Shown piece after piece: positions 1 to 64,000 of a DNA stretch of 64,000 nucleotides. Origin of the DNA: Niastella caeni (GTDB taxonomy: Bacteria > Bacteroidota > Bacteroidia > Chitinophagales > Chitinophagaceae); contig NZ_STFF01000008.1 of the NCBI RefSeq assembly GCF_004834005.1, positions 186,001 through 250,000 on the forward strand, given 5' to 3'. How positions within the stretch are numbered: the first letter of the stretch is position 1; each line of letters starts with the position of its first letter. The position numbers were made by a program, and so were the translations under genes. The notes under the pieces are model-generated. The model was not told the origin of the DNA. It did not search any database and saw nothing but the letters and a program-made list of their open reading frames with translations.

Positions 1-1225
1 CCATAAAGAACAAATTCCATTGTCCCCGGCCAAACAAATGAATAACGAAATGACTGGTAAAGAAATCGGCCAGTAAACCACCCACCAGGGGAGCGGTTGC
101 AGAAAAAACAGCGGTAACAATATTTTTGGTAACCAGGTAAACAATGCCTTCTTCGGCAGGCGCCAGCTTTAACCCGATATTCTGTAATGCCAGGGTAATA
201 CCGGCGTTGGAAGCACCCATCAGAATGTGCATTACCACCAGCAGCGGCAGAAGCAAAGCTGCGTTCATAACCCCGATTACCGACCAGGCCATAATACAGC
301 CAATGTAAACCGGGGCACAAATGCGAATAATGGTTTTATTGCTATAGCGGTCAGAGCATCTTCCCCACAATTTTATGGAGGTAATGCTGCTCACCTGGCT
401 AACAATATTCAAACAGATAACATACACCAGTGGCAGGCCCAGGGTCTTCATCATATATACAGAGAAGAAGGGTGTAACCAGGTTGAAAGCAAAGATCCAG
501 ATGGAATTAAAAACCAGCAGCTTTCTGAAGTTGGGTACAGTAAGCGGCTTGCTGAACAGCTTTACAATATTATCATTGATAGGTGTTGGTTTGGGCTCGG
601 GCGTACGGGCCAGGGCGTATACCCCCCACATGCCGGTGATGCCGCTGATGATGAACATCCCTGCGTACGCGGTTATTTCATAAGCGGGATAATGTTCCTT
701 GATATGATCAATGCTCAGGGCAATGAACAGGCTGAGCGTAACATTCAAAATTTGCATCAGGCGGCTGCGGTGCGAAAAATAGCTGCCCAGTATTTGTTGA
801 GGAATGAGGTCGCGCATCCAGGAGTTCCAGCTACCGCCGGCTATGGAAGCAAACAGGTATTGAAACGACAATAAAAAGATAAGGGCTGAAACACTGGCGC
901 TGTTGGAAAATAGTAAGGGCAGCGTGCCGATCACCAGTAACGGCACCCGGGCGCAAAAAGCGCCGATCACGGTTATTTTACGCCGGTTATTGAAACGCTG
1001 TACCAGCCAAACGGATACAAGTTGAAAAATATTGGTGAGTGTGGGTAATGCGGCCAAAATCCCGATCTGAATATTGGAGGCGCCCATGTATAAGGCTATG
1101 GCAACCAGGAAAGTGCCTGCCGTAAGGGTGTTCATGGTCTCGGTAGCCAGGCCATCCTTTAATATTAAATGCAGCCCGGTCTTTACCTGGGTATTGGTTA
1201 ATTGATCAGATGGTTGAAGTTTCAT
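1..1225 (-). CDS. MFS transporter, partial (C-terminus beyond window)
   Basis: The reading frame runs open from an ATG at 1225 down to base 1 on the minus strand, giving at least 408 residues with no stop. The protein starts MKLQPSDQLTNTQ and then alternates hydrophobic helices with short charged loops, for example the basic loop QRFNNRRK after the second helix. This is the pattern of a 12-helix major facilitator permease of the inner membrane. The last residues seen (GRGQWNLFFM) lie near what should be the C-terminal helices. The substrate cannot be read from the sequence, and a sugar or drug efflux role are both possible. It is a single gene with no operon partner visible upstream. The fold assignment is fairly sure; the function is not. 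Confidence 0.75.
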   Translation of the reverse strand, partial: MKLQPSDQLTNTQVKTGLHLILKDGLATETMNTLTAGTFLVAIALYMGASNIQIGILAALPTLTNIFQLVSVWLVQRFNNRRKITVIGAFCARVPLLVIGTLPLLFSNSASVSALIFLLSFQYLFASIAGGSWNSWMRDLIPQQILGSYFSHRSRLMQILNVTLSLFIALSIDHIKEHYPAYEITAYAGMFIISGITGMWGVYALARTPEPKPTPINDNIVKLFSKPLTVPNFRKLLVFNSIWIFAFNLVTPFFSVYMMKTLGLPLVYVICLNIVSQVSSITSIKLWGRCSDRYSNKTIIRICAPVYIGCIMAWSVIGVMNAALLLPLLVVMHILMGASNAGITLALQNIGLKLAPAEEGIVYLVTKNIVTAVFSATAPLVGGLLADFFTSHFVIHLFGRGQWNLFFM

Positions 1226-1359
1226 CACACAGCCTCTTAATGGATACACAATATTAACGCACAAATAAAAAACGAATTACAACTGTGGATATTATTCCAG
1301 GCCATTACTTATTGACACTTAGTATGCGATAAATCCATTATTTATAATTTCCTTAAGAA

Positions 1360-1400
1360 AAGGCAACAAGGCAGCGAGGCAACAAGAAAAAGGCAAAGTG
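1360..1400. repeat. Word repeat GGCAACAAGGCAGCGAGGC
   Basis: Short degenerate tandem words of the form AGGCAACAAGGCAGCGAGG-CAACAAG. The same word family recurs at 3330-3440, 10584-10640 and 44142-44193. It sits between the MFS and DUF892 genes and encodes nothing. Confidence 0.6.
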
Positions 1401-1424
1401 CAATGCTAAAGGCCGAAGCTAAAA

Positions 1425-1466
1425 AGAAAAGCCATCCCGCTTTAAGTGGAATGGCTTCTTTTAATA
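1425..1466 (-). terminator. Rho-independent terminator downstream of the DUF892 gene
   Basis: GCCATCCCGC and its near-complement GTGGAATGGC form a stem around a short TTTAA loop. It is flanked by A-rich sequence on the left and TTCTTTTAA on the right, so it can act in both directions. It lies about 55 bases past the stop of the minus-strand DUF892 gene. Confidence 0.6.
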
Positions 1467-1521
1467 AAGACAGTCCTGAAAACGTCTTTATATGCTTAGT
1501 CGACTACTGTCTGATTGGGTA

Positions 1522-2085
1522 TTAATTATCTATTCTTTCTTCATTTGCTTTCACATTGGCATCTTCTTCCGCAATTTTTGTGAGCAGGTTGTCGGTAACC
1601 TTTTCTTCTGCCAGGGTTTGGTCCAACAACTCGGCCGCATCATCATGCCCCATGGTGCGGGCTAACGTAACCAACCCACCGTAGGTGGCTATTTCATAAT
1701 GTTCTGCTTTCTGTGCTGCAAAAATTAAACCCACATCCCGTTGGGCGCTGCCTTCATCGGTTTCATCAATAATGTCTGCGCCTTCATCTACAATACCCGC
1801 CATCGCCGCGCATTTGAGCCCTTTGGGTTCTTCGCCCAATAAATTAAATATATTTTCAAGTCGCGTTACATGATGAATGGTTTGTTCAAGATGATCATTA
1901 AACGCTTGCTTTAACCTGGTTGATGTAGCGGCCTCGGCCAGTTTGGGTAAAGTTTTTACCAGCTTCTTTTCAGCCCAATATACGTCCTGCAACTGTTGCA
2001 TGAAGAATAGGTGCAGTTTGGAATCGGTGTTACCTGTAGAGCGGCGTGTTGATTGTTGTGATCCTGCGTTAGTTTGATTTGCCAT
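1522..2085 (-). CDS. Ferritin-like DUF892 (YciE/YciF) family protein
   Basis: 187 residues. After a Ser/Thr/Asn-rich leader of about 22 residues comes the family block: LHLFFMQQLQDVYWAEKKLVK, a helix-rich core with QTIHHVTRLENIF, and a late FAAQKAEHYEIATYG segment. Acidic residues and histidines in these helices (E at WAEK, E/H in HVTRLE, E/H in AEHYE) match the ferritin-like four-helix arrangement known for YciE/YciF proteins, which are stress-induced and of unclear biochemical role. Length fits the family (about 160-190). It stands alone with a terminator behind it. The family call is firm. A metal-dependent stress function is known only for relatives, so the role here is inference. Confidence 0.85.
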   Translation of the reverse strand: MANQTNAGSQQSTRRSTGNTDSKLHLFFMQQLQDVYWAEKKLVKTLPKLAEAATSTRLKQAFNDHLEQTIHHVTRLENIFNLLGEEPKGLKCAAMAGIVDEGADIIDETDEGSAQRDVGLIFAAQKAEHYEIATYGGLVTLARTMGHDDAAELLDQTLAEEKVTDNLLTKIAEEDANVKANEERIDN

Positions 2086-2452
2086 AGAAAAGTATTTAGG
2101 TATTAATAATGGTTGGGGCAGGGGTTAATTGTTTTAACAGTGCTTGCCGCGCTAAATGTGCAATTATTATACCCCCGAAAGTGTGGATCAATGTTGTGGC
2201 AGAAGAAAAGCTGCAAGCTACACGGCTTCACGCTGCAAGCAGAAAAAAAAGGAGAATGCAAATGTAAATGATCTTAAGCACCATGCAGGATGATCGATGT
2301 CAATTGCGATCGAATAAATAAGTCCTTATTTTGCCCTGGTTTTGATGGCATGTGTTTCTGGCAAAACCAATGCTCCTGTTTAGTTGTTTACATCTTATCG
2401 ACCTGGCCTGATGCTTTGTAGTGGTCGGTACGACAATTAATCGCAACCATTT
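2086..2452. other. Intergenic region between divergent DUF892 and globin genes
   Basis: About 370 bases without a plausible gene. It should hold both divergent promoters, but I could not place either with confidence. At 2205-2255 there is a short word repeat (AAGCTGCAAGCTACACGG followed by GCTGCAAGC). The same AGCTGCAAGC words recur at 13105-13135, 42345-42405 and 55460-55490. Confidence 0.5.
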
Positions 2453-2848
2453 ATGAAGAAAGATATTCGTAATAGAGCAGACATTCAACAGTTGATAGAT
2501 GCGTTTTACACCCGGGTGCGGTCCGATGAAACCATCGGGTACCTCTTCAATGATGTGGCCAAAGTGAACTGGGAGCAGCATTTGCCCCGTATGTATGATT
2601 TTTGGGAGAACATCCTGTTTCAAACCGCCAGCTTTAAGGGCAACCCGATGGTAGCCCACATGCAGTTGCATCAATTATCACCTCTTAATGCTGCCCATTT
2701 TGACCGGTGGCTGCTGTTGTTTAAGGCCACCGTTGATGAACTATTTGAAGGCGATATGGCCGAACTGATCAAACAACGCGCGCTTTCCATTGCTACCATG
2801 ATGCGGATCAAGGTATTAACGGCCAATGATCCGAAGTCTATCATTTGA
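2453..2848 (+). CDS. Group III truncated haemoglobin
   Basis: 131 residues, the usual length for a trHb group III (P-type) globin. Aligned from memory with Campylobacter Ctb, Tyr19 in AFYTRV corresponds to TyrB10, His69 in MVAHMQLH to the haem-ligating HisF8, and Trp86 in FDRWLLLF to TrpG8/E15, the polar distal pocket of this group. It is a cytoplasmic haem protein, and relatives bind O2 and are linked to microaerobic growth or NO handling. It stands alone, and the A/T-rich upstream region gives no recognisable regulator site. An overlapping minus-strand reading frame is only its antisense shadow. The family assignment is strong, and the physiological role is inference. Confidence 0.9.
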   Translation: MKKDIRNRADIQQLIDAFYTRVRSDETIGYLFNDVAKVNWEQHLPRMYDFWENILFQTASFKGNPMVAHMQLHQLSPLNAAHFDRWLLLFKATVDELFEGDMAELIKQRALSIATMMRIKVLTANDPKSII

Positions 2849-2857
2849 TCCCGGGAT

Positions 2858-2900
2858 ATAAAAAAATCCTCCCGCCATCCCGATAGCTATTGGGAGGCGG
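2858..2900 (-). terminator. Terminator facing the minus strand
   Basis: CCTCCC (2868-2873) pairs with GGGAGG (2892-2897). On the minus strand the stem is followed by ATTTTTTT, whereas on the plus strand there is no T tract. It therefore points away from the globin gene and would end a transcript coming from the gene-free region at 2900-3740. Confidence 0.55.
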
Positions 2901-3095
2901 AAGGACAATCTCTTTTGGCGTATTTTTCCAAAAGGAAGGGTTTTCATTGATCTTTCATTGGATTGGACATGATAAGGTTCAGGGTTTTCGGGCATCGGAT
3001 TATAAACGGGCTTAGGTTGGGAACTGCAAGGGTACGCGATCTTCTTAAGGTTCGGTTTAATTCAAAGGATACGATCAAAATAGGGTTTCAGAGGT

Positions 3096-3220
3096 ACGCT
3101 TAGTGCTGAACGCTTAACGCCGAACGCTTGGTGCTTAAGGCCGAAAATCACGAACTCGTATCTCTGATCTGTTTTCCGGCGTTTTGCCTTCAGCGTTCCG
3201 CATTTTGGCGTTGTGATTGC
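3096..3220. repeat. Word-repeat hairpin, GAACGCTTAACGC type
   Basis: The left arm repeats GCTGAACGCTTAACGC and GAACGCTTGGTGC words. The right arm (3175-3215) carries the complementary GGCGTTTTGCC and CAGCGTTCCGC words, giving an imperfect hairpin. The same words occur at 17298-17378. Confidence 0.6.
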
Positions 3221-3329
3221 TTGCTGATGTAAAAGTAATACAGTGAACAGGCGGTTTACAAATTTCGGCTGGCCTGTTTCTTTAGAATGACCGTATTGTT
3301 TAACCGGCGATAGAGAGTAGTATGTAGCA

Positions 3330-3535
3330 ATACAGGCAACAAGGCAACGAGGCATAAAGGCAAAGAGGGCATAAAGGCATAAAGGCAACGAGGCATAAAG
3401 GCAAAGAGGCATAAAGGCAACGAGGCATAAAGGCAAAACAATAGGCAATAGGTAGCCGCAATTGGTATCTGTAGCCGGCAATTTGCAATAGCCAGTCTAC
3501 AATTTGCAATAGGCAATTGGCAACTACACGTTACA
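3330..3535. repeat. Tandem word array GGCAACGAGGCATAAAGGC
   Basis: Roughly 110 bases of alternating GGCAACGAGG, GGCATAAAGG and GGCAAAGAGG words, followed to about 3535 by a second set (GGCAATAGG, CAATTTGCAATAG, CAATTGGC). Open frames read through it on the minus strand are low-complexity artefacts. The region 2849-3744 contains no gene I can support. Confidence 0.7.
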
Positions 3536-3589
3536 CGTAATACAGCTAAAAGCCCAAAGCCTAAAGTCGTAAGCAAAACTTTCAGCCAA

Positions 3590-3652
3590 GTTTTCATTTG
3601 CACATTTTCCCATTTGCACATTTTCGCATTTTCCCATTTGCACATTTATTTT
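3590..3652. repeat. Word repeat CATTTTCCCATTTGCA
   Basis: Four tandem copies of words such as CATTTGCACATTTTC and GCATTTTCCCATTTG sit about 95 bases upstream of the 154-aa gene. They are likely untranslated and could belong to its promoter region. Confidence 0.5.
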
Positions 3653-3744
3653 TCTATATTACAAATGTTGGTTATATTTAGTACGCAAAGGACCTCTGAT
3701 TAATAGCATAGCAATTATTTTTTACCATCAAAACTAATTGAGCT

Positions 3745-4209
3745 ATGCAACGCCACAGCCTACAAAAGCACTTAGGCCCCTACGCCATTGACAAGGCGCT
3801 ATTCCAACGTATTGAAAACTACATTAACCGGAACATTCCCCGCATTCTGCTATTAAATCTCGAAAAAGGAAATGACAGGCCATTGAGCCCGTATATTACC
3901 GTTACCATTCAGAAAGCACAGGGCAACAAAGAAGTGTTGCGGTCAATGGATGAATATGGGTATGAATTGTTTGATGAAAATGTAGAAGAAGTGACCCTTG
4001 AGCTGGTACATAATAATGCTTTTAATTTCTGGGGACAGAAGGTGATCGTACTTATCATGACATTTGATATAAGTAGCGGGTATTGCGATCTGTCGCTTGC
4101 CCTTAGTGATGAAGAACCGCATGACAAGGTGCATACCATTGAAAAAGGATTGAGAACTATTATTAACCGAAATAAAAAATCGCTTCCCCTGGCAAGGTTT
4201 TTCAGGTAA
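3745..4209 (+). CDS. Hypothetical 154-aa protein
   Basis: I do not recognise this protein. It is soluble in appearance, with no signal peptide or membrane helix. It starts MQRHSLQKHLGPYAIDKALF and ends SLPLARFFR. A mixed alpha/beta pattern is likely, with beta-like stretches such as PYITVTIQKA, EEVTLELVH and KVIVLIMTFDIS. The frame is closed by a strong bidirectional terminator 30 bases downstream, and its codon use resembles its neighbours, both of which support a real gene. The start ATG at 3745 follows an A/T-rich leader without a Shine-Dalgarno motif, as is normal for Bacteroidota. Neighbours give no functional hint. Confidence 0.65.
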   Translation: MQRHSLQKHLGPYAIDKALFQRIENYINRNIPRILLLNLEKGNDRPLSPYITVTIQKAQGNKEVLRSMDEYGYELFDENVEEVTLELVHNNAFNFWGQKVIVLIMTFDISSGYCDLSLALSDEEPHDKVHTIEKGLRTIINRNKKSLPLARFFR

Positions 4210-4240
4210 ATTCTGCTTGTGTTGTTTTGATGTTAACAAT

Positions 4241-4274
4241 AAAAAACCATCCGCCGCGTGGGGATGGTTTTTTT
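4241..4274. terminator. Bidirectional terminator
   Basis: AAAAAACCATCC and GGGATGGTTTTTTT flank a GCCGCGTG loop. It lies between the convergent 154-aa gene and the metalloprotease gene and has a T tract in both directions. Confidence 0.85.
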
Positions 4275-4298
4275 ATTGAGAGTGTGTGGTATAACCGC

Positions 4299-6872
4299 TT
4301 ATTTCTGCTCCAGGGCGTTCTCAATGATGAACGACAGGTTGGCGCGATGAGCCTTTGTTTCTTCATTGGTAGAAACGGCAGTGGACAATTGTGTCTTGAT
4401 CTTTTTCAATGTATATAAGGCGGCCGCTTTCGATACATCGTCGAACTGCTGATTTTGCGGAGCTATCATAGAAGCCAGCTGACGCACAAAATAGGTTTGC
4501 AGGTTCTGACGAAATACATTTACGTTGGTGGCAATATCTGCACTAAAGATACCTTTTTGCAGATCGCCCATCATGCTGGCCACGCTGTATTGGTTGCCAT
4601 ATAAACGGCTGTTGGTGATACGCTGTAAAGTAACGCCATGCAATAAGTGCGACAGCACGCCATCGGCCTGTATAGCCAGAGTGGTATTGGTAATGCGGAA
4701 ATCATCGCCGGAACCGTTCTGGGTAAAACCACGGCGTTGTGGTTGCAGCCAGGCATATACCTGTGCGTCGGCCTCGAAGGCATCGGGTGCAAATACATAT
4801 TTGTGCAACATGTCCATGGCCCGCTTTTGTGTAGCCAGCGGAACAGGAGTATAGGGTTTAACGCCCGATTTCTGTTCAGGATAACTTCTATCAATATAAA
4901 TACCCCCGATATAACGGCTGATGGCCGCCATCATGCTATAGCGTTGACCAAGCAACGTGAAATAGCGCGTACGAAGTTCTGCATAGGATTGGCCTTCCTT
5001 GGTATATTTCGGAACCAGTTTGCCCATGGTTTGATTCACTATTTTAAACCGGTCTTCTGCATAACCTATGGCATCACTGGTTAGCTCATTGACGTTAACC
5101 CGTGGGTCCATGGCCTTACCAGGTGCCCGCATATCATCGCCGTCATTCCCAAACACCAGTTTAGGATCAGTGCTGCGCGCGATGATCGATTTCAGCCCTG
5201 CCGCTTCTTCGGCTTCACTAAAAGGTGTATAACCGTATTCAATAGCCCATAGGTCGTATGGACCTGCTTTGGTGGTATAATAATCGCCTTGTTTGCTTCT
5301 GTCTAAAGCAATGTTGATGGCGGGATAATCCATTACAGAACCTATCAGCCCTATTTTGTGGGTAATTTCTGTATTGTTGATCTCGGCAGGCGACAGCATC
5401 TGGCTGGCTTTCATGTTATGGTTCAACCCCAGGGTGTGCCCCATTTCATGCATGATAAGATAGATGAGGAACTGCTTGTGCATTTCCTTTACTTCATTGG
5501 CCGAAGCGCCTGAGGCGTCAAGGACGGTCATGCCCGTTAGTAACTGGCTTTTCAATTCGCCGGCCAGCGTGCAATTGGCTTCATGCTGCGGGTCCATACC
5601 AGGATATTGCAGTTTGCCGGCAGGTGCAGTGGTGTTGAACAATTCATCAAGTACCGGGGTGGCGCTTCCTGAATACCATTCTATGGTAATATCAGCGCCG
5701 ATAATTTGACCAGTTTTGGGATTTACAAAGCTGGGGCCAATAGCACCGTACGTAGGTTGGGCTGAAGAAACCCAGCGGATCACATTATACCGGATGTCGG
5801 CCGGGTCCCAGTCGGCATCGTCGGGCATGATCTTCATTTGAATGGCGTTCTTAAAGCCGGCCTTTTCAAAAGCTTCATTCCATTTTAATCCGGCATCGAC
5901 AATGATCTGGCGATATTCATTCGGGGTTGTATTTTCTATCCAGTAAACGATCGGTTCAACCGGTTCGCTCAGGGCTGCAGAAGGGTCTTTTTTCTTCAGG
6001 TGCCAGCGATGGATAATGTCTTTGTACGGAACAGGGCTGATGCTGGTTTGGTCGTTTATGTATTGCAAAAAGTAACCTACCCGCGGATCATCTCTCCGGG
6101 GGCGGAAATCATTCTGCGGCATTTCAATTAGGCTGTGCTGCATCCGTACCCGTACATAACGGGCATCTGTAATGTCAGTAGTGCCTGAATTAAAAGGAGC
6201 AGGATTGTCATATGCGAGATCAACGACTATATCAGAGTTATTGGGAAAGGAGCGAACATTCGCATACCGCGATTTGGCCGGGTTCAAATTGCCCAGGTTG
6301 AAAATGGTCATGGTGTTGGGGCCAGGCAGCAGGAGCGGTTTTACGGGATCCAGCTTTTCGCTGATAAATAAGCCGTCGGCATTGATCAGGTAGCCGTCTG
6401 CATCCTCGGCAACGGTTTTTTCTACCAGGAACACTGCTTCGGGTTTGTCAACCTCAGCGGTTTTGCTTACGGGATTATTGCGGTCGTACCAGAACCGGGT
6501 ATTCACCCGGGAGAATTCCAGTTTATCGAACGCCTTCTGCACCTTGAATACCAGGGTGGCGCGGTGCATGCTTTGGTTCAGGTATAACTGGTTGGGGCCG
6601 CTGATGGAAAAGCTTTGATAGATATATTCTTTGCCTAACTGGTTTTTCTTAACATATAACTGAACGGTACCGGTGGCCGTATCCTGGTAAAGGGTGAACA
6701 GGCCATCGAACTTGCGGCTGCTTTTTACCTTGTCAGTAATTCCGGCGGGTTTTTTCTTGGCTGTATCGGTCACTGGCGGCGACACGGTGGCCCCTTTGTT
6801 TTTATCCTGAGCCCGGGATGCAGTTAAACACAAACCGGGGGATAGGATCAGGACCATCAGGAATTTTTTCAT
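4299..6872 (-). CDS. Secreted zinc-dependent metalloprotease (metzincin-type, DUF5117/DUF4953-like)
   Basis: 857 residues with an N-terminal signal peptide (MKKFLMVLILSPGLCLTASRA, cleavage likely before QDKN). At about residues 474-484 is HEMGHTLGLNH, the HExxHxxGxxH zinc signature of metzincins, followed about 40 residues later by SVMDYP, a Met-turn candidate. The long N-terminal half with beta-rich segments and the C-terminal half match the large zinc-dependent metalloproteases common in Bacteroidota, annotated with DUF5117, DUF5118 and DUF4953. It probably acts in the periplasm or is exported, and its substrate is unknown. It is monocistronic, closed by the terminator at 4241-4274. Confidence 0.88.
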   Translation of the reverse strand: MKKFLMVLILSPGLCLTASRAQDKNKGATVSPPVTDTAKKKPAGITDKVKSSRKFDGLFTLYQDTATGTVQLYVKKNQLGKEYIYQSFSISGPNQLYLNQSMHRATLVFKVQKAFDKLEFSRVNTRFWYDRNNPVSKTAEVDKPEAVFLVEKTVAEDADGYLINADGLFISEKLDPVKPLLLPGPNTMTIFNLGNLNPAKSRYANVRSFPNNSDIVVDLAYDNPAPFNSGTTDITDARYVRVRMQHSLIEMPQNDFRPRRDDPRVGYFLQYINDQTSISPVPYKDIIHRWHLKKKDPSAALSEPVEPIVYWIENTTPNEYRQIIVDAGLKWNEAFEKAGFKNAIQMKIMPDDADWDPADIRYNVIRWVSSAQPTYGAIGPSFVNPKTGQIIGADITIEWYSGSATPVLDELFNTTAPAGKLQYPGMDPQHEANCTLAGELKSQLLTGMTVLDASGASANEVKEMHKQFLIYLIMHEMGHTLGLNHNMKASQMLSPAEINNTEITHKIGLIGSVMDYPAINIALDRSKQGDYYTTKAGPYDLWAIEYGYTPFSEAEEAAGLKSIIARSTDPKLVFGNDGDDMRAPGKAMDPRVNVNELTSDAIGYAEDRFKIVNQTMGKLVPKYTKEGQSYAELRTRYFTLLGQRYSMMAAISRYIGGIYIDRSYPEQKSGVKPYTPVPLATQKRAMDMLHKYVFAPDAFEADAQVYAWLQPQRRGFTQNGSGDDFRITNTTLAIQADGVLSHLLHGVTLQRITNSRLYGNQYSVASMMGDLQKGIFSADIATNVNVFRQNLQTYFVRQLASMIAPQNQQFDDVSKAAALYTLKKIKTQLSTAVSTNEETKAHRANLSFIIENALEQK

Positions 6873-6949
6873 ACGTGTGTTTTTAGGTATTTCAATTTAC
6901 TGATGGTTTTAGGTAAGCTGGCATCTTTTGGGATGGAAGGAAGAAGAAT

Positions 6950-7080
6950 GTGCTAATTGGCTAATTTGCTGATGTGCTTATTTAATGCCATATGGGTAGA
7001 TCGCTTGCTGACTTTGCTAAATGAAGTAATATTGTGATAACAAAGCATCACGTAATTTCTTTGTACATTATCAAATTAGC
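6950..7080. repeat. Word-repeat hairpin, GCTAATTTGCTGATG type
   Basis: The left arm (6951-6975) has the words GCTAATTGGCTAATTTGC. The right arm (7067-7080, ATTATCAAATTAGC) is complementary to part of it. The right arm ends 12 bases before the ATG of the 56-aa gene, so it could affect that gene's leader. Confidence 0.45.
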
Positions 7081-7092
7081 ATATTATCATTT

Positions 7093-7263
7093 ATGGGAGT
7101 TTGGAGACAACTGCAGGAATATTTCTACTTGAAAAAACGCGATCCGAAGGCACCGCATTCTACCTGGATGCGCTATATGCACGGCATTAACAGGATCTCG
7201 CTGTTCATGTTCCTGATAGCATTGATCGTTATTATAGTGAAGCTGGTGACGATGAAGAAGTAG
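7093..7263 (+). CDS. Small membrane protein, 56 aa (DUF6728-like)
   Basis: Begins MGVWRQLQEYFYLKKRD, has a basic middle (PKAPHSTWMRYMHGINR) and one C-terminal transmembrane helix (ISLFMFLIALIVIIVKLV), ending TMKK. The arrangement, an amphipathic WRQLxEYFY start followed by a MHGxNRIS motif and one helix, matches from memory a conserved small Bacteroidota family (DUF6728). It is probably an inner membrane protein with the N-terminus inside. No function is known to me. The downstream 130 bases are a word-repeat hairpin. Confidence 0.65.
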   Translation: MGVWRQLQEYFYLKKRDPKAPHSTWMRYMHGINRISLFMFLIALIVIIVKLVTMKK

Positions 7264-7392
7264 TTACCGGTTACCGGGGGCAGTTACAGGGTCCAGGTTT
7301 CAGGTTGCAGGGAATACAAGGGGGGAAATCGGAGACTGGCAATAAGCCCCGGAACATGTAATCTGTAACTTGCATCTGACAACCTGTAAAAA
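7264..7392. repeat. Word-repeat hairpin, GTTACCGGTTACCGG type
   Basis: The left arm repeats GTTACCGG, GTTACAGGG and CAGGTTTCAGGTTGCAGG. The right arm (7350-7392) carries the complementary GTAATCTGTAACTTGC and CTGACAACCTGTAA. It separates the convergent 56-aa gene and lpxB. Confidence 0.5.
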
Positions 7393-7397
7393 GCTCT

Positions 7398-8510
7398 TTA
7401 TTTCTTTTGTAAAAATTCTGCTATAATGGCCGCTGCTCTTGCAGACGCATGCCCGCCCTGGCCGAGTAATTGCCGCAGATTGGAATAATCTTCCCGTAAT
7501 TGTTGTTGGGTGGCTTCATTGGTGAGCAACGCATCCAGCTCTTTACGCAGATTGCCCGGCGTTAGTTCGTTTTGAATTAATTCCTTTACCACTGGTTTAT
7601 CCATGATCAGGTTTACCAGCGAAATGTATTTGACCTTGATAAGCCTTTTTGCGATCTGGTACGAAATATTGCTTCCTTTATAACATACTACTTCCGGAAC
7701 GCCGAACAATGCCGTTTCCAGTGTAGCGGTGCCCGATGTAACCAAGGCTGCCCGGGATTGTAATAACAAAGAATAGGTAGCGTCACGCACCGATGAAACA
7801 TTGGGATACATGGCCAGTACCGATTCATAAAAACTATCTTCCTGCCCCGGCGCTTTGGCTACAATGAACTGGCAGGCAGGGAACATGCGGCTTACTTCCA
7901 GCATGATCGGTAGCTTTTTAAGAATTTCCTGTTTACGGCTACCTGGTAATAATGCCACGATGGGCTTTTTGGCCAATGGCTTACTGTCCGGCGCCAGTTG
8001 CGCTTCTTCCACTACTTCTATTAATGGATGCCCTACGTAATCAACCTCCCAGTTCCATTTATTTTTGTAATATTCTTTTTCGAATGGCAGGATCACCAGC
8101 ATTTTATCAATGCATTGCTTCATCTTGTGAACGCGGTTCTCTTTCCAGGCCCATACCTGCGGTGAGATATAATAAATGATCTTATAACCTTGTTGTTTTG
8201 CCCATTCGGCTATGCGTAAGTTAAAACCCGGGTAATCGATGAGGATGAGCGCATCGGGTTTGTATTTGGTGATATCATCTTTACAAAACTGCAGGTTCTT
8301 TAAAATGGTGCCCAGGTTTTTGGCCACTTCCCAAAAACCCATAAATGCCAGTTTGCGGTAATGCTTCACCAGGTCGCCGCCTGCCTGTTGCATTCTGTCG
8401 CCACCCCAGCACCGGATGGATGCTGCGGCATCTGTTTTTCTGATCTCTTTGATAAGATTACTACCGTGCAAATCCCCAGAAGCTTCACCTGCTATAATGT
8501 AATAACGCAT
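7398..8510 (-). CDS. lpxB: Lipid-A-disaccharide synthase
   Basis: 370 residues, typical of LpxB (GT19). It starts MRYYIIAGEASGDLHGSNL, the conserved N-terminal signature, and contains YISPQVWAWKENRV, VDYVGHPL and VALLPGSRKQEI, all diagnostic LpxB blocks. The enzyme joins UDP-2,3-diacylglucosamine and lipid X into the lipid A disaccharide at the cytoplasmic face of the inner membrane. It is the last gene of a minus-strand run surE, 98-aa membrane protein, lpxB, an order I recall as common in Bacteroidota. A 163-base gap holding a word-repeat hairpin separates it from the membrane protein gene. No anomalies were seen. Confidence 0.95.
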   Translation of the reverse strand: MRYYIIAGEASGDLHGSNLIKEIRKTDAAASIRCWGGDRMQQAGGDLVKHYRKLAFMGFWEVAKNLGTILKNLQFCKDDITKYKPDALILIDYPGFNLRIAEWAKQQGYKIIYYISPQVWAWKENRVHKMKQCIDKMLVILPFEKEYYKNKWNWEVDYVGHPLIEVVEEAQLAPDSKPLAKKPIVALLPGSRKQEILKKLPIMLEVSRMFPACQFIVAKAPGQEDSFYESVLAMYPNVSSVRDATYSLLLQSRAALVTSGTATLETALFGVPEVVCYKGSNISYQIAKRLIKVKYISLVNLIMDKPVVKELIQNELTPGNLRKELDALLTNEATQQQLREDYSNLRQLLGQGGHASARAAAIIAEFLQKK

Positions 8511-8526
8511 TGGGTAAAGATAAGAG

Positions 8527-8650
8527 AAAGTTGCCAGTTACCAGTTGCCTGTTACCAGGAAGGGGACTGCATTGCGGGATGCATGAAAATAGTTTGCGGT
8601 CTCGATTGTAGGGCCTGGCAACCGGTAACCTGTAACCGGTAACTGTTTTA
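8527..8650. repeat. Word-repeat hairpin, GTTACCAGTTGCC type
   Basis: The left arm starting AGTTGCCAGTTACCAGTTGC and the right arm starting CCTGGCAACCGGTAACC can pair over 31 bases, with 24 matches by hand alignment. It lies between the 98-aa membrane protein gene and lpxB in the transcribed direction. Confidence 0.65.
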
Positions 8651-8673
8651 GAATTCACTATTGACACAAGCTA

Positions 8674-8970
8674 CTACAAAATAAACTTTAGTAACAATGC
8701 CGCTATCGCATATATAAGCGTGATGGCAAAAATGCCTTTGGCGGTTTTATCGCGGCGGGTGTTGATATAAAATGTGAACAGCGCAATATTCAAAACCAGG
8801 CAGGGCACTGAAATAGCAGTGATCTGGTTTTTGTTGGCTGCAATAAAATTCAAACAGTCTTTTACACTGAAGAGCGGATAAAATTTAATAAAATAATAGG
8901 CTATAAGGCTTAACAGGGGGGCGATAAAGCCCAGCAACATGCCAAAACGGAGGTTGTCTTTTTTGAACAT
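8674..8970 (-). CDS. Small integral membrane protein (98 aa)
   Basis: Three hydrophobic helices are visible: LRFGMLLGFIAPLLSLIAYYF (about 7-27), ISVPCLVLNIALFTFYIN (about 53-70) and GIFAITLIYAIAALLLKFIL (about 79-98). The protein has no recognised domain. Its ATG overlaps the surE stop (TAATG), so the two are translationally coupled. The surE, membrane protein, lpxB order recurs in this phylum as far as I recall, hinting at an envelope role, but nothing in the sequence defines it. Confidence 0.7.
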   Translation of the reverse strand: MFKKDNLRFGMLLGFIAPLLSLIAYYFIKFYPLFSVKDCLNFIAANKNQITAISVPCLVLNIALFTFYINTRRDKTAKGIFAITLIYAIAALLLKFIL

Positions 8971-9758
8971 TACAGTTTCCAGGTTTTTTCGAGCTTATCT
9001 TTCAGTTGATAATTGGTGAGGTCAAATTGCACCGGTACAACACTAACATAGTTATTTTTAAGCGCCCACACATCAGTATCTTTTCCTTTGTCGAAATTTA
9101 CAAACTCACCGGTAAGCCAGTAATACTTACGTCCATTAGGGTCATTGCGCTCAACAAAGTCTTCTTCATATTTCGCATAGGCCTGGCGGCAAATACGAAT
9201 GCCTTTTATAAGATCGGGTGAAACAGGAGGGAAGTTTACATTTAGTACCGTATGTTTCTCCGGCGTTTTCTTCAACATTTGCTCTACAATAATACGGGCG
9301 TATTGACGGGCGGCCGTAAAATCGGCTTCAATACTGTAATCGAGCAATGAAAATCCAACGGAAGGAATGCTTTCAATAGCTGCTTCTACAGCGGCCGACA
9401 TAGTGCCGGAATATATTACGTTGATAGAGTGATTGGCGCCGTGGTTAATGCCGCTGAGGCATAGATCGGGTTTGCGGCGCAGTATTTTGTCTACAGCCAG
9501 CTTTACACAATCAACCGGGGTGCCCGAGCACTGGTATGCTTCCACGCCTTCAAAGAAGGTGGTCACTGAACTCAGACGCAGGGGTTGACCTATAGTGATG
9601 GCATGACCCATGCCAGACTGTGGTTTATCGGGAGCTACTACTACTATTTTTCCGAGATCCTTTACTGCTTCTACCAGGTTATGAATACCGGGCGCTGTTA
9701 TACCGTCGTCATTCGTTATCAGGATAACGGGTTGAGCTGCTTTCTTCTTTTTTGCCAT
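8970..9758 (-). CDS. surE: 5'/3'-nucleotidase SurE
   Basis: 262 residues, family-typical. The N-terminal ILITNDDGITAPGI contains the metal-binding Asp17-Asp18 pair, followed by VAPDKPQSGMGHAIT, CSGTPVDCVKLA and CLSGINHGANHSINVIYSGT, all SurE signature blocks with the conserved metal-site Asn in GINHG. It dephosphorylates nucleoside 5'- and 3'-monophosphates in the cytoplasm and is associated with stationary-phase survival. It is the first gene of the surE to lpxB run, with a 1-base overlap to the next gene. Confidence 0.95.
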   Translation of the reverse strand: MAKKKKAAQPVILITNDDGITAPGIHNLVEAVKDLGKIVVVAPDKPQSGMGHAITIGQPLRLSSVTTFFEGVEAYQCSGTPVDCVKLAVDKILRRKPDLCLSGINHGANHSINVIYSGTMSAAVEAAIESIPSVGFSLLDYSIEADFTAARQYARIIVEQMLKKTPEKHTVLNVNFPPVSPDLIKGIRICRQAYAKYEEDFVERNDPNGRKYYWLTGEFVNFDKGKDTDVWALKNNYVSVVPVQFDLTNYQLKDKLEKTWKL

Positions 9759-9873
9759 ATCTTATAACAAAAGTGCTGAAAATTTCTGTCAAATGCATGA
9801 AATAGGAGAAATAAGTACAAGGCAGTACGAACCCGCGATTGGTTACTTTTTATCAAACCCCGAACATGCTACT

Positions 9874-10524
9874 TCAAAACGTTTTTATGTCAGGAACATT
9901 GTAAATATTGATCTCATTTTCTGGTGGATGATTAATAGCAAAGTAAACGGTGCTGATCATTTGCTTTATTGTTACCAGGGCTTGCTGGCGGCTTTGTTCG
10001 CGGGTGGCGGGAATAAGCCGGGCCAGGCCATAAAAAGGCAACAGCATTACCGGCCACCAATGACCCGGTCCCAGTACATACCAGGGTCTGATGAAGGAAC
10101 ATCGGGCGCCTGTTGTTTTTAATAGCGTTTCACCTGCTGCCCGCACTTCCCGGTATTCTTTCATGATGCGGCCCGGGTATTGGCTTACACTTAAATATAT
10201 TACATGCGGCAGTTTGTTGTGGCGGATAACCGCAGCGGCCTGTTGAACCGATACCAGGTCGATGGTTTCAAAAGCGTTTTTTTTGGAAGGAGAGGGATGG
10301 GGAACGCCCACCAGGTGGATAAACGTATCGGCCCCGGCGGCCGAAGCTGCGTAAGTGGCGGCATCGAGGGCGTTGCCAATGATCACTTCGCAGCCCGGCG
10401 GCAGTTTATGGGCTGAACCTTCGCGCACCAGCGCCTTGATGCGGTACCCGCCCGTTTGTAACAGGGCTTTAATAAGCCGGGTACCGATATACCCGGTACC
10501 GCCGGTAATAAAAATGGTTTGCAT
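9874..10524 (-). CDS. SDR-family NAD(P)-binding protein (NmrA/epimerase-like)
   Basis: 216 residues. The N-terminus MQTIFITGGTGYIGTRLIKALL is a Rossmann GxxGxxG motif of the atypical/extended SDR class. ADTFIHLVGVPHPSP follows, then YLSVSQYPGRIMKEYREVRAAGE, where the Tyr and Lys positions resemble the active-site region in a degenerate form. The RPWYVLGPGHWWPVML segment resembles NAD(P)H-binding proteins annotated as NmrA-like or complex I NDUFA9-like. It is shorter than full epimerases (about 300 residues). Substrate unknown. It is a single gene divergent from atpG. Confidence 0.8.
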   Translation of the reverse strand: MQTIFITGGTGYIGTRLIKALLQTGGYRIKALVREGSAHKLPPGCEVIIGNALDAATYAASAAGADTFIHLVGVPHPSPSKKNAFETIDLVSVQQAAAVIRHNKLPHVIYLSVSQYPGRIMKEYREVRAAGETLLKTTGARCSFIRPWYVLGPGHWWPVMLLPFYGLARLIPATREQSRQQALVTIKQMISTVYFAINHPPENEINIYNVPDIKTF

Positions 10525-10583
10525 GATGGGATGGGGTTATTGGGTATATACGTGAAGCTACATGTTTTAGATTGTGACTATGA

Positions 10584-10640
10584 AGAAAGTAGACGGCAAC
10601 AAGGCAAAAAGGCAAAGAGGCAACAAGGCAGCGAGTAAAC
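10584..10640. repeat. Word repeat GGCAACAAGGCAAAAAGGC
   Basis: Tandem words GGCAACAAGGCAAAAAGGC and GGCAACAAGGCAGCGAG, the same family as at 1360, 3330 and 44142. It lies between divergent SDR and atpG genes. The rest of 10525-10876 holds the atpG promoter. Confidence 0.6.
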
Positions 10641-10764
10641 AGGGATTCCAGCATTAAAGAACTCAGAACTAAGAACCAGGAACTGAATATCTGGCCGTTG
10701 TGGCAGGAAACTCATATCCCATACGGAATTTTACACAGAACAAGGAATTTTCCCCTCTTTCCGC

Positions 10765-10772
10765 TACCTTTG
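10765..10772 (+). promoter_or_regulatory. Bacteroidota -7 promoter element before atpG
   Basis: TACCTTTG matches the Bacteroidota -7 consensus TAnnTTTG, about 105 bases upstream of the atpG ATG. A convincing -33 TTTG is not present at the expected spacing. Confidence 0.5.
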
Positions 10773-10876
10773 CAGCCGATTAAAACTACAGGTAGGTTTA
10801 TTGACTCTATTTTGTTGATTATTAATTGTTTGTAGAGCTAAATCCCTGGCAGTGATCAACATTTCAACTTTGCAAT

Positions 10877-11758
10877 ATGGCAGGTCAGTTAAAAGAAGTT
10901 CGTAATAAGATCAAGGCAACGCAAAATATGCAGCAAATTACCAAGGCAATGAAAATGGTAAGCGCTGCCAAATTAAGAAAAGCCCAGGATGCAATCATTC
11001 AAATGCGTCCCTATGCACGCAAGCTGCAGGAAGTGCTTAGTAACATCGTAAGCAGCTCAGAAGGCGATGCAAGCATTGGGCTGGCCGCTGAACGGCCTGT
11101 TGAAAAAGTGCTGTTGATCGTAATTACCAGCGACCGCGGTTTGTGCGGCGCATACAATGCCAACGTAATAAAGCTGGCCCGTACTACCATCCAGGAAAAG
11201 TATAGCGCGCAGGCTGCCAAAGGCACTGTACATGTATGGGGCATTGGTAAAAAAGGAACTGAATACTTCCAGAAAAATAAATACAAGGTTAGCGATACCT
11301 ATAAAGATCTTTTCCTCGGTTTGAAGTTTGAGAACGTACAAGCTGCCGCCCAGGCTGCTGTTAAAGCTTTTGAGGCAAAAGAATATGATGTAATAGAACT
11401 GGTATACAGCGAGTTTCGCAATGCCGCGGTTCAACGGTTTACCGTAGAACGCTTCCTGCCTATTCCTAAAGTAGAGAAGAAAGAAGGCGCTAAAAAGAGC
11501 GACTTCATTTTTGAACCTGCCAAAGACGAGCTGATCGCTGAGTTGATGCCCAAGATCCTGAATACGCAATTATACAAAGCAGTACTTGATGCCAATGCCT
11601 CAGAACATGGCGCCCGGATGACTGCGATGGATAAAGCCAGCGAAAACGCCAACGAGTTATTAAAGCACTATAAAATATCATACAACCGGGCCCGTCAGGC
11701 AGCCATCACTACCGAGCTTACAGAAATTGTGAGCGGTGCTGCTGCATTACAAGGTTAA
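10877..11758 (+). CDS. atpG: ATP synthase F1 subunit gamma
   Basis: 293 residues. The N-terminus MAGQLKEVRNKIKATQNMQQITKAMKMV is the conserved coiled-coil start of F1 gamma, followed by TSDRGLCGAYN in the central fold. The C-terminus ARMTAMDKASENANELL and YNRARQAAITTELTEIVSGAAAL is the second half of the rotor coiled coil. It is the rotating shaft linking the F1 catalytic hexamer to the membrane c-ring. The other ATP synthase genes are not beside it: scpB follows 73 bases downstream and an SDR gene lies upstream, so atpG is detached from the usual atpHAG arrangement. Confidence 0.96.
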   Translation: MAGQLKEVRNKIKATQNMQQITKAMKMVSAAKLRKAQDAIIQMRPYARKLQEVLSNIVSSSEGDASIGLAAERPVEKVLLIVITSDRGLCGAYNANVIKLARTTIQEKYSAQAAKGTVHVWGIGKKGTEYFQKNKYKVSDTYKDLFLGLKFENVQAAAQAAVKAFEAKEYDVIELVYSEFRNAAVQRFTVERFLPIPKVEKKEGAKKSDFIFEPAKDELIAELMPKILNTQLYKAVLDANASEHGARMTAMDKASENANELLKHYKISYNRARQAAITTELTEIVSGAAALQG

Positions 11759-11760
11759 GA

Positions 11761-11828
11761 TAGTTTATGGTTTATAGTGTGTTGTTTCTGGTTAACAATA
11801 AACTATAAACCAGAAACCATAAACTAAA
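11761..11828. repeat. Word-repeat hairpin between atpG and scpB
   Basis: GTTTATGGTTTATAG and GTTTCTGGTT on the left pair with AACCAGAAACCATAAAC on the right, and a second pairing uses CTATAAACC. It fills nearly the whole 73-base atpG-scpB gap, ending just before the scpB ATG. It might attenuate or process the atpG-scpB transcript. Confidence 0.65.
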
Positions 11829-11831
11829 AAA

Positions 11832-12917
11832 ATGGAAATTTCCAACCTGATACCCCATATAGAAGCTTTGATCTTTGCCAGTGAGAAGCCATTGACCACA
11901 TTAGAGATCACTGACCTGATCAATAATGCTTTCGGCTTTATGGAGGATAAGATCATGCTCGATCAGATTGAATCGGCCATTGAAGGGATCCTGGAGAAGT
12001 ATAAAGCCGAGTTCTATCCCTTCGAAGTGCGCGAGAGCGGCGGTGGTTGGCAATTCCTTACTAAAAAAGACTTTCATAAAACCGTTGCCCAGTTAAACGG
12101 TGATAAATTCCTGAAGCGCCTGTCTACGGCCGCGTTAGAGACCTTAAGCATCGTTGCCTATAAACAACCGGTTACAAAATCTGAAATTGAAGCCATCCGG
12201 GGCGTGAGCAGCGATTATGCTATTCAGAAGTTACTCGAGAAAGACCTCATCGTTATTACAGGCCGTAATGAAAACCAACCCGGTCATCCCCTGGTGTATG
12301 GTACTTCTAAAAACTTCATGGATTACTTCGGCCTGAACACTACCGATGACCTGCCGAAACTGAAAGAAGTATTCGACGATAATATAGTATTGCCAACAGC
12401 GGTTGGTGAAGGAGGCACAACACCCGCCGCAGAAGATACAGGAACTGTTGAACCCTCTTTGAATGGCACACACCTGAATGGTGCTGCCATATCATTTACA
12501 GAAGAAGGTGCAGAAGGAGAAGCGGAGGAACCGGCCGAGGGCCAGGCAGCGTTGGAAATGCAGGATGAGAGCGTAGAATTGGATACCGATGAATCATTGA
12601 TTGAAGAAGAAGCCGAAGCATTGGATGAAGAGGCCGGTGAAGTGCTGGATGAAATTGCAGAAGAGGCTTACGAAGACGATGAAGAAACTTTTAATGAAGT
12701 AGAAGGGGAGGAAGAAGAACAGCAGGAAGGGTTTGAAGAAGAGGAAGCTTACATTACGCCAGAAGAAGACGAAGATGCTTATACCGAAGACGATACCACC
12801 ACATTTAAGGTTGATGAAGACGGGGAGCTGATAGAAGAACATGGTTCTCCCGAGAATGAGGATGAAGAGGGCGATGGTGAAGACGAGGCTGACGATAAGG
12901 ATGGAGAAATGAAATAA
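11832..12917 (+). CDS. scpB: Segregation and condensation protein B with long acidic tail
   Basis: 361 residues. Residues 1 to about 185 are a normal ScpB: a winged-helix pair with LIPHIEALIFASEKPLT, the conserved RLSTAALETLSIVAYKQPVT, EIEAIRGVSSDYAIQKLLEKDLI and HPLVYGTSKNFMDYFGL. ScpB pairs with ScpA as the kleisin partner of SMC in chromosome condensation. From about residue 190 on there is a tail of some 170 residues made mostly of Glu and Asp, nearly doubling the usual length of about 190-200. The frame and stop are clean, so it is a true extension. It lies downstream of atpG and upstream of lysA in the same direction. Confidence 0.93.
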   Translation: MEISNLIPHIEALIFASEKPLTTLEITDLINNAFGFMEDKIMLDQIESAIEGILEKYKAEFYPFEVRESGGGWQFLTKKDFHKTVAQLNGDKFLKRLSTAALETLSIVAYKQPVTKSEIEAIRGVSSDYAIQKLLEKDLIVITGRNENQPGHPLVYGTSKNFMDYFGLNTTDDLPKLKEVFDDNIVLPTAVGEGGTTPAAEDTGTVEPSLNGTHLNGAAISFTEEGAEGEAEEPAEGQAALEMQDESVELDTDESLIEEEAEALDEEAGEVLDEIAEEAYEDDEETFNEVEGEEEEQQEGFEEEEAYITPEEDEDAYTEDDTTTFKVDEDGELIEEHGSPENEDEEGDGEDEADDKDGEMK

Positions 12918-12920
12918 CAG

Positions 12921-12955
12921 TTTATGGTTTGAGGTTTATGGTTTGTGGTTCTTCC
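12921..12955. repeat. Word repeat GTTTATGGTTTGAGG
   Basis: Tandem GTTTATGGTTTGAGG and TTTATGGTTTGTGG words directly after the scpB stop. The complementary words (ACCACAAACC) occur at 15064-15117, on the far side of lysA and the DUF4442 gene. Confidence 0.5.
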
Positions 12956-13160
12956 ATTCAAGACGGCTCACATTACTCAAACTTCCCGAATCTCATGCAC
13001 TGATTTATATTACTTGTGCGCATTCGCCAACCGGCCAATGCGCATTGTTATTTTAACAATTATTGGTTTAGGTCTTTCCGCTTCGGCTTTTGGCGTTTTG
13101 CATTTGCTTTCAGCTTATGGCTTACAGCTTGCAGCGGTTTTCTTCTTATATTCGCATAAT

Positions 13161-14375
13161 ATGTCACAGCAATTATCAAGAGAGTTTTTAATTCAGTTAG
13201 CGAACGAATACGGTACCCCATTATACGTGTACCATGCTGAAAAAATAAAAGAGCAATACGAGAAGCTGAAAGGTGCATTTGGCAAGATCAATGCCCGTTT
13301 TTACTATGCCTGTAAGGCGCTTACCAATATTAATATATTAAAGTATATCAATAGTCTGGGCGCGGGTGTAGATTGCGTGAGCATTCATGAAGTAAAGCTG
13401 GCCCTGAAGGCAGGCTTTGACCCCAGGAATATTTTATATACCCCTAACTGTGTCGACTTCCAGGAAATTGTTGCTGCAAAAGAACTGGGTGTAAATATCA
13501 ATATCGACAACATTTCCATTTTAGAGCAATTTGGCAATAAGTTTGGCGGCAGCTATCCTGTTTGCATCCGGCTCAACCCGCACATCATGGCCGGTGGTAA
13601 TTTCAAGATCTCTACCGGGCACGTAGACAGTAAGTTTGGTATTTCCATTCACCAGATCAGGCATATTGAACGCGTTGTAAAAAGCGCCAAAATAAAAGTG
13701 ACCGGCGTGCATATGCATACCGGTAGTGAGATCAAAGACATCGGCGTATTCCTCGAAGGGTTGGAAGTGATGTTTGAAATTGCTAACCATTTCCCCGACC
13801 TCGAATTTGTTGACCTGGGCAGCGGCTTTAAAGTGCCTTACCAGCCCGACGATCCGGAGACGGATGTGAATACGCTTGGTCAGAAGATGGCGATAGCATT
13901 TAAGAACTATGAAAAAGAAACCGGTAAAAAACTGCAGGTGTGGTTTGAACCGGGTAAATACCTGGTAAGCCAGTGCGGTTATTTTGTGGTAAAGACAAAC
14001 GTGGTAAAGCAAACGCCTGCTACGGTATTTGCCGGGGTGAACAGCGGGTTTAACCACCTTATCCGTCCCATGTTTTATGAAGCGTACCATCATATTGAAA
14101 ATATTTCCAACCCCAACGGTCCCGAAAGGATCTATACGGTGGTAGGGAACATTTGTGAAACCGATACGTTTGCCTGGGACCGCAAGTTGCATGAAGTACG
14201 GGAAGGCGATTACCTGGTGTTTTATAATGCCGGCGCTTATGGCTTTGAAATGTCATCCAACTTCAACTCCCGCCTTAAACCGGCAGAAGTGCTGGTGAAA
14301 GATGGCAAGGCCCATCTCATTCGTAAGCGCGATGAATTTGATGACCTGTTGAAGAATCAAATTGAAGTTTTATAA
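13161..14375 (+). CDS. lysA: Diaminopimelate decarboxylase
   Basis: 404 residues from the ATG at 13161. The frame extends 72 codons further upstream, but that stretch (residues like MVLPFKTAHITQ) is low-complexity word-repeat DNA, while the LysA family begins at MSQQLSREFLIQLANEYGTP. The alanine-racemase-like barrel has ARFYYACKALTN, where the Lys should bind PLP, then HMHTGSEI, DLGSGFKVPY, WFEPGKYLV, and the C-terminal CETDTFAWDR and YNAGAYGFEMSSNFN, where the Cys and Tyr are active-site residues. It makes L-lysine and CO2 from meso-DAP as the last step of lysine synthesis. A terminator follows directly. Confidence 0.95.
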   Translation: MSQQLSREFLIQLANEYGTPLYVYHAEKIKEQYEKLKGAFGKINARFYYACKALTNINILKYINSLGAGVDCVSIHEVKLALKAGFDPRNILYTPNCVDFQEIVAAKELGVNINIDNISILEQFGNKFGGSYPVCIRLNPHIMAGGNFKISTGHVDSKFGISIHQIRHIERVVKSAKIKVTGVHMHTGSEIKDIGVFLEGLEVMFEIANHFPDLEFVDLGSGFKVPYQPDDPETDVNTLGQKMAIAFKNYEKETGKKLQVWFEPGKYLVSQCGYFVVKTNVVKQTPATVFAGVNSGFNHLIRPMFYEAYHHIENISNPNGPERIYTVVGNICETDTFAWDRKLHEVREGDYLVFYNAGAYGFEMSSNFNSRLKPAEVLVKDGKAHLIRKRDEFDDLLKNQIEVL

Positions 14376-14377
14376 AT

Positions 14378-14404
14378 CAATGCTCCTCCGGGAGCATTTT
14401 TTAT
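14378..14404 (+). terminator. Terminator of lysA
   Basis: AATGCTCC-TCC-GGGAGCATTTTTTATTT, a tight 8-bp stem with a 3-base loop and T tract, 3 bases past the lysA stop. Confidence 0.88.
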
Positions 14405-14421
14405 TTACATTCACTGAAGAA

Positions 14422-14503
14422 AGTTATTGAGTTGTTCAGTTCATAAGTTAACCCGAACTCAATAACTGAATAACTCAATAACTCAATAACTGAATAACCT
14501 TTC
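14422..14503. repeat. Word-repeat hairpin, AACTCAATAACTGAATAAC type
   Basis: The left arm, starting AGTTATTGAGTTGTTCAGTT, and the first part of the right arm (AACTCAATAACTGAATAAC) pair with 18 of 21 positions matching. The right arm continues with further tandem AACTCAATAAC words. The same element occurs at 49345-49435. It ends a few bases before the ATG of the DUF4442 gene. Confidence 0.75.
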
Positions 14504-14507
14504 CTTC

Positions 14508-14999
14508 ATGCCAAATAAATTCATCCAACGACTTAATAACCCTGTTTTATTCAGGGTATTCCTGCTATGGAAGCTGCCCGCCGCTTTCTTTTCGGGTGTT
14601 CGCGTAAGAGAGATCGATGAACAGCATTGTGTGGTAACGGTTCCGTATAAATGGTTCTCGCAAAATCCCTTCCGTTCTACCTATTTTGCCTGCCTGGCCA
14701 TGGCTGCGGAAATGAGCACCGGCTCGCTGGCTATGGCGCATGTATACGATCGTAAACCCGCCGTATCGATGCTGGTGGTAAAATTTGAGGCCAATTATTT
14801 CAAGAAAGCAACGGGCCGTACCCGCTTTGAATGTAAAGATGGCGCCTTGTTATTGAACGCCATTGAAAAGGCCATTGCCACCGGCGAACCTCAGGTTTGT
14901 GTTACTACATCAACTGGCACCAGCAAACAAGGCGATAAAGTAGCGGAATGTTTTATAACCTGGTCGTTTAAGGCGAAAGAAGCTGCAAGCCGAAAGTGA
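14508..14999 (+). CDS. DUF4442 hotdog-fold protein (possible thioesterase)
   Basis: 163 residues. The pattern of a long N-terminal helix region, then VREIDEQHCVVTVPYKWFSQNPFRSTYFACLAMAAEMSTG and SMLVVKFEANYFKKATGRTRFECKDG, matches the DUF4442 hotdog-fold family, where relatives resemble acyl-CoA thioesterases (PaaI/YiiD-like). The catalytic residue is not obvious, but the AAEMSTG helix corresponds to the central hotdog helix. It is cytoplasmic. A terminator lies between it and lysA, so it probably has its own promoter or depends on readthrough. Confidence 0.75.
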   Translation: MPNKFIQRLNNPVLFRVFLLWKLPAAFFSGVRVREIDEQHCVVTVPYKWFSQNPFRSTYFACLAMAAEMSTGSLAMAHVYDRKPAVSMLVVKFEANYFKKATGRTRFECKDGALLLNAIEKAIATGEPQVCVTTSTGTSKQGDKVAECFITWSFKAKEAASRK

Positions 15000-15063
15000 A
15001 TACAAATGCAGGGGCACGCCGCAGGCAAAAAGGTATAGCATGTTGAAAAAGGGGCGAGGCTCA

Positions 15064-15117
15064 AAACTAAAGAACCACAAACGATAAACCACAAACTACA
15101 AACCACAAACCATTATA
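15064..15117. repeat. Word repeat ACCACAAACTACAAACC
   Basis: Tandem words GAACCACAAACGATAAACC and ACCACAAACTACAAACC fill the space up to 3 bases before the next ATG. They are complementary to the words at 12921-12955. Confidence 0.5.
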
Positions 15118-15120
15118 ACA

Positions 15121-16524
15121 ATGAAGATCGCATTCCACGGCGCTGCGCGTACTGTTACAGGATCGAAGCATTTGCTTACGTTGAATAACGGCCGGAAGTA
15201 TTTGCTCGATTGTGGTATGTTCCAGGGATTGGGACAGGCTACCAGTAATTTGAACCGTCATTGGGGCTTCAATCCGGGCGAAGTAGATCATCTTATATTA
15301 TCGCACGCACATATTGATCACAGCGGTCTTATTCCCAAACTAACCAAAGACGGGTTTGCCGGTAATATTTATTGTACGCCGGCTACCAAGGAGTTGACGG
15401 AACTCCTGCTGGTTGATTCGGCCGAAATACAGGAGGATGATGTAAAGTACGTGAACAAGAGGCGAGCTGCAGAGCGTCAACCCTATCTGCTGCCATTATA
15501 CACCGTGGCCGATGCTGAAGAAGCGCTTAAATACCTGCGCCCGGTTGAATATGGCCATTGGTATGCGATCGATGATTTTGTGGAGTTGATGTATACCGAT
15601 GCCGGTCACATTATTGGCAGTGCCGTTGTAAACCTGAAGGTAAAAGAGAATGGTAAGGTCACGCATATCACGTTCAGCGGCGATGTAGGCCGGTACAGGG
15701 ATGTGATCTTGCGTTCGCCCGCAGTGTTTCCGCAAGCAGATTATATTATTCTTGAATCAACTTATGGCAACAGCCTGCACGAACTGAATGTTACTACGCC
15801 CGACCAGTTGTTGACCTGGATTGAAAAGACATGTTTGCAGAAAAAGGGCAAACTGATTGTTCCGGCCTTCAGCGTGGGACGCACACAGGAATTGTTATAT
15901 CACCTGAACCAGTTAGAGCTGGAGCGGCGCCTGCCCGACCTGGATTATTTTGTGGACAGTCCGTTGAGTGTAAAAACAACTACGCTGGTTAAACGATATC
16001 CCAGTTACTTTAATAAATCCATTCAGCGGGTGCTGGAATCAGACTCCGATCCGTTTGCTTTCAAAGGATTGAAGTTTGTGAAAACAGTACAGGAGTCGAA
16101 ACTGCTGAACTTTCGCAATGAACCTTGTGTGATCATCTCGGCCAGTGGTATGGCAGAGGCCGGCCGCGTAAAACACCATATCAGCAATAATATTGAGAAC
16201 AGTCGCAACACCATTTTAATGACCGGTTATTGCGAGCCTGATTCGTTAGGTGGCCGTTTATTATCGGGCAGGAAAGAAGTATCAATTTTTGGGGTATCGC
16301 ATGAAGTACATGCTGATATAGACGCCATACACAGCATGAGCGCCCATGGTGATTATGAAGACCTGAGCCAGTTCCTGGCCTGCCAGGACCCCCGTCAGGT
16401 AAAGCGTTTGTTTTTGGTGCATGGCGAGTATAACGTGCAACAACAATTCCGCCAGCGATTAATTAAAAAAGGATTTACCGATGTGGAAATACCGGAGGTG
16501 CATTATGAGATAGGATTAACGTAG
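15121..16524 (+). CDS. MBL-fold beta-CASP ribonuclease-like hydrolase
   Basis: 467 residues. SHAHIDHSG gives the HxHxDH motif (His62, His64, Asp66, His67) of the metallo-beta-lactamase fold. DAGHIIGSAVVNL and FSGDVGRY supply further zinc ligands. VPAFSVGRTQELLYHL, ASGMAEAGRVKHHI and HSMSAHGDYEDL are the beta-CASP motifs A to C. Length and motif set fit the YSH1/CPSF-like exonuclease class of bacterial RNA-processing enzymes. It is cytoplasmic and probably acts on RNA. No partner gene is visible. It is followed by a long CAAGG word array. Confidence 0.9.
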   Translation: MKIAFHGAARTVTGSKHLLTLNNGRKYLLDCGMFQGLGQATSNLNRHWGFNPGEVDHLILSHAHIDHSGLIPKLTKDGFAGNIYCTPATKELTELLLVDSAEIQEDDVKYVNKRRAAERQPYLLPLYTVADAEEALKYLRPVEYGHWYAIDDFVELMYTDAGHIIGSAVVNLKVKENGKVTHITFSGDVGRYRDVILRSPAVFPQADYIILESTYGNSLHELNVTTPDQLLTWIEKTCLQKKGKLIVPAFSVGRTQELLYHLNQLELERRLPDLDYFVDSPLSVKTTTLVKRYPSYFNKSIQRVLESDSDPFAFKGLKFVKTVQESKLLNFRNEPCVIISASGMAEAGRVKHHISNNIENSRNTILMTGYCEPDSLGGRLLSGRKEVSIFGVSHEVHADIDAIHSMSAHGDYEDLSQFLACQDPRQVKRLFLVHGEYNVQQQFRQRLIKKGFTDVEIPEVHYEIGLT

Positions 16525-16536
16525 AACAATGTGATA

Positions 16537-16715
16537 ATTAAAGCTACAAGGCACAAGGTTCAAGGTTCAAGGCACAAGGTTCCAAGGCACAAGGCACAAG
16601 GTTCAAGGCACAAGGTTCAAGGTTCAAGGCACAAGGATCAAGGCACAAGGCACAAGGTTCCAAGGCTCAAGGTTCAAGGCACAAGGTTCAAGGTTCAAGG
16701 TTCCAAGGCATAAAG
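16537..16715. repeat. Tandem word array AAGGCACAAGGTTCAAGG
   Basis: About 180 bases composed almost wholly of two words, AAGGCACAAGG and AAGGTTCAAGG, in irregular alternation. An open frame reads through it as a Lys/Arg-rich repeat, but this is an artefact of the words. Copy order is irregular and there are no unique spacers, so it is not a CRISPR array. Confidence 0.8.
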
Positions 16716-16843
16716 AATGAAAGGCGCAAGCAAGACAACTGGAAGTAAGAAAAATAAACTTTTGGATATATAGGGAAGGACGATAAAAGGGGAGTATTGA
16801 AAATTAAACGCTTGAGCCCCGAAGTTTGGGCCTTGTACCTTAA

Positions 16844-16871
16844 TAAAAAAACCGCCTCACGGGGCGGCTTT
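16844..16871 (-). terminator. Terminator facing the minus strand
   Basis: On the minus strand GCCGCC-CCGTGA-GGCGG is followed by TTTTTTT. On the plus strand the T tract is only three bases. It faces the gene-free interval 16872-17690. Confidence 0.6.
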
Positions 16872-17297
16872 CTAATTCAATAATCTTTGGGTAGTCTCTA
16901 GTGTAAATTTAATTCATCTATAGGCTCAGATTTTGTTGGGTAGTTCTCCTTTCAGATAATGGATTTTGCAAATTTGGATTTTTCATCGGATCGGATCGTT
17001 TAGGGTTTTCTCGAGGAGATTTTAGTTGGTTTCAAATGGATCGTTGGATAAATTGGGTACGAGGTTTTTCAGGATCTTCAGGCTCCGTGACGCCTTCTTC
17101 AGGATTTGCCCTTTCGGGTTTTTTTGGTTTTTTACAGGAATTTTGATCTGTAACAAAGATGCTAATTCTTTCCCCGGATCTCAATTTTATTCGACTAATA
17201 AGTGGAAACCTTCGATTTTTAGGTGGAAAAACCCGGGTAAATGGATTTTAAGTGTAATATGTGTACAATATACCTGGGGTGTTTGGGTAGAAATTTC
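16872..17297. other. Gene-free interval with minus-facing terminators
   Basis: More than 400 bases rich in GGATTTT, TTCAGGATC and GGGTTTT words with no gene I can support. The 112-codon plus-strand frame inside it has no family features. A terminator lies at each side (16844 and 17391), both pointing to the minus strand, so a non-coding minus-strand transcript is conceivable. Confidence 0.3.
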
Positions 17298-17378
17298 GCT
17301 GAACGCTAAACGCAGAACGCTTAAGGCAAGCTCCTATTGGCGGGTTTTGCGCGTTAGGCGTTAAGCGTTAAGCCTTCC
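17298..17378. repeat. Word-repeat hairpin, GAACGCTAAACGC type
   Basis: The left arm GCTGAACGCTAAACGCAG plus AACGCTTAAGGC pairs imperfectly with the right arm GCGTTAGGCGTTAAGCG plus TTAAGCC. It has the same words as at 3096-3220. Confidence 0.65.
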
Positions 17379-17390
17379 GCATTCGGTATA

Positions 17391-17424
17391 AAAAAGAAAC
17401 CGAACCCTTTTGAGGTTCGGTACC
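17391..17424 (-). terminator. Terminator facing the minus strand
   Basis: ACCGAACC (17399-17406) pairs with GGTTCGGT (17414-17421). On the minus strand it is followed by TTTCTTTTTT. It lies 270 bases past the LytTR regulator gene and may end that transcript. Confidence 0.6.
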
Positions 17425-17691
17425 TTTTAATGAAATCCATATCATGAGCAGGCTGGAGATTTTTTAAATCGCACTAGTTTTCATAGCGTTGGATTCCACT
17501 TTTTTTTCCGTTTCAAGGGATAGGGTTTATAATTGATAACCGTCACAATTAATAAGTTACACAGTATATATGGTTCTGCGTTTAGGGGCTTATTTGTTGT
17601 AACAAAGATGGTTACGAACACCCGCAAAGAGAAAATTATTAGCTATTTGGGTTAATTATGCCGGTAAATAACAAGAAAGTTTCGATGAAGA

Positions 17692-18384
17692 TCAGATAAT
17701 GTTTAAACGCTTTAAAACGTCTGCCTTGTGGGCCTTGCTTACCGGGATCTCGTTCCCCTTTATAAACAGGTCGTTTTCGCGAATATCATCTATCTTATTG
17801 ATATTTATTATGTAAGAGCGGTGCACCTTTATAAAGCACTGCCGGTTTACTTTTTCTTCCAGGTTTTTGATGGTATTATGGGTGATATACTTTTTATCGA
17901 TGGTTACGAACTTAACATAGTCGCCCATGCTTTCAATAAACAGTATATCATCATTGTTTAACCGAACCAGCTTGCCGTCGCATTTTATGAAAATATGATC
18001 GGTAGCCGTGCTACTGATGTTGTTTTCTCCTGCAGGGGTGGTTAGTTTATTCAGCGATTCCTGGAAACGTTGATAGGTAAATGGTTTTTTTAGAAAATCT
18101 GTGACATTGTATTCGAAAGCGTTATACGCATATTCCGATTTGGAAGTGGTTAGAATTACTTTGGGATAGTACGCCAGTTGATCGAGCAGATCGAACCCGG
18201 TAGCGCCGGGCATTTCCACATCAAGAAACAATACGTCAACGGAATTTTTATTAAGATAGTCAAGCGCCTCCTCCACATTGGTAAAATGTCCTTTCACTTG
18301 CAACAGTGCACTTTTCTCGCAGCATTTTACCAAATAGTCGGCGGCTACCTGCAAATCTTCAACAATGACACAGGTCCATTTCAT
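17692..18384 (-). CDS. LytTR-family response regulator
   Basis: 230 residues. The N-terminal receiver domain has acidic residues at VIVED and the phosphoacceptor Asp55 in VLFLDVEMPG, then ILTTS and FLKKPF with the conserved Lys. From about residue 130 a LytTR DNA-binding domain follows (FIKCDGKLVRLNNDDILFIE, KKYITHNTIKNLEEK, FIKVHRSYIINI). It would bind promoter DNA when phosphorylated. Its ATG overlaps the stop of the Hpt gene by 4 bases, so the two are coupled. With the divergent hybrid kinase it forms a likely complete phosphorelay. Target genes are unknown. Confidence 0.93.
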   Translation of the reverse strand: MKWTCVIVEDLQVAADYLVKCCEKSALLQVKGHFTNVEEALDYLNKNSVDVLFLDVEMPGATGFDLLDQLAYYPKVILTTSKSEYAYNAFEYNVTDFLKKPFTYQRFQESLNKLTTPAGENNISSTATDHIFIKCDGKLVRLNNDDILFIESMGDYVKFVTIDKKYITHNTIKNLEEKVNRQCFIKVHRSYIININKIDDIRENDLFIKGNEIPVSKAHKADVLKRLNII

Positions 18385-18785
18385 AAAAAATTGGAATTGA
18401 ATTCTTTCAACTTATTGTATTCCGTTGCGATAAGCTCTTTGCTCTCTGCTAATGTAATTACAATTTGTTGATATTCGGATTTTAATTCATTTGAAGTATT
18501 TGCTTTTTGACAAAAATCTTCAAATTCCTTACAAATATGTTGCACCAGCGGCAAACCACAAAAACCAAACGTCGGTTTAATTTTATGTATTGCCTTTTTT
18601 AGTTCCAATAAATTATTTGCTTCGTAAGCAGTTCTAATTGAATTATAATCTTCATCAAAGTGCGCGAGCGTTGTGCCGAAGATCTCTTCTATGTACTGGT
18701 AATCATCTTCATACAAACTATAAAGATAATCGCTGTCAATTTTTTCGTTGAAAATGAATTTTTTAGAGAAATTTGATCCACTCAT
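18381..18785 (-). CDS. Hpt domain phosphotransfer protein
   Basis: 134 residues, all helical. AIHKIKPTFGFCGLPLVQHICKEFEDFC contains the Hpt signature HxxKxxxxxxG, with the phosphorylatable His67. It would shuttle phosphoryl groups between the receiver domain of the hybrid kinase and the LytTR regulator in the cytoplasm. Its 3' end overlaps the regulator start by 4 bases, and its 5' end is 76 bases from the divergent kinase gene. No other domain is present, so it is a dedicated stand-alone Hpt. Confidence 0.88.
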   Translation of the reverse strand: MSGSNFSKKFIFNEKIDSDYLYSLYEDDYQYIEEIFGTTLAHFDEDYNSIRTAYEANNLLELKKAIHKIKPTFGFCGLPLVQHICKEFEDFCQKANTSNELKSEYQQIVITLAESKELIATEYNKLKEFNSNFL

Positions 18786-18861
18786 AGGAAAATAGTTTAT
18801 CCATTTTTTCGTTAATTAGGCATCCGTAGAATGAAACCTTTCGTTCTAATCCAATAACTCT

Positions 18862-20997
18862 ATGAAGGAGAAAATATTATATCTTGTCTGGTCTATTTAC
18901 AGGGAGATAGTTCATTCTGGCTTGTATGAGGGCGTTTCCAAGGATCTACGTAAAAGAATCATCCGCTTCAACCAGTTTATACTGCTTGCCCTGCTGCTTA
19001 ATTTTTTCTCTGTCTTCTCCTATTTTTATCATAAGCTATATATCAGTGCGTTAGTAAACATTACTTCAGCTTATTTTTTCCTGCTGGCATTTTATTTTGG
19101 TTCAAAAAGAAAGCTCGAAACAGGCCGTATCATTGCGGTTATAAATATAAACTTATACCTCATTGTAATAAGTTATATAGAAGGCTTGCGGGCAGGGGAG
19201 TACCTGCTGTATTTTCCTTACTTCGTGGTTCTAACGTTTGTGGTTAGCATCAGGCGTAATTTTAAAGAGCTGTTATCTGTATACTCCATAACGGTTATAT
19301 CGTCACTGGCCTGTGTAAAGATTTGTCCGTATATAAACAACATACAGCATATTAACGAGGCCCTGTATACTCAGTTGTATAGCGGTAACCTGGTTATTTC
19401 GCTGGCCATGACCATTATTTTTTCCTACTCCATATTACAGGTGAATAAGGATAATGAAGTAGCCATTCTACAGGAAAAAACATTTGGCGATACCATCTTC
19501 AATACTTCGCTCGATGGGGTATTTATTATTTTCCACCAGTCGAATATAATTGCCAGTTGTAACAAGCGGGCACTGGAATTGTTTGAGGTGAATGAGAAAA
19601 GGGAAATTGAAGGAACAAACATTGAAGACTGGTTCGAAGAACATCATATTAAACAGTTCAACTCAATAAAAGAGTCGCTGGCTGGTGAATCGCGTCCCTG
19701 GCAGGGCGAGTTGACCCTTACGGCCAAAACAGGCCGTACCTTTTATGGCTTTGTAAGTGTGGTGCCCTTTACCTATAAAGATACCGGTTACACCAAGATC
19801 AGTATTTTGGATGTAACGAATGTGAAGATGGCCGAGTTTGAACTGATGAAGGCCAAAGAAAAAGCCGAAGCGGCTGCCCGAACAAAATCACGCTTCCTCA
19901 GTAACATGAGCCATGAATTGCGTACGCCGCTGAATGGTATTATCGGTGCGTCGAACCTGTTATTGCAGGAAGAACATTTACCAACACAGGAGCAACACCT
20001 GGATATTTTGAAGTTTTCATCTGAGCACATGATGATGCTGATCAACGATATCCTCGATTACAATAAAATGGAAGCCGGAAAAGTGGAACTGGCAGATGTG
20101 CCCGTAAACATTAAAGAGTTTATGCAGAAGCTGGCTTCGCAGTTCTCTCCGCAAATAAAAGCAAAAGGGCTTGAATTTAAAGTAGACATTGATGACCGGC
20201 TCGACTTAGAGTTTTATACCGATGAAACCCGGTTGAACCAGGTGCTGAGCAACCTGCTGGCCAATGCCCTCAAGTTTACGCATGCGGGCACCATCACTAT
20301 GGCGGTTCGTAAATTGTTCTCCTCAAGCGCCAAATCAACGTTGCAGTTTATTGTGATGGATACGGGTATTGGCATTCCTAAAAATAAACACAAGGAAATA
20401 TTCGACAGCTTTACACAGGCTGATGTAAATACTACACGTAAGTACGGCGGTACCGGATTGGGGTTGAGCATCACCAAGCGTATCGTTAATATGTTTAACA
20501 GCGACCTGCTGTTAGAAAGCGAGGAAGGAAAGGGCAGTGCGTTTCACTTTACTGTTGAGCTGAAGATCTGTGAGAACAGGAAACGCTATATTAATGAAGA
20601 CAACATAAAGCACCTCCATTCGCTGGAAGGTATACGATTACTTATTGCAGAAGATAACCCGGTGAACCTGTCTATCGCTAAAAGATTTTTAACCAAGTGG
20701 GGCATACAGGTAAGCGAGGCTACCAATGGCCGGGAAGCCCTGGCCCAGTTCAAAAAAGGCACGTACGATCTGTTGTTGATCGACCTTGAAATGCCAGAAA
20801 TGGATGGCGCCACTGCCCTGAAAGAAATACGTAAGATCAATACGTCTATACCTGCAGTGGCATTTACTGCGGCAGTATATGATAATATGCAGGCCGATCT
20901 TTTGCAAAAAGGGTTTACTGATTTCATTCATAAACCATTCCGGCCAGAGGAGTTACATTCTAAGATAAGTTATTTGGTATCTGCGCTACGCGCGTAA
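18862..20997 (+). CDS. Hybrid sensor histidine kinase with PAS and receiver domain
   Basis: 711 residues. About five to six hydrophobic helices occupy residues 32-195 (for example FILLALLLNFFSVFSYFYH and LVISLAMTIIFSYSILQV). A PAS domain follows at about 207-322. The HisKA box SNMSHELRTPLNGIIGAS carries the phosphorylated His near residue 351. The ATPase domain shows NQVLSNLLANALKFT, DTGIGIPKNKH and GGTGLGLSITKRIV. A C-terminal receiver (about 590-705) has LLIDLEMPEMDG with Asp near residue 640 and FIHKPF. It is an inner-membrane sensor whose signal is unknown. It is divergent from the Hpt and LytTR genes, the expected downstream relay. Confidence 0.94.
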   Translation: MKEKILYLVWSIYREIVHSGLYEGVSKDLRKRIIRFNQFILLALLLNFFSVFSYFYHKLYISALVNITSAYFFLLAFYFGSKRKLETGRIIAVININLYLIVISYIEGLRAGEYLLYFPYFVVLTFVVSIRRNFKELLSVYSITVISSLACVKICPYINNIQHINEALYTQLYSGNLVISLAMTIIFSYSILQVNKDNEVAILQEKTFGDTIFNTSLDGVFIIFHQSNIIASCNKRALELFEVNEKREIEGTNIEDWFEEHHIKQFNSIKESLAGESRPWQGELTLTAKTGRTFYGFVSVVPFTYKDTGYTKISILDVTNVKMAEFELMKAKEKAEAAARTKSRFLSNMSHELRTPLNGIIGASNLLLQEEHLPTQEQHLDILKFSSEHMMMLINDILDYNKMEAGKVELADVPVNIKEFMQKLASQFSPQIKAKGLEFKVDIDDRLDLEFYTDETRLNQVLSNLLANALKFTHAGTITMAVRKLFSSSAKSTLQFIVMDTGIGIPKNKHKEIFDSFTQADVNTTRKYGGTGLGLSITKRIVNMFNSDLLLESEEGKGSAFHFTVELKICENRKRYINEDNIKHLHSLEGIRLLIAEDNPVNLSIAKRFLTKWGIQVSEATNGREALAQFKKGTYDLLLIDLEMPEMDGATALKEIRKINTSIPAVAFTAAVYDNMQADLLQKGFTDFIHKPFRPEELHSKISYLVSALRA

Positions 20998-21608
20998 AAC
21001 GTGCGTTCATTAAAAAGACCGAAGCAGGATGTAAGAAACAGGAAGTACTTCTAATTTTTCAGGAACAGAAGGACGTGAGTAGCATTGTAGATGCATTCAA
21101 TGCCGAAAAAGGGTCAAAACTGTCATAACTAAACTCGCATGATAAGTTGTTCCTTGTAAATTCTGATAAAAAGAGCCACTAATTTTTAATTGTCTTTGCA
21201 TTCGTTCGGGTTATATTCCAAGACCTTTGTATCTTGCATACCTGTTCAATTGGAGCGCACATAGTTTAGTATTAGCCGAAAAAACAAAGCCATGAGAAAG
21301 ATTCCATCGAATGTTTCTTCAATCTGTTATAATTTGCCGCCGTACAAGGCAAAGCCATTAGCCAGCCAATTCACGGAGTTTCAGTCAACTAGTGTTATTG
21401 CACTAATTTTCAGTTCATTTACCGGATAATACCTTATGGTAAGCAAGCCCAGGCTTTGGGTGATCCTGAACTATTGTAATTGACCTTTCCTTAAGCTGTT
21501 TTACATCAGCCGATAATTAATTTATCATACATCTTTTCCGGGTAAAGAATAGCTGCAGCGATCAACCCGGAATCAAAACGATTGCTGCATAATTTTCTCA
21601 TGTGACTC

Positions 21609-21642
21609 GCAGCCCTGATTCTTCAGGGCTGCCTATTTTTTA
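21609..21642 (+). terminator. Strong plus-strand terminator
   Basis: GCAGCCCTGA-TTC-TTCAGGGCTGC followed by CTATTTTTTA. No recognised gene ends directly before it. Confidence 0.8.
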
Positions 21643-21740
21643 GGGGTGTTTAACAATTCCTTAGGTATACTTTCACAAAGCCTTAATTACTTCTGTTTCA
21701 TTTTCAACGTTAATAATGTAGGTTAACTATACACAAAAAA

Positions 21741-21746
21741 AGGAGG
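21741..21746 (+). promoter_or_regulatory. Strong Shine-Dalgarno sequence AGGAGG
   Basis: AGGAGG sits 7 bases before the ATG of the DUF4136 gene, within AAAAAAAGGAGGAG. Bacteroidota genes, including the others here, rarely carry such a site, so this one stands out. Confidence 0.75.
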
Positions 21747-21753
21747 AGTTGTT

Positions 21754-22332
21754 ATGAATATACTAAAAGCTATACCAGTTCTTTTTGTGCCCATCCTATT
21801 GGCGGTGAGCTGCGCTACGCCTGCTTACATTGAAAAAGACGAGACGGCAGATTTCAGCCGTTATAAAACGTACGCCTGGATAGATAGTGATAAGAAAGAG
21901 GAAAAAGGCAGGCATATGGAGTTTATGAAAAAGCATGTTCATGAAGCGGTAAATGCGCAATTGCTAAAAGAAGGCTGGCGGGAAGACAAGAGCAAACCGG
22001 ATGTTTTGATAAGCTATGATATGCTTGTTGAAAAAACTACCAGGGAACAATCAAATCCTGTATACTCAATGCCATACCGGCGCATGTTTTACAACCCATT
22101 CTATCGCCGGTGGGGGACTATTTACTATCCTTCCATGTTTATGGGATACGATAACAATACTGCGGAAGTACGACAAGGTACATTAACTATAACGATGGTA
22201 GATGCGAGAACCGATAAAACCATCTGGCAGGGCTGGACGACCGACGACGTGAACAGCAGGAATGTGACCAAAAAGGAAATTAACAGTAGTGTGAACTCTA
22301 TCTTCCGCAAGTTTGATGTAGTAAGAAAGTAA
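21754..22332 (+). CDS. DUF4136 lipoprotein
   Basis: 192 residues. The signal peptide MNILKAIPVLFVPILLAVSC ends in a lipobox (AVSC, Cys20), so the protein is likely anchored to the periplasmic face of an envelope membrane. The DUF4136 domain follows: DFSRYKTYAWIDSD near the start, a long helix with HVHEAVNAQLLKEGW, KPDVLISYDM, and the terminal GTLTITMVDARTDKTIWQGW block with its conserved tryptophans. The molecular function of this family is not established. It has an unusually good ribosome-binding site and its own terminator. Confidence 0.9.
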   Translation: MNILKAIPVLFVPILLAVSCATPAYIEKDETADFSRYKTYAWIDSDKKEEKGRHMEFMKKHVHEAVNAQLLKEGWREDKSKPDVLISYDMLVEKTTREQSNPVYSMPYRRMFYNPFYRRWGTIYYPSMFMGYDNNTAEVRQGTLTITMVDARTDKTIWQGWTTDDVNSRNVTKKEINSSVNSIFRKFDVVRK

Positions 22333-22351
22333 ATGCAGAACTGGTGAAAAT

Positions 22352-22390
22352 TAAAAGGGGGTCTTCGCCGCGGCAAAGGCCCCCTTTTTA
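22352..22390. terminator. Bidirectional terminator
   Basis: AAAAGGGGG and CCCCCTTTTT flank a GC-rich loop, between the convergent DUF4136 and OmpA-family genes. Confidence 0.8.
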
Positions 22391-22428
22391 ATATTTTGAT
22401 GGTTGAATTGCTTGATGGTTGCCATCAT

Positions 22429-24633
22429 CTATTGATAATTCAAATGCAACTCTACGCGTCTGTTCTTGGCGCGGCCTGCCGGGGTAACATTGCTGGCGAT
22501 TGGTTTTGTATCACCAAAGCCTTGCGCGTTGATCCGGTTTTCGGCAATACCTTTTTTGATCAGGTAGTTCTTCACAGCCTGGGCGCGTTTGGCCGATAGT
22601 TTCAAATTGAATACCGCATTTCCTTTATTGTCGGTATGCCCTTCAATGCTGATCTGTAACTCCTGATCTGCTTTCAGCACTTTAACTACAACATCCAGTT
22701 TGGGGTAAGAAACTTTTTGAATGATGTCTTTGCCCGACATGTAGTAAATGCTTTTGGCCGCTATGGCTACCTTCTTGGCAACTTCCTGTTTTATTTCAGG
22801 GCAGCCATTGTTGGCGGGTTTGCCTGGTGTGTTAGGGCATTTGTCGGTTTCATCATCCAATCCATCGCCATCGGTATCAGGAATGGGGCAACCATTGTAT
22901 TTGGCGGTACCGGCAACATCAGGGCATTTATCGTTCTCATCATTCAGTCCATCGCCGTCGGTATCGGGCACAGGGCAACCATTGTATTTAGTGGTACCGG
23001 CAACCTCAGGGCATTTGTCGTTTTTATCGGCAATGCCATCTTTGTCTTTATCTGGACAACCTGCCAAAGCAACTTCGCCAGGTATTTCAGGGCACTCGTC
23101 TTTATCATCAACAAGGCCGTCGTTGTCTTTATCCTGCGTGATCTGTACTTCTTTTATAACCTCTACATTTTTCACAACAGTATCAACCCTTGTTTCAACC
23201 ACAGGTTGCGGTTTAGGTTCCGGTGGGGGAGAAGCTTTATGCCGCTTTATTTTGATGCGTTGGTAAATAGATAAGGTTACGCCCAGGTGTACATCGGCGG
23301 CACTCACATTTTTATTAGATAAGAAATTAGACAGAATGGAAGCCGAACCAACAAACACGGGTCCTGCGCGTAAGCCTGCTCCCCATGCCATTGCCTTATT
23401 CAGCGTATTATAATAAAACGGTGAGTAAATGCTGAACCACTTTTTTTCCAGGCGGGGTGTTACGGTAAAGGACGTGGCATATTGGGCCGAAAACTGGTTC
23501 TTGTTTCTGTTAAGGAGGTTCACTACGGTACCTGCATTAATGAAAAGCCGTTTGTAAATATGATAGTCGGCGTCAAAACGAAGGGTGGTAGGCAGGCTGA
23601 CCTTCATTTTGTCGGTATGGGCTTTAGACGTGAGGATGTTCATGCTTTCGAGCCTGGTGAAATATTCATCGAAAGTTTCGTCATCGTCTTTTTCAAAGTC
23701 ATCGGTAGACCGGGTAGACGCGTTCATGGTATAGCTGTCGCCATGCTCGGAATTTTTATATTTTACCGAACCGATATCATTTACCGAAGCGCTCAGGCGA
23801 AGTTTATACAGGGTAGGGTCGGTCGTGAGCCAGCCACTGCTTTCAGGGCGCCATTCATATACCAGGCCCAGGTCTAACCCCCAGCCATGGTTACCGGAAG
23901 ATTTGTCCAGGATATCGGAGAAGTCATCGTCCACGTCATCGAGGTTGCTTGAATAGCGTACGTTAAAGTCGCCTTCAAGCTGGTTGATGTAGTCGTTCTT
24001 GGCAATATTCACCAATAACTTATTGGAATATACGGAGGCTGCCGCCAGTCCGACCACATATTTACCGGTAACACCCAGTTTAAGCAGGTGTTGCGGAGAA
24101 TTGTAGATGACCCGGCCATAAGATAAGCCTGCTTCCGCAAAGGCATGGGCCTTGAACTGCACGTTGCTTTCCTGGAGTGCGGTATTATAAAAGGCAGAAT
24201 CGTTGCCAAAAAGGCGAAATGTTTTATCGCTGAGGTTAAATTCGTTTACCAGCGTGCGCATGCGGCTGTACAGGCCAAAGCCACTTTTTCTGCCGGTAGC
24301 GATCATAAAAGAGGGACCCATGATATCGGTATTCAACCATAGGTGCTTTTTATCGGCATTGGCCGATTTCAGAAAATCCCTGTTCTCTTCCAGGTCTGAA
24401 AAGTCGAAATTGGAAAATTTGTCTTTCTTAAGCTCATAGGCATTATTGCCAGCCAATGCGCTCATGGAAAACAGGTTGATATTCACTTTATACTTGCTTC
24501 CGGCAACGGAGGCGGGGTTTTGTAACATGCCGTGAACACCCGAATAATTGTCGTACGAGTAACCAGTGAACTGTTGAGATAAGCCATACAGGGGTATACA
24601 GCTTATAAGGCCTAGTGCCAGGCTTTTTTTCAT
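22429..24633 (-). CDS. OmpA-family outer membrane protein with DUF5723 barrel and TSP3 repeats
   Basis: 734 residues. A signal peptide (MKKSLALGLISCIPLYGLSQ) is followed by a beta-barrel-like DUF5723 region (about 30-470, starting GYSYDNYSGVHGMLQNPASV). A Pro-rich linker (PPPEPKPQP) comes next. Four thrombospondin type 3 calcium-binding repeats span about 500-610 (DKDNDGLVDDKDECP and relatives). The OmpA C-terminal peptidoglycan-binding domain includes IEGHTDNKGNAVFNLKLSAKRAQAV in two parts and ends RRVELHLNY. It links outer membrane and cell wall. It is a single gene with a terminator behind it. Confidence 0.92.
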   Translation of the reverse strand: MKKSLALGLISCIPLYGLSQQFTGYSYDNYSGVHGMLQNPASVAGSKYKVNINLFSMSALAGNNAYELKKDKFSNFDFSDLEENRDFLKSANADKKHLWLNTDIMGPSFMIATGRKSGFGLYSRMRTLVNEFNLSDKTFRLFGNDSAFYNTALQESNVQFKAHAFAEAGLSYGRVIYNSPQHLLKLGVTGKYVVGLAAASVYSNKLLVNIAKNDYINQLEGDFNVRYSSNLDDVDDDFSDILDKSSGNHGWGLDLGLVYEWRPESSGWLTTDPTLYKLRLSASVNDIGSVKYKNSEHGDSYTMNASTRSTDDFEKDDDETFDEYFTRLESMNILTSKAHTDKMKVSLPTTLRFDADYHIYKRLFINAGTVVNLLNRNKNQFSAQYATSFTVTPRLEKKWFSIYSPFYYNTLNKAMAWGAGLRAGPVFVGSASILSNFLSNKNVSAADVHLGVTLSIYQRIKIKRHKASPPPEPKPQPVVETRVDTVVKNVEVIKEVQITQDKDNDGLVDDKDECPEIPGEVALAGCPDKDKDGIADKNDKCPEVAGTTKYNGCPVPDTDGDGLNDENDKCPDVAGTAKYNGCPIPDTDGDGLDDETDKCPNTPGKPANNGCPEIKQEVAKKVAIAAKSIYYMSGKDIIQKVSYPKLDVVVKVLKADQELQISIEGHTDNKGNAVFNLKLSAKRAQAVKNYLIKKGIAENRINAQGFGDTKPIASNVTPAGRAKNRRVELHLNYQ

Positions 24634-25212
24634 GACTTAGGAGTTTGGAGTTTAAGCGGTTAAATTATAATGTTATTGTTACAAATCAAAGCGTCGCAAG
24701 GTAACTAAATTATATGTAATATGAAATGGAATAGCTTATATATGATATAAATCATTTTATTGCCTTAGGGGGTAAAGAATTGTACCTGCATAAGTGGATA
24801 TCCCGTCCTGTTGGGGTGATCAATGAAATGGCGGTTTGCCTGGGGCCTGCCTGATTTTGCCGGTTTATTTGGGGGCAAATCAATAATAATTCTTTTACAT
24901 ATTATATTCCGGTTATTGTTACCAGCTTAATAATGAGCCTGCTTCATATTCATATATCGACGCTTTATATACATGGAATGAATATGCGAAAACTGGAAAA
25001 GTTCCTACATTTAACGTTGCATCAATAACGTATATAACCCTGGATTGAAGAAACCCAATGTTACCAATGCAGTGCTACCGGTAAGATGTATTTGAAGCCG
25101 GTTGATTACTGTTTACCTGATTCTCTTCTTCATAATTTCCAGCCACCATTTATCAATAATCTGCTTGATTGTATAATCAAAATATCCGACCTATTAAAAC
25201 AATTCCGTACGT
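24634..25212. other. Intergenic region between divergent genes
   Basis: About 580 bases of A/T-rich DNA between the divergent OmpA-family and T9SS protein genes. It should contain both promoters. I saw no clear -7 element, repeat or small gene. Confidence 0.5.
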
Positions 25213-27999
25213 ATGAAAAACTTTACTCAATCGGCCTCGCGCGTGTACCTGGGGCTTTTGGTGAAAATTATTATCTGCACAATCTGGTTATTGTGCATTG
25301 CGTCGGCAGCCATGTCGCGCGTTCCGGTGTTGGGGCAGAGTCCGGCACCTCAAACGGTTTGTGCCGGTTCAAACCCCACCTTTACTATTGGAACTGTTAC
25401 GGGTACCAGCGGTACGGTAACTATTCAATGGCAGGTGAGTGTTAACGGCGGCGGTAGTTACAGCCCTATAACGAATGGAGCCAACTACAGCGGTGTTAAT
25501 ACTTCTACTTTAACCGTGTTAAATGTATCAACCGCATTCAATGGGAATATGTACCGGTGTGTAGTAACCGATGCTACGGGAAACTCCACCACTGTAGGTG
25601 CGTTGCTTACCGTAAATGCCACGCCGGCAGTTTCTTCGGCTACAAGATCAACGACAGTATGTGAAGGGGCAACCGGGGCCGGTTTGCAGGTATTTAATGA
25701 TGCCAGCCTTAGCTATCAATGGCAGGTGAGCATCAATAATGGTACCACGTGGAATAATGCCACGGCTGGCGACGGTTATTCAGGCGCTAATACGTATGAC
25801 CTTACCTATCCCACAGCTACTTTGGGTATGAGTGGTTATATATATAGGTATATTGCTACCAATATAACAACTGGTTGTTCTGCTACCAGTATTGCATTGG
25901 ATACCTTGTATGTATTATCGAAACCGGTATTCGGCAATAGCGGCAACCTTACTCCTGTAAGTGCAACAATTTGTCCGGGTGCTAGTACGAGCTTTACTGC
26001 TACTGCTACAGGTAGCGCTGCTATAGCCTATCAATGGCAATTGAAACCGGTGGCTTCGCCAACCTGGACCGACCTGGCCAATGATGCAGTGTACAGTGGT
26101 GCGCAAACCAATACCTTGCAATTAACAGGTTTTACTCCTTTTTCGGGCAATACCTATCAGTTACGCCTGGTGGCCAGTTATCCTTCTACCTTAGGTTGCG
26201 CCATGGCAACCAATCTGGGCGCTTTATCGGTACGTACCATGCCGTCAATTGCCGTTCAACCCAGGGATACTATTGTTTGTGCCAACAGCCCTGCCGGGTT
26301 TAGAGTAACTGCTGCGGGTAGTGTAACGCTGCAATACCTGTGGGAAACAGATAACGGCACAAACGGCGGTACATGGTCAACTGTAACCGGTGCTACAACG
26401 AACACACTAAGTTTAGGGGCGGTTACCACCGCCCTGAATGGCTACCGGTACCGGGTAACTGTTACTAACAGTTTTTGTGGTGGGCCAATTACTTCATTAG
26501 GTAGAACATTAACTGTTCGCCGGTCGGGGACCTGGCTGGGTGCAAAAGATACTGCATGGCAGGAACCATTGAACTGGTGTGGCGGCGTTCCTGATAATAC
26601 CATCGATGTGCTGGTGCCCAACTGGCCAACAAAGATGCCGCTGATCAGTGCCGGTACTGGCACTGCATTCTATAAAAGTATTGAAATTGAAAATGCAGCC
26701 CGCCTCACCATTAGCGGCGGAGTAATTGATAATATGACGGGGCCTTTTAATATCCAGGGAACTGTTGCTTATATAGCTACCGGTAACCAGGAAATATTCC
26801 CCGCCAACCACGGCTCGCTGGAGATCAATGGCAGTGGTAATAAATTTTTAAGCAATAATGTTGATGTAAGCAATAACCTGGTTTTGGGCGGTTCGGCTAA
26901 ACTGGTGACCCGCACAAATATCCTTACTATGCGAACCGGCAGTAATCCTATTGTGACCAGCGCCTTTACCGACCCGGCCACCAGTTGGATCGTTACCGGA
27001 AATGGGAGTGCCGGTGCGGGTAATACCGGTTTGGGTAGATTGCGTATTGAACAGGTAGATGCAGCCGATGGCGCTGTGTTGTTCCCGGTAGGGCCTACCC
27101 CTGCGGCTTATAATCCCATTCAGTTGACCAATGCCGGAACAGTAGATCATTTTGCCATTGCAGTTAATGATCAAATGATACCCGGTGGTGTATTTGGTTC
27201 AGGGGTTGTGAGAACATGGCTCGTGTCGGAATCGGTGAATGGAGGAAGTAATGTAACGTTGTCGCTGAAATGGCAAGGTGGCGAAGAGCAATCTTCTTTC
27301 GACAGAACACAAACGCAGATCATCCGTTCGAACGGAACACAAATTGTTGAGGCGAGTTTAAGAGGCCCGGCCAACGGTGCAAATCCATATGCCCGCGCCG
27401 ACGGTTCTTTTGCTACGCTTACCCAATTCAGTGTAACCAGCGGTGCGGTGGCATTACCTTTGGAGCTAAAATCGTTTACGGCACAAAAGTCCGGTAATGC
27501 AGCAGCAGGTTTAACCTGGAACATAACTGCTTCTACTACCGCGAAACATTTCAACGTACAAAGAGCAACCGATGGCGTTCATTTTATAACCATTGGGCAG
27601 GTGAATGCCGAGGCTGGCAAAACATCGTATAATTATACCGATAACCTGCCTGGCAGCGGCACCGTGTTTTATCGTTTGCAGATGACCGGGCAACAAAATG
27701 ATATTGCCTACAGCGCCATTCAATCATTGTTGTTTAACAAAACGAACCTGGTTCAGTTGAGGCCTTCGGCAACTAATGGTTCAACAACCTATGTATATTT
27801 ACAGGCAATGCACGAATCGATAGTTACTATTTATGTAACTGATATCACTGGCCGTGTGCATGCACGCAGGATGTTGCCCGTGAATAAAGGAGAGCACCTG
27901 TTGCCGCTCTGGATCGGTGGATTGAACAAAGGCGTGTACAATGTGCATGTGAAAGATTCGAAAGGAAATGCCAATGTGCTTACGTTGGTGAAACAATAG
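25213..27999 (+). CDS. Large secreted protein with Ig-like repeats and T9SS sorting domain
   Basis: 928 residues. The long signal peptide region is MKNFTQSASRVYLGLLVKII and following hydrophobic residues up to AMSRVPVLGQ. Four Ig-like modules occupy about 40-440, each with a TIQWQVSVNGG-type core (TIQWQVSV, LSYQWQVSI, IAYQWQLKP, LQYLWETDN). A middle region (about 440-740) is rich in Asn/Gly/Thr and looks like a beta-solenoid or adhesin stalk. A fibronectin-like piece (about 750-835) follows, then a C-terminal type IX sorting domain ending NVLTLVKQ. Export through T9SS and attachment to the surface are inferred. A ligand cannot be told. A terminator lies at 28077. Confidence 0.85.
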   Translation: MKNFTQSASRVYLGLLVKIIICTIWLLCIASAAMSRVPVLGQSPAPQTVCAGSNPTFTIGTVTGTSGTVTIQWQVSVNGGGSYSPITNGANYSGVNTSTLTVLNVSTAFNGNMYRCVVTDATGNSTTVGALLTVNATPAVSSATRSTTVCEGATGAGLQVFNDASLSYQWQVSINNGTTWNNATAGDGYSGANTYDLTYPTATLGMSGYIYRYIATNITTGCSATSIALDTLYVLSKPVFGNSGNLTPVSATICPGASTSFTATATGSAAIAYQWQLKPVASPTWTDLANDAVYSGAQTNTLQLTGFTPFSGNTYQLRLVASYPSTLGCAMATNLGALSVRTMPSIAVQPRDTIVCANSPAGFRVTAAGSVTLQYLWETDNGTNGGTWSTVTGATTNTLSLGAVTTALNGYRYRVTVTNSFCGGPITSLGRTLTVRRSGTWLGAKDTAWQEPLNWCGGVPDNTIDVLVPNWPTKMPLISAGTGTAFYKSIEIENAARLTISGGVIDNMTGPFNIQGTVAYIATGNQEIFPANHGSLEINGSGNKFLSNNVDVSNNLVLGGSAKLVTRTNILTMRTGSNPIVTSAFTDPATSWIVTGNGSAGAGNTGLGRLRIEQVDAADGAVLFPVGPTPAAYNPIQLTNAGTVDHFAIAVNDQMIPGGVFGSGVVRTWLVSESVNGGSNVTLSLKWQGGEEQSSFDRTQTQIIRSNGTQIVEASLRGPANGANPYARADGSFATLTQFSVTSGAVALPLELKSFTAQKSGNAAAGLTWNITASTTAKHFNVQRATDGVHFITIGQVNAEAGKTSYNYTDNLPGSGTVFYRLQMTGQQNDIAYSAIQSLLFNKTNLVQLRPSATNGSTTYVYLQAMHESIVTIYVTDITGRVHARRMLPVNKGEHLLPLWIGGLNKGVYNVHVKDSKGNANVLTLVKQ

Positions 28000-28000
28000 T

Positions 28001-28032
28001 GAGTAGCTAGTAGCGAGTGGCTAGTAGGGAGG
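28001..28032. repeat. Word repeat GTAGCTAGTAGCGAGTGGC
   Basis: GTGAGTAGCTAGTAGCGAG plus TGGCTAGTAGGG, directly after the stop of the T9SS protein gene. The same words form a hairpin at 41090-41195. Confidence 0.5.
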
Positions 28033-28076
28033 TGTTCTTCCTTCTAACCAAATAAATATATTTAAGTGAGCTTCCT

Positions 28077-28112
28077 GGGTGAGTCGTCTATTATGGCGGC
28101 TCACCCTTTTTT
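28077..28112 (+). terminator. Terminator after the 928-aa T9SS protein gene
   Basis: GGGTGAGTCG (28077-28086) pairs with CGGCTCACCC (28097-28106), followed by TTTTTT. Confidence 0.82.
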
Positions 28113-28146
28113 ATGGGAGAAGGTTTTGAGAAGGTTGGCTGGTTTT

Positions 28147-28478
28147 ATAAGAAAATATTTTGCGCTATATGCTTATTGCCTGGCTTTATAAAGGAATTAT
28201 TGCCGCCTATGTATAGTGTAAGCGGCCGGATAATTGTTTTTCCCCGGCGATAAGTTAAAACCGGCAGGCTATAGTTGTTTTTATTTGGTTATAAGTTAAA
28301 AGGTTGAGGCTATAATAACTTTTTTCTGGTAGATAAGTTAAAGCCGGTGGGTTATAATTACTTTTTCAACGGCTATAAGTTAAAACAGATGAGTTATAAA
28401 TTTTTTTTCGGGGCGATAAGCAAATTGATCAGTTTTATAAGTTAATTCCTGAGGAAAATAAGGCAAGGGGTACAAAGA
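28147..28478. repeat. Phased array: ATAA-type motif every 20-21 bp, 16 units
   Basis: An ATAA or close variant begins at 28147, 28167, 28188, 28209, 28230, 28250, 28271, 28291, 28312, 28333, 28354, 28375, 28396, 28416, 28437 and 28458, a mean spacing of 20.7 bp. Between them lie GC-rich half-turns (CCGG, GGCT, CGGGGCG). From 28250 on, two unit types alternate: ATAAGTTAAAnCCGG-type and ATAATTnCTTTTTC-type. Three units are 20 rather than 21 bases long, so no reading frame is kept and the array is not coding. It ends at the ATG of the Fn3-like gene. Helically phased protein-binding sites or curved DNA are possible. Confidence 0.75.
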
Positions 28479-28480
28479 CT

Positions 28481-28714
28481 ATGTCGCCCATTAAAGAACT
28501 GAGCGTATCAATCGATCGCTCCGGTGAAGCAGTTATCAGGGTTAAAAAAGTGGCAGGCGCCAAAGCGTACATTCACCAGTATACAATCGACCCGCTTGTA
28601 GGTGACAATGTATGGGTTAACAAGGTAACTACCGATCCCGGCTACACTTTTACCGGTCTGAAATCGAAAGAGAAGTACTGGTTCCAGGTAATAGCTGTAG
28701 GATTGAACGGCTAG
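28481..28714 (+). pseudogene. Truncated fibronectin-III-like protein gene, in-frame TAG near the end
   Basis: 77 residues as read: MSPIKELSVSIDRSGEAVIR, then TFTGLKSKEKYWFQVIAVGLNG, the back half of a fibronectin type III domain with the conserved Leu/Tyr of strands E and F. In frame after the TAG (28712-28714) the sequence continues ESASPPVARVIQ and stops at TGA 28751. This looks like the natural last strand (compare SDPVSRxI endings in Chitinophagaceae Fn3 proteins, from memory). Relatives I recall also carry a helical N-terminal domain of over 100 residues that is missing here. It may be a broken gene or a short protein with a leaky stop. A strong terminator follows. Confidence 0.55.
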
Positions 28715-28740
28715 GAGTCTGCTTCTCCGCCAGTTGCCCG

Positions 28741-28818
28741 GGTTATTCAATGATAGATGAATAACCAACATATTACTTAATCTTTAGGAGCCCCGACCAT
28801 CGGGGCTCTCGTTTTTTT
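28741..28818 (+). terminator. Hairpin plus terminator after the Fn3-like gene
   Basis: GGTTATTCA/TGAATAACC (28741-28766) is followed by the terminator GAGCCCCGA-CCA-TCGGGGCTC with TTTTTTT (28788-28818). Confidence 0.85.
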
Positions 28819-28862
28819 AATAACGCCTGTTAAAACAATCGACAGGAAATTAAAATAACAAC

Positions 28863-28897
28863 AAGGCCGCCTCAAAATTACTTTTGAACGACGGCCT
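28863..28897 (-). terminator. Terminator of the Gly-rich T9SS protein gene
   Basis: AGGCCGCC and the complementary end CGGCCT, with an inner CAAAA/TTTTG pairing. On the minus strand it is followed by TTGTTGTTATTTT. Confidence 0.7.
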
Positions 28898-28918
28898 CGC
28901 TATAATTTAAAATATCGC

Positions 28919-30847
28919 TTATCGTATTATCACCTTTCCCGATTGCTCGTATCCTTCACTGGTTAGCTTGAATAAATAGAAGCCCGGCTTTAAATCACTG
29001 CCCGGGGTTACGGTAATGATACCGTTAGCCGGTTTGTATGTGTTTGTGTACATTACCTTGCCGGTAAGATCAGTTATAGTTACCACATGATTTTTATCCC
29101 TATACTCATTGCTCACCCGAACGCTGAAATGATCGTGCGCGGGGTTAGGCCAGGCTGCAACAATGCTTTGCGCCTCTGTAATATTTACCGATACAATGGT
29201 TGAATAGGTTATCTGGCTGGTGATCTCGTCCCTCATTTGTAACTGGTAAAAGTTTTTACCAGGTACGGGATTGGGATCGGTAAAGGTATACTGGTTGACG
29301 GTGCTGTTGCTGGCGCCTTTTACAGTGCCAATAGTCGTAAAATTGATACCATCGGCAGCGCGTTGAACAGTGAACAGCGCATTGGCTTCACCGGAAGCCG
29401 ACCAGCTTAACAATACTTTTTTGTTGCTGTTCTCCGCTGAAAAATGCAGCAGCCTGATCGGCAATACAGTACCAATACCTTCAACGATGCCTGCATTATT
29501 ATTGCCCGAACCATTGCTTGCCCGGGTGCCGCCTGGTCCGTTGCTGTTTAAACCACCTGTACCAGGAGTGGTGCCGGTAGTAACATTGGTTGTAGGCCTG
29601 GCGCCTGTAAAAAGAATAGCGCCTTGTCCACCGCCGCCGCCGCCGCCATGAGCGCCGGCGTTATTTACGTCACCGCCATTGCCGCCGTTTGCCTGTATAT
29701 TTAACCGGCAGGTTTCAGAAACGCTCCAACTGCCTACCTGTAATAAAATGGTGCCGCCTGCACCGCCGCCACCAGCGCCATCATTACCGGTGCCACTGGT
29801 TCCGGGTGAAGCACTTCCATTGGCCGAGATACTTAGTGTGGTAGAAGTGCAGTTAGTAGTTATAGCTCCTGCTTTTATGATAATAATACCTCCACCAGCT
29901 CCACCGGCTGTCTGGTTTGAATTATTACCCTGGCCGCCACCACCGCCGCCGCCCATAAACAAACGGGTGCCGGCTATTAAATAGGTGTTCAATGCTATAC
30001 CACCCAGGCCGCCTGAAGGGGTAAGATTGCAGGTCCAGCCAGCGCCACCATCGCCGCCGGCAGAGTAGTTGCCGCCGCCGGCGCCACCGGCATTGTCATC
30101 ACTGCCACCACCGCCGCCATTCACGCACCTGGCCCGGCCACGGGCATAGTTGGTGTTGGTGCTTAAATAGATCCCTTGTCCTTTGGCTGCGTAGTTAGCT
30201 GAGTTTGTACGGTACACACCAGGCTCACATTCATTTTCATAATTGTCGGAAATAGCGCCGCCGGTAAAGCCCTGTCCATCGGCAGTAATATTATGCCGCA
30301 GCGTTAATGTGCCGGGTACCTGTATGGCCACCACACCGCCAACGTTTCCATTGAATGCCACGGCAGGAATAGCGGCTGTAGTTATGAAATTACTGGTACC
30401 ACCGGTACTGAGTTGGGTAAAACTTACTACCTGTACGCGACTGTTGTTGCCAATGGAAAATGTTTTCGACAATGGGGCGCTTAATGTAATAGTCGTTCTG
30501 CCGCCGTTAATGGCGCTGATAACAGCTATTTCATAAAAGCCCGCATTGGCAATGGCAGATAGGTTACCAAAATTAGCATTGTTAGCCGTATTGGTGCCGA
30601 TAACAGTATCCTGCATTTGCATTACGATCACCTCTTCACCAACGGTAAATGTGTGATAGGTTTCATTTCGATTACTGATCGTTAACTGCGTTTTGGTCCC
30701 ATTGATCGCCGTAACCCGGGCATACGAATTTACTTGCGCATGAGCGGTTACAGGTATCAATAAGACCAATGAAAGTGAAAGGGCAATTAAGAAAGGTATA
30801 CAAAGTATACGGTTGGGGATACCGTATAAACGGTAGATTTGTTTCAT
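28919..30847 (-). CDS. Glycine-rich secreted protein with T9SS sorting domain
   Basis: 642 residues. A signal peptide spans about 1-38 (IPFLIALSLSLVLLIPVTAHA). Residues 40-210 are beta-rich, with VNSYARVTAINGTKTQLTI and GEEVIVMQMQD. About 215-440 is extremely Gly-rich with Gly runs (GGGGGSDDNAGGAGGG, MGGGGGGGQ), the kind of segment seen in PE-PGRS-like or adhesive surface proteins. A fibronectin-like part (about 465-560) precedes a C-terminal T9SS domain (AWPNPAHDHFSVRV to GKVIIR). It is probably exported and surface-bound, with unknown ligand. Proline-rich frames on the opposite strand are mirror images of the Gly runs. Confidence 0.85.
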   Translation of the reverse strand: MKQIYRLYGIPNRILCIPFLIALSLSLVLLIPVTAHAQVNSYARVTAINGTKTQLTISNRNETYHTFTVGEEVIVMQMQDTVIGTNTANNANFGNLSAIANAGFYEIAVISAINGGRTTITLSAPLSKTFSIGNNSRVQVVSFTQLSTGGTSNFITTAAIPAVAFNGNVGGVVAIQVPGTLTLRHNITADGQGFTGGAISDNYENECEPGVYRTNSANYAAKGQGIYLSTNTNYARGRARCVNGGGGGSDDNAGGAGGGNYSAGGDGGAGWTCNLTPSGGLGGIALNTYLIAGTRLFMGGGGGGGQGNNSNQTAGGAGGGIIIIKAGAITTNCTSTTLSISANGSASPGTSGTGNDGAGGGGAGGTILLQVGSWSVSETCRLNIQANGGNGGDVNNAGAHGGGGGGGQGAILFTGARPTTNVTTGTTPGTGGLNSNGPGGTRASNGSGNNNAGIVEGIGTVLPIRLLHFSAENSNKKVLLSWSASGEANALFTVQRAADGINFTTIGTVKGASNSTVNQYTFTDPNPVPGKNFYQLQMRDEITSQITYSTIVSVNITEAQSIVAAWPNPAHDHFSVRVSNEYRDKNHVVTITDLTGKVMYTNTYKPANGIITVTPGSDLKPGFYLFKLTSEGYEQSGKVIIR

Positions 30848-31251
30848 TAGGTTCGGATTTTAGTGGGTACACTTATATTAGGGATATCCGCAACAAAGTA
30901 ATGCAATTATTTCTTCCAAACACACTATTATTTTTAAACTACGTATATATGTTTGTGATATATTTATACATATTAATGTTTGCATGCATTTAATGTGGGT
31001 AGAAATACGACGATTGTTGAAATGCTTGCTGGTAGCGCGTTTCGTGAGTTTAATGGTTGTTTTGTTTAATTGTGATTTCCAGGGTCATGTAAGCAAATAA
31101 TTGTATGTGTTTAGTGATTGATGAATGCGTGATGGTTGATCTACTATTTTTCGGTCGTGCTATTCCGGTGGCAATCGTCGTATTATGTGATGCAAAAAAA
31201 AGATCCCGCTGAAGGCGGGACCATTTGATGTGTTAATTACGATCGAATTGC
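30848..31251. other. Intergenic region upstream of the Gly-rich gene
   Basis: About 400 A/T-rich bases with several TATATG and ATATATTTATA stretches near 30945-30975 that could form the promoter of the gene at 28919-30847. The far end holds the terminator of the next gene (31191). No gene was seen. Confidence 0.5.
31191..31222 (-). terminator. Terminator of the 1281-aa T9SS protein gene
   Basis: On the minus strand GGTCCCGCC-TTCA-GCGGGATC is followed by TTTTTTTT. It closely resembles the terminator at 35558 of the paralogous gene. Confidence 0.82.
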
Positions 31252-34200
31252 TTATTTCACGATCACCAGTTTGCCGGTGTAGGTTTTACTGCCGGTATTG
31301 ATGATGTAATAATAAGCGCCTGCTGATAATTGTGTGGCAGGAACCGCAACCCGGTACTGCCGGCCTGCTGTTACATTGCCTTTGAACAATACTTTTTCGC
31401 AAGTGCCCAGCGCATTGTAAATACCAACTGTAGCATTGGCGCTTTGAGGCGTTGTGAACTCAATAACACCATTTGTTATAACCGGGTTAGGATATGCTTT
31501 ATGCGTAAAGCTGGTTACTACTGTAACCGGTGTATTTTGTTCAGCAGCCTTTTCAGTGACAACGTTGGCCGACCTTCGAGCCGCACAATCAGAATAATCT
31601 TCCGTTACTTCCGCAAAATCGGTAGTCAAACAGCCATTGGCCGGGTTGGTAACGGTGATAATGTAAGTGCCGGGGATATTAACTTCTATAGTCTTCGTTA
31701 CCGCTACATAATCTTCAGGGCCCAGCCACAGGTAGGTGGCATTCATCGTATTGTTATTGGCTGTTAAATTAACAGTTGGGTTAGCGCAACTAATGGGGCT
31801 GGTATTGGTAATATTTATTACCGGCGCCGTTGTGTTCTCTGCAACCGTAGTTGGCTTGCTTGAAGTACAACCGTTCTGCGGGTTGGTGGCAGTTAAGGTG
31901 TAAGTACCGCCGCGCGTCACCGTGGCTGATGAAGAATTCGAGCTGTAGTTGTTTGGGCCTTCCCATCTATAGTTAACACCAGATGAAGTAGAACTTCCCG
32001 AAATGGTTACGTTCTTGGTAAGGCAGGTAATGGTCCCTGAGTTGTTGATAGAAATTTCTCCCGGTCGCGCGGTGTTTTCGTCAACCACTGTGATGGCTGT
32101 ATCATAACAACCATTGTTTGGATTGGTAGCGGTGAAAATATACGTACCACTTCTGGTCACAGATGCATTTAATGTAGTAGCGCTGAAATTATCAGGGCCG
32201 CTCCACCTATAAACTAAATTAGGCGTTGAAATGGTAGCCATGATACCAATGCTTGGCGTGGTGCAGGTGATAATACCCGCATGGCTGGGCGTTGCTATGT
32301 TAGGTTTCGTTGTATCCATGATCACCGTTGCGGTGGCTGTTCCTGTACAACTTCCAGATGCCACTGTTAATGTATAGGTGCCTGGTGTATTTACAACCGG
32401 GTTTTGTGCATTGGAGGTATAACCATCCGTCCCGCTCCAGGTATAGCTTACGCCTGATGCCGCAGAGCTGCCCTGAAGCGCAACCGAATTGTTAATACAG
32501 TTAATGGTTCCGCCTGTTGCGCTGGCTGATATGTTAGCGGCCTCGGTTGCCACTACCTGCAAGTTGTCGAAATAATAGAATTCATCATTGCCTATGGCCC
32601 TTGCTCTTACTATCACCTGCAGCGTGTTATAGTTTCCATTGTCGGGACCAACAGCTATGTGTGCAGGGTTTTCGCCGTGCCAGTTAATGTCGCCGGTTCT
32701 TTCGTGAAACAGTACTTCGTTGCCATTATCTAGTTTATAATAGATCCGGATGTAATCCCCATAAACAGGATCTCTATTCATCACCGCGCCATTGATAACG
32801 GAGCTTCTTATGCCAGCTGTAATGCGGATACCGGTTTTTCCGGCCACGTCGATCGCGCCTGACGTCCACACTACCTCACCGGTTGTGGTGCAATTGGTGA
32901 TCCTGAGTTGGTTATTATGAACCGCAATTTCAGCCGCAGACACCGTTTTAGAAGTGGTCCAGGGTGTGGCGCCTGCATCGGAAATAGTGCCATCGGGCAA
33001 ACCGGTAAAATCTTCCAGCCAGGTGCTCGTTTTGGTGTTACTTACGGTAATTGTAACCGATGCCGTGCTGGTACAACCATTTACCGGATCGGTAACCGTT
33101 AAATTATAAGTACCTCCTACAGTAACTACAGGGTTCTGCTCGTCAGACGTAAAGTTGTTCGGTCCCGTCCAGCTATACGTTACGCACGAAGTGGAAGAAG
33201 AACCGTAAAGGTTGGCCGAAGAACCGCTGTTACAGTCAAGTGTTCCAAAGGCAGATGCACAAGCGCCCGGCGGGGTATTATTTAATGAAACCAGGGCGGT
33301 ATCACTGGCGATGCAACCTGTTGACGGATCTGTAACGGTCAATGTATAGATACCTTCAGCAGTAGCCGATGGATTTTGCATTATTGAGGTAAAATTACCA
33401 GGGCCGGTCCAGCTATAATTTACAGGTGAGGTGGCCGGGCTGCTGCCTGTAAGGTCTACACTGTTCCTGGTACAGGTTAGTATGTCGGTAGCCGTTGCCT
33501 CTGTGCTGATGCTGGTAGTAACGTTAACTGTTGCGGTACTGGTACATCCGGTTGCCGGATCGGTTACCGTTAAATTATATGGCCCTACTGTAGTAACTAC
33601 GGGGTTCTGCGCTGCAGAGGTAAAGTTATTCAGACCCGTCCAGCTATATGTTACTCCCGAAGTGGAGGAAGAGCCGGAAAGGGTAACTGAAGATGTACCG
33701 GTGCAGGAGAGTATTCCGCTTGCACTGGCGCAGGCGCCCGGGCCTGAGTTGTCAAGGATAACCACGGCTGTATCGGTACCAGAACAACCTGTAGACCAGT
33801 TCTTAACATCTAAGGTGTAAATACCTGGTTCAGTCACAACCAGGTTTTGGTTTCGTACTCCTGATGAAAAAAAGTTATTAGGTCCTGTCCAGGTATAAAT
33901 TACTACACCCGGTATTTCATTACCTGACAAAGTTATTGATAAAGGGGCACAGCTGGTTATGCTGCCGGTTGCCGTAACATTTTCGGTGACAAAATCGCTT
34001 CCTGCAACCTTGATATTATCGAAATAATAGCGCTCGTTATCGGCGGAGTTGTTTGTTTTAATGATCACCTGCAGGGTACTGCCTCGGAGCGCCCAAGAAT
34101 CAAAGGTAGTAGAGGCTGTACCGGTAGTGCTGGAATCTATTCCGGCTAGGTCTTCAAAAGCCAATATTTCTTCACCCCCGTCTAATTTAAAATAAATGCG

Positions 34201-35097
34201 GATGTAATCGAGTGTATTGAAGGAATGGTTGGGGGTGGCTTCACTACGCAGGTCAACCGAAATATATACATTCTTTTTGCCGGAAATGTTTATTTCCTGC
34301 GAAGTCCATACGCCTTCCTTCTGGCTGCTGAACGAGGTTTTGAACTCATTGTTTTGCACAGCGTAAGTGCCGCCGCCGCTGGCAGTGGCTGTCCAGGCGG
34401 TGGCGCCTGCATCGGATGTGGCGCCATTGCTGAGACCGTTAAAATCTTCTAACCAGAGCGTGGCGGGTATAGCTGCACCAGCTGTTGCTGACACTGATTG
34501 CTGGTTGCTACAGCCATTGGCCGGGTTGGTTACGAGAACCGTATAGGTGCCCGCTACACTTACGCTTGGATCTTTTTCATTGCTGGTGAAGCCGTTCGGG
34601 CCTGTCCAGCTATACGTAACCTCGCTTACCGTTGAGTTTGCAGTAAGCGCAATGACCCTTGAGCAGGCCTGGGTTCCCCCGATGGCCGTAATATCAGGCG
34701 CTGTTTTATTTTCTGTTACAGTCACACTGGCTGATCCGGTACCTGTACTATTGGTTGCTACCACTGTATAAGTGCCGGCTGTAGTAATGGTTGGGTTTTG
34801 TTGAGTGGAAGTATACCCGTTTGGTCCCGACCAGTTCCAGGTGGTAGTGCCAGATCCGGTGGCGGTGGCTGATAAACCCAATGATGGGTTGGTGCAGGTA
34901 AGTTCACCGCCGTTGCCCGCTGCTGCTGTTACATTGATAGCTGAAACCGTGCAGGGGCCTTTTTCTTTAAAAGTGGTGCCATCAACTGTTGTAACCTCGC
35001 CTGTGAGAATAGGACAGTCAGGCGAAGCCGATAAATAATTACTGAGCAAAAAAAAGAACATTAAAAGAGTAAACCGTTTGGGTATACGTTTTTGCAT
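31252..35097 (-). CDS. Giant T9SS surface protein, Ig-like repeats (1281 aa, paralogue 1)
   Basis: Signal peptide about 1-24 (FTLLMFFFLLSNYLSA). Ten Ig-like/PKD-like modules recur with the core YSWTGPNGFTS and closing GTYTLTVTNPANGC. Two jelly-roll modules start with TLWLEDFNGLSNGATSDAG and STWLEDFTGLPDG and end in RYYFDNIKV and FYYFDNLQV. A C-terminal T9SS domain (HKAYPNPVITNGVIEFTTP to GKLVIVK) follows. It is probably a surface adhesin or glycan-binding protein. It is a tandem paralogue of the 1328-aa gene immediately upstream. Compared with it, 132 residues of an N-terminal module are missing, with a clean join DGTT-FKEKGPC. Confidence 0.87.
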   Translation of the reverse strand: MQKRIPKRFTLLMFFFLLSNYLSASPDCPILTGEVTTVDGTTFKEKGPCTVSAINVTAAAGNGGELTCTNPSLGLSATATGSGTTTWNWSGPNGYTSTQQNPTITTAGTYTVVATNSTGTGSASVTVTENKTAPDITAIGGTQACSRVIALTANSTVSEVTYSWTGPNGFTSNEKDPSVSVAGTYTVLVTNPANGCSNQQSVSATAGAAIPATLWLEDFNGLSNGATSDAGATAWTATASGGGTYAVQNNEFKTSFSSQKEGVWTSQEINISGKKNVYISVDLRSEATPNHSFNTLDYIRIYFKLDGGEEILAFEDLAGIDSSTTGTASTTFDSWALRGSTLQVIIKTNNSADNERYYFDNIKVAGSDFVTENVTATGSITSCAPLSITLSGNEIPGVVIYTWTGPNNFFSSGVRNQNLVVTEPGIYTLDVKNWSTGCSGTDTAVVILDNSGPGACASASGILSCTGTSSVTLSGSSSTSGVTYSWTGLNNFTSAAQNPVVTTVGPYNLTVTDPATGCTSTATVNVTTSISTEATATDILTCTRNSVDLTGSSPATSPVNYSWTGPGNFTSIMQNPSATAEGIYTLTVTDPSTGCIASDTALVSLNNTPPGACASAFGTLDCNSGSSANLYGSSSTSCVTYSWTGPNNFTSDEQNPVVTVGGTYNLTVTDPVNGCTSTASVTITVSNTKTSTWLEDFTGLPDGTISDAGATPWTTSKTVSAAEIAVHNNQLRITNCTTTGEVVWTSGAIDVAGKTGIRITAGIRSSVINGAVMNRDPVYGDYIRIYYKLDNGNEVLFHERTGDINWHGENPAHIAVGPDNGNYNTLQVIVRARAIGNDEFYYFDNLQVVATEAANISASATGGTINCINNSVALQGSSAASGVSYTWSGTDGYTSNAQNPVVNTPGTYTLTVASGSCTGTATATVIMDTTKPNIATPSHAGIITCTTPSIGIMATISTPNLVYRWSGPDNFSATTLNASVTRSGTYIFTATNPNNGCYDTAITVVDENTARPGEISINNSGTITCLTKNVTISGSSTSSGVNYRWEGPNNYSSNSSSATVTRGGTYTLTATNPQNGCTSSKPTTVAENTTAPVINITNTSPISCANPTVNLTANNNTMNATYLWLGPEDYVAVTKTIEVNIPGTYIITVTNPANGCLTTDFAEVTEDYSDCAARRSANVVTEKAAEQNTPVTVVTSFTHKAYPNPVITNGVIEFTTPQSANATVGIYNALGTCEKVLFKGNVTAGRQYRVAVPATQLSAGAYYYIINTGSKTYTGKLVIVK

Positions 35098-35613
35098 ATA
35101 TAGGGAATTTATTCACGTATAAGGCTGCCTGTATGCATGTTTTCCCTGTTCCGCCGTGGCAGAAGGGGCACTATGGTCACAGGTTATATTAATGGATAAT
35201 GCCATGTATGATGCATGGCATAGGCTGTTGGGGTTGCCATACAGCCGTAAACAGGATGCATTTGGCAGGGTATTTTTGAACAACGAATTTCATCGGGTAA
35301 CGGATTTTTGTTAGTAACAGAACATAGCCCTGTAAAAATGGATAGCCCGGGGAAACTGTGTCTTAGTACTAATTGGATTATGATAATTCGTTATTTGTAT
35401 GTAAATAGCAATTATCGCTATTATTTGACCATTAATACGTTGAAGAGGCCGTATGAGCTATAAATAAAGGATACACTTATCTGGCAAAATAATAAATTAA
35501 TGTATGCTTTAATGTAAGTAACGGAGTATAATAATCGATTAAAAACTAATATAACAAAAAAAAGACCCCGCCTTCAAGCGGGGTCTTTAATATCTGTTTT
35601 TATTGAAAACAGT
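35098..35613. other. Intergenic region between the two tandem T9SS paralogues
   Basis: About 515 bases, A/T-rich, holding the promoter of the 1281-aa gene and, at 35558, the terminator of the 1328-aa gene. The first 40 bases upstream of both paralogues share a short CACG-GTATAAGG motif (near 35114 and 39618). Nothing else was seen. Confidence 0.5.
35558..35590 (-). terminator. Terminator of the 1328-aa T9SS protein gene
   Basis: AAAGACCCCGC and GCGGGGTCTTT form a stem around CTTCAA. On the minus strand a run of T follows. Confidence 0.85.
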
Positions 35614-38600
35614 TTATTTCACGATCACCAGTTTGCCGGTGTAGGTTTTACTGCCGGTATTGATGATGTAATAATAAGCGCCTGCTGATAATTGTGTGGC
35701 AGGAAGAGCAACCCGGTACAACCGGCCTGCTGTTACATTGCCTTTGAACAATACTTTTTCGCATGTGCCCAGCGCATTGTAAATGCCAACCGTAGCATTG
35801 GCGCTTAGGGGCGATGTGAACTCAATAAGCCCATTTGTTATAACCGGATTGGGATACGCTTTATGCGTAAGGCTGGTTACTGCAGTAACTGGTGTATTTT
35901 GTTCAGTAACCTTTGCCGTAGCATCAGTTGTAACTTTCCGGGCGCCGCAATCAGAATAATCTTCCGTTACTTCTGTAAAGTCAGTAGTGATACAACCGTT
36001 GGCCGGGTCGGTCACGGTGACAATGTAAGTGCCGGCGATAGTAACTGTTGTTGTGCTCATGACATCTACAAAATCTTCGGGGCCTAACCAGAAGAACGAA
36101 GCATTTGGCGTATTTGTATTTGCCGTGAGGGTAACGGTTGGGTTGGCACAGCTCAGCGGACTGGTATTACTAATAGTTAATTCAGGCATCGCTGTGTTCT
36201 CTGTAACGGTGGTCGATTTGCTCGAGTTACAACCGTTTACCGGGTTGGTGGCTATTAAAGTATAAATACCGCCGTGGGAAACTGTTGCCGATGAAGAAAA
36301 GGCGCTATACCCGTTTGGCCCTTCCCATTTATAATTCACTCCTGTTGATGAAGAAGCACCTGAAATGGTTACGCTGTTGGTTAAGCAGGTAATGGTGCCG
36401 GAGTTATTAATAGAAATTTCACCGGGTTGTACCGTGTTTTCTTCTACAATGGTGCTTGCAGTTGCAATACAACCACTGGTTGAATTGATAGCCGTGAAGG
36501 TGTACGTGCCGCCTCTTGTTATGGATGCAATCAGGGTAGATGCGCTGTACCCGTTCGGGCCGCTCCAACTGTAGTTTGCTCCGGGTGAAGAAACGGTAGC
36601 GGTGATATTGATACTTGGCGTAAGGCAGGTGATAGAACCTGAATGGGTAGCTGTTACGCCTGCCGGGGTTTCAGTATTCTGCGATACGGCCACCTGGCTC
36701 ACGGCTGCACAACCGTTGTTTGGATTGGTAACAGTTAAGGTATAAGTACCTGCAGTGTTTATTGAGGTACTGGCCGTTCCGGCAATGATACCGCCGGCAT
36801 TGCTCCAACTGTAATTGGCGCCCGGCACAGATGCGCTGCCGGAAAGGATAGAACTGGTGTCGATGCAGGTTAATTGTAAAGGATTGGCCGAAGCGGTTAT
36901 TTCAGGTGCAGTGGTATTCATTGAAACAAAGGCCGTATCGGCGGCACTGCAACCGGTTGAGGGGTTGGTAACGGTTAACGTATAAACACCTCCGGTAGTT
37001 ACAACCGGGTTCTGGGCTGTTGATGTATACCCGTTCGGTCCCGACCAGCTATAACTTACACCGGCCGATGGCGAAGATCCCAGTAGTGATACCGATGTGT
37101 TCGCGCAGGTGATTATACCGGCGGCAGTAGCTGTTGCACTTTCGTTTAAGTTAGGGGTGCCAGTCAGGTTGATGTTATCAAAGAAATACTTTTCGGTGGG
37201 GTCTGAGTTGTTGGTCCTTATAACCACCTGCAGCGTACTGCCGGAGAGGGCTGCCGAAGTAACGGTGATTGAACCCGTGGTGTTGGTAGTATTGCCAATA
37301 CCAGCGAAATCTTCATATACCAGTGTTTCTGCGCCACCGTTCAGTTTGTAATAAACCCTGATGTAATCGGTTGATTCAAGGTGATCGCTTGTGGAAGTGG
37401 TTTCACTACGCAGGTCAACCGAAATGGTGACATTGGATTTGCCCGAAATGTCAATTTCCTGTGAGGTCCATACGCCTTCCGACTGACTACTGAAGGAGGT
37501 TTTGAATTCATTGTTTTGTACGGAATAAGTACCGCTGCCGCTGGTGGAAGCGGTCCACGCAGTAGCGCCTGCATCTGTAGTAGTGCCATTGGTGAGACCT
37601 GCGAAATCTTCTGTCCAGAAAGTGGTGGGCGAAGTTGCACCGGCAGTTACGGTAACTTCCTGAGAGGCGGTACAACCGTTGGCCGGATTGGTTACGGTTG
37701 CAGTATAAGCGCCTGCAGTACTTACTGAAGGGTTTTTTGCATTGCTGGTAAAACCGTTGGGTCCTGTCCAGCTATAGGTGGCATTGCTTACGGTTGAATT
37801 CACGTTCAGGGTAATGGAAGACAAACAGGCCAGGGTTCCACCGGTAGCGGTTATATTGGGTGTTGTTCTGTTTTCCGCGACCGTAGTAGTAGCGGATACA
37901 GCACATCCCGACGCTAAGGTAGCGGTTACTATATACTGACCGCCTGCGCTTACAACCGGGTTCTGTACCGATGAAGTAAAGCCGTTTGGCCCGGTCCATG
38001 ACCAGGCTGTTACGCTGCTGCTGGCTGTTGCCGACAATTGCGCCGTAGCTGTACAGGTTACTGTTCCGGTTACGGTTGGTGTTATGGTAGCGGTACCGGC
38101 ATTGCTGCCCGTTACATTGATGTTGTCGAAGAAGTAACGTTCTGTAGGGTCGGAATTACTTGCTTTGATAATTATCTGCAGGGTATTGCCATTGAGAGAG
38201 GCTGAATTTACCGTAACAGAACCGGTGGTGTTGGTAGTTGTACCTATTCCGGCGAAATCTTCATATACCAGCGTTTCTGCCCCGCCATTCAGTTTATAGT
38301 AAACCCGAAGGTAATCGGAGGCTTCAAAAGCATCGTTGCCGCTGGCCACTTCACTGCGCAGGTTAACCGAGAATGTGACATTCGATTTCGTAGAGATATC
38401 TATTGCCTGTGAGGTCCAGGTGCCTACGCCCTGGCTGCCGCTGAATGAAACTTTATATTCATTGCTTTGTACCGACCAGGTGCCGGAGCCGGTAACAGAA
38501 GTTGACCATGCCGTGGCGCCCGCATCAGACGTGGTGCCGTTGGCCAGGCCGGTAAAGTCTTCGAGCCAGATGGTGGACACGGTGCTGGCCGATACGGTAA

Positions 38601-39600
38601 CTGATTGCTGGGCGCTGCACCCGTTAGCCGGATTGGTAACTGTTACTATATAAGTACCGGCCGCACAAACCGTGGGGTTTTGCGAAGTAGACGTAAAACT
38701 ATTCGGTCCCGACCAGCTATACGTAGCGCCGCTTACATTAGAGGTGGCGCTGATGCTTACGCACGACCCGCAATTCAATGCGCCGCCGGTAGCGGTGATT
38801 ATTGGCGCTGTTTTGTTTTCCGTAACCGTAACACTGGCTGATCCGGTACCGGTGCTATTGGTGGCTACTACTGTATAAGTTCCGGCTGTTGTGATCGTAG
38901 GATTTTGTAAAGTAGAAGTATAGCCATTGGGTCCCGACCAGCTCCAGGTGGTGGTGCCTGATCCGGTGGCGGTTGCTGATAAACCCAGTGATGGGTTGGC
39001 ACAGGTAAGCACACCCGAATTGCCGGCTGTTGCTGTTACGTTAATAGCCGAAACTGAACAGGGGCCTTTTTCTTTGAATACCCGGTATTCTTCGAGGTAG
39101 TATTTTGAGGTTTGCGAACCACCGTTGTTATAGTTGTATATTTTTACAACCAATTGCACGTTGTTGCCGCTAAGTACACCCGAGATGAAATCGATGGTGC
39201 CGAAGTTGCCGGTACGTGAATCGAGCAGTGTTTCTGCACCGCCATTGATTTTGTAGTAGATCTGCACATATTCCGAACTGTTCATATCACCTTCTGAAGA
39301 AATTTTTACTGCTACCTGGAACTCTGAATAACCCGCGGTAGAAAACACCCGCGAATACCAGATCCCTACGCCGCCCAATTCCTGGGCATGCAAACGGTTC
39401 GATTTTACAGCAAAATAACCGGAGGAAGCTACATTGGTCGCATCTAAATACCACCCGGTTGCGGCAGGGTCTGAGGTCGTGCCATCGGCCCCGGTTATCC
39501 TGCCTGTTACAATGGGACAATCCGGCGAGGCCGATAAGTAATTACTTAGTAGAAAGAAAAGCAATAAAAGCGTTAATGGTTTAGGTAGTCGTCTTTTCAT
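35614..39600 (-). CDS. Giant T9SS surface protein, Ig-like repeats (1328 aa, paralogue 2)
   Basis: Signal peptide about 1-24 (LTLLLLFFLLSNYLSA). The first jelly-roll module spans about 38-172 (TSDPAATGWYLDATN to SKYYLEEYRV). Two more such modules start STIWLEDFTGLANGTTSDAG and TTFWTEDFAGLTNGTTTDAG, each ending in YFFDNIN. Nine Ig-like modules with the YSWSGPNGYTS core follow the same pattern as in the neighbour. A C-terminal T9SS domain is nearly identical to that of the 1281-aa paralogue, including about 94 identical bases at the 3' end. It is likely exported and surface-attached. The pair arose by tandem duplication, with internal module loss or gain. Confidence 0.87.
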   Translation of the reverse strand: MKRRLPKPLTLLLLFFLLSNYLSASPDCPIVTGRITGADGTTSDPAATGWYLDATNVASSGYFAVKSNRLHAQELGGVGIWYSRVFSTAGYSEFQVAVKISSEGDMNSSEYVQIYYKINGGAETLLDSRTGNFGTIDFISGVLSGNNVQLVVKIYNYNNGGSQTSKYYLEEYRVFKEKGPCSVSAINVTATAGNSGVLTCANPSLGLSATATGSGTTTWSWSGPNGYTSTLQNPTITTAGTYTVVATNSTGTGSASVTVTENKTAPIITATGGALNCGSCVSISATSNVSGATYSWSGPNSFTSTSQNPTVCAAGTYIVTVTNPANGCSAQQSVTVSASTVSTIWLEDFTGLANGTTSDAGATAWSTSVTGSGTWSVQSNEYKVSFSGSQGVGTWTSQAIDISTKSNVTFSVNLRSEVASGNDAFEASDYLRVYYKLNGGAETLVYEDFAGIGTTTNTTGSVTVNSASLNGNTLQIIIKASNSDPTERYFFDNINVTGSNAGTATITPTVTGTVTCTATAQLSATASSSVTAWSWTGPNGFTSSVQNPVVSAGGQYIVTATLASGCAVSATTTVAENRTTPNITATGGTLACLSSITLNVNSTVSNATYSWTGPNGFTSNAKNPSVSTAGAYTATVTNPANGCTASQEVTVTAGATSPTTFWTEDFAGLTNGTTTDAGATAWTASTSGSGTYSVQNNEFKTSFSSQSEGVWTSQEIDISGKSNVTISVDLRSETTSTSDHLESTDYIRVYYKLNGGAETLVYEDFAGIGNTTNTTGSITVTSAALSGSTLQVVIRTNNSDPTEKYFFDNINLTGTPNLNESATATAAGIITCANTSVSLLGSSPSAGVSYSWSGPNGYTSTAQNPVVTTGGVYTLTVTNPSTGCSAADTAFVSMNTTAPEITASANPLQLTCIDTSSILSGSASVPGANYSWSNAGGIIAGTASTSINTAGTYTLTVTNPNNGCAAVSQVAVSQNTETPAGVTATHSGSITCLTPSINITATVSSPGANYSWSGPNGYSASTLIASITRGGTYTFTAINSTSGCIATASTIVEENTVQPGEISINNSGTITCLTNSVTISGASSSTGVNYKWEGPNGYSAFSSSATVSHGGIYTLIATNPVNGCNSSKSTTVTENTAMPELTISNTSPLSCANPTVTLTANTNTPNASFFWLGPEDFVDVMSTTTVTIAGTYIVTVTDPANGCITTDFTEVTEDYSDCGARKVTTDATAKVTEQNTPVTAVTSLTHKAYPNPVITNGLIEFTSPLSANATVGIYNALGTCEKVLFKGNVTAGRLYRVALPATQLSAGAYYYIINTGSKTYTGKLVIVK

Positions 39601-40004
39601 ATAGATTGTGTTTGATCACGGGTATAAGGGTGACCGCTAATTACAGCCATTGAATGGGTGTGATCAGCGACCGGTAAATGCAAAACTTCCCGGGCGGTAA
39701 AAACCGCTCGTTCGTTCGCTGATAAGGTTGTGTAATGGAGACTAATTGAATTTCAGGTATTGCAGGGCGTTGGCTACTCTTTAAAGCGAAGGCTATTGAA
39801 TGTGATCAAATTAAACACAAAGTTTCCGGGGAAACATATTTATTTTGAACTTATCTTTTCCCGTGTGCTGGTCAATGTATGATAAGTTATAAATAGTTGC
39901 AAGATGAGGGATGAGTGATAATAAATTCCAAAATACAAAAATCAAGTTCCAGATATAATACCGTTTAGGATTCGACTTTTGTGATTTGGTACTTGTTATT
40001 TGGT
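39601..40004. other. Intergenic region upstream of the 1328-aa T9SS gene
   Basis: About 400 bases between the 1328-aa gene start and the AraC gene end. A GCGGTAAAAACCGC inverted repeat lies near 39700. No gene or clear promoter element was recognised. Confidence 0.45.
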
Positions 40005-40883
40005 CTAATTTACCTTCTGCATGTATTCAGTAAGGAATTTCTTGGGAGGTTGTCCGGTTATTTTTTTGAATACGCGATTGAAGGTAACGGCATTGTTAAA
40101 TCCGCTTTGATAGGCTACAGCAGCGAGGCTGTCGAAATTTTCCGCTACTATTTTCTTGCAGGCTTCATTAATGCGCACTTCATTGAGGAAGGCAACGTAT
40201 GTCTTTAATGTATGTTTTTTAAAATACCGGCAAAAAGCCTGTGGTGTAAGATGGGCTACATCGGCAATTTGTTTAAGCGTAATGTTCTCGGTATAATGCG
40301 CCATGGTGTATTGGTAAATATCATTCATGCGCAGTCCTTCCGATTCTGTAATGGAGCTTTCTGTATGGGTGCTGGAAAGTGATTTGTATTGTTTGATGCG
40401 GCAGAGGGTTTGCAGCAATTGAATGAAGAATGCCAGCCTGATGCCGTTCCTGGCTTCTTTTATCAGCATCATTTTTTTCATAATATCATGCTGATGCGAT
40501 GCAGGCACTTGTAGTCCTTTGCGGGTGACTTCCATAAACTTTTTAACGTTGCTCATTTCCGGCAGGTCCATGATCCTGCCAAACGGGCCATGTAAATCAA
40601 CAAACAAGGTCAGGGCATGTATATCTTTCTGACTGTTCTTTTCAAAATACACAGGATCGCTTTTGAACAGGTGCGGTTGGTTAGCGCCCAGGATGTATAT
40701 GTCGCCCGATTGAAAGCGTTGCATACAGGTACCGGCTATGAGGGTGCCTTCGCCTTTGATGATCCACGTAATTTGTGTTTCGTTATGGCGGTGCAGGTGG
40801 TTGTAAAAATGCGGCAGCTTATCTTCCTGTACCATAATGGAATGTTCCTGCGAAACCGGTATGGTGAACTGAACGACTTTCAT
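40005..40883 (-). CDS. AraC-family transcriptional regulator
   Basis: 292 residues. The N-terminal cupin-like sensor (about 10-110) has LPHFYNHLHRHNETQITWIIKGEGTLI split over typical AraC-type ligand-pocket strands, with H-x-H residues. The C-terminal double helix-turn-helix (about 190-287) contains ITLKQIADVAHLTPQAFCRYFKKH and DSLAAVAYQSGFNNAVTFNRVFKK, ending in the canonical TGQPPKKF. It is divergent from the DapA-family gene, which it probably controls. Three AATATTGGT motifs in the gap are candidate binding sites. The effector is unknown; a hydroxyproline-derived compound is possible given the neighbour. Confidence 0.92.
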   Translation of the reverse strand: MKVVQFTIPVSQEHSIMVQEDKLPHFYNHLHRHNETQITWIIKGEGTLIAGTCMQRFQSGDIYILGANQPHLFKSDPVYFEKNSQKDIHALTLFVDLHGPFGRIMDLPEMSNVKKFMEVTRKGLQVPASHQHDIMKKMMLIKEARNGIRLAFFIQLLQTLCRIKQYKSLSSTHTESSITESEGLRMNDIYQYTMAHYTENITLKQIADVAHLTPQAFCRYFKKHTLKTYVAFLNEVRINEACKKIVAENFDSLAAVAYQSGFNNAVTFNRVFKKITGQPPKKFLTEYMQKVN

Positions 40884-41004
40884 CTGAAAATATTATTTGT
40901 TGTTTTGGCCAGATGGAACTTGCCATGACAAAAATCTCATTTCCCTGTATGAAATAATGAAAATTTTGTCATGGATCTTTCATATGCAGTGCTTTGGTCT
41001 GTTT

Positions 41005-41208
41005 AACCAATATTACCAATTTTTTCTCATAATCCGTTGCAACAGGTTAATATTGGTAAAGAAGTGATTAATTGCAGAATGAGCGAGTAGTAAGTAGCTA
41101 GTGGCAAGTAGGGAAAGGCAAAATAGGTGGCCAGGATAATTACTGAATCTGGCATAACAGCCCCACTAGCTATTTACCACTAGCCACCAGCTTGTTAATA
41201 TTGGTAAC
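41005..41208. promoter_or_regulatory. Three AATATTGGT motifs, candidate AraC regulator sites
   Basis: ACCAATATTACC at 41007-41018 (inverted), GTTAATATTGGTAAA at 41047-41060 and GTTAATATTGGTAAC at 41194-41208 lie between the divergent AraC and DapA-family genes. The shared 9-mer AATATTGGT occurs in both orientations. Binding is inference. Confidence 0.45.
41080..41195. repeat. Word-repeat hairpin, AGTAGCTAGTGGC type
   Basis: The left arm GAGTAGTAAGTAGCTAGTGG pairs imperfectly with the right arm CCCCACTAGCTATTTACCAC. It lies between the second and third AATATTGGT motifs. Confidence 0.5.
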
Positions 41209-41274
41209 AAACTGATTAAAACAGGCTATCCTATACTAACTGCTTCATAATACCTTTATTAAAAATTAATACGA

Positions 41275-42204
41275 ATGAGTATATCATGGAAAGGCATTTT
41301 TCCTGCCTTCACAACAAAGTTTACAGCTAACGATACCCTCGACCTGACATTGTTTGAAAAAGGACTGCAAGCGCAGTTGGATGCCGGTGTAGATGGCATT
41401 GTTTTAGGAGGCAGTCTCGGGGAAGCCAGTACCCTCACTACGGAAGAAAAAGAAACACTGGTAAAACTGGCTATTGAAATAGCAGGCCCGGTACCGGTCG
41501 TATTGAACATTGCAGAAGGCGCCACCAAAGAAGCTATCAGACAAGCTGCTTTGGGCAAAAGCTGGGGGGTGAAAGGGTTCATGTTGTTGCCGCCGATGCG
41601 TTATAAGACCGATGCACGTGAAACTTTTACTTTCTTCAAGAGCGTTGCGCAATCGACCGACCTGCCCATTATGATCTACAACAACCCGGTTGATTATAAA
41701 ACAGACGTAACGTTGGATATTTTTGAACAACTACAGGAGTTTGATAATATACAGGCCGTAAAAGAATCAACCCGCGACATTTCGAATGTTACGCGCATGA
41801 TCAACGAGTTTGGCGACCGGTACAAAATTTTATGTGGCGTAGATACCCTGGCCATGGAAGAATTGGTGATGGGCGCCGATGGCTGGGTAGGTGGACTGGT
41901 AACTGCTTTTCCACGGGAAACAGTAGCCGTTTACAGGTTAATAAAAGCTGGTATGCTGGAAGAAGCCCGTGCCATTTACCGCTGGTTCTTACCGCTGCTC
42001 GAACTGGATATTCATCCCAAGCTGGTGCAATACATTAAGCTGGCTGAAGCGCAGGTTGGGTTGGGCTCAGAATATGTACGTGCGCCCCGGTTAACGCTGG
42101 TAGGGGAAGAGCGGGAGCGGATACTGCAGATCATTAAGAAAGGTATAGAAAACCGACCTGAGTTACCGGAATATTTGAAGTATGATGCAGTAAGTATGAA
42201 GTAA
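41275..42204 (+). CDS. DapA/NanA-family aldolase or deaminase (possible pyrroline-hydroxycarboxylate deaminase)
   Basis: 309 residues, a TIM barrel of the dihydrodipicolinate synthase family. The Schiff-base lysine is Lys163 in AVKESTRD, and the catalytic tyrosine is Tyr135 in IMIYNNPVDY. The GSxGE loop reads GGSLGE, so the second Thr of true DapA (TTGE) is Leu, which argues against lysine synthesis. Closely similar proteins, from memory, sit in hydroxyproline catabolism operons beside a divergent AraC gene and act as pyrroline-4-hydroxy-2-carboxylate deaminases. Here the rest of such an operon is absent. An alternative is a ketodeoxy-sugar-acid dehydratase, given the arabinofuranosidase nearby. 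Confidence 0.85.
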   Translation: MSISWKGIFPAFTTKFTANDTLDLTLFEKGLQAQLDAGVDGIVLGGSLGEASTLTTEEKETLVKLAIEIAGPVPVVLNIAEGATKEAIRQAALGKSWGVKGFMLLPPMRYKTDARETFTFFKSVAQSTDLPIMIYNNPVDYKTDVTLDIFEQLQEFDNIQAVKESTRDISNVTRMINEFGDRYKILCGVDTLAMEELVMGADGWVGGLVTAFPRETVAVYRLIKAGMLEEARAIYRWFLPLLELDIHPKLVQYIKLAEAQVGLGSEYVRAPRLTLVGEERERILQIIKKGIENRPELPEYLKYDAVSMK

Positions 42205-42224
42205 GAGCCCGGAAATTAATAATG

Positions 42225-42405
42225 AGAAATTAAGAATTAGGAATGAGAAAGGGAAGGCAGTTATAAATATCGAATATTGAATTTCCAGTGTTGAATATTG
42301 AAGTAGAAAACCCATTCGATAAAATGCAAATTGCATTTGCCTTCCCCTTTTGCTTACAGCTTGCAGCTTACAACTTGCAGCTTACAGCTTGCAGCTTGCA
42401 GCTTT
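42225..42405. repeat. Word repeats before the DUF885 gene
   Basis: Three word groups in a row: AATGAGAAATTAAGAATTAGG, the self-complementary AATATTGAATTTCCAG with GTTGAATATT, and tandem GCTTACAGCTTGCAGC words at 42350-42405. The last set reads open in the frame of the following gene but is not part of it. Confidence 0.55.
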
Positions 42406-42433
42406 AGCATTCTGTTTCCGAAACAAAACTATT

Positions 42434-44143
42434 ATGAGAAAGAATTATACATTAATTATTGGCTGCATGCTAATTGCCTTATCCTCCATGGCCCAATCGG
42501 TTCTATACCTGCAAACCAGTGAAGTAAACAATTTGATGGTACAATACGAAGCCGACCGCGGTAGCCTGAGCCGGTTTTACTTCGTTGAAAATTCACCCGA
42601 ACGCCGCGACAGGCTGGCAACGCTTACCAACGATTACCTGAAACAGGTACAACAACTCAACTATGAGAGCCTGCCTGCAGGCAGCCGGGTAGATTATATC
42701 CTGTTCAAAAGAAATCTCGATGAGCAGTTGCGGGCATTGGAAGTGGAAAAGAAAGAATACGCTCAGCTCAATACCTGGTTTGCATTTACGGCAGGTATTT
42801 ATGAGATGGAAAAATTCCGCCGTCGCGGTTCCCAGCCGGACGCGCAGCAATGGGCGGCTACTATGAAAACCATTACCACAAGTATCAGTAAGCTTACCAA
42901 AGCCCTGGAAAAAGATACAACCATAACCATTAACCTTATCCGCCGGGCGCAGGGTATTGTGAAAGGGCTGCAGGCTGCTTTGAAAAGCGTACATGAGTTT
43001 TATTCAGGGTATGACCCGGGTTTTACCTGGTGGCTGCCCGATACGTTTAAAAACATCGACAGTATCCTGGCTGCTTATGGCCAGCTGTGGCAACAGAAAG
43101 CCAAAGCAGCGCCGGGTGGTAAAGATGATGGCAGCGGCATCGTTGGTTACCCCATCGGCAAAGAAGAGATCATTCGCCAGTTGCAACAGGAGTTTATTCC
43201 ATATACACCGGAAGAACTGGTAGAAATTGCCAATAAAGAATTTGCCTGGTGCGATGCCGAAATGTTAAAGGCTTCGCAGGAGATGGGTTTTGGCAAGGAT
43301 TGGAAGAAAGCCCTGGAAAAAGTAAAGAACACCTATGTGCCGCCGGGTAAACAACCCGAGGCCATTATGAAATTGTACAATGAGTCGGTAGCGTTCCTGA
43401 AAAAGAATAACCTGCTTACCATTCCTCCCATGGCTGAAGAAACCTGGCGCATGATCATGATGACGCCCGAACGCCAGTTGGTCAATCCATTTTTTACCGG
43501 TGGGGAAGTGTTGAGTATTTCTTACCCAACCAATACCATGGAAGAAGATGACAAGCTGATGAGCATGCGTGGTAATAATCCGCACTTCTCCCGCGCAACA
43601 GTGCATCATGAATTGATTGCCGGGCACCACTTGCAGGGCTTTATGAACAACCGGTACAAAGTGTACCGCAATTTTGATACGCCGTTCTGGATCGAAGGCT
43701 GGGCCTTGTACTGGGAAATGTTGTTGTGGGACCTTAAGTTCCCGCAATCACCTGAAGATCGCGTTGGCATGTTGTTCTGGCGTATGCACCGCTGCGCCCG
43801 CATCATTTTTTCATTGAACTATCATCTTGGTAAATGGACCCCTCAACAGTGCATTGATTTCCTCGTTGACCGCGTGGGGCACGAACGCGCCAATGCAGAA
43901 GGCGAAGTGCGTCGTTCTTTTGTAGGCGGGTACAGTCCTTTATACCAATTGGCCTATATGATCGGCGGCTTGCAATTCTATGCAATGAAAAAAGAACTGG
44001 TTGATAGCGGTAAAATGACCTATGCGCAATACCACGATGCCGTGCTGCACGAAAATTCAATGCCGGTATCTATGGTACGGGCGATCATAACGAACCAGGT
44101 GCTGCCGAAGGAATACAAAGCAGAGTGGAAGTTTTATAAATAA
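42434..44143 (+). CDS. DUF885 secreted metallopeptidase-like protein
   Basis: 569 residues from ATG 42434 (MRKNYTLIIGCMLIALSSMAQ, a good signal peptide). The frame is open 28 codons further upstream, but that part is AGCTTGCAGC word repeat. Near residues 391-399 is HHELIAGHHLQGF, the HExxxGHH zinc-site motif of DUF885, a family related to M32-like metallopeptidases. NTPFWIEGWALYWEMLLW and EGEVRRSFVG follow as usual, the Glu providing a likely third ligand. It is probably periplasmic, and its substrate is unknown. It is in the same direction as the DapA-family gene, 229 bases downstream. Confidence 0.88.
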   Translation: MRKNYTLIIGCMLIALSSMAQSVLYLQTSEVNNLMVQYEADRGSLSRFYFVENSPERRDRLATLTNDYLKQVQQLNYESLPAGSRVDYILFKRNLDEQLRALEVEKKEYAQLNTWFAFTAGIYEMEKFRRRGSQPDAQQWAATMKTITTSISKLTKALEKDTTITINLIRRAQGIVKGLQAALKSVHEFYSGYDPGFTWWLPDTFKNIDSILAAYGQLWQQKAKAAPGGKDDGSGIVGYPIGKEEIIRQLQQEFIPYTPEELVEIANKEFAWCDAEMLKASQEMGFGKDWKKALEKVKNTYVPPGKQPEAIMKLYNESVAFLKKNNLLTIPPMAEETWRMIMMTPERQLVNPFFTGGEVLSISYPTNTMEEDDKLMSMRGNNPHFSRATVHHELIAGHHLQGFMNNRYKVYRNFDTPFWIEGWALYWEMLLWDLKFPQSPEDRVGMLFWRMHRCARIIFSLNYHLGKWTPQQCIDFLVDRVGHERANAEGEVRRSFVGGYSPLYQLAYMIGGLQFYAMKKELVDSGKMTYAQYHDAVLHENSMPVSMVRAIITNQVLPKEYKAEWKFYK

Positions 44144-44193
44144 AAGGCAACGAGGCATAAAGGCATAGAGGCAACGAGGCAATAAGGCAACTA
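44142..44193. repeat. Word repeat GGCAACGAGGCATAAAGGC
   Basis: GGCAACGAGGCATAAAGGC, then GGCATAGAGGCAACGAGGC and GGCAATAAGGC, directly after the DUF885 stop. The words are identical to the array at 3330. Confidence 0.6.
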
Positions 44194-44241
44194 GCTACCC
44201 ACAAATTATAACCATGACCTTATTCCTGTAAATGCACCAAA

Positions 44242-46605
44242 ATGAAAAAGCACCTATTTTCAACATCAATCATTTTGATTTTTAGCCTGTGCATGCAGGC
44301 CCAATCATACGTGCCGGAGAAGCAACAACCTTTGATGAAAGTAAAGCCGGTTGTGCCGGTGAAGGCTTACAGTTTCCACCTGCAGGATGTGCAACTGCTT
44401 GACGGCCCTTTTAAAACTGCCATGGAAGCTGACGTGCGCTATTTACTGTTGATAAAGCCAGACAGGCTGCTGGCTGATTTTCGCGAGCATGCAGGGCTAA
44501 AAGCAAAGGGTGAACGCTATGGTGGCTGGGAAAACTCCGGTTTGGCCGGTCATACGCTTGGCCATTATTTATCGGCCTGCGCCATGCATTATGCAGTTAC
44601 GCGCAGCAAGCTGTTCCTTGATAAAGTAAATTATATCGTAGATGAGTTGGCTAAATGCCAGCCTAAACGGAATGGTTATGTGGGCGCCATTCCCAAAGAA
44701 GATAGTATGTGGGCTGAGGTGGAAAAAGGGAATATCCGTTCGCGGGGGTTTGATTTGAACGGCGCCTGGTCGCCCTGGTACACCGTGCACAAGATCATGG
44801 CCGGGTTGCTGGATGCTTACCTGTATTGTGATAATAAAAAAGCTTTGACGGTGGAAACCGGTATCGCTGACTGGTCGGGTCATATTATCCGCAACCTGCC
44901 CGACAGCTCCCTGCAACGCATGTTGTTTTGCGAGTACGGCGGCATGAACGATGTGCTGGTGAATTCCTATGCGTTAACCGGCAATAAAAAATACCTTGAC
45001 CTTTCGTATAAATTCCACGATAAAAGGATCCTGGATTCACTGGCCCTGCAAAAAGATATTCTGCCCGGTAAACATTCCAATACCCAAATACCTAAAGTGA
45101 TCGGTTGTATTCGCCGGTATGAATTAACTGCCAGCGAAAAAGACAAAACTATTGCCGGTTTCTTCTGGAAAACGGTGGTGGAAAATCATTCTTACGCACC
45201 GGGTGGCAATAGCAATTACGAGTATTTGGGACCGCCCGGTAAGCTCAACGATGCGCTTACCGACAACACCATGGAAACCTGCAATACCTACAACATGCTT
45301 AAGTTAACCCGGCATCTGTTTGCATTGCAGCCTTCGGTCCATTTCATGGACTATTATGAAAAAGCGTTGTACAATCATATCCTTTCCTCGCAAAATCATA
45401 GTAATGGCATGATGTGCTATTTTGTGCCGCTGCGGATGGGTACGCAGAAAGAGTTCAGCGATTCGTTCAATACATTTACCTGTTGTGTGGGCTCAGGCAT
45501 GGAAAACCATGTTAAATATGGCGAAAGCATTTATTTTCTGGGCGCAGATGGCAGCCTGTACGTGAACCTCTTCATTGCTTCGCGTTTGAACTGGAAAGAA
45601 AAAGGTGTTGTTGTTGAACAACAAACCCAACTGCCGGTCGATAATAAGATCCTGTTTACGATCAAAGCTGTAAAACCAGCAGCGTTCCCTTTGCGGATTC
45701 GTAACCCCTACTGGTCAAAGCAACGCATAGTGGTAGCTGTGAACGGAAAAGAAGTGCCGGATGTGCAAGCAGATGCCAATGGTTATTTTACCATTTCCCG
45801 CACCTGGAAGACCGGCGATAAAATAGAATTCAAACCAGATCTGCAATTGTATACCGAGGCTATGCCCGATAATCCCAATCGTGTAGCTGTTTTTTATGGG
45901 CCGCTGGTGCTGGCGGGTGTTTTTGGAAATAAAGAACCCGATCCGGTAACGGGCATTCCGGTACTGGTTTCAACGGAAACCAATCCGGCGCAATGGTTAA
46001 AAGCCGATAACAGCCAGCCGCTGGTTTTTCATTCTGTAAATACCGGACAGCCGAAGGAGGTTACGCTGATGCCGTTTAACCAGGTACAAAAAGAATTTTA
46101 CAGCGTTTATTGGGACCTGTTTACGCCGCAAAGCTGGGGCGAACAACAAAAAGTGTATGAGGCGGAACGCAAAAAACGACATGAAATGGAAATAAAAACG
46201 GTTGATCTGCTGCGCCTTGGTGAAATGCAGCCCGAGCGGGACCATGATTTTGTTGGGGATAGGGTAAATATTGGGGAAGAGCATACCAAAAAATACCGGA
46301 TTGCATACCCGGGCGGTTTTTTCACGTTTAACATGAAAGTTGATCCGTCAACAATAAACAGCCTGTTGTGCACTTATTGGGGAATGGATAACCGCGGCAG
46401 AATTTTCGATATTTTAATAAACGATGTGAAGGTGGCTACGGAAGACCTGAATAAATACAAGGCCAGTAAATTCTATGAGATCGTGTATGCTATTCCGGCC
46501 GAACTTACCAAAGGAAAAGATAAAGTAAAAGTTACTTTCAAACCGGCTGCCAACAATATGGCCGGGCCGGTATATGGCGAAGTGCGAATGATGAAAGGGG
46601 AGTAA
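44242..46605 (+). CDS. Beta-L-arabinofuranosidase, GH127 (DUF1680)
   Basis: 787 residues. Signal peptide MKKHLFSTSIILIFSLCMQAQ. The (alpha/alpha)6 catalytic domain starts LQDVQLLDGPF and contains GHTLGHYLSACAMHY. The zinc-site residues of GH127 are present: Glu345 and Cys347 in METCNTYN, and Cys414-Cys415 in FTCCVGSGMENH, one of these last cysteines being the nucleophile in characterised HypBA1. C-terminal beta domains (about 600-787) match those often annotated as DUF4986 and DUF6805. It cleaves beta-L-arabinofuranosyl linkages of plant glycoproteins such as extensins. It is probably periplasmic. Confidence 0.92.
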   Translation: MKKHLFSTSIILIFSLCMQAQSYVPEKQQPLMKVKPVVPVKAYSFHLQDVQLLDGPFKTAMEADVRYLLLIKPDRLLADFREHAGLKAKGERYGGWENSGLAGHTLGHYLSACAMHYAVTRSKLFLDKVNYIVDELAKCQPKRNGYVGAIPKEDSMWAEVEKGNIRSRGFDLNGAWSPWYTVHKIMAGLLDAYLYCDNKKALTVETGIADWSGHIIRNLPDSSLQRMLFCEYGGMNDVLVNSYALTGNKKYLDLSYKFHDKRILDSLALQKDILPGKHSNTQIPKVIGCIRRYELTASEKDKTIAGFFWKTVVENHSYAPGGNSNYEYLGPPGKLNDALTDNTMETCNTYNMLKLTRHLFALQPSVHFMDYYEKALYNHILSSQNHSNGMMCYFVPLRMGTQKEFSDSFNTFTCCVGSGMENHVKYGESIYFLGADGSLYVNLFIASRLNWKEKGVVVEQQTQLPVDNKILFTIKAVKPAAFPLRIRNPYWSKQRIVVAVNGKEVPDVQADANGYFTISRTWKTGDKIEFKPDLQLYTEAMPDNPNRVAVFYGPLVLAGVFGNKEPDPVTGIPVLVSTETNPAQWLKADNSQPLVFHSVNTGQPKEVTLMPFNQVQKEFYSVYWDLFTPQSWGEQQKVYEAERKKRHEMEIKTVDLLRLGEMQPERDHDFVGDRVNIGEEHTKKYRIAYPGGFFTFNMKVDPSTINSLLCTYWGMDNRGRIFDILINDVKVATEDLNKYKASKFYEIVYAIPAELTKGKDKVKVTFKPAANNMAGPVYGEVRMMKGE

Positions 46606-46640
46606 GCGATAGTTGATAAAATGGTCAGGTTGAAAAGATA

Positions 46641-46690
46641 AAAAGTCCGGAAGAAATCCAACAGGGATGCTTCCGGACTTTTTTTTGTGA
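46641..46690. terminator. Bidirectional terminator
   Basis: AAAAGTCCGGAAG and CTTCCGGACTTTTTTTT flank a 16-base loop, between the convergent GH127 and T9SS protein genes. Confidence 0.88.
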
Positions 46691-46732
46691 ACTCGTGAAC
46701 TTGTAAAATCGCCAACTCGTGAACCCTGCCTC
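46686..46732. repeat. Word repeat GTGAACTCGTGAACTTG
   Basis: GTGAACTCGTGAACTTGTAA and CCAACTCGTGAACC words just after the terminator. No complementary arm was found. Confidence 0.4.
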
Positions 46733-46762
46733 TCTTTGTCACCTCTGTCGCCTTTCAATCTA

Positions 46763-48112
46763 TCACAATTTCTGAAACTGTTTGATGGCTGTAACACCCG
46801 TAGCCGGTACCTGTAATTTCAGAATATAAGTACCCGTAGCCAGTTGCGAAACATTCAATGATCTGATATTAACGCCTTGCTGCAATACTTCTTTCTGGCT
46901 CATAACAGATTGTCCGGCCAGGTTAAATACCTGCAGGGTTGCCGTAGCCTGTGCGTTGTTCGAAATCACATATTGAACAGTTGAAGTAGCCTGTGCAGGA
47001 TACACTGTCATTTCCCGGCTGCTGCCTGTATTTTTCAGCGTAACTACGGAAGAATACATGTATGTTCCGCTGATGTCAACCTGTTTCAGGCGATAATAGC
47101 TGATAGCATTTGTATTGTTCTCTGTGAATGTATATGTGTTAGAGATGTTGCTGCCTGCCTGTACACGGCCTACAGAATCATAGGTGCGACCGTTTGCTGA
47201 TCGTTCAATAATAAAGTGGCTGTTATTTTCTTCACGCCCTGTTGACCATGTTAATGCAGCTTTATTATCTTTTATTATGCCGGTGAAATTGGTAAATGTT
47301 ACCGGCAGTACGCCCGATACCACTACTGCTGCGCTTAAAGAAGTTACCACACAACTTGAATTGCTTATTGAAACGCTCATGGTTTTATTTCCGGCGGTGG
47401 TCCAGCCTGTTGAAGGCGTTGCCGAAGTAGAGGAAGCGTTGGTGGCATTGGCGCCCATGCTCCAGTTGTAAGTGATGCCTGCAGCAGGACTGTTGCTCAC
47501 TGCATAATTATAAGTAGCGCCAACTAATGCTGAAGTTGAACCGCTAATGGCCAGCTCTGTCTGGGGACGCAGTTCAATATCATCTAAAATAGCGCCCAGG
47601 GTGGTGTGGTTATTATTGTCCTTTATATGGATGTTTATTTTCCGGTCGTTGCTGTTGGCCGCAACTGTGAATGCATACGTTTGCGTAGTGTAATTAAATG
47701 TAGTGTTGTTGTAATTTCTATCCTGGTTTATGTAGGTAGTGCCAGTGTTAACACCTTTTATTTTAACATTAATACCAACGCTTGAGGGCGCACCGCCGGC
47801 AGTTCTTCTTGTGCCTTTAAAACTCAAAACATAAGTTACACCAGGCATTATACAAACGTCCTGATCAATACAAGTCTCCTTATCAATTTCTGTAACGTTA
47901 TTAGAAGCATTAGTGCCACCATAAGTTGTTTCGGGATATATTTCCACAGTACAGGTGTTTGTCCAGCCGGTTGTTCCACTATTAAAAGAAGAATTGGTGG
48001 TAAGGTTCTGTGCCGATAAGAAAAGCGGCATTAATAAGCCGGCTATGATCATGCTGATTTTCGGCGTTGAACGGTTTTGTTTAGAAGGGTAGAGGGTAGC
48101 TATTGTTTTCAT
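46763..48112 (-). CDS. Secreted protein with carbohydrate-binding-like module and T9SS sorting domain
   Basis: 449 residues from the ATG at 48112 (MKTIATLYPSKQNRSTPKIS then IAGLLMPLFLSAQ). A longer start 16 codons upstream exists but would disrupt the signal peptide. Residues 34-180 form a beta-sandwich starting LTTNSSFNSGTTGWTN and ending LDDIELRP, the layout of a CBM4/9-like module. An Ig/PKD-like region (about 185-265) and a fibronectin-like region (about 270-365) follow. A C-terminal T9SS domain (MTVYPAQATSTVQYVI to AIKQFQKL) ends the protein. It is probably a surface glycan-binding protein. Confidence 0.82.
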   Translation of the reverse strand: MKTIATLYPSKQNRSTPKISMIIAGLLMPLFLSAQNLTTNSSFNSGTTGWTNTCTVEIYPETTYGGTNASNNVTEIDKETCIDQDVCIMPGVTYVLSFKGTRRTAGGAPSSVGINVKIKGVNTGTTYINQDRNYNNTTFNYTTQTYAFTVAANSNDRKINIHIKDNNNHTTLGAILDDIELRPQTELAISGSTSALVGATYNYAVSNSPAAGITYNWSMGANATNASSTSATPSTGWTTAGNKTMSVSISNSSCVVTSLSAAVVVSGVLPVTFTNFTGIIKDNKAALTWSTGREENNSHFIIERSANGRTYDSVGRVQAGSNISNTYTFTENNTNAISYYRLKQVDISGTYMYSSVVTLKNTGSSREMTVYPAQATSTVQYVISNNAQATATLQVFNLAGQSVMSQKEVLQQGVNIRSLNVSQLATGTYILKLQVPATGVTAIKQFQKL

Positions 48113-48711
48113 TTTATAGGGTTTTTTGCACATGTTGTTAATAAACCATCCAAATGCCAAAATGTAAATAACTTACTATGAATGATTTATAGAATTGTGC
48201 CAATTGGAAAATTTCCCGGTATGGGATTTTGTTCCAGTTTTGTTATGGCTGGGATTTGAACGGTAGGTAAACTATATAGCAGGCTGTAAGGGTAATTTTG
48301 TATGGGGCAAACGGCGCTTAAAACGGCTTTTTATTAGGTTAAACCCAACTATAAGCAAACGGGAATTGTTCTTTTTTTAGCAGCTTGATTAGCGCATTGA
48401 TAAAGTTCCGGGAACGTTGCCGGAAAAAAGAGGCCGCCTTTTTTATTGATGTTGCTGAAATAATCTTGTTAATGAAGTTACGATTGGATGCGGGACTATC
48501 AGATAATATGCATGTTCATTAACGGCAGCATGTAAAAAATATAACTTTAGTTCTTATCTTCGACGCCTGTTTAACCACTAGTTTTCGGTTATTGGGGAAC
48601 GGAATATTATTATCGTACTTCGCACAATAATCTAATATATAGTAAGGTTAATGGCCTGTAGGTTTTGATATACAGTAAAAGCATCTTTTAAACTACTTAT
48701 TTATTTATTGA
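48113..48711. other. Intergenic region between divergent T9SS and SET genes
   Basis: About 600 bases without a recognisable gene, A/T-rich towards the SET gene, where TATATAGTAAGG and GATATACAGTAAAAG could be promoter parts. No terminator or word-repeat hairpin was found here, in contrast to most other gaps. Confidence 0.45.
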
Positions 48712-49347
48712 ATGGCATTCCTGGAGAAACAGTTGTACGTTAAGAAATCCACCTTACCCGGCGCTGGAAATGGATTATTTACAAAAAAATTTATTCCAAA
48801 AGGAACTCGTATTGTAGAGTACAAAGGCAGAACAAGAACATGGAAAGAAGTGCAGCAGGACGAAGAAGAGAGCCCTTATATTTATTATGTTAAACGCAAT
48901 TTTGTGATCGATGCTTTGAATGATAAGAAAGCTATGGCACGATACGCAAATGATGCCAGGGGATTACAACGTGTAAAGAACATCAACAACAACGCCGAAT
49001 ATGTAGAGGATGGTACGCGTGTGTTTATTGAAGCGGCTAAAGACATACCGGCCAGAGCGGAAATTTTTGTAGGGTATGGTCCCGAATACTGGCAGGTGAT
49101 ACGCCACAACATGCGTATTGATGAAAAAGAGAAAAAGAAGTTGCTGACCAACGGAACCAAAGTAAATGGAAAGGTGAATGGCAGGAAAGTGAACGGCAAA
49201 AAGGTGAACGGTGAGGCGGCCAAAGTGAATGGAAAAGCAACGAAGGTAAATGGCAGGAAAGTGAACGGGACTAAAGTTAATGGGAATGCCGTTAAAACAA
49301 ATGGCGAAGCAGTTAAAGCGAAGGTGAATGGGAAGAAAAGGGCATAG
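48712..49347 (+). CDS. SET-domain methyltransferase with KVNG-repeat basic tail
   Basis: 211 residues. Residues 1 to about 135 form a SET domain: GAGNGLFTKKFIPKGTRIVEYKG (the AdoMet-binding N-terminal part), RYANDARGLQRVKNINNNAEY in place of the usual NHS block, and ARAEIFVGYGPEYW as the EIxxxYG end. From about residue 147 the protein turns into nine KVNG and one KTNG repeats separated by R, K, A, T or E residues, ending KKRA. SET enzymes methylate lysines. The Lys-rich tail looks like a nucleic-acid-binding or self-modified segment, which is inference. It is cytoplasmic, with no partner gene. Confidence 0.85.
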   Translation: MAFLEKQLYVKKSTLPGAGNGLFTKKFIPKGTRIVEYKGRTRTWKEVQQDEEESPYIYYVKRNFVIDALNDKKAMARYANDARGLQRVKNINNNAEYVEDGTRVFIEAAKDIPARAEIFVGYGPEYWQVIRHNMRIDEKEKKKLLTNGTKVNGKVNGRKVNGKKVNGEAAKVNGKATKVNGRKVNGTKVNGNAVKTNGEAVKAKVNGKKRA

Positions 49348-49435
49348 TTATTTAGTTGTTAAGTTCATGAGTTTTTAAGTTAATCGGATTGAACTCAATA
49401 ACTGAATAACTCAATAACTGAATAACCCCTTAACT
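49345..49435. repeat. Word-repeat hairpin, AACTCAATAACTGAATAAC type
   Basis: The left arm starting GTTATTTAGTTGTTAAGTTC and the right arm GAACTCAATAACTGAATAAC pair at 18 of 21 positions. It is the same element as at 14422-14503. It sits between the convergent SET and RMD1 genes and overlaps the last bases of the SET gene. Confidence 0.72.
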
Positions 49436-49441
49436 GGCTTT

Positions 49442-50263
49442 CTACTTCATCAGCTTCTCAATAAACAAATTAACCACTTCAACCAGGATGAGGAGGATAA
49501 TGATCCACTCCAGCACAATGCTGTTCCTGTATTGAAGCAGGTCTTTAAACAAGTCGAGGTTTTCTTTTACAATTTCCAAACCCTCGCGGATAGTTCTGAA
49601 CCGGGCCTGCAGGTCGAATGTTTTTTTCAGACCAATGTCCAGCCGGTTCAGGTCTTCATCTTCCCAGGTTTCTTCCGGTGAATCAAAAATATACAGGTTG
49701 GCCTCAATGCGGTTCTTCAGGTTCAGCGTGCGGCCAATGTATTTTTTAAGATTGGTGCCCGATAGGTCGAGCCGGCCTTTTCGTTCCAGTTGCTGCGTAT
49801 GGTGGGTCGTTTCTTCCAGCAGCAAATTGGTTTGCTGGTTGAAATGGTCTAATGCTACAGACTGCGAAACGTTTAGCATAATGAGTCGCAAACTGTCGGT
49901 AGTAGCGCCTTCTATTTCAATTTTATTATAACCGAATTTATTGCGACCTGCATTTACCTCAATATCAAATTCATCACTGATGTGCTGGTCGAACAGGTTC
50001 TTGCAATACGGTGAAATGGCCTGAATGAACGCCATCGTTTCCACTTCGTTGTAACCAAGCAAACTCACAATGCCGTATTTGAAAATATAGGCACATTTCT
50101 GCGGCTGCGACTTAACCCGGTAAAACAATTCATCGGAATCCTCATGCAACAACTCAGCCTTAAATACTGTTTTAAATTGTTTAATATCAATACTGTCGGC
50201 TATTTGTAAAGACAATACTTTAAGCATATGCGTCTTTTTGATTGATCTTCCAATTATCTCCAT
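49442..50263 (-). CDS. RMD1/DUF155 family protein
   Basis: 273 residues. The start KVLSLQIADSIDIKQFK and the block YIFKYGIVSLLGYNEVE are typical of the RMD1 (YagE/DUF155) family. A long helical region follows (about 125-245, with QSVALDHFNQQTNLLLEET and ANLYIFDSPEETWEDEDLNRLD). One C-terminal transmembrane helix (about 247-268, LEWIIILLILVEVVNLFIEKL) anchors it, probably in the inner membrane. Eukaryotic relatives (Rmd1, RMND1) act at microtubules or mitochondrial ribosomes, but the bacterial role is unknown. It is divergent from susC. Confidence 0.87.
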   Translation of the reverse strand: MEIIGRSIKKTHMLKVLSLQIADSIDIKQFKTVFKAELLHEDSDELFYRVKSQPQKCAYIFKYGIVSLLGYNEVETMAFIQAISPYCKNLFDQHISDEFDIEVNAGRNKFGYNKIEIEGATTDSLRLIMLNVSQSVALDHFNQQTNLLLEETTHHTQQLERKGRLDLSGTNLKKYIGRTLNLKNRIEANLYIFDSPEETWEDEDLNRLDIGLKKTFDLQARFRTIREGLEIVKENLDLFKDLLQYRNSIVLEWIIILLILVEVVNLFIEKLMK

Positions 50264-50332
50264 TCAGTACTTAAAGTTACTGATTTATAGGCGTTTCGCA
50301 TTTGTCGTTTCGTTCCTCAAACTCAAAAACTT

Positions 50333-50397
50333 AAACGTTTCAGTAAATAAATCCGTCCATTTATGAAAACGATTCCAGCTTTTTTTAGCAAGTTTGA
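50333..50397 (+). promoter_or_regulatory. Two-operator LacI-type promoter element before susC
   Basis: AAACGTTTCAG and TGAAAACGATTCCA, whose central CG steps are 34 bp apart, are followed by CAAGTTTGA, a likely -7 core (nnnnTTTG). The 65-bp block matches 60525-60589 at 56 of 65 positions by hand count. The second site overlaps the expected -33 region, so a LacI protein could block or shape promoter use here. Confidence 0.7.
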
Positions 50398-50431
50398 GGC
50401 TGGAGAAATCCTAACCTAAAACAGATTGCTT

Positions 50432-53400
50432 ATGCCATTTACTTGCTATATGCGGGCTAAGATTCCCTTGCCCGTACCCAGGCTGCTATTGCCTTTATTA
50501 ATAGTAATCTTCCCTTTATTTACTTTAGCCCAACTGAAAACGATTTCAGGTACAGTAATCGACGAAACCAATGCCCCGGTAATTGGCGCTACGGTAATCG
50601 TTAAAAATTCTTCTACAGCTACAAAAACAAATAACAAAGGCGAATTTCACATAAGTGCCTCCGCGGGTTCCATTCTTGTGATCTCCTCCGCCAGTTTTGA
50701 AACCATGGAAGTGCCGGTTGATGACCGCAACGATTACTCCGTTACCTTGAAACTGAAAATAACTAACATGACCGACGTGGTTGTGGTAGGGTATGGAAGG
50801 CAAAAGAAGGTGAACCTCGTTGGCGCCGTTGGTACAGTAACTGTAGATGACAAGGTAACCACCCGGTCACTACCCAACGTATCTTCCGCATTAAGCGGTA
50901 TGGTGCCTGGCCTTGCAGCCACGCAAAGTACCGGTATGGCAGGTCGCAATGGAGCGGCGTTATTGATTCGTGGGTTGGGAACCGTTAATAACAGCAGCCC
51001 GCTGGTTGTGGTAGACGGTATGCCCGATGTAGACATCAACCGCATTAACGTAAATGATATCGAAACCATTTCGGTATTAAAAGACGCAACGTCTGCTTCG
51101 GTGTACGGTTCAAGAGCTGCCAATGGCGTTATTCTCATTACCACCAGAACGGGTAAGGGAAATAGAAAAACGGCTATCAACTTCAACTCTAATATGGCCC
51201 TGGAGAAACCGGTAAAGGCCTATCAGTTCATGGCCGATTATCCGCGGGCTTTAACGCTGGAACAACGGCGTGCAGCTACCAATACTTTACAATCCAGCCA
51301 AACCTTTAAAAACGGTACCATCGATCAGTGGATGGCGCTGGGTATGATAGATCCGCTGCGGTATCCCAATACCGACTGGTGGAATATCATTGTACGCGAC
51401 GGCGCGTTTCAAAACTATAACCTCAGTGCTACAGGTGGCAATGATAAATCGAACTTCTTTGCATCGGTAGGGATGCGTGATGAAGCTGGTTTACAGATCA
51501 ACAATGATTACACGCAGTACAATGCCCGGTTTAATTTCGATTACAAAGTGCGCAGCAATATGAACACAGGTGTGAAGTTCAATGGCAACTGGTCGAAAAT
51601 ATCATATGCACTGGAAGAAGGCTTTACTGATTCAGACCCTACCAACACAGGCGGTACCGATCTGCAATACGCTATTGCCGGTATTTTGCCGTATGATCCG
51701 GTTTCTGGCAGATATGGCGGTGTAATGGCTTATGGTGAAGATCCTCAAGCTTATAACCCCTATACCTTATATATCAACAACCTCACCCGGCAAAACCGCC
51801 AGGAGGCCAATGCTACTATGTATTGGGACTGGACCCCGCTGAAAGGCTTGACCGGCACTATTGATTATTCCCTGAACTACTACAACCAGTTCAGTTGGAA
51901 TGCCAATACGCCCAACCAGGCATTCAACTTTCAAACCAATTCCTTCGGCAGTCGCGTGTATGTAGGTACTAACGCCGGTGTAAGCAACAATACCAACACC
52001 GGTTATAAAACCATGATGAACGCGCGGTTGAACTACCATACCAACCTGTTCACGCATCACGACATTAGTGCGTTGTTCGTGTATAGCGAAGAGTACTGGT
52101 ACGATCGTTTTCAGGGTAGCTCGCGTAATGATCGCCTGTACCCGACCCTGCATGAAATAGATGCTGCCCTGACCGACATACAAACTACCGGTGGTAATTC
52201 AAGCACCGAAGGCTTGCGTTCTTACATAGGTCGAATTAATTATACCGCATTTAACAAGTACCTGTTCGAAGGAAATGTAAGGGTAGACGGTTCTTCGAAA
52301 TTCCTGCCCGGTCACCAGTATGGCTTTTTCCCTTCTGTGGCAGTAGGCTGGCGGTTCACCGAAGAAGAATTCATTAACCGCTATACCCAAAACATTTTAA
52401 CCAATGGTAAGTTGCGGGTATCCTATGGCGGGTTGGGTAATAACAGCGGGGTAGGCCGGTTCGAGCAACAACCTACGCTTACCAATAACATGTACATGCT
52501 CAATGGCCTTGTTTACCGCGGTTTTGTAAACAGCAAACTACTGAACGCCGATCTGTCGTGGGAAAAGACAACCGTGCTTAATGTGGGTATGGAACTGGCT
52601 TTCCTCAACAACCGGCTTACGGCTGAGTTTGATTATTACGACCGGCTCACCACCGGTATGAACCGCCCTTCCGATCTGTCGATCCTGTTGTCGGGCGCTT
52701 ATAATCCACCGCGTAAAAATATCGGCAACCTCCGTAACCGCGGTGTAGAAGGAAATTTCACCTGGAAGGACAATATCCGCACCCTCAACTACGCCATAAC
52801 ATTGAATGCCTCGTACAATGCTACGCGGCTGGAAAAGTGGAATGAGTATATCGGCCGTGGTTCAACCAATTCAGGCGCCAATATCTTCGTTGACATGCCT
52901 TACAATTTTGTGTATGCCTATGAAGCCCTCGGTATTGCACAAACCTGGGCCGATATCTATAGCAATACACCTCAGGGTGCGCAGCCTGGCGATATTCTTC
53001 GGAAAGACATCAATGGCGATGGCCGTATTGATGCCAATGATATGCGGGCCTATACCAATATTGCCCGCGACCGGCCAACTACCTATGTTACCTTAAGCGG
53101 TTATGCAAGCTGGAAAGGTTTTGATTTTGCATTCATGCTGCAGGGAAGCGCCGGCCGCAAGGATTTCTGGTTAAATGCCTTCAATAACGTGAACTTCAGC
53201 ACAGCAAGATATGCCTCTACCTGGAACCACTGGAACAACCCCTGGACATGGGAAAACCGCAATGCCGCCTGGCCCCGTTTGGGTGGTAGTGGTAACAACC
53301 AGCAAACAGGCGCTACCGGTGGCGGTATGACAACCTTCTGGCTCGATGATATGAGCTTTGCACGGTTGAAGAATATTCAGGTAGGTTATACGCTGCCTAA

Positions 53401-53569
53401 GAAATTAATTGGCAAAGCCGGTTTAAGCAATTTGCGCATTGCCGGTACCGCTGAAAACATTGCCACATTTACCTCTTATCGCGGACTTGATCCTGAAAAA
53501 GCGGGAAGCAACAATAATGCGTACCCGCTGGTAAAATCATGGGCCTTGTCTGTTCAATTAGGTTTATAA
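50432..53569 (+). CDS. SusC/RagA-type TonB-dependent outer membrane transporter
   Basis: 1045 residues from ATG 50432; MRAKIPLPVPRLLLPLLI (ATG 50450) is an equally possible start for the signal peptide. After cleavage near TLAQ comes a carboxypeptidase-like domain (ISGTVIDETNAPVIGATVIVKN, about 40-115), then DVVVVGYGRQKK as the TonB box and plug start, and the plug with LIRGLGTVNNSSPLVVVDG and SVLKDATSASVYGSRAANG. The beta-barrel ends KSWALSVQLGL, closing with an aromatic/hydrophobic strand. It imports oligosaccharides with the SusD partner encoded 12 bases downstream. Expression is probably under the LacI element at 50333. Confidence 0.95.
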   Translation: MPFTCYMRAKIPLPVPRLLLPLLIVIFPLFTLAQLKTISGTVIDETNAPVIGATVIVKNSSTATKTNNKGEFHISASAGSILVISSASFETMEVPVDDRNDYSVTLKLKITNMTDVVVVGYGRQKKVNLVGAVGTVTVDDKVTTRSLPNVSSALSGMVPGLAATQSTGMAGRNGAALLIRGLGTVNNSSPLVVVDGMPDVDINRINVNDIETISVLKDATSASVYGSRAANGVILITTRTGKGNRKTAINFNSNMALEKPVKAYQFMADYPRALTLEQRRAATNTLQSSQTFKNGTIDQWMALGMIDPLRYPNTDWWNIIVRDGAFQNYNLSATGGNDKSNFFASVGMRDEAGLQINNDYTQYNARFNFDYKVRSNMNTGVKFNGNWSKISYALEEGFTDSDPTNTGGTDLQYAIAGILPYDPVSGRYGGVMAYGEDPQAYNPYTLYINNLTRQNRQEANATMYWDWTPLKGLTGTIDYSLNYYNQFSWNANTPNQAFNFQTNSFGSRVYVGTNAGVSNNTNTGYKTMMNARLNYHTNLFTHHDISALFVYSEEYWYDRFQGSSRNDRLYPTLHEIDAALTDIQTTGGNSSTEGLRSYIGRINYTAFNKYLFEGNVRVDGSSKFLPGHQYGFFPSVAVGWRFTEEEFINRYTQNILTNGKLRVSYGGLGNNSGVGRFEQQPTLTNNMYMLNGLVYRGFVNSKLLNADLSWEKTTVLNVGMELAFLNNRLTAEFDYYDRLTTGMNRPSDLSILLSGAYNPPRKNIGNLRNRGVEGNFTWKDNIRTLNYAITLNASYNATRLEKWNEYIGRGSTNSGANIFVDMPYNFVYAYEALGIAQTWADIYSNTPQGAQPGDILRKDINGDGRIDANDMRAYTNIARDRPTTYVTLSGYASWKGFDFAFMLQGSAGRKDFWLNAFNNVNFSTARYASTWNHWNNPWTWENRNAAWPRLGGSGNNQQTGATGGGMTTFWLDDMSFARLKNIQVGYTLPKKLIGKAGLSNLRIAGTAENIATFTSYRGLDPEKAGSNNNAYPLVKSWALSVQLGL

Positions 53570-53581
53570 ACTGCTGCTGTT

Positions 53582-55456
53582 ATGAAAAAAAGAAATATTC
53601 CTGTAACAATACCCGTATTAATCCTTTTATCTGGTTGCATGCTGTTACAAACAGCCTGCCGCAAAGACCTGCTCAATCAGGACCCAACTACAGAATTAGC
53701 TACTGCACAGTTCTGGAAAACAGAAGCAGATGCTACGTATGCACTGATGGGGGCTTATGCTTCCATCAGGCCTTGCTTCGACCGCGACTATTATTTTGAT
53801 GGCCAGGGAGAATATGTGCGCACCCGCAATGCCAACAACAGCACCACCAGTGGTAACCTTCGGTTAGGCGATGCGTATAATAATGCCAATTACAATCCTT
53901 CCGGCTATGGCGGGTCCTTCGATAAAATGTTCCGCTATTTGTATGGAGGCGTGAACCGCGCCAATTATGTTATAGATAATGTAACTACCATGTTACAAAC
54001 GGCTTCTCCTTCTTCCGTAGCCAACCTGGAAACAATTATCGGGGAAGCCCGCCTGCTTCGCGGACTGTGTTACTTCAAACTGATAAGCATGTGGGGCGAT
54101 GTGCCGTACATCGGTCATACCGTGGCCAATGATGTAAATGAAGCCAATGCCGAAATAGGCGAAGCGCCCCGTACACCTATTGGTCAGGTAAAAGATTCTA
54201 TTATAGCCGATTTTACCTATGCCTATGATAAGTTGCCGTTGAAGGCTTCTGCCTTGGGTAGAACTGCAAAACCTGCGGCGCTTGCATTACGCGGTAAAGT
54301 GTATTTGTACTGGGCCTCCTGGAAAAAGAATGGCTGGGATGAACTGGATGGCTTTACGAAAAACGCATCGGAAGCAACTGCCGCCTATACGGCTGCCGCT
54401 GCTGATTTTAAAAAAGTAGCGAACGATTTTGGTTTAACCTTATACAAAGGCGGCGATCCCGGTGAAATAGATACATTAGGCAAAGCCGATAAATTACCCA
54501 ATTATTATCACCTCTTTACACCCAAGGCCAATGGCGATCCGGAAATGCTGATGGTGTTTACGCACGGCGGAACCGGCACCAGCCAGGGTGAAGAACTGAT
54601 GCGCGACTTTGCCGGCCGTTCGCACGAAGGTTCACAATGCTGGGTATCGCCCCGCTTCGAATTAGCCGACCGCTATCAACTGCTCAGTACAGGCGATTTT
54701 GCGCCTAAATTGGTTGGTTTAAACCCTACTACGGTCACAGATGCACGCACCCGGGCCAATTCGGCAGTTAACCCGGCCAGTTATGCCGGCCGCGATTACC
54801 GCATGAAAGCATCCATCATGTGGGATTATGAAGTGAGTGTGGGAATGGTTTCATTACAGCCTACAGGCTGGGTGCCATTCATTTACAGGACCTGGGGTAC
54901 GCAGGTGAACATAGGCGGCGCAAATTATATCACCTACAATACAGATGGAATTAATTCCGGTTACGCGTTCCGCAAGTTCGTTCGCAATTATGCAGGGCAG
55001 GGACGCGGCGATGGCGATTTTGCCTGGCCGGTGATCCGCCTCGCTGATGTATACCTGATGTATGCCGAAGCCTCCAATGAAGTGAGCGGACCGCTGCCTG
55101 ATGCCATTGACCTGGTTAATAAAGTAAGACGCCGTGGTAACCTGCCCGCATTGGCAGCCGGTAAAACAGCTTCTGCGGCTGCTTTCTTTGATGCCATTGA
55201 ACAGGAACGAATTGTTGAACTGGTAGGAGAAGGCCAGCGGTCATTTGATCTCAGACGGTGGCGCGCTATTGAAAGAGTATGGGTAGCGCCTGGCAATGGC
55301 GCCGGTGTGTGGCGCCAGGATACCTGGGGTGCAAACCAGCAACGATATTACCAAAACACTACATTCCGCGAATACCAGCAGAATTATATTTTCAGGATTC
55401 CCCCTGCTGAGCGTGACCGCAATCCTAATTTAACTCAGAATGCTCCCTGGAGATAG
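53582..55456 (+). CDS. RagB/SusD-type surface glycan-binding lipoprotein
   Basis: 624 residues. The lipoprotein signal is MKKRNIPVTIPVLILLSGCM, with the lipobox Cys probably Cys26 in LQTAC. The SusD N-terminal block DLLNQDPTTELATAQFWKTEADATYALMGAY in its usual place is followed by the TPR-like core (ARLLRGLCYFKLISMWGDVPYI) and the C-terminal VYLMYAEASNEV, RRRGNLP and ERIVELVGEGQRSFDLRRW blocks. It sits on the cell surface as the lid of the SusC transporter. It follows susC by 12 bases, in one operon. Confidence 0.95.
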   Translation: MKKRNIPVTIPVLILLSGCMLLQTACRKDLLNQDPTTELATAQFWKTEADATYALMGAYASIRPCFDRDYYFDGQGEYVRTRNANNSTTSGNLRLGDAYNNANYNPSGYGGSFDKMFRYLYGGVNRANYVIDNVTTMLQTASPSSVANLETIIGEARLLRGLCYFKLISMWGDVPYIGHTVANDVNEANAEIGEAPRTPIGQVKDSIIADFTYAYDKLPLKASALGRTAKPAALALRGKVYLYWASWKKNGWDELDGFTKNASEATAAYTAAAADFKKVANDFGLTLYKGGDPGEIDTLGKADKLPNYYHLFTPKANGDPEMLMVFTHGGTGTSQGEELMRDFAGRSHEGSQCWVSPRFELADRYQLLSTGDFAPKLVGLNPTTVTDARTRANSAVNPASYAGRDYRMKASIMWDYEVSVGMVSLQPTGWVPFIYRTWGTQVNIGGANYITYNTDGINSGYAFRKFVRNYAGQGRGDGDFAWPVIRLADVYLMYAEASNEVSGPLPDAIDLVNKVRRRGNLPALAAGKTASAAAFFDAIEQERIVELVGEGQRSFDLRRWRAIERVWVAPGNGAGVWRQDTWGANQQRYYQNTTFREYQQNYIFRIPPAERDRNPNLTQNAPWR

Positions 55457-55459
55457 AAG

Positions 55460-55490
55460 AAAGCTACAAGCTTCAAGCTGCAAGCGAAAA
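55460..55490. repeat. Word repeat AAGCTACAAGCTTCAAGC
   Basis: AAGCTACAAGCTTCAAGCTG directly after the susD stop. It contains the same AGCTGCAAGC words as 2205 and 42350. Confidence 0.45.
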
Positions 55491-55528
55491 AGGCAATTAG
55501 GAATTCAGAACTATAAAGTGTAATTAAA

Positions 55529-55939
55529 ATGAAAAGGAAAATAATATTTATAAATGTGTTTTTTTTGATTTTGTTGGCGGCATTGCCTTCCTGCAAAAAA
55601 GATTATCCGGTTGATGACGATGGATTATTGATAACGCCCCGGGAAGATTGCTATGTAAGCAGTTTTGAATTATTAGGGGCAGATTATGTAACTGTACTTA
55701 CCAAAACGGCGGTTATAAATGATACCACCCAAACGATAAACGCACAGGTGCTGTATGGTACCGACCTGAAGAACCTGTACCCGCAGTTTACGCTGGCTAC
55801 CGATTGCAAGCTGGACCCCAAGATCGTTGGCAAAGTTGACTTTAGCGACCTGGCTAACCCGAAGGAATACACGGTGGTTTCGGGCAACCGGCAGGTAAGA
55901 AGGACCTTTAAAGTTGTAATTACAGTGCAGCCAAGATAG
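55529..55939 (+). CDS. Small SusE-like lipoprotein (DUF5018/DUF1735-like)
   Basis: 136 residues. Signal MKRKIIFINVFFLILLAALPSC with lipobox Cys22. The rest is one small beta-sandwich-like domain with PREDCYVSSFELLGADYVTVL and the closing KEYTVVSGNRQVRRTFKVVITVQ, a pattern seen in DUF5018 or DUF1735-type N-terminal domains of surface glycan-binding lipoproteins. Placed third in the susCD operon, it is probably a surface accessory protein. The exact family is uncertain, because only the fold type and context support it. Confidence 0.7.
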   Translation: MKRKIIFINVFFLILLAALPSCKKDYPVDDDGLLITPREDCYVSSFELLGADYVTVLTKTAVINDTTQTINAQVLYGTDLKNLYPQFTLATDCKLDPKIVGKVDFSDLANPKEYTVVSGNRQVRRTFKVVITVQPR

Positions 55940-56016
55940 ACGTGAAACGTGAAACGTAAAACGTGAAAGAGTTCCCGAGGTTTTATTTGCCGTTTCACGT
56001 TTGCTGTTTCACGATC
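55939..56016. repeat. Word-repeat hairpin, GTGAAACGTGAAACG type
   Basis: The left arm GTGAAACGTGAAACGTAAAA pairs with the right arm CGTTTCACGTTTGCTGTTTC. It lies inside the sus operon between the two small lipoprotein genes, beginning at the stop of the first. Confidence 0.65.
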
Positions 56017-56040
56017 ATGATCACCACTAAATAAAAAATT

Positions 56041-57033
56041 ATGAAGTATCAAACAACATATTTCAAATATACTTTTTTACTGTTGGCTGCGCTACCAGTA
56101 ATGATAGGTTGTAAGAAGAACGAATATGCACTGCCTACGCCAAAAGACGGGCTACAAAACGATTGTATTAAAAGAACGCAGGGGCCAAATATCGTGGGCC
56201 AGATTATTGAGTTTGCCTATGCTATGGCCATATTGCCCGATCAGGGAAAATTGGTTAATGCCAGGGTAGAAGCCTCTATTGACGGCGCAACAGGTACCTT
56301 CCTGGAAAACAAGTCGTATTACACCAACAACAGCGGTGTAGACGTTGGCATAACGGTGGGCAGCGCTTCTGTTACCAACAAGAATGTAACTACGGTAACT
56401 TTTAATAAAGATACCAATGCCGCTACCTTGCGGTATTATTATTATATTCCTGAAGCAGCCCGTGGACAATCCGTATCCTTTACTTTTTCAGCCGAGAGCA
56501 GCAATGGACAAACGGTTTCATACAAAATGGGGCCGTACACCATTGCTAAAATGGACATGAAGAAAAATATTTTGGTCAGCGATGGCAACCTGGCCTATAT
56601 TTCTATTGCAGATATGGCCGCTTACAATGCTACCGATGCAGCAAGCAAGGCAGGAATTATTGACCTGGTGTATTTGTACCGCAATTTAACTACCAGCGCT
56701 TTTAACCATGCATTGGTATCGCCGGCCGCAGATGCGCAATATTTGCCGGGCATAACCCTGCCCAGCGGCGTTAACAGAAGCACCTTTGAGCGCAAAACGT
56801 TTAACCTGCAGGATTTTAACCTGGCGCAGATGCAATACGGTATCTATATCGATGACCTCGATTTCGAGAAATTGAATTTAGCAAACGAACCCAATTATGC
56901 CATTAACCTGAAACAGGAAGCAGGGGTTTGGGTTGAAACTGCCGATCATAAATACCGGGCCTATATTTATATTAATGGAGTTAATAATACCGCTAAAACT
57001 GCTTTAATAAGCATGAAGCGGTATGCGTTATAA
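56041..57033 (+). CDS. DUF4466-family lipoprotein
   Basis: 330 residues. Signal YFKYTFLLLAALPVMIGC with lipobox Cys. NEYALPTPKDGLQNDCIKRTQGPNIVG, IEFAYAMAIL and SYYTNNSGVDVGITVG match the DUF4466 family as I recall it, which accompanies SusCD pairs in Bacteroidota. Two beta-sandwich domains are likely (about 30-170 and 175-330), the second ending IYINGVNNTAKTALISMKRYAL. It probably binds the target glycan at the cell surface. It is the last gene of the sus operon, closed by the GC-rich hairpin at 57059. Confidence 0.78.
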   Translation: MKYQTTYFKYTFLLLAALPVMIGCKKNEYALPTPKDGLQNDCIKRTQGPNIVGQIIEFAYAMAILPDQGKLVNARVEASIDGATGTFLENKSYYTNNSGVDVGITVGSASVTNKNVTTVTFNKDTNAATLRYYYYIPEAARGQSVSFTFSAESSNGQTVSYKMGPYTIAKMDMKKNILVSDGNLAYISIADMAAYNATDAASKAGIIDLVYLYRNLTTSAFNHALVSPAADAQYLPGITLPSGVNRSTFERKTFNLQDFNLAQMQYGIYIDDLDFEKLNLANEPNYAINLKQEAGVWVETADHKYRAYIYINGVNNTAKTALISMKRYAL

Positions 57034-57058
57034 TATATAGATTGATTGAAAAAATGAT

Positions 57059-57108
57059 ACCCGTGCCACGGTCCTGAGCGAAGTCGAAAGGGAACCCGTG
57101 GCACGGGT
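57059..57108. terminator. Hairpin with REP-like loop at the end of the sus operon
   Basis: ACCCGTGCCACGG (57059-57071) pairs with CCGTGGCACGGGT (57096-57108). The loop contains CCTGAGCGAAGTCGAAAGGG, a sequence that I recall as a widespread intergenic repeat in Bacteroidota and other phyla. It lacks a clear T tract, so it may be an RNA-stabilising hairpin rather than an intrinsic terminator. Confidence 0.65.
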
Positions 57109-57113
57109 AATTA

Positions 57114-57662
57114 TCAGGTAGCCGCACTGGTAACCAGGTTTCCGCGTTTTGTTTTCCGTTTTAAGAACAGGGCGCTGATGAGCGAAATAACGAGGCCGAT
57201 GGGCAACACTTCTACATAGGTGAGCAATACCACAAACAAGGGGGTCTTATACATTTCCTTATACCAATTCATCTGGGCGTTTGTTTTATCCAGTTCCAAC
57301 TGGCTGACGCCGCCTGCTTTCGCCTCATCGATCATATGGGTGCAGTATTTATCCATCCAGTCGGGGAAGAAAACATAGTATTCAATAAGCCAGATAAGCA
57401 CATATAAAGTAGATGCGATGAGTGTAATGTAGAACCCAACTTTGAAAGCTTTACCAAAACTGATGACCCCATTGTTGTATTTGTCGCGGTAATTTTTAAT
57501 ACCTACGAAAATAAAAGAGAAGGCTATAAGCATGCCGGCGTACCCAACTACTTCATTGCTCTTAAATTCGGCGGTCTTATAACACATGGTTGAGGAGTAA
57601 ACCATAAAAGCTGAAATGATGAAACCGGATAGTAAGCCAAATACGAATACATTTTTTTTCAT
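57114..57662 (-). CDS. DUF4199 membrane protein
   Basis: 182 residues with four hydrophobic segments: VFGLLSGFIISAFMVY, GYAGMLIAFSFIFVGI, VGFYITLIASTLYVLIWLIEYY and VVLLTYVEVLPIGLVISLISA. Between helices 2 and 3, the loop NYRDKYNNGVISFGKAFKVG is the hallmark of the DUF4199 family. It is an inner membrane protein of unknown role. It lies 144 bases downstream of a membrane-anchored LuxR-type regulator in the same direction, a pairing that recurs in this phylum as I recall, and unrelated to the surrounding glycan genes. Confidence 0.87.
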   Translation of the reverse strand: MKKNVFVFGLLSGFIISAFMVYSSTMCYKTAEFKSNEVVGYAGMLIAFSFIFVGIKNYRDKYNNGVISFGKAFKVGFYITLIASTLYVLIWLIEYYVFFPDWMDKYCTHMIDEAKAGGVSQLELDKTNAQMNWYKEMYKTPLFVVLLTYVEVLPIGLVISLISALFLKRKTKRGNLVTSAAT

Positions 57663-57806
57663 TGGTGTTACTTTTAATTATTAATGAGCATGAACGGGCG
57701 CCTGTTATGCTATGCCACAAAAATGAAGGGCAAAACGATTATACCGTTCATGCTTTCGGGTGATTTTTGCCTAAACCCCGATTTTTATACTAAAGGGTGA
57801 AAGTTT

Positions 57807-58280
57807 CTAAGGAATGAGATTCAATCTTTTAGCTTTTTCAATAGCTTGTGTACGGCGCTTTACATCCAGTTTTTCAAAGATGCGGGAAGAATGTGTTTTA
57901 ATGGTGTTCAACGAAACATATAAGCGGGCGGCGATCTCCTGGTTGCTCAATCCTTCGGCGATCAACTGCAGCACTTCCAGTTCGCGTTTGCTTAATCCCA
58001 GCCTGGCCAGTTCTTCATCATTGGTAGCAAAATCATTGGCGGGCGTTATATAAACTTCCTTTTCCACCACCACGGTTTCAATTTTCGGGCGGGCCAGTTT
58101 CAGCGCCAGCCAAATGCCCAGGGCCGTAAAAATTACCGCAATGGCGCCGATGTAAATTTCCAGCGCATGGTCAATGATAACAAACCTGAATTGGAGCCAC
58201 TTCAATATAAATAATAATATGGCCAGGGAAATGCCATACCCGATCGTGTGTTTATATTTTCCCAATTGCCTGAATGCCAT
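57807..58280 (-). CDS. Membrane-anchored LuxR-type transcriptional regulator
   Basis: 157 residues. Two N-terminal helices (about 13-29, YGISLAILLFILKWLQF, and 38-62, ALEIYIGAIAVIFTALGIWLAL) are followed by a linker. The C-terminal LuxR/GerE helix-turn-helix (about 92-155) has LSKRELEVLQLIAEGLSNQEIAARLYVSLNTIKTH, split across the two helices, ending KLDVKRRTQAIEKAKRL. A DNA-binding domain tethered to the inner membrane implies signal sensing in the membrane. There is no receiver domain. Probable partner or target is the DUF4199 gene just downstream. Confidence 0.88.
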   Translation of the reverse strand: MAFRQLGKYKHTIGYGISLAILLFILKWLQFRFVIIDHALEIYIGAIAVIFTALGIWLALKLARPKIETVVVEKEVYITPANDFATNDEELARLGLSKRELEVLQLIAEGLSNQEIAARLYVSLNTIKTHSSRIFEKLDVKRRTQAIEKAKRLNLIP

Positions 58281-58487
58281 ATCGCAAAATTAGAAACTCT
58301 ACTGTATTATAAAAATACACTATTTTATGAGCTGTCTTTTTGTTTGAAGCAAAAGGGCGCGATGGCTGTTGCTATTACCATAAAAAACCGGGCATTTGTA
58401 TTAAGGGCTAAGTACGGTACTTTATATATGGATAATTCATTTGAGTTTCATCCTGATGCGCCAAAAGTTGATGGTGTCAGCCCCGGT

Positions 58488-60437
58488 TTATTTCGGCGCT
58501 ATCACAAACTGGATGGCGTCATTGGTTTTGGGCGTTGTAACGGTAAAATTGATGCGATAAATATTGTCGCCCCATTTATCCTGCACACCTTTATCTTCCA
58601 TAGCCGTTAATGGTATTTTCTCCACCGTTGGCTGCATTTGCCGGGCATTGTATTGAATAACAAAATCCTTCGGTTCGCCATTCTTTGGTTGGTAATGAAT
58701 GACAAGCTCTCCGGGTTTTATTATTTCAGCGGGGTAACAGGTCATCAGGTGTTCGGTAATGGCGCCGGCCTTTTTCAATACAAAGATGTCTTTAATCACA
58801 ACATTTTTCCCCCGGTTTAATTTAACGGAGCGTTGCCAACTGGTGGCGGCTGCCTGTTCGGGGTAAGCGCCTGCCATATCAAGCGACAATTCAGCATACA
58901 ACTTGCTTTTGTTATACGCTACCCGGGTTGCTTTGTAGCCGGGGCCGGGCGGTTGATTGGCGCCATTAATGGTTGGCGTGTTATGGTAGTCGGAACAATT
59001 GTACCAGATGTTGTACCGCCTGTCGCCAAATGTTTTGCGGGTATAGGTGCCCCGGCCTATGTCAATTAATACCGGTGCGCCATTGTAGTACACTATGTAA
59101 TTGCCTACATCATTGTGGTTGTGGCTTTCATCGTTATGGCCACCCTTGGCGGCTACAAATAAGCCATCGGTACTGCCTTGTTTGTCCCGGGCTATCATCA
59201 CCTGTATACCGGGCAACCATACGTCGGCGGGTAGCGGCAGGTGTTGGGGTGTTTGCTGAAATTCATCCTGCATGAACAGTTCGAACAGGTTCCTGAAGTA
59301 ATGCGACCTGCTCACCCGGCCACTGGCCGGCTTGCGATAAAAAGCACCGAATTGCATCATGCTGGTGTCGTGAATGGCTTTGCCAAAGCGATAGATCATA
59401 CTGGCGGCCATACCGGGTTGCGGATCGGCATCGGCAAAGTTTAAGAAATAGGCGGCGCTTATTTGTGACCGGTAAATAAAGCGGGCCATGTTTTTAATTT
59501 TTTCATCTTCATACACGTAGTTGAATGCATTGTTGGTGGCCAGGTTCAGCAATGCAATATTATCGAATAAAGAAGCCGCTGCAGCGCCCCAGTATCCGGG
59601 CCCTTCATCACAACCGCCATCCTGCGGATAGGGATTTAGGAATGCGTCGAGCACCGTTAGTAGTTTGGTGATCATAGCAGCGCGTTTGGTGGCATCCTTT
59701 TCCAGTAGCAAAGCCGCGTTCAACCAGTTGGAACAGATCCACGGGTTCCAGTTATTGGGTGGGCGGCCATTGGCGTTGGCCGCCATCCATCCATGCGGTT
59801 TGTTCATCAGCGGTTGAAAAATGCGGTTATTGGTTTCGTAATAAATGCGTTTTCTCACCTGGGGCGATACGGCATCCAGTTTCTCGCCCACGAAATAATC
59901 GGCCCATGCCAGGAAGGTGGCGGTTTCGGCGCTGAATAATTCAACAAATGGTTGCGAAACATCCATCAGTCCCGAATAATCCTTTGCACGGGGCAGGTGG
60001 GCCGGAACACCCCAGAATGATTCTTCACAAATGTTCCAGATACCATTAATGATGGGGTCAACAAACCGGCCTTTGTTCTCATATACTTCAGCGAGGATCA
60101 AGGTGCCCAGTACTTCTCGTTTTTCATAACTCACGCGCTGGTATTCGTTCCGGTCGCCGGTGCGGTCGATCAGCAGGGATAAAGTGGCCGGAATAGAAGG
60201 CCAGTTATAATTAATATATGATGTGGCTTGTTTTACAATGGCGAGCATCATAGGCTCATTCGCTTTGGCCCAACCTGCCCGGTCATCGGTTCGCGGAAAG
60301 GGTGTCCATTGGGCCTTGGGTATTAGTAATTCCTGCAATTGTTGGGTTGAATATTTCCCGCTTAGCAGGTTTTGTTGTTGTGCGGTTATTTGCAGGTAGA
60401 ATAGAAATACGGTCAGGAATAGCATTGTTTTTTTCAT
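58488..60437 (-). CDS. Heparinase II/III-type polysaccharide lyase
   Basis: 649 residues. Signal peptide MKKTMLFLTVFLFYLQITAQ. The alpha-toroid N-terminal domain (about 40-380) has WICSNWLNAALLLEKD and PYPQDGGCDEGPGYWG, including the conserved Asn, Tyr and Trp positions of this fold. The C-terminal beta domain has GGHNDESHNHNDVGNYIVYY (about 428-447) and IDIGRGTYTRKTFGDRRYNIW, the signature of heparinase II/III proteins with a metal-site His. It cleaves uronate-containing polysaccharide by beta-elimination, in the periplasm or exported. Substrate is not readable; heparin-like, alginate and pectin-like glycans are all possible. It is divergent from the first lacI gene. Confidence 0.88.
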   Translation of the reverse strand: MKKTMLFLTVFLFYLQITAQQQNLLSGKYSTQQLQELLIPKAQWTPFPRTDDRAGWAKANEPMMLAIVKQATSYINYNWPSIPATLSLLIDRTGDRNEYQRVSYEKREVLGTLILAEVYENKGRFVDPIINGIWNICEESFWGVPAHLPRAKDYSGLMDVSQPFVELFSAETATFLAWADYFVGEKLDAVSPQVRKRIYYETNNRIFQPLMNKPHGWMAANANGRPPNNWNPWICSNWLNAALLLEKDATKRAAMITKLLTVLDAFLNPYPQDGGCDEGPGYWGAAAASLFDNIALLNLATNNAFNYVYEDEKIKNMARFIYRSQISAAYFLNFADADPQPGMAASMIYRFGKAIHDTSMMQFGAFYRKPASGRVSRSHYFRNLFELFMQDEFQQTPQHLPLPADVWLPGIQVMIARDKQGSTDGLFVAAKGGHNDESHNHNDVGNYIVYYNGAPVLIDIGRGTYTRKTFGDRRYNIWYNCSDYHNTPTINGANQPPGPGYKATRVAYNKSKLYAELSLDMAGAYPEQAAATSWQRSVKLNRGKNVVIKDIFVLKKAGAITEHLMTCYPAEIIKPGELVIHYQPKNGEPKDFVIQYNARQMQPTVEKIPLTAMEDKGVQDKWGDNIYRINFTVTTPKTNDAIQFVIAPK

Positions 60438-60524
60438 ATAGCAGCATGTGATTATGGGGGAATGTATCTCTATTAGATGTTAAGCAGGCCGAAAATAGTT
60501 GCTCGAAGCAAACCCTTTTTACGA

Positions 60525-60589
60525 AAACGTTTCAGTAAATAAATCACCTTATTTATGAAAACGATTTCATCATTTTTTACCAAGTTTGA
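60525..60589. promoter_or_regulatory. Two-operator LacI-type element before lacI and the lyase gene
   Basis: AAACGTTTCAG and TGAAAACGATTTCA, the latter a 12 of 14 palindrome around CG, have CG steps 34 bp apart. CAAGTTTGA follows. It is the twin of 50333-50397. Placed between the divergent lyase and lacI genes, it could serve both. Confidence 0.7.
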
Positions 60590-60630
60590 TCCTCTTCCAC
60601 CATTAAACTTTTCTGTAAACGATTGCAGAC

Positions 60631-61671
60631 ATGAAGTCCCAGAAACAGACCAAAAAGAACTCTATACAAGAGCTCGCGAAAGCCCTGCGGTTATCACCGG
60701 CTACTATTTCCCGGGTTCTGAATAACCACCCGCATGTAAATACCGCCACCCGCAACCGTGTAATGGCCTTTGTAGAAAAGGTGGGTTATACCCGTAATAT
60801 TATGGCGTCGGGATTGCGAACCAATAAGACGAACACCGTTGGGTTAATTGTTCCCCGTTTTTCCATGTTTGTGCACACAGAAGTGATCACCACTATTCAG
60901 AACGGGTTGCATGCGCATGGCTATCACCTGATCATTGGCCAGTCGAACGATTCTGTTGAAATTGAAAAAGACCTGGCGCGTACGCTCTATGCTTCGCGGG
61001 TTGATGCAGTGATTGCCGCCTGTACCATGTTTACAAAAAACTTCAGTCATTTTGATGTTTTAATTGAGAACAATATACCGGTGCTTTTCTATGATCGCGT
61101 TCCCATGCAACCCTATCCGGCCCGCATCATCAAAGGGGATGATTTTCGTGGGGGGTACCTGGCTGCATCGCACCTGCTTCAACTCGGTTGCAAACGCATT
61201 GCTTATATCTCAGGGCCGTTGTCCTGTAATATTTATATCGACCGGCATGCCGGTTTTGAAAAAGCCTTGACACAACATAAAATACCGGTTCGTAAAGACT
61301 GGATCTTTTATCATGAACTAACAGCCGAGAATGCACGCAAGGCGATGCATCGGTTGTTTGCGAAGCCGCCTTATCCCGATGCCATCATGGCCGCCAACGA
61401 TGTAACGGCGATTGCGGTGCTTGAATATGCCAAGGAAATAGGGATCAAGGTGCCACAGGCATTGCGCATAGTGGGATATTCCAATGATCCGCGTTCCGGA
61501 ATTATTACGCCCTCTATAACTACCATCGAACAATTCCCGGTTAATATTGGGAAAGTGATCGTGGCTGAAGTGTTGAAGCTGTTGAAGCAGGAGCATGAAA
61601 CAGAAGGAACTATTACTGAATCGGATCCCATAATTATACCGGTGGAGTTGATTAGAAGAATGAGCACGTGA
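60631..61671 (+). CDS. LacI-family transcriptional regulator (first)
   Basis: 346 residues. The N-terminal helix-turn-helix and hinge (SIQELAKALRLSPATISRVL, then VEKVGYTRNIMASGLR) is followed by a periplasmic-binding-like effector domain starting TNTVGLIVPRFSMFVHTEV, with VLFYDRVP, LGCKRIAYISG and MAANDVTAIAVLEYAKEIG. It binds operators as a dimer in response to a sugar or uronate. Its own promoter holds the duplicated operator pair that also lies before susC, so it probably controls itself, the lyase and the sus operon. It is convergent with the second LacI gene, the gap being a word-repeat hairpin. Confidence 0.92.
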   Translation: MKSQKQTKKNSIQELAKALRLSPATISRVLNNHPHVNTATRNRVMAFVEKVGYTRNIMASGLRTNKTNTVGLIVPRFSMFVHTEVITTIQNGLHAHGYHLIIGQSNDSVEIEKDLARTLYASRVDAVIAACTMFTKNFSHFDVLIENNIPVLFYDRVPMQPYPARIIKGDDFRGGYLAASHLLQLGCKRIAYISGPLSCNIYIDRHAGFEKALTQHKIPVRKDWIFYHELTAENARKAMHRLFAKPPYPDAIMAANDVTAIAVLEYAKEIGIKVPQALRIVGYSNDPRSGIITPSITTIEQFPVNIGKVIVAEVLKLLKQEHETEGTITESDPIIIPVELIRRMST

Positions 61672-61688
61672 ATCGGCAATGGGCGATC

Positions 61689-61776
61689 GTGAGTGGTCAG
61701 TGGTGAGTGGTGAGTTGGTTCCGGAATTTTCGGAATGCTTAATTTTCGGCGGGCTTACTCATCACTCACCATTCAC
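61689..61776. repeat. Word-repeat hairpin between convergent lacI genes
   Basis: The left arm GTGAGTGGTCAGTGGTGAGT pairs with the right arm ACTCATCACTCACCATTCAC. The right arm overlaps the stop codon of the second LacI gene (61773-61775), so the repeat intrudes into coding sequence. Confidence 0.65.
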
Positions 61777-62786
61777 ATCATAGTAGATTTTCTTGGTATC
61801 AGCTTCGATTGAATAACAATCGTTTCATCTTTCAGCTCAAAATTTTTCTTCTCCAGTTTTTTCAATAGCATGGTAGCGGCTTCCCGCCCGATCTCAAACG
61901 CCGGTTGTGTAATGGTAGACATAGATGGGTTTAACAAAGATGCGGTTTGAATGTTGGAAAAGCTGATGATCTTCACATCCTGCGGTATGTTCAAGCCCAG
62001 TTCTTCACAGATCTCATAACAGATAATGGCATAGCGTTCCACTGCAGCGAAGATGCCATCGGGTTTTATGTGTAGAAAAAGGTCTTTTATCAGTTCAGTA
62101 TCCAGAACGGTATTATTGATGCATTCAATCAGAAACGATTCATCGGTCATTACTCCATGGTCCTGCAATGCCTGTAAATAGCCTTTGGCTCTATTGTTAC
62201 CGATGGAAATGCTTGTGGAAATGGCTAAATGAGCAATACGTTTGCAACCTTGATCTATGAGGTGTTTGGTAGCGAGGTAGCCACTTTGGTAATCGTCTGT
62301 AGTTACTTTTACTGTATTGAAATCTTCACAAACCCGGTCAAAGAAAACAATGGGCAGGCCTTTTTTCTGCAGGTCATGCAAATGCGTATAATCGGTTGTT
62401 GTGCTGGAAACGGAAATAAGTATGCCGTCGGCCCGGCCACTATGCAAATGCCGGCTGAATGCCACTTCCCGGTCAACATTTTCATGCGATAAATAAATAA
62501 TTACATGATAGCCCTTCTCATCAGCCACCGATTCAATACCATTGATCGCCAGGGTAAAATAGTTGTTGGCAATTTCAGGTATAATGACCGCAATGGTTTT
62601 GCTATTATGTTTTCTCAGAAAACTTGCATGGGGGTTGGGCTGATAATTTAATTCTTTGGCCAATGCTATCACTTTTTCCTTTGTTTCCTGGCCTATGTCA
62701 TGGCTATCGCGCAATGCTTTTGATACGGTAGCAATCGATAAATTTAAAAGCTGCGCAAGCTTTTTGATATTAACTGGTGATTCCAT
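61773..62786 (-). CDS. LacI-family transcriptional regulator (second)
   Basis: 337 residues. Helix-turn-helix VNIKKLAQLLNLSIATVSKAL with hinge LAKELNYQPNPHASFLRKHN. The effector domain starts TIAVIIPEIANNYFTLAING and contains PIVFFDRVCED, KRIAHLAISTSIS and PDGIFAAVERYAI. The sequence is complete and typical in length, and it ends RKSTMM at a word-repeat hairpin. It is divergent from the KdgF-like cupin gene, sharing a 213-base gap, so the cupin is its likely target. No copy of the 65-bp operator element lies in that gap. The inducer is unknown, perhaps a uronate. Confidence 0.92.
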   Translation of the reverse strand: MESPVNIKKLAQLLNLSIATVSKALRDSHDIGQETKEKVIALAKELNYQPNPHASFLRKHNSKTIAVIIPEIANNYFTLAINGIESVADEKGYHVIIYLSHENVDREVAFSRHLHSGRADGILISVSSTTTDYTHLHDLQKKGLPIVFFDRVCEDFNTVKVTTDDYQSGYLATKHLIDQGCKRIAHLAISTSISIGNNRAKGYLQALQDHGVMTDESFLIECINNTVLDTELIKDLFLHIKPDGIFAAVERYAIICYEICEELGLNIPQDVKIISFSNIQTASLLNPSMSTITQPAFEIGREAATMLLKKLEKKNFELKDETIVIQSKLIPRKSTMM

Positions 62787-62968
62787 TGAGGTTGGTTCTA
62801 CACTTTTCGCATATAAATTAAGTAATATTTATGGAAAATCGGATATCTGACCAATTATTCCATGTTAACAAATAAGCAGGGGGTAGAATGGATAGTAATT
62901 CACCGGCTGGCAATGGTTCAGCTTTTTCATTTACGGAAGGTAATGTAGCCTGATGAAAAAGTTATTCC

Positions 62969-62976
62969 TATTTTTG
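62969..62976 (+). promoter_or_regulatory. -7 promoter element before the cupin gene
   Basis: TATTTTTG fits TAnnTTTG, 24 bases before the ATG of the cupin gene. No -33 element was recognised. Confidence 0.4.
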
Positions 62977-62999
62977 AAAATCTATACAACCAGGCAGTT

Positions 63000-63338
63000 A
63001 TGATTCAAAGCAATGAGTTCCAGTTTGAAAACGAAATTCTATGGGAAGACGTGGGCAATGGCATACAACGGCAGATCTATGGATACGATGACCGGGTAAT
63101 GCTGGTAAAAGCAAAGTTTGAAAAAGGAGGCGTTGGGTCGTTGCACCAGCATCCGCATTCACAGGTTACCTATGTTGAAAGCGGTGTTTTTGAAATGACC
63201 ATTGGTGATCACAAAAAGATCATTCGCAAAGGCGACGGATATTATGTGCCGCCTGATACCATACATGGTTGTGTTTGCCTGGAAGCCGGCATGCTGGTAG
63301 ATGTATTCTCTCCACACCGTGAAGATTTCCTGCAATAA
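63000..63338 (+). CDS. KdgF-like cupin protein (uronate linearisation?)
   Basis: 112 residues, a single cupin barrel. Metal-site residues look present: His49 and His51 in SLHQHPHSQ, Gln55 after them, and His89 in PPDTIHGC. Length and motif order resemble KdgF, the enzyme that turns 4,5-unsaturated uronate monomers into the linear keto form after lyase action. It lies in a locus with a heparinase-type lyase and is divergent from a LacI gene, which supports that role. Generic cupins of this size are common, so the assignment to KdgF is inference. Confidence 0.78.
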   Translation: MIQSNEFQFENEILWEDVGNGIQRQIYGYDDRVMLVKAKFEKGGVGSLHQHPHSQVTYVESGVFEMTIGDHKKIIRKGDGYYVPPDTIHGCVCLEAGMLVDVFSPHREDFLQ

Positions 63339-63340
63339 TC

Positions 63341-63910
63341 TTCCTCTACAACAAATGGTTCCAGGATTATTCCAATGCATTTAATAATGCCATCTCCTCA
63401 AATGCCGATGTTGCCACAGCGCATCATCAGGCGCGGGATGTAGCGGATGACAAACGATTACAACCTGGTACAGATGCCTTCAAAAGCAAACTGAAACAAC
63501 TGCAGGAAATAAATAACTGGGATATTGGCGCGGTATTAAAAGTAAAAGCCAACCTCGTACATACAGAAGCAGCAGTTGATCTGGGGAAATTATTGCACAC
63601 AAATTACAATCTGCAAATTGGCGCTGATTTCAGGGATTATATCATTGTGCCTGATGGTAATTACTTTATCAATCCCACCGGTTCAGGGACATAATTTAAA
63701 TTATACGAGCTACGGTTTTTTTGTTCATGCATCAAAAAGATTTTTGCATGAAAAGTTACAACTAAGCGCTGTGCTGCGGGGAACAGGATATGAATACTTT
63801 AACCTGAAATGGAATCCCTGGCTTACTGCAGTATATGAACTTACAAAAAACGATTTCATTCGCTTCTCTTATCAGAGCGGAACAGGTACATCTTTTGCCT
63901 ATTTTTGATA
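63341..63910 (+). pseudogene. Remnant of a TonB-dependent receptor
   Basis: Two frames together resemble the central beta-barrel of a Bacteroidota TonB receptor. The first (63341-63694) reads FLYNKWFQDYSNAF, then LQEINNWDIGAVLKVKANL and VPDGNYFINPTGSG before a stop. The second frame (63684-63908) continues HNLNYTSYGFFVHASKRF, LKWNPWLTAVYELTKND and FIRFSYQSG before a second shift. There is no start, plug or C-terminal strand, and only about 190 residues remain of an expected 900 or so. It is a decayed gene fragment, ending 6 bases before the rhomboid start. Confidence 0.75.
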
Positions 63911-63915
63911 AAAAA

Positions 63916-64000
63916 ATGGTATTCCCCATTGGCGATGATAACAGGGACAGGAAAATTGTTCCCTTTATAAATTACCTGCTTATAGCCCTTAATATTTTAG
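63916..64000 (+). CDS. Rhomboid-family serine protease, partial (N-terminus only)
   Basis: 28 codons to the window edge: MVFPIGDDNRDRKIVPFINY, then LLIALNIL. The FPIGDDN-D-R--PF-NY-LI--N start is the typical cytoplasmic lead into the first helix of Bacteroidota rhomboid proteases, intramembrane serine proteases. The catalytic Ser and His are beyond the window. The ATG is only 6 bases after the stop of the TonB-receptor remnant. Confidence 0.7.
   Translation, partial: MVFPIGDDNRDRKIVPFINYLLIALNIL

Follow-up and report, generated by a model that had tools for sequence, protein, structure and literature searches.

Why should short A/T motifs recur at every second turn of the helix between two genes of Niastella caeni? 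The question is raised by an array at about 28143-28457 of a 64-kb stretch of this genome (the window), and the term window array is used here for that array proper. It is still an open question whether phased A/T tracts have any role in the bacterial chromosome; they have mostly been studied as a weak genome-wide signal (PMC3940949). With 20 discrete loci and a natural empty site, in which the letters drift and the two-turn period stays, this question becomes directly testable in a soil genus. We give an even chance to the reading that the window array belongs to a dispersed, non-coding, intergenic repeat of Niastella in which the phase of the double-stranded DNA matters, the DNA being curved, wrapped by protein, or both, with a putative binder and a putative function.

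The window array and its flanks

The preliminary description of this locus listed 16 ATAA-type motifs at steps of 20-21 bp, and all 16 positions are correct. Thirteen of them are exact ATAA, the others are ATAT, ATGT and ATAG, and 15 of the 16 open with ATA. The steps (20, 21, 21, 21, 20, 21, 20, 21, 21, 21, 21, 21, 20, 21 and 21 bp; span 311 bp) take these two values only, and four of them are 20 bp, where three 20-base units had been counted. The window array is real. Chains of ATAA or ATAG at 20-21-bp steps reach a length of 12 in it (28140-28479) and of at most three in 2,000 dinucleotide-preserving shuffles. Among 40 stretches of the N. caeni genome and one congener (794,946 bp, both strands; two stretches were picked as holding known arrays), chains longer than four are found in the window array (12) and in the two known arrays (9 and 6), and nowhere else.

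The A/T spectrum of the window array has its top at 20.6 bp with a power of 25.1, against a maximum of 16.0 in 1,000 shuffles (periods of 8-50 bp); a second, lower peak follows at 10.3 bp (power 11.5). The peak near 20.7 bp on which the preliminary description had staked the array therefore exists and exceeds all shuffles. When 10,188 tiles of 332 bp were compared, 13 had a power above 12.8, and all of these lie on three arrays, namely the window array (sampled twice), the G000:C15:269k array and the G004:C1:786k array; the next tile reached 12.6. Autocorrelation of base identity peaks at lags 41, 42 and 83 (z 6.8, 6.7 and 6.3) and at lag 21 (z 3.4; 500 shuffles), which bears out a super-period of 41-42 bp made by two alternating unit types. 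The alternation of A/T motifs with G+C-rich stretches, also proposed earlier, is supported as well. Along 250 bp of the window array, the A/T phase drifts within about 1 bp. The array and its flanks are composed of the following features:

28077..28106, + strand: intrinsic-terminator-like hairpin and T run (12 pairs, 8 of them G-C, TTTTTT tail)
28143..28224, + strand: degenerate 5' units (starts 28147, 28167, 28188 and 28209; unit scores -1.6 to 4.2)
28225..28457, + strand: phased array core, in which units of type B (ATAATTACTTTTT-like) alternate with units of type A (ATAAGTTAAAA-like) at steps of 20-21 bp
28457..28750, + strand: pseudogene that has lost its 5' part; it covers residues 106-203 of a ~204-aa protein and has one TAG in frame

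The terminator-like hairpin lies behind the gene at 25213-27999 and just ahead of the window array, and it is context outside the repeat. One short tandem repeat comes after the stop codon of the same gene. On the other side, the window array stops where the ~204-aa gene resumes at residue 106, and the last listed unit, at 28458, sits inside this gene remnant, with which homology starts at 28457. The array had been said to run into the ATG of a small Fn3-like gene. However, this ORF (28481-28714, no Pfam match) is contained in the 5'-truncated pseudogene that begins at 28457. The ~204-aa protein has five other matches in the N. caeni genome, all without stops.

A repeat family in the genus Niastella

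When 59 genomes were searched at the DNA level, the best matches outside the window lay in the N. caeni genome itself and in the genus, and arrays of like build were seen at those places by reading. Two sequence-only models, one of four units (R1) and a broader one (R2), have matches in the identical seven of ten Niastella genomes (E<=0.01 for R1 and E<=0.001 for R2), and neither model matches in G003, G007 or G009, with at most 150 candidates scored per genome. The possibility, considered in the preliminary description, that all relatives lack the pattern is thus contradicted. A unit chain is present in 20 of 25 mapped loci, which are distributed as six in G001, five in G000, three each in G004 and G006, and one each in G002, G005 and G008. 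These chains have 5 to 39 units; their scores are above 50 at 16 loci and 39-46 at the other four (L102, L113, L114 and L115). The model matches without a chain (L107, L110, L112, L117 and L118) are uncounted, and weak matches in G006:C7 and G008:C1 were left outside the 20-locus count.

Among 244 genomes sampled from the family, at least four of which belong to Niastella, 13 outside the genus reach 1e-3 with R1 (best 4.7e-6). Inspection of these 13 weak loci and of two longer flanks found a chain only in L091 (9 units, score 31); these weak matches were attributed to chance and rejected. With R2, the N. caeni genome alone reaches 1e-6 among 298 genomes sampled from the order, and none of the 297 others does; both of these large searches applied stricter filters, by which weak matches were lost. 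A pattern scan of one genome per species for 84,980 species returned 50 stretches, and more than one match per stretch occurs in three Niastella vici stretches, the rumen contig L176 and the archaeal contig L178. The same kind of scan on viral contigs returned four stretches, none with a unit chain. The arrays form a scattered family, which in these searches has so far been seen only in one genus. The earlier remark, whose author knew no described Bacteroidota element of this kind, is supported in that no description of such arrays was found in the open-access literature (subscription papers lie mostly outside this scope).

The build of the units was analysed in 16 arrays (L102, L113, L115 and L116 were left out), whose G+C content is 29-38%. 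The A/T period is 20.5-20.85 bp in 13 of the 16, with a mean of 20.66 bp, despite differing letters; the other three (L111, L120 and L114) peak at 10.15-10.35 bp. In a two-type unit model, type B is roughly GG..GATAATTACTTTTTcc and type A is ATAAGTTAAAA. The tract is TTTTT in type B and AAAA in type A, on opposite strands, and the two take a nearly equal place in the unit. Thus, the common property is phase, and not strand or letters. Unit orientation flips within L010, L013, L106, L119 and L120, with a phase shift of about 3-5 bp at the orientation changes of L010, L013 and L119. Across 340 bp of L013, the A/T phase stays inside a 2.3-bp range.

Dispersal and insertion sites

REP and BIME elements are hairpin-forming palindromes, dispersed and intergenic, which are often found near gene ends. 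The Niastella arrays are likewise dispersed and intergenic, lying between ORFs of at least 90 aa at all 20 loci, with end overlaps of 6-12 bp in L106, L116 and L119. Unlike REP and BIME, their units are direct repeats, and the window array has no unusual RNA fold (z 0.25).

An array sequence of up to ~660 bp is common to eight loci in four genomes, with a tail in seven, and all seven tail matches in the genus are at array loci. Homologous copies occur within single genomes, namely L009, L010 and L011 in G000, L103, L104, L105 and L121 in G001, L108 and L109 in G004, and L113-L115 in G006. Three arrays of the N. caeni genome are homologous along 118-355 bp (72-85%), and three loci in G006 have 279-762 bp in common at 80-85%; a further G006-type tail copy, 91% alike, is located near a contig end. 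Whole units have been gained or lost between copies. Since the end points of the array also vary between copies, it is not called a defined transposon.

The sites are unrelated. Nineteen flanking proteins were scanned, the ORF at 28481-28714 being excluded; four lack any Pfam match, and the others are of differing families, save for secretion tails in two. A constant partner gene was considered and rejected because the neighbours of the arrays are unrelated. The idea of a lone cis-element serving a small Fn3 gene fails too, as the window array is one of 20 array loci, whose neighbours are unrelated, and the Fn3 ORF belongs to a pseudogene. A rule by which the array lies on the strand of the preceding gene was rejected as well, since it holds at 13 of 20 loci and is no more than a tendency (two-sided P 0.26).

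One site is newly occupied. In N. vici, the L104 array sits behind an OsmC-like gene, and in eight other genus genomes with this gene no chain is present there (0 of 8; ~1.5 kb was covered on each side, or less where a contig ended). In five of the eight, the next gene can be recognised as well. By eye, 7-bp-type repeats fill the OsmC-like gap in those five genomes, where N. vici has the phased array. The UvrA locus was considered as a second case of an empty site and set aside as uninformative, because its other neighbour is not common to G006 and G007. Two array sites are common to species (L010/L120 and L108/L116); each has kept synteny in one flank only, the opposite flank having different genes, and the flanks of L010 and L120 have diverged to 70-77%. 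Both pairs coincide with synteny breaks, and in these two cases only, the arrays might be hot spots of rearrangement. Because the family is missing from three of the ten genus genomes, it is dispensable.

Much of this record fits a selfish, satellite-like repeat, that is, an old ~21-bp minisatellite which was copied round the genome and is decaying with no host function, so that its period would be that of the founder unit. Dispersed copies with variable end points, gain and loss of whole units, a site empty in eight other genomes, absence from part of the genus and the truncated gene beside the window array all speak for it. However, the arrays have one period in different sequences, they are found at species-shared sites whose flanks have diverged as far as those of L010 and L120, and their motif A/T bases are better preserved than those of the spacer, as described below. 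We consider the selfish repeat possible but doubtful.

Phase, curvature and other readings

Between copies, motif A/T bases are better preserved than spacer A/T bases: 87% of 675 motif cells are identical versus 66% of 158 spacer cells (P=2e-9) in five homologous copy pairs, each pair within one genome. The G/C bases have the opposite trend (motif 68% of 115, spacer 77% of 302, P=0.08). Elsewhere in these alignments, outside the units, 83% of 896 A/T bases are identical, and the advantage of the motif over them is small (P=0.03). These identities fit a constraint on an A/T block plus a G/C block, but as all five pairs are within-genome, exchange between copies may contribute.

The evidence for selection on phase is mixed. 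Steps of 20 and 21 bp are mixed more evenly than in permutations (Fisher P 0.003 in a set of five arrays that includes one homologous pair, and 0.008 in a set of four), with P of 0.025 to 0.35 for single arrays among them, shorter runs not significant, and anchor jitter that may mimic phase locking and add to the result. In a stricter residual test of eight arrays, only L011 (P=0.002) and L108 (P=0.005) are significant, and the combined P is 0.81 because L119 and L120 carry 18-19-bp steps. A first pooled phase-lock test was set aside, since odd steps inflated its null.

Curvature was estimated by a wedge model and is a prediction only. Predicted curvature is above the shuffle mean in all 16 arrays, at P<=0.02 in seven of them, and it drops significantly in de-phased controls in four of the 16. 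In a ranking by mean ratio against 14,018 windows of the home contig, coding DNA included, the arrays range from the 86th percentile (the window array) to the 99.8th. Curved DNA, or a protein polymer on one face, was the explanation offered in the preliminary description; the helical period, a DNA-level cause and the predicted curvature of the family agree with it, but the window array itself is predicted to be weakly curved (P=0.19 against shuffles). That one face of the helix is involved is what we infer.

What counts seems to be less the exact letters than the shape, or a protein by which it is read. The units of ~20.65 bp repeat an ATA step and an A/T tract, either AAAA or TTTTT, at one helical position per two turns, with G+C-richer DNA between the tracts. 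In the preferred reading, the array would work as double-stranded DNA whose phase is relevant, either intrinsically curved or, more likely, curved and held by protein. The holder may be a nucleoid protein, or else a protein that binds many sites cooperatively, wrapping or coating one face, and the outcome would be a local architectural or topological node. Copies would have spread by duplication, and the window copy abuts a gene without its 5' half. We think it unlikely that a dedicated phase-reading system exists, in which a genus-specific protein, or a nucleoid protein in a special role, wraps or polymerises along the arrays by the phase of the A/T tracts and not by their letters. If true, such a system would make a chromatin node, positioned and either nucleosome-like or of the filament type, which also spreads as a DNA family.

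Iterons are direct repeats sitting beside their own initiator gene. The Niastella arrays are direct repeats too, with a step of 20-21 bp within the iteron-like range of 17-22 bp, and they could mark places where a plasmid, phage or transposon lands or has left remnants, with its initiator or transposase binding each unit. Indeed, the plasmid-like contig L176 has direct repeats of 21-22 bp with similar letters, an A/T block and a G block, beside a Rep_3 initiator, and two inverted arms are seen in several arrays (L010, L013, L106, L119 and L120). However, the Niastella arrays are at 20 chromosomal loci, and no Rep_3 domain (PF01051) was found in the ten genus genomes. The 19 flanking proteins scanned include no transposase or initiator, searches of 72,556 plasmid and 50,697 phage records gave no match to the L108 array, those plasmid records gave none to the L109 tail, and the end points are variable. 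Sites of this kind are therefore improbable as an explanation. The units of L176 (1316-1464, RUG10609_asm_81), six to seven in number and adjoining a protein with both Rep_3 domains, are probably iterons of an uncatalogued plasmid. In L178 (Candidatus Methanovirga meridionalis, an archaeon with 25% G+C), a 20-bp tandem array with a very similar motif is present at 30-361, and it is probably unrelated to the Niastella family.

It is very improbable that the array acts through a structured transcript, as a tandem promoter or by encoding a protein of heptad repeats: B units hold TATAAT-like and TACTTTTT strings, but there are no Bacteroidota-type -33/-7 pairs in 12,162 array bases on both strands (about 0.2 expected), sigma-70-like sites are at chance level, the window array folds no better than its shuffles, and Rfam has no match at E<=1 around it. 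Six other loci gave just two Rfam matches, both below threshold, to eukaryotic families and located outside the arrays. Guide arrays of the TIGR, retron or CRISPR-like kind were also considered and are not favoured. As the preliminary description held, there is no coding heptad repeat, since 20-bp steps and stops break the frames; the arrays have no long ORF, and the longest stop-free run of the window array is 47 codons. One G006 copy has in its tail (L114, about 3300-3640, reverse strand) strict 21-bp steps in an open frame that reads D[ST]xLLTV-like heptads, but a stop interrupts this frame in a second copy, and its codon bias is slight (11, 9 and 16 changes of 110 per position).

Because coding, RNA structure and promoters are unsupported, a DNA element in which the A/T phase is read, as a bend or by a protein, is favoured. 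Helically phased A-tracts and intrinsic curvature in prokaryotes, with a genome-wide 10-11-bp signal, are the subject of Tong and Mrazek (2014; PMC3940949). Like the A-tracts of that paper, the arrays have short A/T runs in helix phase and a link to curvature and nucleoid proteins; unlike the signal described there, they are discrete, have a two-turn period and a common unit, and belong to a dispersed repeat family. Direct repeats of the heptamer TAACTGA, which occur in some Bacteroidetes too, are intergenic with 7-bp units of constant letters (PMC4679880). The Niastella arrays resemble them as intergenic direct-repeat arrays, whereas the excerpted text of PMC4679880 describes no two-turn phasing for the heptamers. 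The window also has many tandem repeats of 7 or 8 bp (27997-28031, 16547-16709, 3330-3438, 42352-42404, 49392-49436 and others), and these resemble the heptamer repeats as that text presents them.
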